A DNA stretch of 39,994 nt from an uncultured SAR86 cluster bacterium. GTDB lineage: Bacteria; Pseudomonadota; Gammaproteobacteria; Magnimaribacterales; D2472. Each line of letters opens with the position of its first letter. Position 1 is the stretch's first letter. Of this stretch, positions 1 to 39,994 are shown piece by piece. The stretch lies in NCBI GenBank assembly GCA_902520495.1, contig CABYNW010000010.1, positions 1-39,994 on the forward strand. Direction: 5' to 3'. The notes under the pieces are model-generated. The model did no database searches. It was not told the DNA's origin and saw only the letters and a program-made list of their open reading frames with translations. The position numbers and the translations under genes were made by a program.

Positions 1-498
1 GAAAATAAAGATACGAGACCAATTCTTGAAGTAACACTTGATGTAAATAACAAAAAATTAAAGATTTACAATGTTCACTTTCCTGCTGGATATCATGATG
101 TCTCAATGAGAATTGATTCGTTAAATTTTTTAAAGGATTTATTAAACAGTCACAAGTACCCATCGATAGCTTTGGGAGACTTTAATATTAATATTAAAGA
201 GGATAGGAAGTTAGATATTTATAAATCACAAGAAACTTATTGGAGTGTTGCTCATCTAAATGGATGTAATAAGTGTAAAGGAACTTACTATTACGCCTAT
301 GAAAAAAATTGGAGTTTCTTAGATTCAATTTTTTTATCAAAAGATAGAAACATTAAATATATTCCAGATAGTATTGATATTCATATTACCAAAACTAATT
401 CATACAGTGAAACAGGAAGACCCATAAAGTTTAGTCCTATTAACAAATCAGGAGTTTCTGATCATTTGCCGATGGTTGCAAATTTTATATTAAATTAA
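1..498 (+). CDS. Endonuclease/exonuclease/phosphatase family protein, C-terminal part
   Basis: The reading frame is open from the first base, so the gene starts outside the window; 165 residues are visible. The motifs of the metal-dependent endonuclease/exonuclease/phosphatase (DNase I-like) fold are present: NVHFPAG at visible residues 24-30, LGDFN at 58-62 and SDH at 153-155 near the end. In the family the Asp-Asn of GDFN and the Asp-His of SDH belong to the metal and phosphate-hydrolysis site. The substrate cannot be told: family members cleave nucleic acids, inositol phosphates or phospholipids. The stop codon overlaps the stop of the convergent MerC-like gene by three bases, leaving no room for a terminator. 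Confidence 0.82.
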   Translation, partial: ENKDTRPILEVTLDVNNKKLKIYNVHFPAGYHDVSMRIDSLNFLKDLLNSHKYPSIALGDFNINIKEDRKLDIYKSQETYWSVAHLNGCNKCKGTYYYAYEKNWSFLDSIFLSKDRNIKYIPDSIDIHITKTNSYSETGRPIKFSPINKSGVSDHLPMVANFILN

Positions 499-905
499 TA
501 AATTTGATTATCGTGGCAAGAGCATTCAAGAGCTTTGCATGTGCGATAATTTTTATAGTGAGAGAAAGCCACAAGCATCGATCCGGCTAGTGTTAATAAT
601 TGCTCTCCAAGCTCACCCAGCAAACTCTCGCCCAATAAAACTGCTATAACAAGAATTGATAAACCAATAACGCCAATGATTAAAAAAGTAAGATTATGAT
701 GATGTCTGTAACCAATTGTTAAAGCGAGACCACTTATAGGAACAGCTAGCAATATAATTATGTAATGTATTAGTTCGCTTTCTATAGAAAATGAAGAAAT
801 TCCTAATGAAAAAATTATAAAGGTGGGAGCAAAAAAACAGTGTACAACACATGCAACAGACAAACCCATTGCAACTCTATCTGATGCATACTGTGTTTTA
901 AACAA
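495..905 (-). CDS. MerC-domain small membrane protein
   Basis: A 136-residue protein with about four membrane segments. The N-terminal segment has the MerC pattern: an early Asp-Arg-(x)-Ala-Met-Gly-Leu-Ser stretch followed by Ala-Cys-Val-Val-His-Cys and a Pro. The tail carries a short Cys-Ser-Cys-His cluster. MerC proteins were first described as mercuric-ion transporters, but chromosomal homologues in bacteria without mer genes have no established role, and no mer reductase or regulator is seen here. The start is TTG at 905-903, directly after the stop of the cupin gene; GGAG lies 7 bases upstream of it, which supports this start over the ATG 12 codons later. It is translated with the upstream cupin gene as a two-gene unit. 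Confidence 0.7.
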   Translation of the reverse strand: MFKTQYASDRVAMGLSVACVVHCFFAPTFIIFSLGISSFSIESELIHYIIILLAVPISGLALTIGYRHHHNLTFLIIGVIGLSILVIAVLLGESLLGELGEQLLTLAGSMLVAFSHYKNYRTCKALECSCHDNQIY

Positions 906-1304
906 TTATTGTCTCCAGCCACCTCTATCAAATATCCTAAGATATGTAAGTTGATCGTGATCAGAATCATTGACAACTTTACAATAATCACCAGATTCAA
1001 CTAATACAACATCTCCCGTAGAGAGCTCATAAGAATCTTTATGCTCAATGCCAAAAGAAGGGTTTGAGCCATGGCCTTCATCGGAATTCATATATTCAAC
1101 AATTTCCATAGTCCCCCTCCCATTTGTAATAATATAAACAACATCAGAGTCAATTAGTTTGTGGCCTAGTGTTGACTTACCAGGTTGTATTACAGTTTTG
1201 CTTGCAATAATTCTTTGAAGCAAGTCATTTGACCAGACAGTATAATCATCTGTTACTTTTTGAGGCGAACCCCCAATTCTAAAATTTGTATATTTTTTAG
1301 CCAT
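906..1304 (-). CDS. Cupin-domain protein
   Basis: A 132-residue single-domain protein resembling a small cupin. The central part (about residues 35-120) alternates short beta-strand-like segments with Gly turns: a PGKSTLGHK stretch resembling cupin motif 1 (G-x5-H-x-H-x3,4-E) and a later LSTGDVVLVESGDYCKVVN stretch resembling motif 2 (G-x5-P-x-G-x2-H-x3-N). The canonical metal ligands are only partly present, so a metal-free binding role is possible. A good Shine-Dalgarno (AAGGA) lies 8 bases before the ATG. It is the first gene of a unit with the MerC-like gene and is divergent from metY across a 133-base gap. The substrate is unknown. Confidence 0.6.
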   Translation of the reverse strand: MAKKYTNFRIGGSPQKVTDDYTVWSNDLLQRIIASKTVIQPGKSTLGHKLIDSDVVYIITNGRGTMEIVEYMNSDEGHGSNPSFGIEHKDSYELSTGDVVLVESGDYCKVVNDSDHDQLTYLRIFDRGGWRQ

Positions 1305-1385
1305 ATTTAATATCCTTCGGTCATTAATTATAAGTATTTGTTGTGAATATACTAGTATATATTTAATAAGGGTGTTGTTATTAAC

Positions 1386-1391
1386 TATAAT
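1386..1391 (+). promoter_or_regulatory. Putative -10 box upstream of metY
   Basis: A perfect TATAAT lies 46 bases before the metY ATG in the divergent gap. The hexamer 17 bases further upstream is TTAATA (1363-1368), a weak match to TTGACA. The gap is AT-rich, so chance matches are common. AGGAG at about 1423-1427 is the ribosome binding site. Confidence 0.4.
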
Positions 1392-1437
1392 TTACTATAC
1401 TTAAAAACATCATTTAAGAAACAGAGGAGCATTATAA

Positions 1438-2730
1438 ATGAGCAAAACATATACTAACCCTGAAACAATAGGTCTTCATGCAGGATGGAGAAAAGACGAT
1501 AGTACGAACTCGGTAGCAGTTCCAATTCATCAAACATCAAGTTTTCAATTTGATGATTGTGACCATGCAGCAAATTTATTTGCTTTATCAGAATTAGGTA
1601 ATATATATTCTAGGATAATGAATCCTACCTGTGCAGTTCTTGAGGATAGAATTGCAGCATTAGAAGGGGGTGTTGGTGCTCTTGCAGTAGCATCTGGTCA
1701 AGCTGCTTCAGCTTACGCAATTCAAAATATTGCAAAAAAAGGCGATAATATAGTTGCCTCATCTCATCTATACGGCGGTACTTATAATCAATTTAAAAAC
1801 CCTATGTCAGATATGGGTATTGAAGTAAGATTTGTAGATCCAGCTGACCCAAATAATTTTCTTGAGGCAACAGATGAAAATACAAGAGCTTATTATGGAG
1901 AAGTTCTTCCAAATCCAAGTTTTGAAGTTTTTCCAATAAGTGAAGTTGCAGAAATTGGAAGGCCTCTTGGAATACCTTTAATCGTCGATAACACCGCAGC
2001 TCCAGTGATATGCAAACCTTTTGATCATGGAGCAGCTGTATTAATTCATTCAACAACGAAATTTATTGGTGGGCATGGAACCTCTATAGGTGGAATTATT
2101 GTTGATAGTGGAAATTTTGATTGGGAAGCCTTTCCTGATAGACAACCGGCATTAAATACACCTGATCCTTCATATGGTGGAGCTATTTGGACCGAAGCTG
2201 TAAAACCTTTAGGACCAATTGCCTATATTCTTAAAGCAAGAACAACAATTTTAAGAGATATGGGTGCTGCAATGAGCCCGTTCAATGCTTTTATGTTTAT
2301 TCAAGGCCTTGAAACATTAGCTTTAAGAATGAAAGAACACTCAGCAAATGCAGAAATAATTGCAAAATATTTATCTGAACATAATTCAGTTGAAAGAGTT
2401 ATATATCCTTCAGTAATGGAGGGATATGCAAAAGAAAGAGCTGAAAAGTACCTCTCAAGAGGAAATGGCGGATTAATGGGCTTTGAGGTTAAGGGTGGAA
2501 GAGAGTCTGGCGAAAAGTTTATTAATGCTTTAGAAATGGTATACCATGTTGCAAATATTGGAGATTCTAGAAGTCTAGCTATTCATCCAGGAAGTACAAC
2601 ACATAGCCAGCTTTCAGAAGAGGAGCTTTTATCGGCTGGAATCACTCCTGGTTTTGTAAGGTTATCTATAGGACTTGAACACCCTGATGATATCATTGCA
2701 GATTTTGAGCAAGCTCTATCGAAAATATAG
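1438..2730 (+). CDS. metY: O-acetylhomoserine sulfhydrylase (Cys/Met metabolism PLP enzyme)
   Basis: A 430-residue PLP-dependent enzyme of the Cys/Met metabolism (trans-sulfuration) family, of typical MetY length. It has the family N-terminus (GLHAGWRKDD), the PLP-phosphate region near SGQAASAYA, the Asp of VDNTAAP that contacts the pyridine ring, and the Schiff-base Lys in HSTTKFIGGHG. The extra length relative to MetB/MetC (about 380-400 residues) and the PDPSYGG insertion fit O-acetylhomoserine aminocarboxypropyltransferase, which makes homocysteine directly from O-acetylhomoserine and sulfide in the cytoplasm. O-succinylhomoserine as substrate or methionine gamma-lyase activity cannot be excluded. 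It is preceded by a clear AGGAG site and followed after 6 bases by an unrelated gene leading into the ccm operon. Confidence 0.88.
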   Translation: MSKTYTNPETIGLHAGWRKDDSTNSVAVPIHQTSSFQFDDCDHAANLFALSELGNIYSRIMNPTCAVLEDRIAALEGGVGALAVASGQAASAYAIQNIAKKGDNIVASSHLYGGTYNQFKNPMSDMGIEVRFVDPADPNNFLEATDENTRAYYGEVLPNPSFEVFPISEVAEIGRPLGIPLIVDNTAAPVICKPFDHGAAVLIHSTTKFIGGHGTSIGGIIVDSGNFDWEAFPDRQPALNTPDPSYGGAIWTEAVKPLGPIAYILKARTTILRDMGAAMSPFNAFMFIQGLETLALRMKEHSANAEIIAKYLSEHNSVERVIYPSVMEGYAKERAEKYLSRGNGGLMGFEVKGGRESGEKFINALEMVYHVANIGDSRSLAIHPGSTTHSQLSEEELLSAGITPGFVRLSIGLEHPDDIIADFEQALSKI

Positions 2731-2736
2731 TATATT

Positions 2737-3273
2737 TTGAACCAAGAATTAATAACTTATATAGTTCTTGGTTCACCTGAAAGACTTAAAGGACTCAAGC
2801 TACCACCATCATCTAATGATGAGGAGTATTTATTAGCTAATTTAGATATATTAGCTCATTACACTAAAAAGAAATCTTTTGAAGAAACTATAGATAATCT
2901 TGTATTTAGTTCAAAAGGTAATCTTATTGTTTTTCTTCCCCCATCAGCATTTCCAAACTCAGAATCTAAAAAAATATTAAAAAAAATTTCTATGATTGAT
3001 CAATCCTCATGGGGATGGTTTCAATATGATGAAAGAAAAAATGACTTTATTCAAAATTTAAAGAAAATATCTTCATTTATGAGGAGTATCCCCAACATAG
3101 AACAAGGTATATACTTCAGTAAAAGATTATATTTTTCAGTTGGAGGTATTGGAAAATGGGGTGTATCTCCATTTAAAGAAATATCAAAAAGATTTTATTC
3201 TAGAATTGATCCACAAAATCCACTTCCAGCTCTTATAATAAGAACAAAAAATTTAAACCTATTTCTAAAATGA
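2737..3273 (+). CDS. Uncharacterised protein between metY and ccmA
   Basis: I do not recognise this 178-residue protein. It has no clear signal peptide or membrane segment and looks like a soluble alpha/beta protein, with a basic C-terminal third and aromatic stretches (SSWGWFQYDE, KRLYFSVGGIGKWGVSP). The first usable start is TTG at 2737, six bases after the metY stop and in the same frame, with no evident Shine-Dalgarno, so it may depend on translation coupled to metY or start elsewhere. Its stop overlaps the ccmA ATG (ATGA), which ties its expression to ccmA. A role in cytochrome c maturation is only a guess from position. Confidence 0.6.
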   Translation: MNQELITYIVLGSPERLKGLKLPPSSNDEEYLLANLDILAHYTKKKSFEETIDNLVFSSKGNLIVFLPPSAFPNSESKKILKKISMIDQSSWGWFQYDERKNDFIQNLKKISSFMRSIPNIEQGIYFSKRLYFSVGGIGKWGVSPFKEISKRFYSRIDPQNPLPALIIRTKNLNLFLK

Positions 3274-3845
3274 ATATTAAATCATTGGTCGAAGCTGATA
3301 ACATAGCTTATAAAATTAATGGAAATAAACTTTTCCATAATATTTCTTTCTCTGTTAAAAAGGGCGAAGCATTGCACATATCTGGTCCTAATGGATCTGG
3401 TAAATCTACTTTGATTAGAATTATTTTAGGCATAACCAAACAAATAAAGGGATCTATATATCATAGTAAAAGTATCGATATTTCTTATTTGGGACATAAA
3501 AATGCCTTAAAAAACTATCTTTCTGTTTCAGATAATTTGATGTTGCAAGGACTGAGCAACGATAATGAACTGAATAACCTTCTTGTACTACTTGGCCTGA
3601 AAAAATTTTTAGATGTAACTGTTGCAAATCTTTCATATGGCCAACAAAAAAAACTAGCTTTATTAAGGATTTTTCTTAACAAATCCAATTTAATAGTTTT
3701 AGATGAGCCTTTTGTTGGTCTGGATTCAGACGCTCAAGATATTGTTGAAAAATTTCTAATTAATGAAATTAATTTAGGAAAGGCTTTGGTTTATACCTCT
3801 CATATAAAATCCAATATTGATTCTAAAATACTTAATTTAAAATAA
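3270..3845 (+). CDS. ccmA: Heme exporter ATP-binding protein CcmA
   Basis: A 191-residue ABC ATPase, slightly shorter than the usual 200 or so. It has Walker A GPNGSGKST (about residues 39-47), an ABC signature LSYGQQKKL and Walker B LIVLDEP followed by a late His switch (TSH). CcmA with CcmB and CcmC forms the complex that releases heme-loaded CcmE for System I cytochrome c maturation at the cytoplasmic membrane. Its ATG overlaps the previous stop by the ATGA arrangement and ccmB follows after two bases, so the operon is translationally coupled. The order ccmABCDEFGHI that follows fixes the identity. Confidence 0.95.
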   Translation: MNIKSLVEADNIAYKINGNKLFHNISFSVKKGEALHISGPNGSGKSTLIRIILGITKQIKGSIYHSKSIDISYLGHKNALKNYLSVSDNLMLQGLSNDNELNNLLVLLGLKKFLDVTVANLSYGQQKKLALLRIFLNKSNLIVLDEPFVGLDSDAQDIVEKFLINEINLGKALVYTSHIKSNIDSKILNLK

Positions 3846-3847
3846 TT

Positions 3848-4495
3848 ATGAGAATACTTTATTTAGAATATTTAAAACTAAGGAAGAAGATGCGAAGCTG
3901 GCTTGGACCAATTCTTTTATTCATACTTATAATGGTCTCATATCCTTTAACTATCGAGTTTTTAGAACAAGATCTTGAAAAAGGTTTTTATTCTTTGCTA
4001 TGGATCTCAATTCTTTTGTCCATGATGTTCTCAACTGAAGATATATTTCTAGAGGATTACAATGATGGCTCTCTTGAGCAAATAATTATATCTTCAACCT
4101 CATTCCCTTTTATGGTTGCTAAAAAGATTTTAATATATTGGCTGATGATTGGGATACCAATTTCTATTCTTAGTTTTCTTTTTTCATTAGGTATCACTCA
4201 AAATTTAAGCATAAGTCTATTTTTATTTCCTATGGCTTTAATCTCCTCATATATATTTCTCAATTTATTTGTTTTTGGAACAGCGCTTAGTTTGAATAAA
4301 GGCTCTGTACTAGGAGCATTAATCACAATGCCACTAGCTCTTCCTGTTTTAATAGTTTTAGGTAAAAGCATCATAGCTATTCAATTCGGTATAAATTATC
4401 TTGAGTTCTTGCTCTTATTATTAGGCTGCTTATCTATTATAATCACTGTAGTACCTTTTATAGTATCTTACGTAATTAAAACTCACTTAGAGTGA
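3848..4495 (+). CDS. ccmB: Heme exporter membrane protein CcmB
   Basis: A 215-residue integral membrane protein with six predicted hydrophobic segments, the usual CcmB length (about 220). The N-terminal LRKKMRSWLGP stretch and the early periplasmic loop before FSTEDIFLEDYNDGSLEQ match CcmB, whose conserved acidic loop follows the second membrane segment. It is the permease partner of CcmA. It lies between ccmA and ccmC in the canonical order, with a 27-base gap to ccmC, the largest gap in the ccm block. Confidence 0.92.
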   Translation: MRILYLEYLKLRKKMRSWLGPILLFILIMVSYPLTIEFLEQDLEKGFYSLLWISILLSMMFSTEDIFLEDYNDGSLEQIIISSTSFPFMVAKKILIYWLMIGIPISILSFLFSLGITQNLSISLFLFPMALISSYIFLNLFVFGTALSLNKGSVLGALITMPLALPVLIVLGKSIIAIQFGINYLEFLLLLLGCLSIIITVVPFIVSYVIKTHLE

Positions 4496-4522
4496 TTTTT
4501 TTATATCTGCACACATTTAAAA

Positions 4523-5254
4523 GTGATTAAAAAATTTATACATCAATTCGCCTCACCAAAAACTTATTTATATCAGATAAATAGAGCATATAAATACATC
4601 TTTTACTCATCATTATTTATTTACACTTTTTCTTTAATTTGGGGTTTATTATTTACACCAGAAGATTTTGTTCAAGGTAATTCTTTTAGAATCATATATC
4701 TTCATGTGCCTGCATCTTTTTTATCACAGTCTCTTTATGTTGCTATGGCTATAGCTAGCGTTACTTATCTAATATGGAGAGTGAAGCTTGCTGCATATCT
4801 CATTATTGCAATAGCTCCGATTGGAGCGATGGTAACATTTATAGCGCTTTCTTCTGGATCAATATGGGGAATACCCACATGGGGTACTTGGTGGCAATGG
4901 GATGCAAGGATAACCTCCACACTTATATTATTTATAATGTATTTAGGGCTAATTTCTCTCCATACTTCTTTCAGCAATCATGAAAAAGCAGACAAACTCC
5001 TGTCTTGGTTGGTTATAGTTGGATTTGTTAATATTCCTATTATTAAGAAATCGGTAGATTGGTGGAGCACTCTTCATCAGTCTGCTTCAATTACTTTAAC
5101 TGATAGACCAAGCATAGATCCATCGATGCTTTATCCTTTAATAGGTTCAATAATAGGTTTTTTTGGTTTGATTATCTGTTTAGTGATAATCTCTTCTAAA
5201 GTTCAAATCATAAAAAGAGAATCAACCAAATCATGGTTAAAAGATTATGTTTAA
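4523..5254 (+). CDS. ccmC: Heme handling protein CcmC
   Basis: A 243-residue membrane protein of the heme-handling family with six membrane segments. The tryptophan-rich WWD motif is at residues 120-127 (WGTWWQWD), in the periplasmic loop that presents heme to CcmE. The two conserved axial histidines are H61 (YLHVPAS) and H185 (TLHQSAS), at nearly the same positions as in the E. coli protein. The start is GTG at 4523, with only a weak ribosome binding site; no in-frame ATG lies in front of it. It overlaps ccmD by 8 bases. Confidence 0.95.
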   Translation: MIKKFIHQFASPKTYLYQINRAYKYIFYSSLFIYTFSLIWGLLFTPEDFVQGNSFRIIYLHVPASFLSQSLYVAMAIASVTYLIWRVKLAAYLIIAIAPIGAMVTFIALSSGSIWGIPTWGTWWQWDARITSTLILFIMYLGLISLHTSFSNHEKADKLLSWLVIVGFVNIPIIKKSVDWWSTLHQSASITLTDRPSIDPSMLYPLIGSIIGFFGLIICLVIISSKVQIIKRESTKSWLKDYV

Positions 5255-5414
5255 TTTAGCATTTAAATCTTTGCAAGAAGCCATATATATGTCTGGTCAT
5301 GGTATATATGTTTGGAGTGTATTAATAATTGTTATTTTTTGTTTATTTTATGCTTTCACACATTACAAAATAAGGTTAAGACAATTAAAAAAAAGATTAG
5401 ATGAATCCAATTAG
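5247..5414 (+). CDS. ccmD: Heme exporter protein CcmD (small)
   Basis: A 55-residue protein, easily missed. It starts with ATG at 5247, 8 bases inside the end of ccmC, and ends with TAG at 5412-5414, 14 bases inside ccmE. It has the CcmD layout: a short N-terminal region with YMSGHGIYVW, one membrane segment (about residues 22-38) and a basic cytoplasmic tail (KIRLRQLKKRL). CcmD helps release holo-CcmE from the CcmABC complex. Position between ccmC and ccmE, topology and motif agree. Confidence 0.92.
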   Translation: MFNLAFKSLQEAIYMSGHGIYVWSVLIIVIFCLFYAFTHYKIRLRQLKKRLDESN

Positions 5415-5805
5415 AAAAAAAAGACTTTCAAGTATTTTATTTGTTTTTTTATTTTCTGTATCTGGAGTTTCTTTAATTCTTTATTCATTAAATTCAAATC
5501 TAGATTATTTTTTTACGCCAACTGAGCTTAAGAAAGTTCAGATGCCCCCTAATAAAAGAATAAAAATTGGTGGCATGGTACTTGAGGATTCAGTTAAAAG
5601 AAATACTTCTAAGATTTCTTTTACTATAACTGATTATGAAAATTCTGTAATTGTAGTATTTGAAGGAATTGTCCCAGATTTATTTAAAGAAGGAAGTGGT
5701 GTTGTGGCATTAGGGTATTTAGATAATGAAATTTTTTATGCGAAAGAAGTTTTAGCTAAACACGATGAAAATTACATGCCGCCTAATTTAGATATAAAAC
5801 AATGA
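5401..5805 (+). CDS. ccmE: Periplasmic heme chaperone CcmE
   Basis: A 134-residue protein with an N-terminal membrane anchor (about residues 10-30) and a periplasmic OB-fold domain. The covalent heme-binding histidine is H121 in AKHDENYMPP, with the conserved tyrosine Y125 four residues later, exactly the family pattern. The C-terminal tail after this motif is very short (about nine residues). CcmE receives heme from CcmC and hands it to CcmF. Its ATG lies inside ccmD and its stop overlaps the ccmF start (ATGA at 5802-5805). Confidence 0.95.
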   Translation: MNPIRKKRLSSILFVFLFSVSGVSLILYSLNSNLDYFFTPTELKKVQMPPNKRIKIGGMVLEDSVKRNTSKISFTITDYENSVIVVFEGIVPDLFKEGSGVVALGYLDNEIFYAKEVLAKHDENYMPPNLDIKQ

Positions 5806-7688
5806 TAGTTGAAATATCACATTTTTTATCAATACTTTCGACTGCATTATTTTTCTTGGCTGGATCTTTTGCATTAACATTAAAAAATACTACCTATATT
5901 TCAAATCTTATAAGCAGAACATATTCTCATGCTTTTTTACTTCTTTCCCTTTCTTTCTTTATTTATATTTTTCTAGCTATAACTGATAATTTTAGCGTTC
6001 AATATATTGCTAATCACTCAAATTCGGCACTTCCAGTTTTTTACAAGATTTCATCTATTTGGAGCGCTCATGAAGGATCAATGTTTTTATGGATATTCTT
6101 TTTAGCGCTATGGGGCTTTATTTTTAATATAAGTATTTATAACGAAGAAACTCTTAAACCAAAAACAATCGGAATCATATCTTTGGTGCTAGTAGGTTTT
6201 TTATTATTTTTATTGATCACCTCAAATCCTTTTGTTACGATTTTGCCAATAGCACCTCTCAATGGGGCAGACATAAATCCAGTTCTTCAGGATCCTGCTT
6301 TAGCCATTCATCCACCAACTCTATATTTAGGCTACGTTGGCTTTGTTATTCCATTCGCATGTTCGTTAGCATTTCTAATAAATAATGATCCAGCCATAAA
6401 ATGGGAAATATTAGTTCAAAAATGGTCTGTAGCGGCATGGATTTTTCTGACTGTTGGAATCACATTAGGAAGCTGGTGGGCATATTACGAATTAGGATGG
6501 GGTGGGTATTGGTTCTGGGACCCGGTTGAAAATGTTGCTTTAATGCCATGGTTGGCAGCAACAGCATTTCTTCATTCATTGAGTGTTTCAATAAAATCTT
6601 CACATCTAAGAACATGGACAATACTCTTATCCATAACAGTTTTTTCTTTGAGTCTGTTTGGAGCATTTATTGTAAGGTCTGGAATTATTGACAGTGTCCA
6701 TTCTTTTGCTAATGATCCTCAACGAGGCTTATATTTATTAGCTTTTATATCTGTTATTATTTTGATTTCATTAAGCTTATTTATTTCAAGACTCTCCCTA
6801 ATAGGAACTCCTAACAATATAAAGACACTTTCAAAAGAGTCATTTATATCAATAAATAATATATTTTTTGGGACGTTAATTTTTTCAATAATGCTAGGTG
6901 TAATATACCCGCTGATTTATGAATATCTATATGATCAGAAGATTAGTGTTGGTGCTCCTTTTTATAATGCAATTTTTATCCCAATAGTTATATTAGCTGC
7001 TATATTTTTATTTTTCTCAATTGATTCAAAATGGTCAAGAGTTATAAATTTAAAATTTTTTAGTAAGCCAATTTCTCTTTCAATATTATTTTCACTTGCT
7101 GTTACATTGCTAATTTTTATTAATATTGAAAAAGTAAGTATTTTTATTCTGTGTTCTATATTTGCAGGATTATTAATTATCTTTAGATACCTAATAGAAA
7201 TTTGGAATGCATTTGCCTATAAGAAATACCTTAACCCATTTAGTGCAATTGCTCATTTTGCGTTAGGGTTGCTCTTAGTATCAATTTCTTTAAATAGTTT
7301 ATTAAGCTCAGAAAGAGCATTAAATATTAAGATAAATGAATTTGAACAATACAAAGATTTAAAGATTTACTTTACAGATTTGGGAGTCAATAAGGGATCT
7401 AATTATGATTCAGTTCAAGCTAAGTTTTATATTGAAGATCAAAATGGCAATAGTTTTAATTTAAATCCAGAAAAAAGAAGATATTTTACTAGAGGCCAAA
7501 TTACTACTGAAACTGCTATCTATGTAAGCCCAATTAGGGATGTCTATTTAACAATAGGAGACCAGCTTGAAGATGGTAGTTGGATTGTAAATATACAAAT
7601 TAATTTTTTAATTAGATGGATATGGTTTTCTGCTTGTTTAATGGCGCTTGCAGGAGTGGTGTTAATATTATCAAAAAGAAAAGTTTAG
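5802..7688 (+). CDS. ccmF: Cytochrome c heme lyase subunit CcmF
   Basis: A 628-residue polytopic membrane protein, close to the usual 640-660. The WWD domain is at about residues 233-250 (GWGGYWFWDPVENVALMP). Conserved heme-ligand histidines are visible at H170 (AIHPPTLY) and H258 (FLHS), and again in the DSVHSFANDPQRG stretch after the WWD motif. A periplasmic domain and a last membrane segment form the C-terminus. CcmF with CcmH/I ligates heme to apocytochrome CXXCH motifs. ccmG follows after three bases. Confidence 0.96.
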   Translation: MIVEISHFLSILSTALFFLAGSFALTLKNTTYISNLISRTYSHAFLLLSLSFFIYIFLAITDNFSVQYIANHSNSALPVFYKISSIWSAHEGSMFLWIFFLALWGFIFNISIYNEETLKPKTIGIISLVLVGFLLFLLITSNPFVTILPIAPLNGADINPVLQDPALAIHPPTLYLGYVGFVIPFACSLAFLINNDPAIKWEILVQKWSVAAWIFLTVGITLGSWWAYYELGWGGYWFWDPVENVALMPWLAATAFLHSLSVSIKSSHLRTWTILLSITVFSLSLFGAFIVRSGIIDSVHSFANDPQRGLYLLAFISVIILISLSLFISRLSLIGTPNNIKTLSKESFISINNIFFGTLIFSIMLGVIYPLIYEYLYDQKISVGAPFYNAIFIPIVILAAIFLFFSIDSKWSRVINLKFFSKPISLSILFSLAVTLLIFINIEKVSIFILCSIFAGLLIIFRYLIEIWNAFAYKKYLNPFSAIAHFALGLLLVSISLNSLLSSERALNIKINEFEQYKDLKIYFTDLGVNKGSNYDSVQAKFYIEDQNGNSFNLNPEKRRYFTRGQITTETAIYVSPIRDVYLTIGDQLEDGSWIVNIQINFLIRWIWFSACLMALAGVVLILSKRKV

Positions 7689-7691
7689 AAT

Positions 7692-8216
7692 ATGAAAATT
7701 TTATTAAAGTTAATTATTATTTTTCTCCCAATATCATTTATCTTGATGTTTTTTATTTTATTGAGTGAAGATAAGCAGTTTCCAGGAGCCGACTATCGTG
7801 AATTTGATTTGCCTGCATTTAGTCTTCAAAATCTTGGTGGTACTAAGATTATTAAAAATATAGATTTAAAAGGGGATTCAATAATAAATGTATGGGCAAG
7901 TTGGTGTATAACATGCCGAGTAGAACATCCATATTTAATGAGTTTAAATAAGAAAGGAATACCCGTAATTGGTATTAATTACAAGGATGATAGAAATAAT
8001 GCTGTCGATTGGCTCTCAAAATTTGGTGATCCCTATGAATTAATAATTCATGACTATAAAGGATCATTAGCTCTAGATATGGGTGTTACAGGAGCGCCAG
8101 AAACCTTTTTAGTCAATAATGGAAAAATAGTTGCTCATTATCAAGGTGAAATTAACACAACTATTTGGAATAAGGTGTTTGCTCCAATCATCGATGAAAA
8201 GGATATGTTTAAATGA
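7692..8216 (+). CDS. ccmG: Periplasmic thiol:disulfide oxidoreductase CcmG (DsbE)
   Basis: A 174-residue membrane-anchored thioredoxin-fold protein: one N-terminal membrane segment (about residues 5-25) and then the DsbE/CcmG domain. The active site is W-C72-I-T-C75, where CcmG proteins usually have Cys-Pro-Thr-Cys or a similar Pro-containing pair. The cis-proline loop is TGAPETF with P136. CcmG reduces apocytochrome c or CcmH disulfides using electrons from DsbD/CcdA. The stop overlaps the start of ccmH (ATGA). Confidence 0.94.
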   Translation: MKILLKLIIIFLPISFILMFFILLSEDKQFPGADYREFDLPAFSLQNLGGTKIIKNIDLKGDSIINVWASWCITCRVEHPYLMSLNKKGIPVIGINYKDDRNNAVDWLSKFGDPYELIIHDYKGSLALDMGVTGAPETFLVNNGKIVAHYQGEINTTIWNKVFAPIIDEKDMFK

Positions 8217-8584
8217 AAATAAAATATATTCTTTTAATATTTTTATCTCTATTTGCTTCTTCAGGAGTTTTATATGAATTTTCAAATGATGAAGACGAAA
8301 AAAGATTTAATAAACTTATTAAAGACATCAGATGTCCAAAATGCACATCTGGATCTTTATCAAGCTCAAATGCACCCATTTCTGAGGACTTAAAATTAAA
8401 GATAGCAGAAATGATCAACGAAAATAAAACTGATAATGAAATAAAAGATTATGTTGCATTAAGGTTTGGTAAAGATTCATTGTATGAGCCTGAATTAAGC
8501 AAAGGAACTTATCTATTATGGTTTTCACCATTTGGAGTCTTATTAATAGCTTTATCAATCTTTTTATTTAGAAAAAATTATTAA
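8213..8584 (+). CDS. ccmH: Cytochrome c maturation thioredoxin-like protein CcmH
   Basis: A 123-residue protein with a cleavable signal peptide (about residues 1-20), the CcmH redox motif R-C41-P-K-C44, a three-helix domain ending in the conserved FGKDSLYEP (normally FGDxVLYxP), and a C-terminal membrane anchor. This is the short, separate form of CcmH rather than the E. coli CcmH-CcmI fusion. It reduces apocytochrome thiols and acts with CcmF and CcmI in heme ligation. The stop overlaps the ATG of the next gene (TAATG). Confidence 0.93.
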   Translation: MKIKYILLIFLSLFASSGVLYEFSNDEDEKRFNKLIKDIRCPKCTSGSLSSSNAPISEDLKLKIAEMINENKTDNEIKDYVALRFGKDSLYEPELSKGTYLLWFSPFGVLLIALSIFLFRKNY

Positions 8585-9369
8585 TGTTAATATTTTATAT
8601 ATTAATTTTTTTTGCAGCACTTCCTATAATTGCCTATCTTTTAAGTCAAAAGACAAATAACAAAGGTCTTGTTCTAGGATACAGTATTTTAATTTTTACT
8701 TTTTGTTTGATTGTTTTTATAAGTAAATTTTCTTTACTCGGAAGCCTAAACAAACAAATAATAACTAATAACATTACTGAGGAGATATACATAGATTCTA
8801 AGATTTCATTGGAATATTTAAAGGAAGCTGAAGCCATCTTAGATCAAGAAGATATACAAATTTGGATGATTTCTCTTATTTCAAAATCTATCGAACTTAA
8901 CAAATTAAAATCTGCTGAGAGTTTGATTGCCTTCTCAGAAAGATTTTTTGTTACCAATAATGAAAAGGTTATTTTTTATGGTTTATATACTAGCTTAAGA
9001 GATGCCAAATTCCCTGAATTTAAGACTTCAAGTTTTGAAATTGATCAAGATTCGAAATCACCATGTTTAATTAAAACTGGTAATATTCAACTTTTTATAA
9101 TGAATGGTCCAGATATACCGATTGCTCAAAAGGAATTTAAGGATATTCAAAATATTCTTTTAATTAATTCTGATAGTATTATTCCTGGCTTTGATATAGC
9201 TTCGGCTCACCTAAATGATGAGGCAATTGAATTTGAGATTAATGTAGTATGCAAGGAAAATCTTGAAGAGTTTTATATAAGAAATTTAATTGTTTTGAAT
9301 AAAAGCAATATTGTTAATACCTATAAAATTAATCCAAATGAATGGTTAAAAAAATCACAAGAGTTATAA
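8584..9369 (+). CDS. ccmI: CcmI-like cytochrome c biogenesis protein, reduced
   Basis: A 261-residue protein with two N-terminal membrane segments (about residues 3-17 and 26-46), a short helical stretch resembling one or two TPR units (about 70-130), and a beta-rich periplasmic C-terminal domain. The two-helix anchor, the position after ccmH and the order of parts match CcmI (CycH), the apocytochrome chaperone of the heme ligation complex, although typical CcmI is about 400 residues with a longer TPR region. Sequence motifs are weak, so the call rests mainly on topology and gene order. It is the last gene of the ccm block; smc starts 26 bases later on the same strand. Confidence 0.72.
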   Translation: MLIFYILIFFAALPIIAYLLSQKTNNKGLVLGYSILIFTFCLIVFISKFSLLGSLNKQIITNNITEEIYIDSKISLEYLKEAEAILDQEDIQIWMISLISKSIELNKLKSAESLIAFSERFFVTNNEKVIFYGLYTSLRDAKFPEFKTSSFEIDQDSKSPCLIKTGNIQLFIMNGPDIPIAQKEFKDIQNILLINSDSIIPGFDIASAHLNDEAIEFEINVVCKENLEEFYIRNLIVLNKSNIVNTYKINPNEWLKKSQEL

Positions 9370-9395
9370 TATTAAAGTAAAAAAAGACTCTTAAA

Positions 9396-11594
9396 ATGCA
9401 GCTAAAACACATAAAACTATCAGGTTTTAAAAGTTTCGTTGATCCAACGAAAATATCATTTCCCACAAATATGGTTGGTGTTGTTGGTCCTAATGGATGC
9501 GGTAAATCAAATGTTATTGATGCTGTTAGATGGGTGCTTGGAGAACTTTCTGCAAAAAATTTAAGAGGCGAATCAATGGTAGATGTTATCTTCAATGGTT
9601 CAGAAAAAAGAAAAGCGTCAGGTCAATGCAGTATAGAATTGTTATTTGATAACTCAAGTGCAAAAATTGGCGGTGAGTACTCATCTTTTAATGAAGTTTC
9701 AATAAAAAGAATTATGACCAAGGATGCTCAATCTAATTACTTCATAAATAATACAAAATGCAGAAGGAAGGACGTTCAAGAAATATTTCTTGGTACTGGC
9801 CTTGGTCCAAGCTCTTACGCAATCATTGAGCAAGGCATGGTAAGTAAGCTTGTAAGCGCCAAACCGGATGAGCTTAGAACTCACATAGAGGAAGCCGCAG
9901 GAGTATCTAAATACAGAGAAAGAAGAAAAGAGACTGAATCCAGGATCAAAAGAACTAAAGAAAATCTATCGAGAGTTAAAGATATACGAGATGAAATTGC
10001 AAGGCTGATTAAAAGATTAGAAAACCAAGCCAAAGCTGCTGATAGGTACAGTTTATTAAAGAAAGATAAAGCAAAATTAGAATTAGATAAAGCTATTTTA
10101 TTTTCAATAGAAGCAAAAAATAATAGAGATAATCTTCAAAAGAAGCTAGATTCACATAATCGCGATTTAAAAATAAAGAACGCTGAATGTGAAACTATCC
10201 AATCTCAAATAGATCAATACAGGACTGAGAATGATTCAGTTTTAGGTGAATACGAAACAGCTCAAAAGAATTTTTATGCCGTTGGCGCAGAAATTGCTAA
10301 AAGAGAGGCAAATTTACAAAATATTAATAAGTCTGAATCTGAAACAGAATACAGCCTTCAAAAAGCTAAACAGAATTATGAAAAGGCTAAAGAAAGTGAA
10401 AGTAATTTTGATGAGTTAAGTCCAAGTGAAAAAGCTATGCATATTTTAAATGACATAATTTATATTATAGAAAAGCATGGAATTAACAACGACAATATTA
10501 AAGACAAAGCTCAAAAACTAAAAAAGCTTTTAGTAGATATTCTTAATATAGCCACAGCACAATCAAAATCTTTAACTGATGAGTATCTCTCTAGACAAAA
10601 TGAACTTGAGAGTCAAATTAAAGAAACTAAAAAGCTTAAAGTCTCAATTGAAGAGGAAATGAAAGAATATATAAATCTAAGTTCTGACGCTGAATCAGTA
10701 TTGACAGATATCAGGCAAAAACAATCTAAATTTAATGAAGAATTGCGGGATTTAGAAAACAAAAAATCAATTGCAGACTTAGATTCAAGATCTATTTCAG
10801 AAAAGATTACAAATGTTCGAGTTGAGTTAAATACATATGAGGTTAATCTAGAAAATTCTAATAAAAAAATTAAAGAAGCAGGTATAGATATTGAAACTAT
10901 AGATTTTTCTATATATGAAAATACCACCTTTAAAGAAATTGAAGACAAATTGATAGATGTTGAAGCCAAAATAATCAAACTTGGTGCAATAAATTTAGCT
11001 GCACCAGAAGAAATAGCAGAAGAATCAAAAAGGAAAGAAGAGTTAGACAAACAATATAATGATCTTATTGAAGCTCTTGATAAACTTATGGGTGCTATTA
11101 AAAAAATAGATAATGAAACTAAAACTATATTTAAAGATAGTTTTGATGCGGTTAATGCTAGGCTTAAGGAAATGTTTCCTAAATTGTTTGGAGGAGGAAT
11201 GGCTGAACTAACATTAACAGACGATGATCCTCTTAATGCAGGAGTTATCTTGATGGCTCATCCTCCAGGCAAGAAAAATTCATCAATTTCACAATTATCT
11301 GGTGGAGAAAAGGCATTAACTGCTTTGGCTCTAGTATTTGCAATATTTGAGTTAAATCCTGCACCATTTTGTTTACTTGATGAGGTTGATGCGCCTCTTG
11401 ATGATTTAAATACTTTGAGATTTATAGATATGGTTGAAGAGATGTCAAAATCTGTGCAATTTATATTTATAACTCATAATAAAGTATCTATGGAAAGAAG
11501 TGATTATCTTATGGGCGTTACAATGCAAGAAGCTGGTGTTTCTAGAATAGTTACTGTAAATGTGAATCAAGCACTACAATTAGCCGAATCATAG
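9396..11594 (+). CDS. smc: Chromosome segregation SMC protein, short hinge-less form
   Basis: A 732-residue SMC ATPase, where bacterial SMC is normally about 1150-1190 residues. The N-terminal head has Walker A GPNGCGKS (31-38), the Q-loop Gln at about 146 and the typical HIEEAAGVSKYRERRKE exit into the coil (163-179). The C-terminal head has the signature LSGGEKALTALAL (634-646), Walker B CLLDEVDAPLD (659-669) and a THNK switch. The two charged coiled-coil arms span only about 175-335 and 395-570. Between them, where a hinge of about 150 residues with Gly-rich motifs is expected, there is only a helical stretch of about 55 residues (340-395). The frame is uninterrupted and zipA follows with no gap, so it looks like a functional, shortened protein. 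MukB and SbcC are excluded by the head motifs and absence of a zinc hook. Confidence 0.9.
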   Translation: MQLKHIKLSGFKSFVDPTKISFPTNMVGVVGPNGCGKSNVIDAVRWVLGELSAKNLRGESMVDVIFNGSEKRKASGQCSIELLFDNSSAKIGGEYSSFNEVSIKRIMTKDAQSNYFINNTKCRRKDVQEIFLGTGLGPSSYAIIEQGMVSKLVSAKPDELRTHIEEAAGVSKYRERRKETESRIKRTKENLSRVKDIRDEIARLIKRLENQAKAADRYSLLKKDKAKLELDKAILFSIEAKNNRDNLQKKLDSHNRDLKIKNAECETIQSQIDQYRTENDSVLGEYETAQKNFYAVGAEIAKREANLQNINKSESETEYSLQKAKQNYEKAKESESNFDELSPSEKAMHILNDIIYIIEKHGINNDNIKDKAQKLKKLLVDILNIATAQSKSLTDEYLSRQNELESQIKETKKLKVSIEEEMKEYINLSSDAESVLTDIRQKQSKFNEELRDLENKKSIADLDSRSISEKITNVRVELNTYEVNLENSNKKIKEAGIDIETIDFSIYENTTFKEIEDKLIDVEAKIIKLGAINLAAPEEIAEESKRKEELDKQYNDLIEALDKLMGAIKKIDNETKTIFKDSFDAVNARLKEMFPKLFGGGMAELTLTDDDPLNAGVILMAHPPGKKNSSISQLSGGEKALTALALVFAIFELNPAPFCLLDEVDAPLDDLNTLRFIDMVEEMSKSVQFIFITHNKVSMERSDYLMGVTMQEAGVSRIVTVNVNQALQLAES

Positions 11595-12209
11595 ATGGGA
11601 TCAAATTCTGAAATTTATTTAATTGGACTAGCGGTATTATTTTTTTTGATAATTGTTTTTTTGTTCGTAAGAAAAATCACAAATTCAAATAAATTAAAAG
11701 TTAAAATTGAAACAAATCCTGATCCATTTGACTCTGTGGAAAAAAATAATGATACGCTTGAAGAAAAATCTATAGATCTATATGAATCCAAAGAAAATCA
11801 GGAATTAGCATGTTTTTATCTACTATCTGTTGATAAGACAATATTTGATATAGACCAAATCTTTGGGTTTTTATCCAACTATGGAGCAAAAATTAAGAAT
11901 AAATATTTTTCTTTAGTTGATAAAACTGGTATTGAAAAATTTAGAATAATAAATGCTTTAAAACCTGGAACGTTTGAAAATGATACAAGGACATTTGCAA
12001 TAGTTGTTGTTAGTGATTTAATCAGAGTTTCAGATCCGGTAATAACCGTTAAACAAATGATAGAATTTTCAATTAATTTTTCTGAAAAATTTCATGCAAC
12101 GCTTTGTGATGAGGAAAGAACCCCAATTTCAAAACAAATGATTTCACACATGGAATCAAGAGCACAAGATATAGAAAGAATCAATCAACTTAATAAAACT
12201 GAAAATTAA
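11595..12209 (+). CDS. zipA: Cell division protein ZipA
   Basis: A 204-residue protein with an N-terminal membrane anchor (about residues 6-26), a short charged and unstructured linker (about 30-75) and a C-terminal FtsZ-binding domain (about 76-200). The KPGTF motif at the core of the ZipA fold and the final amphipathic helix region (DEERTPISKQMISHMESRAQDI) match the family. ZipA tethers FtsZ to the membrane in gammaproteobacteria. The Pro/Gln-rich linker found in E. coli is nearly absent, making the protein much shorter than the usual 280-330. It starts immediately after the smc stop and ends immediately before the ligase ATG, the conserved smc-zipA-lig neighbourhood. Confidence 0.88.
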   Translation: MGSNSEIYLIGLAVLFFLIIVFLFVRKITNSNKLKVKIETNPDPFDSVEKNNDTLEEKSIDLYESKENQELACFYLLSVDKTIFDIDQIFGFLSNYGAKIKNKYFSLVDKTGIEKFRIINALKPGTFENDTRTFAIVVVSDLIRVSDPVITVKQMIEFSINFSEKFHATLCDEERTPISKQMISHMESRAQDIERINQLNKTEN

Positions 12210-13496
12210 ATGATAAATTCATGGGAAATAGTAAAAGAGCTTGAAAGTAATAACAGTCGCTTATTTAAAGAAGATGTTATAGAAAAGCACTTAAAAGAAA
12301 AAGATTTTCAAGAAGGCCTAGCAATGTGTCTAGATCCATTGGTTACTTTTGGAGTTAAACAGGTACCAGAAAGTGAAAATGACGGAGATGGACTTAATTG
12401 GGAAGATTTTAAAAAATCATCAAATTTGTTGATTAATAGGGATAGAACTGGCCATGCAGCTAGAGATTTAATAATTGATTTAATGAATTTATCATCAAAC
12501 GAACAATGGAATAACTGGTATAGAAGAATTTTAATAAAAGATCTTAGATGTGGCGTAAGTGAAAAAACAGTAAATAATGTTGCTAAAAGAATGGACTTAA
12601 AATTTCGTGTCCCAGTTTTTTCTTGTATGTTGGCTCATGACGGGGCAAAACATCCAAAGAAAATCAAAGGAGATTGTTTAGTTGAATATAAATATGACGG
12701 AGTTAGAGTTATTGCTATTGTTATGAAAGGTAAGGCCACTTTATATAGTCGAAATGGAAAAATATTTAATAACTTTGGCCACATCGAAGAAGCTCTTAGC
12801 AAGCCAGAATATAATAATATTGTTTTTGATGGGGAGGTCATGAGTGATGATTTTCAAGCACTAATGAAACAGGTTTATAGAAAATCTGGTGCCAAAACAG
12901 AGGATGCGTATTTAGCTCTATTTGATATGCTTCCACTTAAAGAATTTAATGATGGCAAAAGTAAACTTAATTCTTTTGAAAGAAAGCAAGAATTAAATAA
13001 GTTATCAATGACATTTGGAAGCGAAATTAAATTAGTTGACTATGAGGTCATTAATTTTGATAGTGAAAAAGGACAGGATAAATTTCTAAAAATGAATAAA
13101 GATGCTCTTGATAAGGGATTTGAGGGCTTAATGATAAAACCAAATGATAACTATTATGAATCAAAGAGGAGCCATGCATGGTTAAAAATTAAACCTTTTA
13201 TTGAAGTAACCTTAAAAGTTATGGACATACAAGAAGGTACCGGAAAGCATGAAGGTAAACTAGGTGCATTTCATGTTGAAGGCAAGGATGATGGAAAATT
13301 TTTTTCATTAAGTGTAGGTAGCGGTTTAACCGACGAGCAAAGGGAAAAGTATTGGGCAGCCAAAGATAAACTTATTGGAAGACTTATAGAAGTTAGAGCC
13401 GATGCAATAACAAAAAGCATTGAGGGTGAGCATTTTAGTTTAAGATTCCCAAGATTTAAAAGTTTTAGAGGCTTTGAAGAAGATGAAAAAATTTAG
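12210..13496 (+). CDS. ATP-dependent DNA ligase (T4-like), in the ligA position
   Basis: A 428-residue ATP-dependent DNA ligase. The nucleotidyltransferase motifs are in order: motif I EYKYDGVR with the adenylated Lys K161, motif III VFDGEVM (FDGE 206-209), motif IIIa YLALFDML (about 234-241), motif IV EGLMIKP (305-311) and motif V WLKIKP (324-329), followed by an OB domain ending in RFPRFKSFR. There is an alpha-helical N-terminal domain of about 150 residues with DLRCGVSEKT. Placement of the active-site Lys close to that of T4 ligase (K159) and overall size suggest a T4-like or other phage-type ligase. No NAD-ligase features (zinc finger, BRCT, NMN-binding Ia domain) are present. Context after smc-zipA implies a housekeeping replication role in place of LigA. 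It overlaps the next gene by 14 bases. Confidence 0.93.
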   Translation: MINSWEIVKELESNNSRLFKEDVIEKHLKEKDFQEGLAMCLDPLVTFGVKQVPESENDGDGLNWEDFKKSSNLLINRDRTGHAARDLIIDLMNLSSNEQWNNWYRRILIKDLRCGVSEKTVNNVAKRMDLKFRVPVFSCMLAHDGAKHPKKIKGDCLVEYKYDGVRVIAIVMKGKATLYSRNGKIFNNFGHIEEALSKPEYNNIVFDGEVMSDDFQALMKQVYRKSGAKTEDAYLALFDMLPLKEFNDGKSKLNSFERKQELNKLSMTFGSEIKLVDYEVINFDSEKGQDKFLKMNKDALDKGFEGLMIKPNDNYYESKRSHAWLKIKPFIEVTLKVMDIQEGTGKHEGKLGAFHVEGKDDGKFFSLSVGSGLTDEQREKYWAAKDKLIGRLIEVRADAITKSIEGEHFSLRFPRFKSFRGFEEDEKI

Positions 13497-14091
13497 AAAG
13501 AGTTCATTATTTTTATTATTAGTTATTATTATTCAATCATGTGCTTCAAAACCACCAGATAGCCCTGATAATATTTGTTTAATTTTTAAAGAAAAAAAGA
13601 GTTGGTATAAAGCATCTATCCGTAGTGAAAAAAGATGGAAAATTCCTCCATACGTATTAATGTCGTTTGTATATCAAGAATCTAGCTTTAAAGCTGACGC
13701 AAGACCAGAAAGAGAGAAATTATTAGGTTTTATTCCTTGGATGAGACCATCTTCTGCAGTTGGTTATTCCCAGGCATTAACAAAAACTTGGGATGATTAT
13801 AAAGATGAAACTGGAAATATTAGAGCTAGCAGAAAGAACTTTAATGATTCAGCAGATTTTATTGGATGGTATGCAAGCAAAGGTTATTATCAAGGATTTG
13901 AAAAGACCGACGCGCGATCACTTTATCTTGCATATCATGAAGGTTATGGAGGTTTTAAAAAGAAATCATACAGACAAAAGCAATGGCTAATAAAAGTAGC
14001 AGATAGAGTTCAAGACAGATCAACTAAATACCAAAAACAATATTGGGGATGCTCAAAAGATCTTAAGAAAAAAAGATTCTTAATTTTTTGA
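13483..14091 (+). CDS. Lytic-transglycosylase-like lipoprotein
   Basis: A 202-residue lipoprotein: basic N-terminus, hydrophobic segment and lipobox ending in C20 (IIQSC). The mature part resembles an SLT domain: helix-forming PPYVLMSFVYQESSF with candidate catalytic Glu E66, then a loop and SAVGYSQALTKTWDDY, which corresponds to the G-x-x-Q motif of soluble lytic transglycosylases, and a later YLAYHEGYGGF. It would cleave the glycan strands of peptidoglycan from the inner face of the outer membrane. The ATG at 13483 is preferred over a TTG three codons earlier; it lies inside the end of the ligase gene. Its stop abuts the stop of the convergent peptidase gene with no space. Confidence 0.8.
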   Translation: MKKFRKSSLFLLLVIIIQSCASKPPDSPDNICLIFKEKKSWYKASIRSEKRWKIPPYVLMSFVYQESSFKADARPEREKLLGFIPWMRPSSAVGYSQALTKTWDDYKDETGNIRASRKNFNDSADFIGWYASKGYYQGFEKTDARSLYLAYHEGYGGFKKKSYRQKQWLIKVADRVQDRSTKYQKQYWGCSKDLKKKRFLIF

Positions 14092-16953
14092 TTAAATATT
14101 TTGAATTTTAAAATTTAGGCGCTTAATCTCTTCTATATAATTTTCACCAGCAATTACAGAACGAGCTGAGTCATTAAATAAGTATTTACTCGAAACGTTA
14201 ATTAAGTCTTTCACAGTACAATTTTTTATTTTTGACCTGAACTGCAGTCTTTTCTCTGAATCTTTATTATCAAGTGAAGATGTAAAATCACTCATTGCTT
14301 CACCATATGGAGAAAGGGGCTTATCTATACTGGAGATAATACCAAGAACACCTTCCTCTAAATGATCTTCAGAGATATTACTTAGAGACCAAGCTATCGA
14401 TTTTTTAAAATCATCAAAAGTTTCAGAGCATCTTGGGTCACGGTATGAGAAGAACTTAAATATCATATTATTTGAATCCTGAATTGCACCAGATCCGTAT
14501 GCGCCGCCTTTTTCTCTTATCGCGGAATGTAAATAACCATTTCTGAGCACAGCACCCAATACAGTTAGAGCTGGAGCATCAGAATGAAAAAAATCAACCG
14601 TTGGGAAAACTTCAGCGCAATAACAAACCTGAGCTCCTGTAATCCATCCTATGGATTGATCTTGAATGTCAAAATAATTTTGAGGTTGGATCTCATTAAT
14701 ATTTTTTTGGAAGCTAAAGTTAATAGACGTATCGCTTTGATCTAATGAAGTTGCAGTAAAAGTATGAACTGGCATTTCATTAATTTTATGTTTAATTGAT
14801 TGAAATAAAGCAATGTATTCTTTTAAGTTAATCTGATTAACAATACTTTTAGATAGATTCTTGGTATTGGAGATAAAACTTATACCAGAAGCAATGTCAT
14901 TAGTAGAAGCAATATTATTTACTTGCGCAGCTGCATTACTCATAGCAAGAATGTGCCCATTTTGAATTAATGACCTTTCATTGCTTGAGGATATAAAATT
15001 TAACATATCTTCTATTCTATTTTCATTATCAAAACTAACTTCCTTAATAGTTTGCATCATCAGATCTTGCATTTTTTGTTCATTAATCTCTAGTGACTTT
15101 GAAGATACTTTTAAACCAATTGTAGGATTTCCTCCATTTAGATTAGGAATTAGAACGAAACTTGAGGATATGCCTCCAGTTATAGCAGATTGAATCTTTT
15201 GAACCTCTTCATAGCTTTTATCTTCTAAACCCAAATCAGTTAAAGTATTGGCAAATAATGAAGATACTTTAAACTCTTCAATAGACAAGTTGTTACAAGG
15301 AAAAATGATAGAATGATAAGTAATTCCATTAGTTCCAGTTTTATAAAAGTAATTACTAGTATTATTTTCTTTAATTATTTTTGGCTCAGCATAGTTTCTA
15401 TTTACAGGAATATCTTCTTTTGTAACTTTTGGAAGTATTTCAGGATTGTCTATAAATTCTTGCCTTTTCTTAAGTTCTGAAGCTAAGTGAATTATTTTTT
15501 CTTTGTCTTTTACAGATAGTTTTTTAGACTTTTCTGTGATTTTATCTTTAATCTTTTGCTCATTCTTATTATTAAATTCTGGATCTGGGATTAAGGAAAA
15601 ATTTATTCTGTGAGAATTTTTAATAATTTTTTCTTGAATTAAATTTTCTATATAATTTTTCGATTTGATTTTTTTCTTGATAATAGAAAATGACGAATCT
15701 AGGTCTAATACCTTTAGAGGATCATCATTATGAATACACGCTGGTAAACAGCCTAGCATTATTTGCAGACCAAAGGGCATACCAGAACCTGATATCTCTC
15801 TTTGTCTTATCTCTAATTGATGAAGAGATGAGCTAACAACATCTTCAGGAATGCCATTTTTTACAACCTCTTTTAAACAATTTAATATTAAATCTTCTAC
15901 CTCTTTTTGTTTATTAGAATCCACTCCTTCAAGACCAGCTGCAAAAACTAACTCTTTGTGATCTGTTTCTAGACCTGTTAATGGTGATAATGATTTTCCA
16001 AGGTCAGTATTTTCTAGAACCTTTCTTAGAGGTGAAGCAGAATTATCAAGAAGAATGTTAGACATTAAATAAGATTCTAATAATTCAATTGGATCATGGC
16101 TTTCCCCTAGAAGCCAGCTTAATACAACATGATGATTATTTTCATCATTTGGGGTTGGATTGTAGAATTCAGTAATTGTTTTAGGAGATTCTAGTCTATC
16201 CTCATTTTCAACCCTTATTAATTGATTAGATGGCTCAAAGTTTTTTAATACATTTTCTCTAATATAGCTTTGTATCTCTTTTGGATTAATATTACCAAAT
16301 GTAAAAAAAGTTGCATTAGAAGGGTGATAGTGTTTTTTATGAAAATCAACTAAATAATCATGAGTAAGATCAATTATATTTTCTGGCGAACCTCCGCTAT
16401 TATGTTTGTAGGTAGATGAAGGGTATAAATGTTTTGATAGACCATGCCAAAGCTGACTAGATACCGAACTCATAGCTCCTTTCATCTCATTAAAGACCAC
16501 TCCTTTAATTTCTAACTCCTCAGGATTTTTATCATTAAATTCAAGTCTATGACCTTCTTGTAAAAAGTCTAATTCATCTAAATTTGGAAAAAAAGATGAA
16601 TCTAAATACACGCTTAATAAATTATTAAAGTCTTTATCGTTTAGAGTTGCAAAAGGGTATGCAGTCCAATCACTCGATGTGAATGCATTCATAAATGTAT
16701 TAAGCGATCTTCTTATCATCATAAAAAAAGGATCCCTTACTGGATATTTCTTAGAGCCACATAATGCAGTATGTTCTAAAATATGCGCTACACCAGTAGA
16801 ATCCTTAGGTATGGTTCTAAAGGCAACCATAAATACCTTCTCATCACTTTTAGAATCTAGATGCACATGCTTGCAATTGAATTCAGATTCAGTATATATT
16901 TGAGCATTAAGGTCTAATAATTTAATATATTTTTGATCTTCTAAATTAAACAT
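14092..16953 (-). CDS. PreP-like M16C zinc metallopeptidase
   Basis: A 953-residue peptidase of family M16C (presequence protease type). The inverted zinc motif HxxEH is H57-I-L-E60-H61, with the third ligand Glu at about E156 in GVVFNEMKG, and the family stretches CGSKKYPVRDPFF and LDSSFFPNLDELDFLQEGHR are present. Two halves separated by a charged hinge region (about residues 465-520) form the clamshell that degrades short unstructured peptides. The C-terminal half has GGAYGSGA, a conserved substrate-binding region. No signal peptide is visible, so it is probably cytoplasmic. It is a single-gene unit, divergent from the lipoprotein gene with only 19 bases between starts, so the two promoters must overlap the coding starts. 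Confidence 0.9.
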   Translation of the reverse strand: MFNLEDQKYIKLLDLNAQIYTESEFNCKHVHLDSKSDEKVFMVAFRTIPKDSTGVAHILEHTALCGSKKYPVRDPFFMMIRRSLNTFMNAFTSSDWTAYPFATLNDKDFNNLLSVYLDSSFFPNLDELDFLQEGHRLEFNDKNPEELEIKGVVFNEMKGAMSSVSSQLWHGLSKHLYPSSTYKHNSGGSPENIIDLTHDYLVDFHKKHYHPSNATFFTFGNINPKEIQSYIRENVLKNFEPSNQLIRVENEDRLESPKTITEFYNPTPNDENNHHVVLSWLLGESHDPIELLESYLMSNILLDNSASPLRKVLENTDLGKSLSPLTGLETDHKELVFAAGLEGVDSNKQKEVEDLILNCLKEVVKNGIPEDVVSSSLHQLEIRQREISGSGMPFGLQIMLGCLPACIHNDDPLKVLDLDSSFSIIKKKIKSKNYIENLIQEKIIKNSHRINFSLIPDPEFNNKNEQKIKDKITEKSKKLSVKDKEKIIHLASELKKRQEFIDNPEILPKVTKEDIPVNRNYAEPKIIKENNTSNYFYKTGTNGITYHSIIFPCNNLSIEEFKVSSLFANTLTDLGLEDKSYEEVQKIQSAITGGISSSFVLIPNLNGGNPTIGLKVSSKSLEINEQKMQDLMMQTIKEVSFDNENRIEDMLNFISSSNERSLIQNGHILAMSNAAAQVNNIASTNDIASGISFISNTKNLSKSIVNQINLKEYIALFQSIKHKINEMPVHTFTATSLDQSDTSINFSFQKNINEIQPQNYFDIQDQSIGWITGAQVCYCAEVFPTVDFFHSDAPALTVLGAVLRNGYLHSAIREKGGAYGSGAIQDSNNMIFKFFSYRDPRCSETFDDFKKSIAWSLSNISEDHLEEGVLGIISSIDKPLSPYGEAMSDFTSSLDNKDSEKRLQFRSKIKNCTVKDLINVSSKYLFNDSARSVIAGENYIEEIKRLNFKIQNI

Positions 16954-16972
16954 ATAACAATAAAATTACTTT

Positions 16973-17485
16973 ATGAAAAAAATAACAATACTTTTTAGTC
17001 TGATATTATTAATAGGATGCTCTACAACCCAATCTAATATTAAAATTGATTCAATAGAAACATTCAGTTTAAATAATTATAACGATTTTAATATAAAGAT
17101 AAACAATTCTAATATCAGCGCTGAAGTAAACCCAATTGTTCTTGAACAGTTTAAAGAAAACTTAAAAAATGCTATCCAAGAAACAGGTCTTAAATATAAC
17201 AAAGATTCCAATTTAATTTTTGATATTAATTTTGCAACAAAAGATACCGTTGAATCCGATCGAATGAATCATTATTACTCAAGATACTATTGGGATTATT
17301 ATATGTATAGAGATGATGTGTATACAGTTACAGAAAATATACTCAGAGTAAACCTTAAAGATATAGAACAAGAAAAGACAGTTTGGACAGTAGTTACAAT
17401 TTGGCGAGATGGTTCAAGCAGATCTATATCATATGATGAAGCTTCAAATATTCTTGTTGACGAAATAATGATCAGTTTTTTATAG
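16973..17485 (+). CDS. DUF4136-like lipoprotein
   Basis: A 170-residue predicted lipoprotein: KK start, hydrophobic core and lipobox LIGC with C16. The mature part has the outline of the DUF4136 family: an early strand with a phenylalanine after a hydrophobic run, a helix (VLEQFKENLKNAIQETGL), a strand DINFATKD, a Tyr-rich region (about 95-115) and the closing TVWTVVTIWRDG...LVDEIMISFL. Function of the family is unknown; members are usually outer-membrane or periplasmic lipoproteins. It is followed by another lipoprotein gene after 13 bases. Confidence 0.65.
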   Translation: MKKITILFSLILLIGCSTTQSNIKIDSIETFSLNNYNDFNIKINNSNISAEVNPIVLEQFKENLKNAIQETGLKYNKDSNLIFDINFATKDTVESDRMNHYYSRYYWDYYMYRDDVYTVTENILRVNLKDIEQEKTVWTVVTIWRDGSSRSISYDEASNILVDEIMISFL

Positions 17486-17498
17486 GTGTAAAAAAATC

Positions 17499-19211
17499 TT
17501 GCATCAAAAGCTTTTAACGTTCCTTTTATGTACTTTTATAATATCGTGTTCTAATTCTTCATCTAACGATATTGATATACCTACTACATCGGAAGTTGAA
17601 AAATTAATAGAACATTCCAAAGAATTTGACAGACAAGTCCTTTCATATGAGACTCCTGGAGGACTAATCCATTTCGCAATAGGATTTGGTATTGCTAATT
17701 CAATAATGGTTGAAGGTAAAGAGGGCAATATAATCATAGATGCTTCAGATAGTGTTTTTGAAGCAGAAAAAATTTATTCTTTATTTCAAGAAAAAAACTC
17801 TAATCCTGTTAAAGCAATTATTTATACCCACAACCATGGAGATCATACCTTTGGTGCCGCATTTTATATAAATAATCAGGATGAAAAGCCTCAAATAATT
17901 GCACATGAAGATACGGACTATTATGTTCAAAGAATTATGGGTATTCTCAATCCAATAATCACCCAAAGAAGTTCTAGAATGTTCGGGACATTACTTCCAG
18001 AGGAAGACCTTATAAATGTTGGAATTGGACCAAGTTTAAATGTATCAAAATCTCCTACAGGATATATCAAACCTAATCTTACCTTTAAGGATGAATTAAA
18101 AACGAGCATTGCTGGAATAGAAATTCACCTTTTTCATGCCCCTGGAGAAACCAATGATCAGTTATTTGTTTGGTTACCAAAACATAAAACATTGATGCCG
18201 GGAGACAATGTTTATAAAACTTTTCCTAACCTTTATACAATTCGAGGCACTACTCACCGCGATGTAAAAGGTTGGATAGATAGCATTGATCATATGAAAA
18301 CTTTTAATGCTGAATTTCTTTTTCCAAGTCATACAAAGCCCATAATTGGAAAAGAGAAAATTAATGAAGTTTTAACAATTTACAGAGATGGTATTCAATA
18401 TATTCACGATCAAACAATAAGATTGATAAATAAAGGACTATATCCAGATGAGATTGTTGAACTTATTAAATTACCTGAAAATTTAGCAAAATCTCCTTAT
18501 CTTTTTGAATTTTATGGAACTGTTAGATGGTCTGTAAAAAGTATATTTAATGGCTACCTTGGTTGGTTCAGCGGGAATCCATCTGAATTAGACCCTCTTA
18601 CTAGAAAAGAAAGAGCAGTCATGATATCAAAATTAGCTGGTGGTGATGAAATACTTTTTAAAGAGTTAAATGCAGCAGTAGAAAATAAGCAAATGCAATG
18701 GGCTTTAGAATTGAGCGACCACCTAATGACATTAAATTATTCAATTGATAAGGTAAAAGAATTACGAAAACAAGCTTTAATATATGAAGCATCAGTCTCC
18801 TCGAATCCAAATAAAAGAAACTATTTTCTTACTTCAGCTCTTGAATTAAACAAAAACTTTAAAAACGAAGTTCTTATAGAAAGAACCGACCAATTATTAG
18901 AGCAAATTTCTATCGATACTTTATTTGATGTGCTTTCAGTTAGATTTAACCCCGATGAGGGAAATAATGAACTGTCAGCATGTTTTATCTTTTCTTCAGG
19001 CGTTATAAAAAATATTGATATCAGAAACAAAGTTGCAGTTGTCTCTAGTACAAAAAGAGATAATTGTGACCTGTATATCAAAACTGATGAAATTGAATTT
19101 AAAAGAATTTTAGTTGGTCTTGAGAATCCTGTTACATCAATTGCTTCAGGTAAGATTGAGATCGTAGGTGGGCCAAATAACTTTTTACAGTTTCTAACTA
19201 GATTTAGATAA
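17499..19211 (+). CDS. Alkylsulfatase-type metallo-beta-lactamase-fold lipoprotein
   Basis: A 570-residue protein with an N-terminal lipobox (IISC, C17) and a metallo-beta-lactamase domain. The zinc motif is T-H111-N-H113-G-D115-H116, and a later strand gives FPSHTKP. The stretches PGGLIHFAIGFGIANS and the ERA-like alpha-helical middle region (about 340-460) match the SdsA1/BDS1 alkylsulfatase family, in which this domain is followed by a dimerisation domain and an SCP2-like C-terminal domain. It would hydrolyse sulfate esters of alkyl chains or related substrates outside the cytoplasm; the exact substrate is open. The start is TTG at 17499, required to include the signal sequence, with AGGTG nine bases upstream. 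It converges on the acyl-CoA dehydrogenase gene with a one-base gap. Confidence 0.8.
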   Translation: MHQKLLTFLLCTFIISCSNSSSNDIDIPTTSEVEKLIEHSKEFDRQVLSYETPGGLIHFAIGFGIANSIMVEGKEGNIIIDASDSVFEAEKIYSLFQEKNSNPVKAIIYTHNHGDHTFGAAFYINNQDEKPQIIAHEDTDYYVQRIMGILNPIITQRSSRMFGTLLPEEDLINVGIGPSLNVSKSPTGYIKPNLTFKDELKTSIAGIEIHLFHAPGETNDQLFVWLPKHKTLMPGDNVYKTFPNLYTIRGTTHRDVKGWIDSIDHMKTFNAEFLFPSHTKPIIGKEKINEVLTIYRDGIQYIHDQTIRLINKGLYPDEIVELIKLPENLAKSPYLFEFYGTVRWSVKSIFNGYLGWFSGNPSELDPLTRKERAVMISKLAGGDEILFKELNAAVENKQMQWALELSDHLMTLNYSIDKVKELRKQALIYEASVSSNPNKRNYFLTSALELNKNFKNEVLIERTDQLLEQISIDTLFDVLSVRFNPDEGNNELSACFIFSSGVIKNIDIRNKVAVVSSTKRDNCDLYIKTDEIEFKRILVGLENPVTSIASGKIEIVGGPNNFLQFLTRFR

Positions 19212-19212
19212 A

Positions 19213-20433
19213 TTAAGAATTCCCTGAGGGAATATCTTTATATGCAAGACCTTTGTCTGCTCTAGGGTCTTGTGGCAAGCCAAGAACACGCTCAGCAATT
19301 ATATTTCTTAATATTTCATCAGTTCCTCCAGCGATTCTCATACCAGGAGCTCCTAACCATGCATTTTGGAAACTTTTAATTTCTTGGTTATCAGTTTTAA
19401 GCATTCCTGCCATATCTAAAGAATCAATACCAAAATTTCCAATATCTTGAAGCTTATTTGCACTAACAATTTTTGTAATAGATGCTTCTGGTCCAGGAGT
19501 ATCACCCTTTGAAAGGGCAGACATAGTTCTTAATTTTGTATTTTTTAAACCCTTAGTTTCACAATACCAATCTGCAATAGATTCTCTAGCAGCCTTATTG
19601 TTTAAAATTGGTTCTCCATGACTATCTTGTGTTTTAGCCCATTTAAACGCATCATCAACATCGGGACCGCCAGCATCTCCTACCGCAAGTCTTTCATTCA
19701 TTAATGTTGTTATAGCAACCTTCCAGCCATCTCCAATTTCACCAAGTCTTTGCGAATCAGGAATTTCAACATCAGTAAAATAAACTTCATTAAAACTTGA
19801 TCCACCAGTTATTTGCTTAATAGGTTTAACTTCAATACCCGGAGATTTCATATCAACAAAAAAGAAAGTCAATCCTTTATGCTTTTCAAGATCTGGATCA
19901 TGTCGAACAACCAATATCCCATAATCAGAAAAATGCGCACCAGAAGTCCAAACTTTTTGTCCATTTACAATCCACTTATCACCATCCTGAATTGCTTTGC
20001 TTCTTAACCCAGCAACATCTGAACCAGCAGAAGGTTCTGAAAATAATTGACACCAAATTTCTTTTCCCTCTGCCATAGGTGGAAGATACCTTTCTTTTTG
20101 TTCATCAGAGGCATATTGCATCATTACAGGACCGCACATACCAAGACCAATTTCAAAAATACCTCTTGGGACATCGAATTTAGATTCTTCATTACCCCAT
20201 ATAATTCTTTCAATTGGAGTTGCTCCTATTCCACCAAATTCTTTTGGCCAATGAAGCATCGCCCAACCAGCATCATATTTCTTTTTTTGCCAAGCTTTTG
20301 CCTCCTGAAGTAGATCCTTGTTGGCAAAAGAGTCGCCTTTAGAAGACTCATCTTTATAGTTAGCATTTTTTTCTAACCATTCACGGCAGGTCTTTCTAAA
20401 TTCAGCTTGTTCGGTAGTATCATTAAAATCCAT
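19213..20433 (-). CDS. Acyl-CoA dehydrogenase, larger subunit of a likely pair
   Basis: A 406-residue flavoprotein of the acyl-CoA dehydrogenase family. The FAD and substrate region CQLFSEPSAGSDVAG, the WTSGAHFSDYG stretch, and the C-terminal GGTDEILRNIIAERVLGLP are typical. In medium-chain enzymes the catalytic Glu precedes the GT of this last motif (YEGT); here that position is Gly, so the base must lie elsewhere or in the partner. The gene follows the 370-residue acyl-CoA dehydrogenase gene with 10 bases between, the arrangement seen in alpha2beta2 enzymes acting on steroid side chains and other bulky acyl-CoAs. Substrate not determined. Confidence 0.9.
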   Translation of the reverse strand: MDFNDTTEQAEFRKTCREWLEKNANYKDESSKGDSFANKDLLQEAKAWQKKKYDAGWAMLHWPKEFGGIGATPIERIIWGNEESKFDVPRGIFEIGLGMCGPVMMQYASDEQKERYLPPMAEGKEIWCQLFSEPSAGSDVAGLRSKAIQDGDKWIVNGQKVWTSGAHFSDYGILVVRHDPDLEKHKGLTFFFVDMKSPGIEVKPIKQITGGSSFNEVYFTDVEIPDSQRLGEIGDGWKVAITTLMNERLAVGDAGGPDVDDAFKWAKTQDSHGEPILNNKAARESIADWYCETKGLKNTKLRTMSALSKGDTPGPEASITKIVSANKLQDIGNFGIDSLDMAGMLKTDNQEIKSFQNAWLGAPGMRIAGGTDEILRNIIAERVLGLPQDPRADKGLAYKDIPSGNS

Positions 20434-20443
20434 AGTTATTTCC

Positions 20444-21556
20444 TTAATTTATGTTTGATTGTTCTAAACTAGTTACTAATTTTTCTTTCCAGTTACTAAG
20501 TGAGCCAATATTAAGTGATAGAAGTTTTGAACGCCTATAAAACATATGGCAATCATATTCCCATGTAAATCCATTACCCCCATGGGTTTGAATATTTTCT
20601 TTTGAGCATAATTGAAATGCTTTTGTTGAACTGACTCTGGCAGTCGCTGAAGCTGTGGGCAGGTCAGAAGAGTTTGTTGATAGAGCCCATGCTGCATAAT
20701 AACAATTTGATTTAGCAAGAGTTAAGGCAATATACATATCGGCAAGTTTGTGCTTTATAGCTTGAAAAGAACCAATGGGCCTTCCAAATGCATACCTCTC
20801 CTGAGCATAATTTATCGCCATATCTAGAGCAGCTTGTGAGCCGCCTATTTGTTCATAACTGAATAAAACAGCAGCTTGACTGACAATTGATTCATAAATA
20901 TCCCAACCACCAACCTCATCACCAATTAGCTCAGACTTGACATTATTAAAAGTAATAGAATAGTGTCCTCTGCTTTCATCAATATTTTCTTGATATTCCA
21001 TTGAAATTCCATCAGATGACATCTCAACAAGTTGAAGTGAGGTTCCTTGAGTTGTTTTTGCAACAACTATTACATGAGTTGCAATTTCAGCATCCGGTAC
21101 TGCAATTTTTTTACCATTTAATAAACCATCTTTACAGGTAAGAGTAATATTTTCATGGCTAGGAGCCATAAATGCTTCTGTAACTGCTAAAGTGCCAACA
21201 ATCTCACCTGTTACCAATTTGGGAAGGATGTTTTGTTTCATATCATCATTAGCAAAGTTAATAATTGCTTCAGTAAATAAATAAACTGAAGAAGAGAAGG
21301 GCACAGGAGCAAGAAATCTACCGAGCTCTTCTGCAATAACACAAAGTTCTAGATGCCCTAAACCTAAACCATTGTATTCTTCAGGAATTCTTATACCGGT
21401 CCATCCAAGTTCAACAATCTTGTTCCATAACTCTTCATCAATGCTTGTATTTGATTCTAAGACAGATCTATTTCTTGAAAGGGTTTTTTCTTTTTCAAGA
21501 AATTTTCTAGCTTCTTCTTTAAGAAATTTTTGGTCATCTGAAAAATCTAAATTCAT
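20444..21556 (-). CDS. Acyl-CoA dehydrogenase, smaller subunit of a likely pair
   Basis: A 370-residue acyl-CoA dehydrogenase-like protein. It has the N-terminal helical domain (WTGIRIPEEYNGLGLGHLE), a central beta domain starting near GTLAVTEAF, and the C-terminal QTHGGNGFTWEYDCHMFYRRSK region. The usual catalytic YEGT motif is absent from the tail, and several FAD-contacting positions are degenerate, as in the non-catalytic or half-site subunits of heteromeric dehydrogenases. It is the first gene of the two-gene unit, and its upstream gap of about 70 bases to the divergent gene at 21625 must hold its promoter. Likely role: beta-oxidation of an unusual acyl-CoA together with the 406-residue partner. 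Confidence 0.88.
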   Translation of the reverse strand: MNLDFSDDQKFLKEEARKFLEKEKTLSRNRSVLESNTSIDEELWNKIVELGWTGIRIPEEYNGLGLGHLELCVIAEELGRFLAPVPFSSSVYLFTEAIINFANDDMKQNILPKLVTGEIVGTLAVTEAFMAPSHENITLTCKDGLLNGKKIAVPDAEIATHVIVVAKTTQGTSLQLVEMSSDGISMEYQENIDESRGHYSITFNNVKSELIGDEVGGWDIYESIVSQAAVLFSYEQIGGSQAALDMAINYAQERYAFGRPIGSFQAIKHKLADMYIALTLAKSNCYYAAWALSTNSSDLPTASATARVSSTKAFQLCSKENIQTHGGNGFTWEYDCHMFYRRSKLLSLNIGSLSNWKEKLVTSLEQSNIN

Positions 21557-21624
21557 AAATAAGTTTTAAGTTAAGGTAAAATAGTGTTTATTATAAGCTA
21601 AATACTAATTAATTTTAATTGTCT

Positions 21625-22278
21625 ATGAAACCTAATTTAAAAATAGAGAAAAAATTACCTTCATATTTAAAGAGAACAAGTAAGGGCGGGTTGTTAATAG
21701 GTTTTATTTATGTAGCTGCGTTTATGAGTATTTTATTCCTAGCTATATGGCAAACATTTGAATCAGAATCAAATAATGCTTCAATGACGTTGGTTGATGA
21801 ACGCCTTTCTCTAATTGAAGAACAAATAAACGTTGTTGATGAAACAAACAATGACTCAATGACTGATATAACATCATCTATTCAGTTTCTAGATAAAGAG
21901 ATCAGAAAGCTTTGGGACTTAAGCAATAAAAGAAACAAGGTTAATATTCAAAATTTAACCAAACAAATGCAAGTAGTAGAAAATCTAATATCAGACTTAC
22001 AAAGCAATCTTGATAAAAACGAAAAGGATATCAATCAAATCAAAAAAAATATTAATCTAAATTTAGCCAAATTAAATAGTCTTGAATTAACTGAAGAAAA
22101 TATTGAATCTATTCAACTTAGTATAAAGAATGTTGATATGCAGTTAATTCTTTTAGAAGACTCGGTTCAAGCTTTAAATAGTTATAAAAACCAACTTAAT
22201 CAAGTTATTTTAGAAATCCAAACAGACATATCCATAATACAATCATCATCAATCCAAAATTTAACTAATCAAAATTGA
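21625..22278 (+). CDS. Single-pass membrane coiled-coil protein, unknown
   Basis: A 217-residue protein I do not recognise. It has a basic cytoplasmic N-terminus (about 1-23), one membrane segment (about residues 24-41), and then about 170 residues of nearly continuous heptad-like coiled coil rich in Leu, Ile, Asn and Gln. Type II topology with a periplasmic coiled coil is likely. The ATG at 21625 is preferred over a TTG two codons earlier. It resembles in layout, not in sequence, other inner-membrane coiled-coil proteins of cell-envelope assembly. Two small membrane protein genes follow on the same strand. Confidence 0.65.
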   Translation: MKPNLKIEKKLPSYLKRTSKGGLLIGFIYVAAFMSILFLAIWQTFESESNNASMTLVDERLSLIEEQINVVDETNNDSMTDITSSIQFLDKEIRKLWDLSNKRNKVNIQNLTKQMQVVENLISDLQSNLDKNEKDINQIKKNINLNLAKLNSLELTEENIESIQLSIKNVDMQLILLEDSVQALNSYKNQLNQVILEIQTDISIIQSSSIQNLTNQN

Positions 22279-22309
22279 CAATTGCTATAAATCGTAGTTC
22301 TATAATGAT

Positions 22310-22522
22310 ATGAATAGGTTTATTTTACAGGTCTTCCTCTTTTTAGCATTTATTCCTTTAGCTATATTGGTTGGATACGGAATATTGGTTATAGCACCAA
22401 TTTTTTGTTGTTTTCTTGCAATAAACTCATATAAATTTAACAATTATAAAGAAATGTATGTATGGATGGGTTTTGGAGCCCTTTCATTCTTACTTGCCCT
22501 ATATATGTTGGGAATTTTATGA
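22310..22522 (+). CDS. Small two-segment membrane protein, unknown
   Basis: A 70-residue protein made almost entirely of two or three hydrophobic segments (about residues 5-33 and 50-69) joined by a short polar loop with NSYKFNNYKEMY. No family recognised. Its stop overlaps the ATG of the next gene (ATGA), and both products are small membrane proteins, so they are probably made together. Confidence 0.55.
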   Translation: MNRFILQVFLFLAFIPLAILVGYGILVIAPIFCCFLAINSYKFNNYKEMYVWMGFGALSFLLALYMLGIL

Positions 22523-22917
22523 CAAATATTTTCAAAGTTTATTTATTTCTTATTGGATTAACTTCAATGATCTTGGGGCTATGGGCTATGTTTTCTCCAA
22601 ATTTCATAACATGGTATCCATCTTTTGAAAGCGTTGAAAGGGGAACTTCTTTAGCAAATTTTGTTAGAACTATGTCTGGTGTCTTTGTTGCCTCAGGATA
22701 TATTCTAATTAGATTTATCTTCTCTTCATCAAAAGTTCAACTTGGAACAGTTTTAATATATTTGTGTATATTTATGTTGATAGGTAAATTATGTGGATTT
22801 TTTTATGAAGGATATCAACAACATGACCTTATAGCATTTGTGCTTGGTATATTTACACTAATAGGTCTCTATATTATCCACAAACATAGAAAAAACTTAT
22901 TAAATTACGATCTATAA
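22519..22917 (+). CDS. DUF4345-like four-helix membrane protein
   Basis: A 132-residue protein with four hydrophobic segments. The opening pattern (LFLIGLTSMILGLWAMFSPNF) and a second-segment region with a small-residue run (RTMSGVFVASGYILIRF) resemble the DUF4345 family, whose function is unknown. The start used is ATG at 22519, overlapping the previous stop (ATGA); a longer frame to 22462 lies inside the upstream gene and is not needed. A second protein with the same opening pattern is encoded at 30530-30952. Confidence 0.62.
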   Translation: MTNIFKVYLFLIGLTSMILGLWAMFSPNFITWYPSFESVERGTSLANFVRTMSGVFVASGYILIRFIFSSSKVQLGTVLIYLCIFMLIGKLCGFFYEGYQQHDLIAFVLGIFTLIGLYIIHKHRKNLLNYDL

Positions 22918-22947
22918 AAAACACTCCACTTAAACAATAGAACTCTA

Positions 22948-22953
22948 TATAAT
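22948..22953 (+). promoter_or_regulatory. Putative -10 box of tRNA-Leu
   Basis: TATAAT ends 10 bases before the mature 5' end of the tRNA-Leu gene, which would place the transcription start within a few bases of the tRNA. No good -35 hexamer is visible at the standard spacing. Confidence 0.45.
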
Positions 22954-22963
22954 GCTTATGCCT

Positions 22964-23048
22964 GGGGATGTGGTGGAACTGGTAGACACGCTTGGCTTAG
23001 AACCAAGTGCCGCAAGGCGTGGGGGTTCGACTCCCTCCATCCCTACCA
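22964..23048 (+). tRNA. tRNA-Leu (anticodon UAG)
   Basis: An 85-base class II tRNA with encoded CCA. The anticodon stem-loop is CTTGG-CTTAGAA-CCAAG, giving anticodon TAG (reads CUN). The short variable arm (TGCCGCAAGGCG region) forms a hairpin as expected for tRNA-Leu. The T arm is GGGGG-TTCGACT-CCCTC (23021-23037) and the acceptor pairs GGGGATG with CATCCCT, leaving a G-U pair at 1-72, then discriminator A and CCA. The first pair and the discriminator A73 agree with leucine identity. Confidence 0.95.
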
Positions 23049-23063
23049 TTAGCATATAAATTT

Positions 23064-23088
23064 AAGTATAAAAATAATATACTTTTTT
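23064..23088 (+). terminator. Putative terminator after tRNA-Leu
   Basis: AAGTAT pairs with ATACTT across a nine-base AT loop and is followed by a run of T (23083-23088). The stem is all A/T except one G-C pair, so it is weak, but it is in the right place to end the tRNA transcript. Confidence 0.4.
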
Positions 23089-23121
23089 CAAATAAACTCT
23101 AGCTATATCAATTTTCATATA

Positions 23122-23127
23122 TATACT
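23122..23127 (+). promoter_or_regulatory. Putative -10 box for the TonB receptor transcript
   Basis: TATACT lies upstream of the structured leader and downstream of the tRNA terminator, 123 bases before the ATG. No convincing -35 is seen. It is the best candidate start region for a leader of about 115 nt. Confidence 0.3.
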
Positions 23128-23164
23128 TGAAAGATGATGTTTTTTATTAACATACATAATAAAA

Positions 23165-23234
23165 ACCGGGAGCCATCAAGTTAGCTGGGTCTTTTGTTTT
23201 ATTTTATGACCTAGCAAATGCTAGGTTTTTTTTT
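23165..23234 (+). promoter_or_regulatory. TonB-receptor leader with terminator/antiterminator
   Basis: The leader ends in a clear intrinsic terminator: ACCTAGC (23209-23215), loop AAAT, GCTAGGT (23220-23226) and nine T (23226-23234), only 15 bases before the ATG and directly before the AGAGGAG ribosome site (23237-23243). There is no room for a promoter after it, so every receptor transcript passes through it. An upstream segment GCTGGGTC (23184-23191) can pair over 8 bp, one of them G-U, with GACCTAGC (23208-23215), which would break the terminator. A further segment, ACC (23165-23167) and AGC (23171-23173), can in turn pair with GGT and GCT of that antiterminator. This is riboswitch-like or attenuator architecture; I cannot match it to a known aptamer. 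Confidence 0.6.
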
Positions 23235-23249
23235 ATAGAGGAGAAAATT

Positions 23250-25625
23250 ATGAAAAATCTTAACTTAATGTACTGCACTTTTCTTTTAGTGCCTTTTATT
23301 TTAATTTCACAAGAAGTTGAAGAGGTTATTGTTACAGCTAATAAAAAAGCTGAAACAGTGCAAGAAATACCAATGAATATTTCTGTTATTACTGAAGCTG
23401 CATTAGAAGAGAGGGGTATAATGAATCCCGAAGATTATTTACGATCTATCGCAGGTGTCTCTACACCAGGCGGTTCAAATTACTATACTTTTAGGGGATT
23501 AAATACATCTACTTCTCAGCGTTCTTCTGGGACATCTTCAACATATATTGATGAGGTTAGCGGTTCATTGATGGGTTTATTTGATGTCGAAAGAATTGAG
23601 GTGCTCAGAGGCCCACAAGGAACACTTTATGGATCCAATGCTATTGGAGGAACTATTAGATATATTACAAATAAACCTGATTCAAGTTCATCTTATGGAA
23701 AAATAAGAGTTGGATATGGAGACAAAGTTAAAGCTAGTGATCCTGAAACAAGTATCGAAATGATGTACAACCTCCCTTTATCAGATAGTCTTGCAGTCAG
23801 GGCAGTTTATTCTCAATTAGTTTCACCAGGAATCTATAAAAACATTCAAACTGGTAACACGGTTGGTGAGGAGGATGATTCTCAGCTTATGATTACATTA
23901 GGTTTTGATAATGGCGGCAAATTAAAAGCAAGTTTTAGATATTTTAATGTTACTAATAAAGCATACGGAATATTAGAACCAGGTCAAAGCAAACCAGGTA
24001 GTGCTGATGTTTATGTTGAAGGCTGCCCTCAAGCATCAAGTTGGTGGTATAACTGGGATGGAGATCCTACTTGCTCTCGTTTAAGCGCTATATCAAATTT
24101 TGCTGCTTCAGAAGCTGATTATCCTAATGGTAGCTCTGTTCTCACAAATTACGATCCAAGATTTGCTCATGCATTAGCTGCAGATGAAACGGAGGATATA
24201 ACTAAAGATATATTTGTTGCAAATATTAAATATGATTTTGGGGCTTTTGATGCAAATTTGATTATATCTGATAAAACAATCAGTGAAGATGCTGTAACAG
24301 ACTGGGCAAGAATTGATATGGATGATTATGTTCCAGCACCACTAATTGTTGATGGCGATGAATATTATCAAGAAACAACAGAGTTAAGACTGGTTTCTAA
24401 ACCAGGAAAGTTTGAGTGGACTATTGGATATTACAACTATAAGTTTAATGAGGAACCAAATTCTGTTTCACAAACTCAATATGCAATTGATAAATATTGG
24501 TTAGATTATGTTACTTCAATAGCCGCAGGCGTTGATCCAGCTGTATATGACGCTACAGCATACTGTCCGCCATTTTGCAGTGATCACTTAGGATATCCCC
24601 ATTTATATTATGCTTCATATACTGAATATAACGAGCAAGAAGAAACATCTATGTATGGACAGTTTGACTATAACGTAAATGATAAATTAACTCTTACCCT
24701 TGGTATAAGAGATTATGAAATCAAAGACAAATCTAAATCATATCAATATGGTATTTTTTATATGGACAGCAATGGTTGTGATGGAAATGATCCGGCAGGA
24801 ACAGATTGCTCTGAATTATCCGGTCAAGAATCTGACACAAGAATGAAATATGCAGCAAGCTATGCAGTAAATGAGGATCTTACTTTGTACACAACTAGAG
24901 CTGCAGGATATAGACCTGGTGGCAACCAGTCTCCGCTTCCTCCTTTTTGTAGCAGTGATGAAACTGCGCAAGAAACTTGGGGGCCTAGATTTAATTCTGA
25001 TGAAGCTGAGACAACAGAATTTGGTGTTAAATCTAGAGGAGATAACTATTCGGCCAACGTTACATATTTTGAAGTTGACTGGGATGGAATTATTATTTCT
25101 GTAACACCTGGTTGTGGTTGGTCATACAACTTCAATGGTGGTAAGGCAGAAACTTCTGGGTGGGAAGTCGATTTTACTTATGCAATAAATGACGAGCTCT
25201 CTATAGATTTTGCTGGAAGCTCTATGACTGCTGAGACATCTATAGATATTACTTCTTTAGGTGCTGCTGCTGGAGATAGGCTACCCAACACTGTTGAAAC
25301 TCAATGGAATCTTGGATTAGTATATGACACAACAATTCTTTCATACCCATCTTATGCAAGACTTGATGTTAATTATTATGGAGACAGCTTTAATACATTT
25401 GCTGAAAATCCAAACTCTAGCTCTCCAGATTACACCAAATTAAATTTTAATCTTGGATTAGACTTGAATGAAAATTCTAAGTTGCAATTATCTATTGATA
25501 ATCTTACGGATGAAAGAACAGAGGCATATATATATGCTGTCAATGATACCTCTTGGAGGCCAAGAAATTGGATGCAATGGATTCCACCTAGAACTATGAC
25601 ACTAAAATACTCTTACAGTTTTTAA
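23250..25625 (+). CDS. TonB-dependent outer membrane receptor
   Basis: A 791-residue receptor: signal peptide (about 1-20), a TonB-box-like stretch VEEVIVTANKK (23-33), plug domain (about 35-145) with the typical IDEVSGS, VERIEVLRGPQGTLYGSNAIGG and RYITNKP segments, then a 22-strand type barrel rich in aromatic residues and ending in a C-terminal Phe (LKYSYSF) for BAM insertion. Several Cys pairs occur in extracellular loops (for example near 259-280, 430-434, 505-516 and 572-607), suggesting disulfide-stabilised loops. The plug sequence resembles the large Gram-negative group often annotated as ligand-unknown or as nutrient receptors rather than siderophore receptors. Neighbouring P450, GH16 and MFS genes suggest an organic substrate. 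Expression is probably controlled by the leader terminator. Confidence 0.93.
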   Translation: MKNLNLMYCTFLLVPFILISQEVEEVIVTANKKAETVQEIPMNISVITEAALEERGIMNPEDYLRSIAGVSTPGGSNYYTFRGLNTSTSQRSSGTSSTYIDEVSGSLMGLFDVERIEVLRGPQGTLYGSNAIGGTIRYITNKPDSSSSYGKIRVGYGDKVKASDPETSIEMMYNLPLSDSLAVRAVYSQLVSPGIYKNIQTGNTVGEEDDSQLMITLGFDNGGKLKASFRYFNVTNKAYGILEPGQSKPGSADVYVEGCPQASSWWYNWDGDPTCSRLSAISNFAASEADYPNGSSVLTNYDPRFAHALAADETEDITKDIFVANIKYDFGAFDANLIISDKTISEDAVTDWARIDMDDYVPAPLIVDGDEYYQETTELRLVSKPGKFEWTIGYYNYKFNEEPNSVSQTQYAIDKYWLDYVTSIAAGVDPAVYDATAYCPPFCSDHLGYPHLYYASYTEYNEQEETSMYGQFDYNVNDKLTLTLGIRDYEIKDKSKSYQYGIFYMDSNGCDGNDPAGTDCSELSGQESDTRMKYAASYAVNEDLTLYTTRAAGYRPGGNQSPLPPFCSSDETAQETWGPRFNSDEAETTEFGVKSRGDNYSANVTYFEVDWDGIIISVTPGCGWSYNFNGGKAETSGWEVDFTYAINDELSIDFAGSSMTAETSIDITSLGAAAGDRLPNTVETQWNLGLVYDTTILSYPSYARLDVNYYGDSFNTFAENPNSSSPDYTKLNFNLGLDLNENSKLQLSIDNLTDERTEAYIYAVNDTSWRPRNWMQWIPPRTMTLKYSYSF

Positions 25626-25643
25626 TTTCATAGACTCTATTCA

Positions 25644-25673
25644 ATGCGGGGAGTTCGACTCCCTGCATGCCTA
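25644..25673 (+). repeat. tRNA 3'-end-like remnant / hairpin
   Basis: 25649-25673 matches the T arm and acceptor 3' strand of the tRNA-Leu gene at 23021-23045 at 22 of 25 positions, including the identical TTCGACTCCCT. No D arm or anticodon arm lies upstream, and the CCA is replaced by AGA, so it is not a tRNA gene. 25644-25668 also forms a 10-bp hairpin (ATGCGGGGAG / CTCCCTGCAT with loop TTCGA), without a following T run. Confidence 0.55.
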
Positions 25674-25691
25674 AGATATATAATTGACCTC

Positions 25692-26312
25692 ATGAATAAA
25701 GTAGCAATATTTGGTAAAAAGGGCTCAATTGCTAAATACGATTTAACTACAAATAAGCCAATCTGGATTGGAGAAATATCTCCAGGCCATAAGCCAAATA
25801 TAATTGGACAGTATGAAAATTACATAATTGTTTTTAGTTCAATATGGTCTGGATCTAAAATGGTTCATTGTTTTAAGGAAGATTCCGGGCAACTGCTTTG
25901 GTCGCGTTATCAAGAAATACTTCATAGCACAATGATTCCATTTGTACCTCACACCCATGAAAATTATATGTACTATATGGCTTCTTCAAAAGAAGTTGCT
26001 AAATTATCATGGGATACAGGAAGAACTGTTTTTAGGAAAAGGTTCAAGAAACCACTTTTTAGAAATTATGCGTTAGTAATAATATCTGATGAAGTAATTT
26101 TATTTTCAAAAAAGGATGCATTAATTGTAAATAAAGATACAGGAAATACAGAACCATACCCAGATTTTTCTGAAAAATTAAATTTGAAAGAAATAACAAC
26201 TACTTTAGGAAATGGAGTTTCTTTTATGTCTTCAATATACCTAACCCATCCGCAATATACTGATGGTGGAGCATATGGAGGTGGTGATGGCGGAGGCGGA
26301 GGTGGAGAGTAA
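25692..26312 (+). CDS. PQQ-like half-propeller protein with polyglycine tail
   Basis: A 206-residue protein without signal peptide. It carries repeated blade-like units of the PQQ/WD-like beta-propeller kind, each with a variable strand followed by D-T/S-G and an aromatic (LTTNKPIW, DSGQLLWS, DTGRTVF, DTGNTEP). About four such units are seen, fewer than a full propeller. The last 15 residues are almost all Gly with a final Glu (GGAYGGGDGGGGGGE). I could not assign a function. The start ATG at 25692 is preferred; a frame reaching 25644 would translate the tRNA-like remnant. It is followed by the P450 ATG after one base, and its Gly codons supply the purine-rich ribosome site for that gene. Confidence 0.6.
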   Translation: MNKVAIFGKKGSIAKYDLTTNKPIWIGEISPGHKPNIIGQYENYIIVFSSIWSGSKMVHCFKEDSGQLLWSRYQEILHSTMIPFVPHTHENYMYYMASSKEVAKLSWDTGRTVFRKRFKKPLFRNYALVIISDEVILFSKKDALIVNKDTGNTEPYPDFSEKLNLKEITTTLGNGVSFMSSIYLTHPQYTDGGAYGGGDGGGGGGE

Positions 26313-26313
26313 T

Positions 26314-27675
26314 ATGAATAATGGATATATTCTCTCAGATGAGATTCTTAAAAATAAAATAAATAAAGCTGAATTTGATTATAAGTATCCACATAAGGCA
26401 TCTGCCTCATTTAATGACCTAGAATTATTTACTAAAGGTCAGCCAACAAATTTTTATAAAGAATTACGAGAAAACGCTCCTGTTTTTTATCATGAACCAA
26501 TGCCAACTGATCCCGAGCCAGGTTATTGGGTTTTAACTAAATATGAAGATGTTAAATATGTTTCAATGAATCCTAAGATTTTTTCATCTCAATATGCAAC
26601 TGGTAATTTATTAACTCTTGGAACGGAAGAAAATAGACATCCAAAGCTATTTAAATCAACAATTGATCATATGTTAAATTTAGATGGAGAAATGCATTTA
26701 AATTTACGCAAGGAACATATGCCTTTTTTTAAAGCAGGATTTGTTGATGATTTGCGTAAAAAGGTTTCATTTAAGGTAACTGAGCTATTAGACAACATCG
26801 CTCCTATGGGTGAATGTAATTTAGTTAAAGAAGTCTCTCAACAACTTCCAATTTTTACATTATCAGAGGTACTAGGTATTCCTGAGGCAGATAGACAGAA
26901 ATTAGTTTCATGGATGGAGTTTCTTGAATTAGCCCAATATTTTACATATGAAATGATTAAAGAAAAAAATGAAGGAAAAACAACCTCAACACCAGATCCT
27001 GAGATGATAGATATGTTTAATGCGATGGTGGATGAAATGTTTGATTATGGTAGATTTATTTTAAATGCAAAAAGAAAAAATCCTGAAAATGATCTTCTTA
27101 GTGCTATTGCAAACGCAAAGATTAAAAATGAAGAGTTATCTCAAGAATTTTTAGATGGCTCATGGTTATTAATTATTTTTGCTGGAAATGATACTACTAG
27201 AAACACTTTGAGTGGAGGAGTAAAGCTCTTACACGAGAATCAAAAGCAAAAAGAATTATTATTAAGTGATAGCGCTCTTATGCCAAATTTCATCAATGAA
27301 ACTGTAAGGTTTGTATCACCAGTAATTCATATGAGAAGAACTTCGTTAGAAGAAACTGAAATTAATGGTCAAAAAATAGGACCATATGAAAAAATAGCAC
27401 TTTGGTATGGAGCTGCAAATCGAGATCCTGATATTTTCTCTGATCCAGATAAATTTAATATTTTAAGAGAAAATGCTGACAAGCACTTAGCTTTTGGCAT
27501 TGGAAGACATACTTGTTTGGGAAAACCAATTGCATTAATGCAACTTCAAGAATTTTATTCTCAATTTTTAACTAGGTTTAATGATTTTCAAATGAATGGA
27601 GAATGGAAAGTGGCTCCAAATAATTTTGTTCATGCTATTCAAGAAATGCCCATAAAATTTTCACCAAAAAAATAG
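26314..27675 (+). CDS. Cytochrome P450 monooxygenase
   Basis: A 453-residue soluble bacterial P450. The I-helix oxygen-activating motif is AGNDTT (290-295), the ExxR is ETVR (329-332), the PERF-like region is NRDPDIFSDPDKF (369-381) and the heme loop is FGIGRHTCLG (394-403) with proximal Cys C401. Length and motifs fit class I bacterial P450s such as those related to the CYP125/CYP142 lineage, but subfamily cannot be fixed by eye. No ferredoxin or ferredoxin reductase gene is nearby, so its redox partner is encoded elsewhere. Its start follows the propeller gene stop by one base, and GH16 follows after nine bases, so the group is an operon. Confidence 0.95.
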   Translation: MNNGYILSDEILKNKINKAEFDYKYPHKASASFNDLELFTKGQPTNFYKELRENAPVFYHEPMPTDPEPGYWVLTKYEDVKYVSMNPKIFSSQYATGNLLTLGTEENRHPKLFKSTIDHMLNLDGEMHLNLRKEHMPFFKAGFVDDLRKKVSFKVTELLDNIAPMGECNLVKEVSQQLPIFTLSEVLGIPEADRQKLVSWMEFLELAQYFTYEMIKEKNEGKTTSTPDPEMIDMFNAMVDEMFDYGRFILNAKRKNPENDLLSAIANAKIKNEELSQEFLDGSWLLIIFAGNDTTRNTLSGGVKLLHENQKQKELLLSDSALMPNFINETVRFVSPVIHMRRTSLEETEINGQKIGPYEKIALWYGAANRDPDIFSDPDKFNILRENADKHLAFGIGRHTCLGKPIALMQLQEFYSQFLTRFNDFQMNGEWKVAPNNFVHAIQEMPIKFSPKK

Positions 27676-27684
27676 TTTTTTTTG

Positions 27685-28632
27685 ATGAAATACATATTAT
27701 TTATAATTATTTCTTTAAATTTAATATCAGATGAAGGAGATATCGTAGAAAGAAAAACCCTAGATTTAGATAGTTATAATCAAAATATTAATTCATTTTG
27801 CAAACCAAAGCCTAGCCCAGAACATTCCGTGTGGCTTGAGGATTTTTTAAAGCCATCTTTATCAGTATTGGAGTGGAATTATTCGATAACAAACGGATTT
27901 TATGAAGGTAGAAAATATATTAGCGGTTGGGGAAACGGAGAACTCCAATACTATACTAAACCAAAAAAAAACAGTAACACTAATACAACAGAAAATCTTT
28001 TTATAGAAAATGGATTTCTAAAAATACAACCTATTAAGAAAAATCATAAGGGATTTCAATATACTTCAGCTAGAATTAATACTAAAGGATTAAGAGAATT
28101 CACCCATCCATCAGAAATTACCATATGTTTTAAAGTTCCTAAAGGTATTGGTTTTTGGCCAGCATTTTGGCTTATGCCAGCAGATGATATTAAATGGCCT
28201 CAAGGAGGAGAAATCGATATCTTAGAAAACAGAGGAAGGATTACAAATATATCAAGTTCGGCGCTTCATTTCGGTGAGAGATATGGTAAAAAGTCAACTC
28301 TTGTAGGCGAGGTACTTATTCCAAGATATGCTAACTTCAAGGATAAATTTCATTCTATAACTCTTAGATGGCAAAAGGATAAATTAAGCTTTTTTATTGA
28401 CAGTCATTCAGAGCCATACTTCCAAATTGATAAAAACCATCCTGAGTTTAAAAAATATTTATACCCCTTTAATAGAAATTACTATCTAATAATTAATGTT
28501 GCTGTTGGAGGAAAATACGATGATTATTTGGTTGATACAGAAGCATTTTGTGAAGATTCAAGATGCTCAAATAAGGAAGTCCCAGAAGATCATCAATTTA
28601 TTATAGATTGGATAGGATACACAAAATTATAA
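27685..28632 (+). CDS. GH16 beta-glucanase (laminarinase-type)
   Basis: A 315-residue secreted glycoside hydrolase of family 16. N-terminal signal peptide (about 1-16). Catalytic motif E176-I-D-I-L-E181 (nucleophile and acid/base), preceded by FWPAFWLMPADDIKWPQGG, and substrate cleft residues in SGWGNGELQYY (80-90) and DWIGY near the end. The EIDILE sequence and WGNGELQYYT form agree with bacterial beta-1,3-glucanases (laminarinases) rather than agarases or carrageenases. It would cut laminarin-like glucan outside the cytoplasm. The ATG at 27685 follows a TTG at 27682 that is not needed. A terminator follows the gene. Confidence 0.92.
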   Translation: MKYILFIIISLNLISDEGDIVERKTLDLDSYNQNINSFCKPKPSPEHSVWLEDFLKPSLSVLEWNYSITNGFYEGRKYISGWGNGELQYYTKPKKNSNTNTTENLFIENGFLKIQPIKKNHKGFQYTSARINTKGLREFTHPSEITICFKVPKGIGFWPAFWLMPADDIKWPQGGEIDILENRGRITNISSSALHFGERYGKKSTLVGEVLIPRYANFKDKFHSITLRWQKDKLSFFIDSHSEPYFQIDKNHPEFKKYLYPFNRNYYLIINVAVGGKYDDYLVDTEAFCEDSRCSNKEVPEDHQFIIDWIGYTKL

Positions 28633-28642
28633 ATACATCTCA

Positions 28643-28670
28643 TATCTTTATAAGTTAAGATAGGTTTTTT
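28643..28670 (+). terminator. Intrinsic terminator after GH16
   Basis: TATCTT (28643-28648) pairs with AAGATA (28657-28662) over an eight-base loop, then GG and TTTTTT (28665-28670). The stem is short and AT-rich, so efficiency is uncertain. It separates the GH16 gene from the MFS gene. Confidence 0.5.
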
Positions 28671-28683
28671 AATCAATAATAAA

Positions 28684-29958
28684 ATGATATTTCCTTATAG
28701 ATTTAAAGTAGTCTTTCTATCATTTCTTGCGGTTTCTATATGTTATATAGACAGGGTTAATATTTCTGTCGCAATAATACCCATGCAAGAACAATTTGGT
28801 TGGTCAGAATTTCAAGTTGGGATAATTTTAGGATCTTTTTATTTTGGATATATGATCACTCTTATTATTGGAGGGTATTTAGCTGATAAATATGGTGGGA
28901 AAAAAGTACTTGGTTATGGATTATTAATATGGTCATTTTTTACAATCATTACTCCATTTTTTGCATATTCGGGTATTTGGTGGTTGATACTCATTAGGAT
29001 TTTAATGGGGTTAGGTGAAGGCATCACTTTTCCTTCATGGCATTCAATATATGCTCGGTGGATTCCATTTAAAGAAAGAACACGAGCTGTAGCTTTTACT
29101 AATAGCGGAATAGCTGCTGGTACCTTATTTGGTTATGGAGCAGCTGCAATAATAATTGCTCAGTATTCATGGGAATGGGTATTCTATATTTTTGGGTTAT
29201 TGGGAGTTTTTTGGTATTTTTTTTGGAATAAAATAGTTACGTCATTTCCTGAAGATAATAAAAAAATATCTAAGGAAGAATTAAGTCTTATTCAGACTGA
29301 AGCCCCATCTAAAGAATCAGCACCTTCAATTCCATTTTTAAAACTAGTTAACAATGCACCATTTTTAGCTATCGCTGTTGCAACATTCTGTAATAATTGG
29401 TCCTTATATACATTTCTTTCATATCTGCCTAAATATATTAATGCACCAATATCTCAAGGTGGTATGGGTATTGATTTGGCATCGAGTACTTTTATTATCG
29501 CAATTCTAATACCTAGTCTTGTCTCAATAATATCACTTGTTATGGGTGGATATTTAGCTGATGGACTAATTAAAAAAGGATATACAGTTTTAAAAGTGAG
29601 AAAGAGTGTTAATTCTATTGGGTTTTTTGGATCCGCAATATTTTTATATCTAATTTCCCTAGACAACTCATTAATAAACATGGTCGTTTTACTTTCGCTT
29701 ATAAACGTATGTTCTGGTATATGCGCTGGAGGCTTTGGAGTTAATCATGCAGATCTTGGGCCTAAATATACAGGAACATTAGTTGGGATTTCTGGCAGTA
29801 TAGGTATGGTAGCAGCAATACTAAGCCCGATAGTTGCAGGAACAGTTCTAGAGATAACTAATTCTTGGAATGTAATTTTCTATATTTGTTCAGGAGTACT
29901 AATATTTGGGGGAATTTTCTATCTTTTGTTTGCCAGCGCATCAAAGCAATTCGAATAG
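28684..29958 (+). CDS. MFS transporter, ACS-like family
   Basis: A 424-residue transporter with 12 predicted membrane segments. The family signature between helices 2 and 3 is GGYLADKYGGKKVLGYGLL, and the opening helix has RVNISVAIIPMQEQFGWSE followed by helix 4-5 features (GLGEGITFPSWHSIYARWIP), typical of the anion:cation symporter (SLC17-like) group that transports organic acids, sugars acids or phosphate. The substrate is not predictable. It sits after the GH16 gene in the same direction, but a terminator lies between. It ends two bases before the stop of the convergent thioredoxin-like gene. Confidence 0.9.
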   Translation: MIFPYRFKVVFLSFLAVSICYIDRVNISVAIIPMQEQFGWSEFQVGIILGSFYFGYMITLIIGGYLADKYGGKKVLGYGLLIWSFFTIITPFFAYSGIWWLILIRILMGLGEGITFPSWHSIYARWIPFKERTRAVAFTNSGIAAGTLFGYGAAAIIIAQYSWEWVFYIFGLLGVFWYFFWNKIVTSFPEDNKKISKEELSLIQTEAPSKESAPSIPFLKLVNNAPFLAIAVATFCNNWSLYTFLSYLPKYINAPISQGGMGIDLASSTFIIAILIPSLVSIISLVMGGYLADGLIKKGYTVLKVRKSVNSIGFFGSAIFLYLISLDNSLINMVVLLSLINVCSGICAGGFGVNHADLGPKYTGTLVGISGSIGMVAAILSPIVAGTVLEITNSWNVIFYICSGVLIFGGIFYLLFASASKQFE

Positions 29959-29960
29959 AT

Positions 29961-30473
29961 TCAATCTTTCTTTTCTGCAACCATTTCCTGAAAGAAATTA
30001 AATATTTCTTGACTGTCTCGGTCTCTTGCAGTTCTCCACTCAGCTGTAGTTGTATTATTAATAAGATCTTTATTATAATTGAAGACCAATACCCTCGGGA
30101 CACCTTCTTGTGATGGTATTCCGTACTCTTCTATTAAATCCATATTTATTTCATATCTTTTTACATCTATGTATAGGATTTCAAAATATTTTTTAATAAA
30201 GTCATTAATTTTAGGAATATTAATTGTTCCACTAAAAATTCTACAATCTGGACACCAGTTTGCACCAAAAATTAGTATAGGTTGCTTGTTAGATTCAATA
30301 GTTTTTTCGATAAAATTATTAAGCTCGTTTGTGGTATAAATAACTCCATCATAAGGCAAAGGCAAGGGCATACTTAATTTATCATTTTTATCGAGCATAA
30401 CATTTCCATTGATAATCATAGAAAATAAAAAAAAGTATAAAATGTATGCGTATTTGATTAAACTTCTATTCAT
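29961..30473 (-). CDS. Thioredoxin-fold protein, exported
   Basis: A 170-residue protein with an N-terminal hydrophobic segment (about residues 5-22) acting as signal peptide or anchor, then a thioredoxin fold with the redox site W-C74-P-D-C77 and cis-Pro loop GVPRVL (P126). Flanking FGANWCPDCRIF resembles thioredoxin-like proteins of the DUF255/YbbN-like or TlpA-type kind more than DsbA. It may act as a reductase in the periplasm. It is a single gene with a short gap to its divergent neighbour. Confidence 0.8.
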   Translation of the reverse strand: MNRSLIKYAYILYFFLFSMIINGNVMLDKNDKLSMPLPLPYDGVIYTTNELNNFIEKTIESNKQPILIFGANWCPDCRIFSGTINIPKINDFIKKYFEILYIDVKRYEINMDLIEEYGIPSQEGVPRVLVFNYNKDLINNTTTAEWRTARDRDSQEIFNFFQEMVAEKKD

Positions 30474-30529
30474 ATTTAATTAAATGGTAATCTAAACTAA
30501 TTGTATTAGAAAACCAAGGAGCTTATAAG

Positions 30530-30952
30530 TTGATTTGGATAATAAGATTATATTTATTGTTAATGACGGTCATATATGGATTGATTGGGGTCTGGGCTCT
30601 TCTTGATCCAATGTTTGGAGCTTTAGAGATGGATTATCCATCATTTTTAGATGCAGTTGGACTTTCAGTATCTTCACCTATTGGTTATTCTGAGATAGCT
30701 GGAATATATGGAGGCTTGAACTTATGCATTGGTTTCATGTGTTTAACAGGCATCTTTAAAAAAGATATTGGAATCTTTGCAGTCAAATTCATTACATTTC
30801 TTGTTGGTTCAATTGCGCTTGGCAGAGTATTGTTTTCTTTAATACCTACAACACCAACTTTTTATAATACGTATTTTATTTTCGAAATATCAGCACTAAT
30901 AGTTGGACTCATTCTTTTATATTTTCATAGTCACTCTAAAAATAATATATAA
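30530..30952 (+). CDS. DUF4345-like membrane protein
   Basis: A 140-residue four-helix membrane protein. The opening LLMTVIYGLIGVWALLDPMF and the second-segment SEIAGIYGGLNLCIGFM match the DUF4345 outline (start helix with G-x-W-A-L-x-x-P, then E-x-x-x-Y-G-G). Function unknown. The start is TTG at 30530, backed by AAGGAGC nine bases upstream. The last 36 bases overlap, in opposite direction, the 3' end of the antiporter gene. Confidence 0.68.
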   Translation: MIWIIRLYLLLMTVIYGLIGVWALLDPMFGALEMDYPSFLDAVGLSVSSPIGYSEIAGIYGGLNLCIGFMCLTGIFKKDIGIFAVKFITFLVGSIALGRVLFSLIPTTPTFYNTYFIFEISALIVGLILLYFHSHSKNNI

Positions 30953-31975
30953 AAAATACAAGAATATAAAAGAGTAAGCGCTAGAGTTAATCATAGTTTT
31001 AAATGGTTTTCTAAAATTATCCCTTAGTGAGTGAAGCCAAAGGAATGAAGCGAACAGCAATGTCATGGCTGCCATTACAAAAAAATCTTGATTATACAGT
31101 ACAGGATCTAATTTAATTAGATCCTTTCCTTGACCAAAGATTGCAACAATTGGAACCACTAAAACTATATTAAGAACATTTGATCCAATAACATTTCCAA
31201 CAATTATCTTGAGTCTATTCTTAAGAATGGCAGAAATAGTAGCTGCAAGCTCGGGAAGACTAGTCCCTATGGCAACAAGCGATAAACCAACAATTGCCTC
31301 TGATATACCAAGATTTAAGGCAAGACCAGTAGCACCCATTAGAGTCGCTTCAGATCCAAGAAATAATAGCGCAATCGCAAACAAAAGACTCATTAATATT
31401 CCTAATTTGCCCCGATCATCATTTTCATTATCTTCTTCGGGCAGCTCAACCCCGATAGCTTTATCTTTAAATATAGTGGCTAAGAATATAAAAATAATCG
31501 CAAAGATAATAAATCCTTCCCATGGCTCAATTAAATAGTCTCGTAAAAATATCCCTAGTACAAATACAGATAGTAATAGAGGAATATATTGTTTTTTACT
31601 AACTAAGTTTGCCTTTTGGGTAGGTAGTTTTTTAACTAAAACACTTCTTTTATAAATACCTCTTCCAATACATGCGGTTCCAAAGATTAGTCCTATATTT
31701 GCAATATTTGATCCAATAACTGTTCCAATTGCGATATTTTCAGCTCCGTACATTACTGATTGAATTCCTACGAAGACTTCGGGAAGAGATGTTCCAAGAG
31801 CGATAATCGTTAGACCAATTATGAATTCACTAGTGCCCAATCTTTCTGCCATCTCTGCAGTATCATCTATAAGTTTATCCGCTCCATATATCAATACTAT
31901 TAATCCTAAAATAAGAAGAGTGAGGGGGATTAAGATGCTCCCTGAGGAAGAAATAAATGCAGCATATTCTGACAT
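30917..31975 (-). CDS. Ca2+/Na+ antiporter (CaCA family)
   Basis: A 352-residue antiporter with about 10 membrane segments in two inverted halves. Each half has the alpha-repeat: IGLTIIALGTSLPEVFVG and GTVIGSNIANIGLI in the first, VGLSLVAIGTSLPELAAT and GNVIGSNVLNIVLV in the second, with the ion-coordinating Glu of GTSLPE in both. The halves are joined by a charged loop (DEEDNENDDRG region). It matches YrbG-type bacterial exchangers. The 3' end overlaps the convergent DUF4345-like gene by 36 bases. Confidence 0.95.
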   Translation of the reverse strand: MSEYAAFISSSGSILIPLTLLILGLIVLIYGADKLIDDTAEMAERLGTSEFIIGLTIIALGTSLPEVFVGIQSVMYGAENIAIGTVIGSNIANIGLIFGTACIGRGIYKRSVLVKKLPTQKANLVSKKQYIPLLLSVFVLGIFLRDYLIEPWEGFIIFAIIFIFLATIFKDKAIGVELPEEDNENDDRGKLGILMSLLFAIALLFLGSEATLMGATGLALNLGISEAIVGLSLVAIGTSLPELAATISAILKNRLKIIVGNVIGSNVLNIVLVVPIVAIFGQGKDLIKLDPVLYNQDFFVMAAMTLLFASFLWLHSLRDNFRKPFKTMINSSAYSFIFLYFLYIIFRVTMKI

Positions 31976-32031
31976 AAACGCATTTTACATTAATTAATTA
32001 AAGGTTTGTGTTTCAAAAACTAAATATGCAA

Positions 32032-32037
32032 TATAAT
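32032..32037 (+). promoter_or_regulatory. Putative -10 box before the SDR gene
   Basis: TATAAT lies 35 bases before the SDR ATG in the 97-base divergent gap. The hexamer 17 bases upstream is TGTTTC, a poor -35. AACGAAAGG is a likely ribosome binding region before the ATG at 32073. Confidence 0.32.
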
Positions 32038-32072
32038 TTGAATATTAACTTACAAATTAACGAAAGGTTTGA

Positions 32073-32870
32073 ATGAAAATAAATAATTTATTTAATGTTG
32101 AAAATAAAATAGCAATTGTAACTGGAGGTTCCAGAGGAATAGGTGAAATGATAGCTGCTGGTTTTTTAGCAAATGGCGCAAAGGTATATATCACTGCTAG
32201 AAAAGCACCTGCTTTAATTGAAAAAGCAAATGAGTTATCTCAAAAATATAATGCAGAATGTATAGCAATTCCTTGCGATTTAAGTACAAAAGATGGAGTT
32301 GATGATTTTGTTCATCAAATTGCTGACAAAGAAAATGGAATTGATTTCTTAATTAATAATGCTGGAGCAGCTTGGGGCGAGCCTTTTGAATCTTTTTCAG
32401 AAGGCGGGTGGGATAAAGTCATGGATCTAAATGTAAAGAGTTTGTTCTTTTTAACACAAAAAATGAAATCACTTTTAACTTCTAATGCATCATTAGAAGA
32501 TCCATCAAGAGTTATTAATATTGGATCTATAGACGGTTTAAATGTCCCAGCATTACCAACATTTTCTTATAGCGCATCTAAAGCAGCAGTTCATCATCTA
32601 ACTAGAGTGATGGCAGCGCAATTAGTCAGTGAAAATATCTTGGTTAATGCAATTGCTCCAGGACCTTATCCAAGTAATATGTTAGGAGCTGCGGTGAATC
32701 ATGACTATGCCGATATTGAGAAAAGAAATCCTAGAAAAAGAGTAGGAACTCCGGAAGATATTGCTGGGTTAACAATTTTCTTATGTTCAAGAGCAGGATC
32801 GTATACAGTTGGTGAGACTATTACATCAGATGGAGGTATTGTAAAAACAGCCAGCCACAATTTAAGCTAA
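32073..32870 (+). CDS. Short-chain dehydrogenase/reductase
   Basis: A 265-residue classical SDR. The cofactor site is TGGSRGIGE, the NNAG motif is in INNAGAAWG, and the catalytic Tyr-x-x-x-Lys is in YSASKAAVHH with the Ser in IGSIDG. A C-terminal GGIVKTA ending fits the FabG-like or other acyl/alcohol dehydrogenase groups. The Gly-rich motif with Arg suggests NADP(H). Substrate unknown; it may act on 3-hydroxyacyl-CoA or an alcohol, given the nearby acyl-CoA dehydrogenases. A small acidic gene follows after 20 bases. Confidence 0.9.
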   Translation: MKINNLFNVENKIAIVTGGSRGIGEMIAAGFLANGAKVYITARKAPALIEKANELSQKYNAECIAIPCDLSTKDGVDDFVHQIADKENGIDFLINNAGAAWGEPFESFSEGGWDKVMDLNVKSLFFLTQKMKSLLTSNASLEDPSRVINIGSIDGLNVPALPTFSYSASKAAVHHLTRVMAAQLVSENILVNAIAPGPYPSNMLGAAVNHDYADIEKRNPRKRVGTPEDIAGLTIFLCSRAGSYTVGETITSDGGIVKTASHNLS

Positions 32871-32890
32871 ACTATTTTTGAGGAATTAAA

Positions 32891-33349
32891 ATGAATGAAT
32901 ATTTTATTAACTATGACAAATCTAGAGATGCCTGTTCTATAACTTGGGAAGCCATTAATTATGATATCAATGAGTTAGAGCCATATATCTATGCCATTCA
33001 ATGTGATGATGGAAAGATTTTTCATGATCTTATAAGCTCTGAATGGCCTGAGTCTGATGGAAAAGATGATTTTCAAACAATAGAATTAAATAATTTTGAA
33101 GCTGTAGAAGGCGATGGTAATAATGAATTCTTTCTTTGTTTTACAGCAGTCATAGGTATAAACCCAAATAAAAACAAAGATTTTTTTGAAGCATTAGAAA
33201 AAAGTAATAATCAAATTGTAGCCAGAATTCAATTCAAAAAAGATGGTAAACCTATTTTAGATGAAGAGGGATATCAGGAATATTTATATGAAATGAATAT
33301 AGATAATTTTGTTCAACTTGAAGGTGAAGATGACTTGTCTGGATTTTAA
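32891..33349 (+). CDS. Acidic uncharacterised protein
   Basis: A 152-residue cytoplasmic-looking protein rich in Asp and Glu. No known family recognised. AGGAATTAAA precedes the ATG, and the gene follows the SDR gene with 20 bases between, so co-expression is likely. It converges on the LysR gene with a 16-base gap. Confidence 0.6.
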   Translation: MNEYFINYDKSRDACSITWEAINYDINELEPYIYAIQCDDGKIFHDLISSEWPESDGKDDFQTIELNNFEAVEGDGNNEFFLCFTAVIGINPNKNKDFFEALEKSNNQIVARIQFKKDGKPILDEEGYQEYLYEMNIDNFVQLEGEDDLSGF

Positions 33350-33365
33350 CTTTAAGCTTTAAATA

Positions 33366-34268
33366 TTATCTTTGTGCATCTTTGAAGGCTCTAATAATGA
33401 GATCTTTCATCCAAATATGACCACCATCACCTTCATCGTTCTTATGCCATATTAAAAAATATTCCATAGAAGGGATTTCTATTGGAATTTCAACAAATGC
33501 TAGGTTGTTTCTTTTTGCAAAACTTCTAGTCCCCATTAATACTAAATCTGTAGATTGTATGATCGATGGCGCAATCAAAAAATGCTGACATCTCAATGCT
33601 ACCTTTCTTCTATAGCCCACTTTATCAAGTTCAACATCTATGAGATGAAGCCCTCTTTTTCTTCCAGATACATGAAGATGTTTTTGATCAAGAATATTAT
33701 CTAAGGTCACATCTTTTTCTTTTGAAATTTCATGACCCTCTCTATGCATTACTACAAAATCATCCTCAAATACTTTTATTGAATTAATTTCATTTGAAAC
33801 AGGTATTACAGGATCTACAACAAAATCTAAATTATTTGTAGACAAAGCATGTACCTGATCACTCCTGCTATATGCAAAACTTCCAATCGATATCTTAGGA
33901 GCATCTTTGTAAATTTCCTTCATGATGAAAGGCAATACTCTACCTTCTGAAACATCACCAAGTGATAATTTAAAATTTCTTTTTGTTGAAGAAGCATCAA
34001 ATGTATCTGGTTCATTTACACTTTGTTGGATAAGAGTCAATGCATGTTGAACATCATTGATCATGTTTTCAGTTTTTTGAGTTGGCACCATACCCGAACC
34101 AGTTCTTATAAATAACTCATCATTAAATTTTTCTCTAAGTCTAGACAAGGCATTACTTACTGCGGGTTGTGTAATACCTACGACTTCAGCAGCTTTTGTT
34201 AGGCTTCCTTCAGTATATATAGCATTAAGTATTACGAAGAGGTTTAAATCAAAAGAACTTATTTTCAT
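33366..34268 (-). CDS. LysR-family transcriptional regulator
   Basis: A 300-residue LysR regulator. The N-terminal winged helix-turn-helix is at about residues 17-50 (LTKAAEVVGITQPAVSNALSRL) with the following wing RTGSGMVPT. The effector domain starts near residue 90. It is transcribed divergently from the acyl-CoA dehydrogenase gene, with 145 bases between, the usual layout for a LysR regulator and its target. Inverted repeats in the gap are listed separately. Likely ligand: an acyl-CoA or fatty-acid derivative, by context only. Confidence 0.92.
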   Translation of the reverse strand: MKISSFDLNLFVILNAIYTEGSLTKAAEVVGITQPAVSNALSRLREKFNDELFIRTGSGMVPTQKTENMINDVQHALTLIQQSVNEPDTFDASSTKRNFKLSLGDVSEGRVLPFIMKEIYKDAPKISIGSFAYSRSDQVHALSTNNLDFVVDPVIPVSNEINSIKVFEDDFVVMHREGHEISKEKDVTLDNILDQKHLHVSGRKRGLHLIDVELDKVGYRRKVALRCQHFLIAPSIIQSTDLVLMGTRSFAKRNNLAFVEIPIEIPSMEYFLIWHKNDEGDGGHIWMKDLIIRAFKDAQR

Positions 34269-34297
34269 TTTTGTTGCATTAAATTATTTATATGTTT

Positions 34298-34380
34298 TTA
34301 TTCATATAGATTTGTAGTTAACATAAAGCTATTATATGAATAAGTAATAATATTACTATTCACGCTATTTATAATAGTAA
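34298..34380. promoter_or_regulatory. Nested inverted repeats, candidate LysR operator
   Basis: Three dyads in the divergent gap: TTATTCATATA (34298-34308) and its perfect inverse TATATGAATAA (34333-34343), spacer 24; AGTAATA (34343-34349) and TATTACT (34351-34357) around one base; TTACTATT (34353-34360) and AATAGTAA (34373-34380), spacer 12. The last overlaps a TATAAT (34370-34375) that would be the -10 of the dehydrogenase gene, whose -35 is poor, as expected for an activator-dependent promoter. Confidence 0.5.
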
Positions 34381-34413
34381 CAAAATTTTTGATATAACGG
34401 GAGAAATAAACTT

Positions 34414-35634
34414 ATGATGCCTGAATTAAGACCTGAAGCAATTTCATTAGTTGAAAAAGTAAAAAATTTTATAGAAGAGGAAGTAAAGCCTAAAGAGCAT
34501 GTATTCCATGATCAAATTAAAGAAGGCAAAGAAAGATGGAATAGTTATCCCGCAGTAATAGATGAATTAAAAGATAAGGCTAGAGCAGCAGGGTTATGGA
34601 ATTTATTTTTACCGGAAAGTGAATTTGGGGCAGGGCTGTCAAATTATGAATATGCTCATCTCGCAGAAGAAATGGGTAAGTCACATGTCGCATCAGAGGC
34701 TATGAATTGTAGTGCTCCAGATACAGGAAATATGGAAGTTATTGCAAGATATGGTAATGAACAACATCAAAAAGAGTGGTTGCAACCATTGTTAGATGGA
34801 AAAATTAGATCAGCCTTTGGAATGACAGAGCCTGGGACAGCATCATCAGATGCTACTAACATGCAAGCGACAGCAGTCCTAGATGGAGATGAGTACGTTA
34901 TTAATGGTGAAAAATGGTGGACTTCTGGAGCTGGTGACCCAAGATGTAAAATTCTAATATTTATGTGTGTTACAAACCCAGACAATCCAAGACATCAAAG
35001 ACATTCTATGATACTCGTCCCAATGGAAACCGAAGGAGTAGAAATAGTAAAAATGATGCATGTATTTGGCTATGATGACGCTCCTCATGGTCATGCTCAT
35101 ATGAAATTTACTAACGTTAGAGTACCAAAAGAAAACCTTTTACTTGGAGAAGGAAGAGGTTTTGAAATTGCTCAAGGAAGATTAGGGCCTGGTAGAATTC
35201 ATCATTGCATGAGGGCTATTGGTGCTGGCGAGGTTGCCTTAGAGTTAATGTGTAAAAGAGGTATTGACCCGAATAAAATAGCTTTTGGAAAGAATCTTGC
35301 ACGACTAGGTGCAAATTTTGATTATATTGCTGAATCAAGAATAGAACTCAATGCGGCAAGATTTTTAACTTTAGATGCTGCTGTAAAAATGGATACTGTA
35401 GGAAACAAAATTGCAGCTAGTGAAATAGCTCAAATCAAAGTTTATGCACCTAATGTAGCCCTTAAAATAATTGATAGAGCTATACAAATTCATGGAGGAG
35501 AAGGCGTATCACAATTAACACCGCTTGCTTCTATGTATGCTCACATGAGAACATTAAGACTTGCAGACGGACCTGATGAAGTTCATAGAAGGGCTGTTGC
35601 AAGACATGAATTAGGCAAATATATTGTTGAATAA
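34414..35634 (+). CDS. Acyl-CoA dehydrogenase (ACAD10/11-like)
   Basis: A 406-residue acyl-CoA dehydrogenase. Motifs: [15 protein letters not shown] (FAD/substrate), [30 protein letters not shown] and a C-terminal [10 protein letters not shown]. In this subgroup the position of the canonical catalytic Glu (YEGT) is Asp (ADGP), as seen in ACAD10/11-type enzymes. Starts at ATG 34414 with GGGAG ten bases upstream. It is divergent from the LysR gene and is probably its target. The last codons overlap the ExoI start. Its substrate may differ from that of the pair at 19213-21556. Confidence 0.92.
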
Positions 35635-37033
35635 ATTGCCTAATAATTTAGTCTTCTACGATACTGAAACAACCGGGATTCACAAAGATTTCAGTCAAAT
35701 CATCCAATGTGGATCAATTCTCACTGATAACTTATTAAATATAAAGGATCAACAGAATATTAGTAGCGCACCATTGCCATGGATAATTCCTCAACCCAAA
35801 GCAATGCTTACAAATAAAAAAATTAATTCATTTAAATCTAATGTTTCGCATTATCAGATGATGAAAGATATCCAACATCAATGGAAAAATTGGAGCGCCG
35901 ATGTCCCAGCTATTTTTATTACTTATAACGGTCATAAGTTTGATGAAGAGTTAATAAGAAGACAGTTTTGGTGTAATTTACTAGAACCTTATGTAACTAA
36001 TACAAATCAAAATGGAAGACTTGATGTGATGCTAATGATACACAACATAGCTTCTTTTTTTTCTGATGAGATCTCTATTCCACTCTTTGAGGAGGGACCA
36101 ACCTTAAGCATTAAACTTGAACACTTAGCAGATGAACATGGGATAGATGTAACTGATGCGCATGATGCAATATCTGATTGCAAGTTCATGATTGGATTGT
36201 GTAAAGTGATTAAAGAAAAGATTCCAGAAGTATTTGAATCATTTTTAAATATTTCTACTAAACAAGGAATAAAAAATCTCATTTATTCAAATGAATTTCT
36301 TGCACTTGGTGAAGTATTCAGAAGACATTCTTTTAAATATCCAGTTGTTTTTTGCGGTGCTGATAATTCAAGACCAAATGATATTTGTTTTTTTGATTTA
36401 AGCTTTGATCCTGAAGAGATTATTAACTTAGACCTCTCTGAAATAAATAGTATGATTCAGTCTGGTGGAAGAGATTTACCAATAAAGAAATATAAGATAA
36501 ACAAAACCATACCAGTTTGCCCAAGCTCTCTTTTATCAAAAACTGATCACTTTGACATTGATCATAAAGAGCTTCAAAGAAGAGCAGATATTATTTCTTC
36601 TAATAAAGATTTTCAAACAAAAGTATCACAGGCAATGCAAGATCGGATGATAGATTTTCCTGAGCCAAGTCATATTGAAGGAACAATATATTCAGGAGGC
36701 TTTCCTTCATATAAGGATAAGGATTTAATGTTGGAGTTTCACCAATCAGATAACTTAGAACATCTTGTAAAAATTTCAAGAAATTTTGAAGATGAGCGAT
36801 TCAGGTTATTCGCAGAAAGAATAATATGTACACAATTTGATGGAGACATACCTGATGATATTAAAAAAAGATATGACGATTTGATTCATGAGAGGACTTC
36901 GACTGAGGGCGGATGGGGATCAGTTGCAAAAACTTTACAAGAGATTGATAAACTTATAGATGAAAAAGAAAATAAAGAAGATAAAAAAATCCTAGCAGCC
37001 ACTAGAGAACATATTTCTTCAATGATTAAATAA
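35624..37033 (+). CDS. sbcB: Exodeoxyribonuclease I
   Basis: A 469-residue DEDDh exonuclease, close to the 475 of E. coli ExoI. Exo I motif: YDTETTG (residues 12-18) with the metal Asp and Glu; Exo [13 protein letters not shown] region; Exo [12 protein letters not shown]. The rest follows the ExoI family (SH3-like and C-terminal helical domains). It degrades single-stranded DNA 3' to 5' and acts in mismatch repair and recombination. The start is TTG at 35624 (or the next TTG at 35627), in the end of the preceding gene, with no strong Shine-Dalgarno; no ATG is near the N-terminus. Its expression may be coupled to the dehydrogenase gene. Confidence 0.9.
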
Positions 37034-37040
37034 GCTTAGA

Positions 37041-37117
37041 TGGTGGGCGAGGAGAGATTCGAACTCCCGACTTCCTGCGTGTCGAGCAGACACTCTAACC
37101 AGCTGAGTTACTCGCCC
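37041..37117 (-). tRNA. tRNA-Val (anticodon GAC) with C33
   Basis: A 77-base tRNA with encoded CCA. Acceptor GGGCGAG/CTCGCCC, D arm ACTC-AGCTGGTTA-GAGT, anticodon arm TCTGC-TCGACAC-GCAGG, variable loop AAGTC, T arm GGGAG-TTCGAAT-CTCTC, discriminator A. The loop TCGACAC gives anticodon GAC, which reads valine codons GUC and GUU. The base before the anticodon is C, where nearly all tRNAs have U33. All stems pair, so the gene looks intact. It lies in the gap between ExoI and the minus-strand small membrane protein gene. Confidence 0.9.
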
Positions 37118-37165
37118 TAATTCAGGGCTAATTTTACACAAAAGTAATAAAGAAGTACTAAATTA

Positions 37166-37357
37166 TTAGGAGTTTAAATAAGTAAAGTTTATGGTAAAAA
37201 ATGCTAAAAACATAAATCCGAAAACACAGATTTGAATTATAGATGCCCAAAAAATTTGTTTCATAGGATGAATATTAACTAATTTATCTATCATCGATTC
37301 ATTAGGAGCGAGATTGACCGCCTGTAAAATTCTTTTTTGGGTTAAACTATTTTTCAT
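37166..37357 (-). CDS. Small membrane protein after pseudoazurin
   Basis: A 63-residue protein with a basic N-terminal half (KNSLTQKRILQAVN) and one membrane segment (about residues 36-60). No family recognised. The start ATG at 37357 is one base after the pseudoazurin stop; a frame reaching 37378 would run inside that gene. The arrangement suggests the two are translated together. Confidence 0.5.
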   Translation of the reverse strand: MKNSLTQKRILQAVNLAPNESMIDKLVNIHPMKQIFWASIIQICVFGFMFLAFFTINFTYLNS

Positions 37358-37358
37358 C

Positions 37359-37814
37359 TCATTGAACTGATAATGCATTTAGATAATCATCAAGTCTGCC
37401 TTGGTTCATTACAAATTTTGATTTAAAAGTATTTGCAGCAGATTTGATATTGTTGATATTAGATCGACTATTACCAACTTGAATTACTCCAACCATGGCC
37501 ATCATAGAGTGGGGAGTGCACTGATATCCATAAATTCCAGGTATCTCAAAAGTTACGCTGATATCTCTACTTAAAGTTCCATCCCAAGAAGATGCACCTT
37601 CAGGAAGCATTCCAGGAATTGATGCTGAATTATGTGCTGCATCTGTGGCCTTGAATATAACTGTATCACCAGGATTAATTTTAAGAACAGCTGGCTCAAA
37701 AACCATAACACCAGTAGTACCTTGATTAAGCATTTTTACTTCATAAGTAATACCACTGACAATAAAATTTGATAAGAATAATGAATATGTAATTAAATAT
37801 TTGATCATGACCAT
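37359..37814 (-). CDS. Pseudoazurin (blue copper protein)
   Basis: A 151-residue periplasmic type 1 copper protein. Signal peptide about 1-22. Copper ligands: H61 (DAAHNS), C99, H102 and M107 in the C-x2-H-x4-M pattern (YQCTPHSMMAM), which fits pseudoazurin rather than azurin or plastocyanin. A helical tail of about 40 residues follows the copper site. Pseudoazurins carry electrons to nitrite or nitrous oxide reductases or to cytochrome c peroxidase and oxidases; none of these is in the window. It is the first gene of a two-gene unit. Confidence 0.9.
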   Translation of the reverse strand: MVMIKYLITYSLFLSNFIVSGITYEVKMLNQGTTGVMVFEPAVLKINPGDTVIFKATDAAHNSASIPGMLPEGASSWDGTLSRDISVTFEIPGIYGYQCTPHSMMAMVGVIQVGNSRSNINNIKSAANTFKSKFVMNQGRLDDYLNALSVQ

Positions 37815-37929
37815 TATTATAAATATTTATAATTAAATATCAATAAAACTTATATTAATATTTTATTGCTAATAAATATAAAATCTATATATTTAAAATA
37901 CATTTATTTTAATTTTTAGGATTTATTTT

Positions 37930-39135
37930 ATGAAACATGTACTCAACATGAATATTATTCTTTTAGTTTTAATTACATTAATTTTTTCAATCTCTATCTC
38001 GGCATCTTATTTCCCAGGCAAAAATACTTGGTTAAGCGTTTCACCAGAAGAAGAGGGAGTTTTACCCGAGAAGGTTAATAGGTTATTAGATCTATCATTT
38101 AGCGATGACGCAACTCAAGCGGTTGTAATTATAAAGAATGGAAAGATTATTTCTGAGAGATATGCTGAAGGTTATGATATTAGTTCACATGGAACCTCTT
38201 GGTCTATGGCTAAAAGTTATTATGCTGCTTTAATAGGCATTTCTCTTGATAGAGGAGAAATAGAAAGCCTTGATGATAAAGTATCAGATTATTTAGAATA
38301 TTTTAATGATGGAAGGTCCAAAATAACTATTAGAGATTTATTAGATATGTCTAGTGGTTTAAACTTCCCCAGTCACGAACATGAAAAAATGTTTTTTCAG
38401 CCCAATCATCTAGCATATGCAAAAAAAATTGGTGTTGAAAAGAATGCCGGTCTTAAATTTGAATATAACAATGTTAATTCAATGCTTTTAGGTGACATTT
38501 TATTTCAGGTAACTGGTAAAAAAGCTGATGTACTTTTTGAAGAAAGAATATTGCAAATTATTGGAATTGAAGATTACAAATTATGGAAAGATGAAAAAGG
38601 AAATGTAATGACATATTGTTGTGTTGATATGTCAGCTAGAGATTACTCAAAAATTGGTTTACTTTTTTCAAGAAATGGTAATTGGGATGACCAACAAATC
38701 ATTTCTAAAGAGTTTATCGATGAAACATTCCAGGTTGTTTGGGAAACTCCAAGTAGATTTACAGATTATAAAAGATATTATTCGCTTCATTGGTGGGTAT
38801 CAAAATATGATAATGAATCAAAAATTTTTAATACAAGCGGAAAATTTGGACAATATACATTTGTTGATAGAGAAAACGATATTGTAGTGACTAGAATATC
38901 TAAATATTCACAACAAGATTCAGGTTCAATTCAAAAATGGGGAATTATGAAATACTTGAGATGGGCTGGCATTGAAAACGCAATTGCTATAGGCAGAAAA
39001 CTTATTGAATCTGGTTCAATAGAGTCAGGCTCAGATGTTATAACCCCTTTTACTGAAGAAGAAGGCGAATCCTATGAATTTTATATTAAGTATCCTGAGA
39101 TAATTGATGCTATTGCTGACTTAAGTCGTGATTAA
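37930..39135 (+). CDS. SxxK serine hydrolase, class C beta-lactamase-like
   Basis: A 401-residue protein with an N-terminal signal peptide (about 1-26) and a beta-lactamase/transpeptidase-like fold. The nucleophile motif is S92-M-A-K95, the second motif is Y179-N-N181, and a later HWWVSK region precedes a third-motif-like TSGKFGQ. Members include EstB-type esterases, 6-aminohexanoate hydrolase and D-aminopeptidases, so a beta-lactamase role is not established. A gap of 115 bases with the pseudoazurin gene on the other side must hold its promoter. The end overlaps the small convergent gene by 26 bases. Confidence 0.88.
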   Translation: MKHVLNMNIILLVLITLIFSISISASYFPGKNTWLSVSPEEEGVLPEKVNRLLDLSFSDDATQAVVIIKNGKIISERYAEGYDISSHGTSWSMAKSYYAALIGISLDRGEIESLDDKVSDYLEYFNDGRSKITIRDLLDMSSGLNFPSHEHEKMFFQPNHLAYAKKIGVEKNAGLKFEYNNVNSMLLGDILFQVTGKKADVLFEERILQIIGIEDYKLWKDEKGNVMTYCCVDMSARDYSKIGLLFSRNGNWDDQQIISKEFIDETFQVVWETPSRFTDYKRYYSLHWWVSKYDNESKIFNTSGKFGQYTFVDRENDIVVTRISKYSQQDSGSIQKWGIMKYLRWAGIENAIAIGRKLIESGSIESGSDVITPFTEEEGESYEFYIKYPEIIDAIADLSRD

Positions 39136-39316
39136 TATCTAATTCTTTAGCTTTTTTTAAATAACTGCTCATATCTTTTTTCCACTCTTCAAGATAATAC
39201 CCATCATTACCATGTTTATTTAAATATCTTAAAAACACTCTACCATTTTCATCTTGGAAACCAGGTTCAAAAGGTTTACCTGTTCTTCTATTGGGTCTTT
39301 TAAATCGATTATCCAT
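39110..39316 (-). CDS. Small basic protein, unknown
   Basis: A 68-residue soluble protein with the charged core NRRTGKPFEPGFQDENG and an Arg-Tyr-rich helix (YYLEEWKKDMSSYLKKAKEL). I do not recognise a family with certainty. The ATG at 39316 overlaps the stop of the upstream permease gene (TAATG), a typical coupling arrangement. Its own 3' end overlaps the convergent serine hydrolase gene by 26 bases. Confidence 0.55.
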   Translation of the reverse strand: MDNRFKRPNRRTGKPFEPGFQDENGRVFLRYLNKHGNDGYYLEEWKKDMSSYLKKAKELDINHDLSQQ

Positions 39317-39994
39317 TAAGCCCAAACAAATAAAATCATTGGTATTGCAACTGCAATGATTAAGATTTCTAAGGGCAGTCCCATTCTCCAATAATCAGTA
39401 AATTTATAATTTCCAGGACCCATCACAACAGTGTTACATTGATGACCTATGGGAGTTAAGAAAGCGCAACTAGCTCCAACAGCAACTACCATTAGAAAAG
39501 CATTAACATCATAACCAAGACTTAGAGCAAGCTCATAAGATATGGGCGCCATAATTACTGCAGTGGCAGCATTATTTATAATATCTGAAACAGCCATAGT
39601 AATTATCAAAATAACTATTAAGATCCAGGCTTGACTTAGATTTTCTGCAATCGGCATTATATTTGAAACTAGTAAATCGGTTAGCCCAGTTGTTTGCATT
39701 GCAAAACCAATTGGTATCATAGCTGCAAGCATAATAACTATTGGCCATTCAATCGATCTGTAAAAGTTAGCATCTATAATCTTAATTCTTGCAAAACATA
39801 AAACGCATAACAAAAAGGCTATAGTTGGCGTTAAAATATTGAATGCAACAACTATTATTGAGCTTATAAACAAAATTAGACCTTTTAACAATCTACTCCG
39901 GCTAGATATAACTTCAATATCTCTTTCTCTTACAGGCATTAATCCTAAATGCTTAATTTTTTTAGAAACTTCTTCATCGTCAATATCTCTAACA
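39316..39994 (-). CDS. SLC13/DASS-type permease, C-terminal part
   Basis: The frame is open through the window edge, so the 5' part is missing; 225 residues are visible. The first stretch (VRDIDDEEVSKKIKHLG then MPVRERDIEV) looks like the end of a TrkA-C (RCK_C) domain, followed by about six membrane segments. The signature NNAATAVIMAPIS and the SLGYDVNAFLMVVAVGASCAFLTPIGHQCN stretch match the second half of SLC13-type Na+/dicarboxylate or sulfate permeases, which often carry TrkA-C domains between membrane halves. The substrate cannot be told. Confidence 0.85.
   Translation of the reverse strand, partial: VRDIDDEEVSKKIKHLGLMPVRERDIEVISSRSRLLKGLILFISSIIVVAFNILTPTIAFLLCVLCFARIKIIDANFYRSIEWPIVIMLAAMIPIGFAMQTTGLTDLLVSNIMPIAENLSQAWILIVILIITMAVSDIINNAATAVIMAPISYELALSLGYDVNAFLMVVAVGASCAFLTPIGHQCNTVVMGPGNYKFTDYWRMGLPLEILIIAVAIPMILFVWA

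Follow-up and report, generated by a model that had tools for sequence, protein, structure and literature searches.

An ATP-dependent DNA ligase of marine phage type at the chromosomal position of ligA in SAR86 bacteria

The NAD-dependent DNA ligase is regarded as the universal and essential replicative ligase of bacteria, and the bacterial ATP-dependent enzymes that have been characterised are seen as auxiliary (PMC10799422). The window considered here, a stretch of 39,994 nucleotides from a SAR86 bacterium, raises the question of what has become of the replicative enzyme when an ATP-dependent ligase gene is found directly after smc and zipA, a position that a first-pass annotation of the sequence had recognised as that of ligA in other gammaproteobacteria. 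That annotation proposed the replacement in situ of the housekeeping ligase by a phage-type enzyme. The features of the locus are collected in Table 1.

Table 1. Features of the ligase locus in the window, with coordinates and the evidence for each assignment.
Feature	Position	Strand	Evidence
Cytochrome c maturation block (ccmF, dsbE, ccmH, ccmI)	5802..9369	+	Syntenic in LigA and ATP-ligase loci; names inferred from order and homology
Short form of smc (732 aa), preceding zipA in the block	9396..11594	+	TIGR02168, 799 bits; syntenic in all loci
zipA, upstream border of the ligase slot	11595..12209	+	PF04354 (ZipA_C), 38 bits; same place in LigA and ATP-ligase genomes
ATP-dependent DNA ligase (PHROG_114/Pmar-Lig kind)	12210..13496	+	ORF; Pfam PF01068 and PF14743; PDB 6rar/6ras/6rau; PHROG_114
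Motif I KYDGVR, with the inferred adenylated lysine K161	12690..12707	+	Translation position, family alignment
Lytic transglycosylase lipoprotein (SLT type), bordering the slot downstream	13483..14091	+	PF19489, E 2.5e-72; same place in LigA genomes
M16-type peptidase gene, part of the conserved right-hand context	14092..16953	-	Syntenic; family name inferred from sequence

The ligase ORF has an ATG start, is complete and encodes 428 aa, within which DNA-binding, adenylation and OB regions can be distinguished. The Pfam domains DNA_ligase_A_M (PF01068) and DNA_ligase_OB_2 (PF14743) were matched with 77.2 and 47.4 bits (cut-offs 26.2 and 28, respectively), and none of the Pfam NAD-ligase domains, PF01653 included, had a match in the protein. 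The conserved motifs start at Lys161 (KYDGVR) and at residues 180 (SRNGK), 207 (DGEVM), 305 (EGLMIK) and 324 (WLKIKP); K161 is invariant in an alignment of 11 sequences, and all of these motifs fall in conserved columns. The translation thus confirms the active-site lysine placed at residue 161 by the first-pass annotation, and Pfam, translation and alignment together confirm its reading of an ATP-dependent ligase with conserved motifs and no NAD-ligase domains. At the level of families, PHROG_114, which groups phage ATP-dependent ligases, matches residues 3-424 (E 4e-91), and the structures of the Prochlorococcus ligase Pmar-Lig (PDB 6RAU, 6RAS and 6RAR) match over the full length (E about 1e-137), residues 6-428 aligning to residues 10-442 of Pmar-Lig with the N-terminal DNA-binding region included. 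With its adenylation and OB domains above the curated cut-offs and its KxDGxR motif, the enzyme is a member of the PHROG_114/Pmar-Lig-like ATP ligases. It shares the adenylation domain PF01068 with LigB, LigC, LigD and LigE, but scores far below the NCBIfam cut-offs for these types: for the LigD, LigC and LigB set, 88.6 bits with TIGR02779 (cut-off 227.75), 77.8 with TIGR02776 (cut-off 373.2) and 54.9 with TIGR04120 (cut-off 400), and, among the LigE-type and other bacterial ATP-ligase models, 75 with NF006592 (cut-off 200). The length of 428 aa and the N-terminal domain that aligns to Pmar-Lig also speak against LigE. The term "T4-like" used at first holds for the family, in which T4 gp30 and SPO1 gp32.95 are likewise ATP-dependent, belong to PHROG_114 and have a similar active-site position; it does not hold for the closest relatives, which are marine phage ligases and Pmar-Lig, whereas SPO1-like ligases are about 30-33% identical and T4 sits on a very long tree branch. 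A simple regular-expression search, which is a weak test, gave no beta-clamp-binding motif in the protein.

In the window's own assembly, whose 36 contigs add up to 1.09 Mb at an estimated completeness of 85%, the ligase is the single PF01068 gene, and a profile search gave no match to PF01653; the absence of LigA from this particular genome therefore relies in part on better-assembled relatives. As a background rate, PF01653 is present in 278 of 282 Gammaproteobacteria that are at least 97% complete, and it was found in 132 of 203 genomes of the SAR86 order. The ATP ligase occurs in 43 of these 203 genomes (42 by the PF01068 family search), all from one family, f1, which by comparison with published SAR86 groups (PMC11582366) is most likely GTDB D2472, the 'Suzuki' SAR86. 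Elsewhere in the Gammaproteobacteria, matches to the SAR86 enzyme were weak and mostly partial. Among the 107 genomes of f1, 47 have LigA, 43 have the ATP ligase and none has both (setting aside a weakly LigA-like PF01653 fragment in genome G129), where chance would give 18.9 co-occurrences (P about 2e-16). Neither ligase was called in 17 genomes: 16 of them also lack the neighbouring SLT gene, and hence the locus is unassembled there, and in the other one (G075), where SLT is present, the contig starts inside the ligA C-terminus.

Searches with a full-length LigA of the same genus as query returned nothing in 42 of the 43 ATP-ligase genomes, and LigA is absent from all 11 of those that are at least 90% complete. 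The LigA-free set includes a single-contig genome (G093) and isolate D2474-A1-1 (G089), whose complete chromosome, CP097973, lacks PF01653 and has the ATP ligase as its only DNA ligase gene. The same gene in the same context is carried by other named SAR86 genomes, namely those of the AG-series single cells and SAR86A (JH611156). The one exception to the empty searches is G129, where the PF01653 fragment lies at the end of another contig (C125; L057:5441-5993) and is 37% identical to SAR86 LigA; it is not the LigA of SAR86, and a phage NAD ligase or a chimeric or contaminant contig could account for it. A normal ligA elsewhere, which would have refuted the replacement, was found neither in the window's genome nor in 42 of the 43 ATP-ligase genomes, and the ATP ligase appears to be the only DNA ligase of its SAR86 carriers. 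An assembly artefact was rejected on account of the many single-cell genomes, the complete chromosome and the uniform synteny. Two irregular copies were also set aside: the ligase of G101 looks broken by frameshifts, as does the neighbouring M16 peptidase gene, which makes sequencing error likelier than a pseudogene, and the partial ligase of G119 is cut by a contig end.

In the window, the zipA stop codon (TAA) ends at 12209 and the ligase ATG directly adjoins it at 12210; the genes do abut, as had been described, but their proteins are not fused. At the other end, the ligase and transglycosylase genes share 14 bases, the ligase stop codon among them, if the ATG at 13483 is used. The order ccmF-dsbE-ccmH-ccmI-smc-zipA-[ligase]-SLT was found in every locus spanning the region (80 genomes), ccmI and zipA being so diverged in some of the outgroup loci that they could not be assigned, and the slot holds either LigA or the ATP ligase, never both. 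No phage genes were seen in the slot context of the SAR86 chromosomal ligase. The SMC encoded in this block is unusually short in SAR86, most genera (labelled g1 to g10 within f1) having a protein of 727-827 aa, and g9 together with some of the g4, g5 and g6 genomes one of 995 aa. The SMC_hinge domain (PF06470) was matched neither in the window's SMC nor in 61 sampled genomes of the order, a search that also missed the Caulobacter control; a hinge-less SMC is possible in SAR86.

The occupants of the slot show which enzyme was there before. LigA lies between zipA and SLT in all sampled loci of three other families (f2, f3 and f4) and of the f1 genera g2, g3, g4, g5 and g10. The ATP ligase predominates in g1, where two genomes (G099 and G126) have LigA, and in g9, where again two (G140 and G142) do, g8 is represented by a single genome, with the ATP ligase, and g6 and g7 mostly have LigA, with one ATP-ligase genome each (G083 and G089, respectively). 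LigA is therefore ancestral in the slot. The arrangement zipA-ligA-SLT in relatives from the same genera and from sister families, as against zipA-ATP ligase-SLT in the kin of the window, shows the proposed replacement in situ, and no relative was found with ligA between zipA and the ATP ligase. Very probably, judging from these gene orders and the phylogeny given below, the replicative LigA of SAR86 was displaced at its own position by an ATP ligase captured from a marine phage. That the ATP ligase would instead be an accessory enzyme, borne by a prophage or used in repair, with LigA merely missing from incomplete assemblies, could be supposed from the incompleteness of many SAR86 genomes and from the accessory role of the related Pmar-Lig beside LigA (PMC6698739). 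This is hardly credible given that LigA is lacking from each of the most complete carrier genomes, the complete chromosome and the single-contig genome among them, and that the gene occupies the ancestral ligA slot with the same neighbours, has no phage genes nearby and never stands beside ligA.

The origin of the displacing gene can be followed among viral sequences. Full-length relatives with 51-64% identity are common in marine viral contigs of IMG/VR (at least 600 listed), and a further 1567 phage records match the ligase at lower identity. The SAR86 ligases, including those of the window's kin, are nested among these viral enzymes (L164-L169 and L069 being examples), inside several starred viral nodes, with an immediate sister node at 85/79 in the careful tree; the phage-type origin suggested by the first-pass annotation is therefore supported by phylogeny. 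The IMG/VR contigs were called viral computationally, and the nearest ones have few hallmark genes in the part fetched; some viral ligase neighbourhoods do carry genes for a clamp loader, PhoH, a gp32-type SSB and an exonuclease. The viral ligases are encoded with other phage genes around them; the SAR86 gene differs in its chromosomal, syntenic location and in having long been under purifying selection. The opposite direction of transfer, in which phages would have taken the ligase from SAR86 and the gene would not be of phage origin, draws on the known acquisition of host genes by phages and on the moderate support for grouping SAR86 with the viral clade closest to it. We regard it as highly improbable, considering how deep inside the viral tree the SAR86 clade lies, the number of viral contigs and phage records with relatives of the gene, and the presence of LigA in the slot in all outgroup SAR86 families. 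The viral clade that encloses the Prochlorococcus ligases (Pmar-Lig) is not the one around those of SAR86, and therefore at least two cellular captures from phages are indicated.

Two observations concern individual contigs of this data set. One viral contig with a SAR86-like ligase encodes an arginine deiminase/amidinotransferase-like protein (L165:1062-2135), together with several metabolic-looking genes. The ligase of a Candidatus Pacearchaeota MAG (NZDU01000048; L122) is almost identical to that of the viral contig L188, and the archaeal sequence is probably a mis-binned phage contig.

The distribution of the two enzymes within f1 was compared with a tree of the flanking genes (ccmF, SMC and M16 peptidase; 2081 columns, 80 genomes). 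On this tree the ligase type must have changed seven times, including at least six times on strongly supported branches. The displacement itself stands, but it was not a single event in one lineage. At the same time, the SAR86 ATP ligases form one clade, with a support of 100 in a quick tree (136 rows) and of 100/100 in a careful one built under a mixture model (67 rows). A single clade despite at least six switches makes one capture, followed by movement within SAR86, the simplest history. Particular cases of such movement can be recognised. In G083 (g6), the ligase shares 88% identity with those of g9, compared with 67% for SMC and the M16 peptidase, about 50% for zipA and about 73% for SLT, and in a DNA comparison the raised similarity covers the ligase gene; the excess of the ligase (88%) over its flanks (67%) indicates that the gene was passed from one SAR86 lineage to another and took up the corresponding slot there. 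The ligase of G089 (g7) groups with those of g1 and g8 (99/98), against the host tree. The LigA phylogeny follows the genera, unlike that of the ATP ligase.

Two other histories have to be weighed against one capture and subsequent spread. Several independent captures from different phages would account for the six or more switches on the flank tree and for the patchy distribution in g6, g7, g8, g9 and g1; such a history is very unlikely when both the quick and the careful tree place all SAR86 ATP ligases in one fully supported clade, and when passage from one SAR86 lineage to another accounts for G083 and G089. Alternatively, the ATP ligase could be ancestral to g1 and g9, with G099, G126, G140 and G142 having regained LigA by recombination. 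In favour of this, the flank tree places G126 in the midst of genomes with the ATP ligase, and the g1 ATP ligases form a clade. On the other hand, the LigA proteins of G099 and G126 are 65% identical to each other, a divergence that is usual at that flank identity, they group together where g1 is expected (weakly, 79/74), and no recent foreign donor of LigA is visible. From their sequences, these two LigA look retained rather than recently imported, and a regain of LigA is a possible but doubtful explanation. Of the histories considered, one capture with spread inside family D2472 is the one we retain. The spread would have relied on homologous recombination, for which zipA and SLT offer conserved flanks, making the slot a two-allele locus, with either LigA or the phage-type ligase, that would have been switched at least six times. 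We are inclined to think that the SAR86 ligase locus is indeed a two-state locus repeatedly exchanged by recombination, in which case the cofactor of an essential step would be inherited horizontally.

In its carriers, the enzyme is expected to take AMP from ATP via Lys161, and its ATP use and nick sealing are predicted from the conserved motifs and from the solved relative Pmar-Lig. The charged lysine would then serve for the sealing of nicks in Okazaki fragments and repair, as by T4 ligase and Pmar-Lig. In nine close pairs, the dN/dS of the SAR86 ATP ligase is 0.035-0.096, a sign of strong purifying selection; because of this selection, the intact motifs and the fact that it is the only ligase found, we infer that it performs Okazaki-fragment and repair ligation, and it is presumably essential for growth.

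The recycling of NMN was examined as a possible driver of the exchange. LigA releases NMN, and a loss of the NMN deamidase domain (PF02464) coupled to the change of enzyme was therefore considered. It was rejected, as there is no link with ligase type across the SAR86 families: a stand-alone PncC is found in most f2 and f3 genomes, f4 has LigA and no strong PncC, and throughout f1, with either ligase type, PncC gives way to a nucleotidyltransferase fusion whose CinA-like domain is weak. This f1 fusion of CinA-like and cytidylyltransferase-like (PF01467) parts is 368 aa long (L060:871-1977; near 106731-106958 on contig C2 of G000) and possibly handles NMN.

Among known systems, the closest in kind is Pmar-Lig (PDB 6RAR, 6RAS, 6RAU and 6RCE; PMC6698739), which is 52% identical to the SAR86 enzyme, has the same domain plan and likewise comes from a marine bacterium and the same broad phage ligase group. 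It was captured separately, and in Prochlorococcus, where a replicative NAD enzyme is present beside three ATP ligases, Pmar-Lig is described as accessory (PMC6698739), whereas the SAR86 gene is in the ligA slot and LigA is gone. Ligation by ATP-dependent enzymes only, initially called very rare in bacteria, is very rare but not unprecedented, as the NAD ligase of Babela massiliensis (Dependentiae) is reported to have been replaced by an ATP-dependent one (PMC4378268). That organism is a reduced parasite of amoebae, unlike the abundant and free-living SAR86, and the available sections of its description mention neither a swap in situ nor repeated switching (PMC4378268). A literature search, whose scope left many subscription papers and supplements outside, found no description of the SAR86 ligase swap, and a 2024 comparison of SAR86 genomes mentions the word 'ligase' once, for bile acid-CoA ligases (PMC11582366). 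The enzyme is a new member of the known group of phage and Prochlorococcus ligases, and the loss of LigA to an ATP ligase is already known; what is unusual is its housekeeping use at the position of LigA, where two unrelated enzymes have repeatedly taken each other's place.

In a free-living marine order that is abundant in surface waters of the ocean, LigA thus appears to have been lost in dozens of species, with an enzyme of phage type at the same position. Close species lie on either side of the switch, so how and why an essential replication enzyme is exchanged becomes directly testable. If this reading is true, the cofactor of a replication step would be interchangeable, perhaps selected by NAD economy or by phage pressure.
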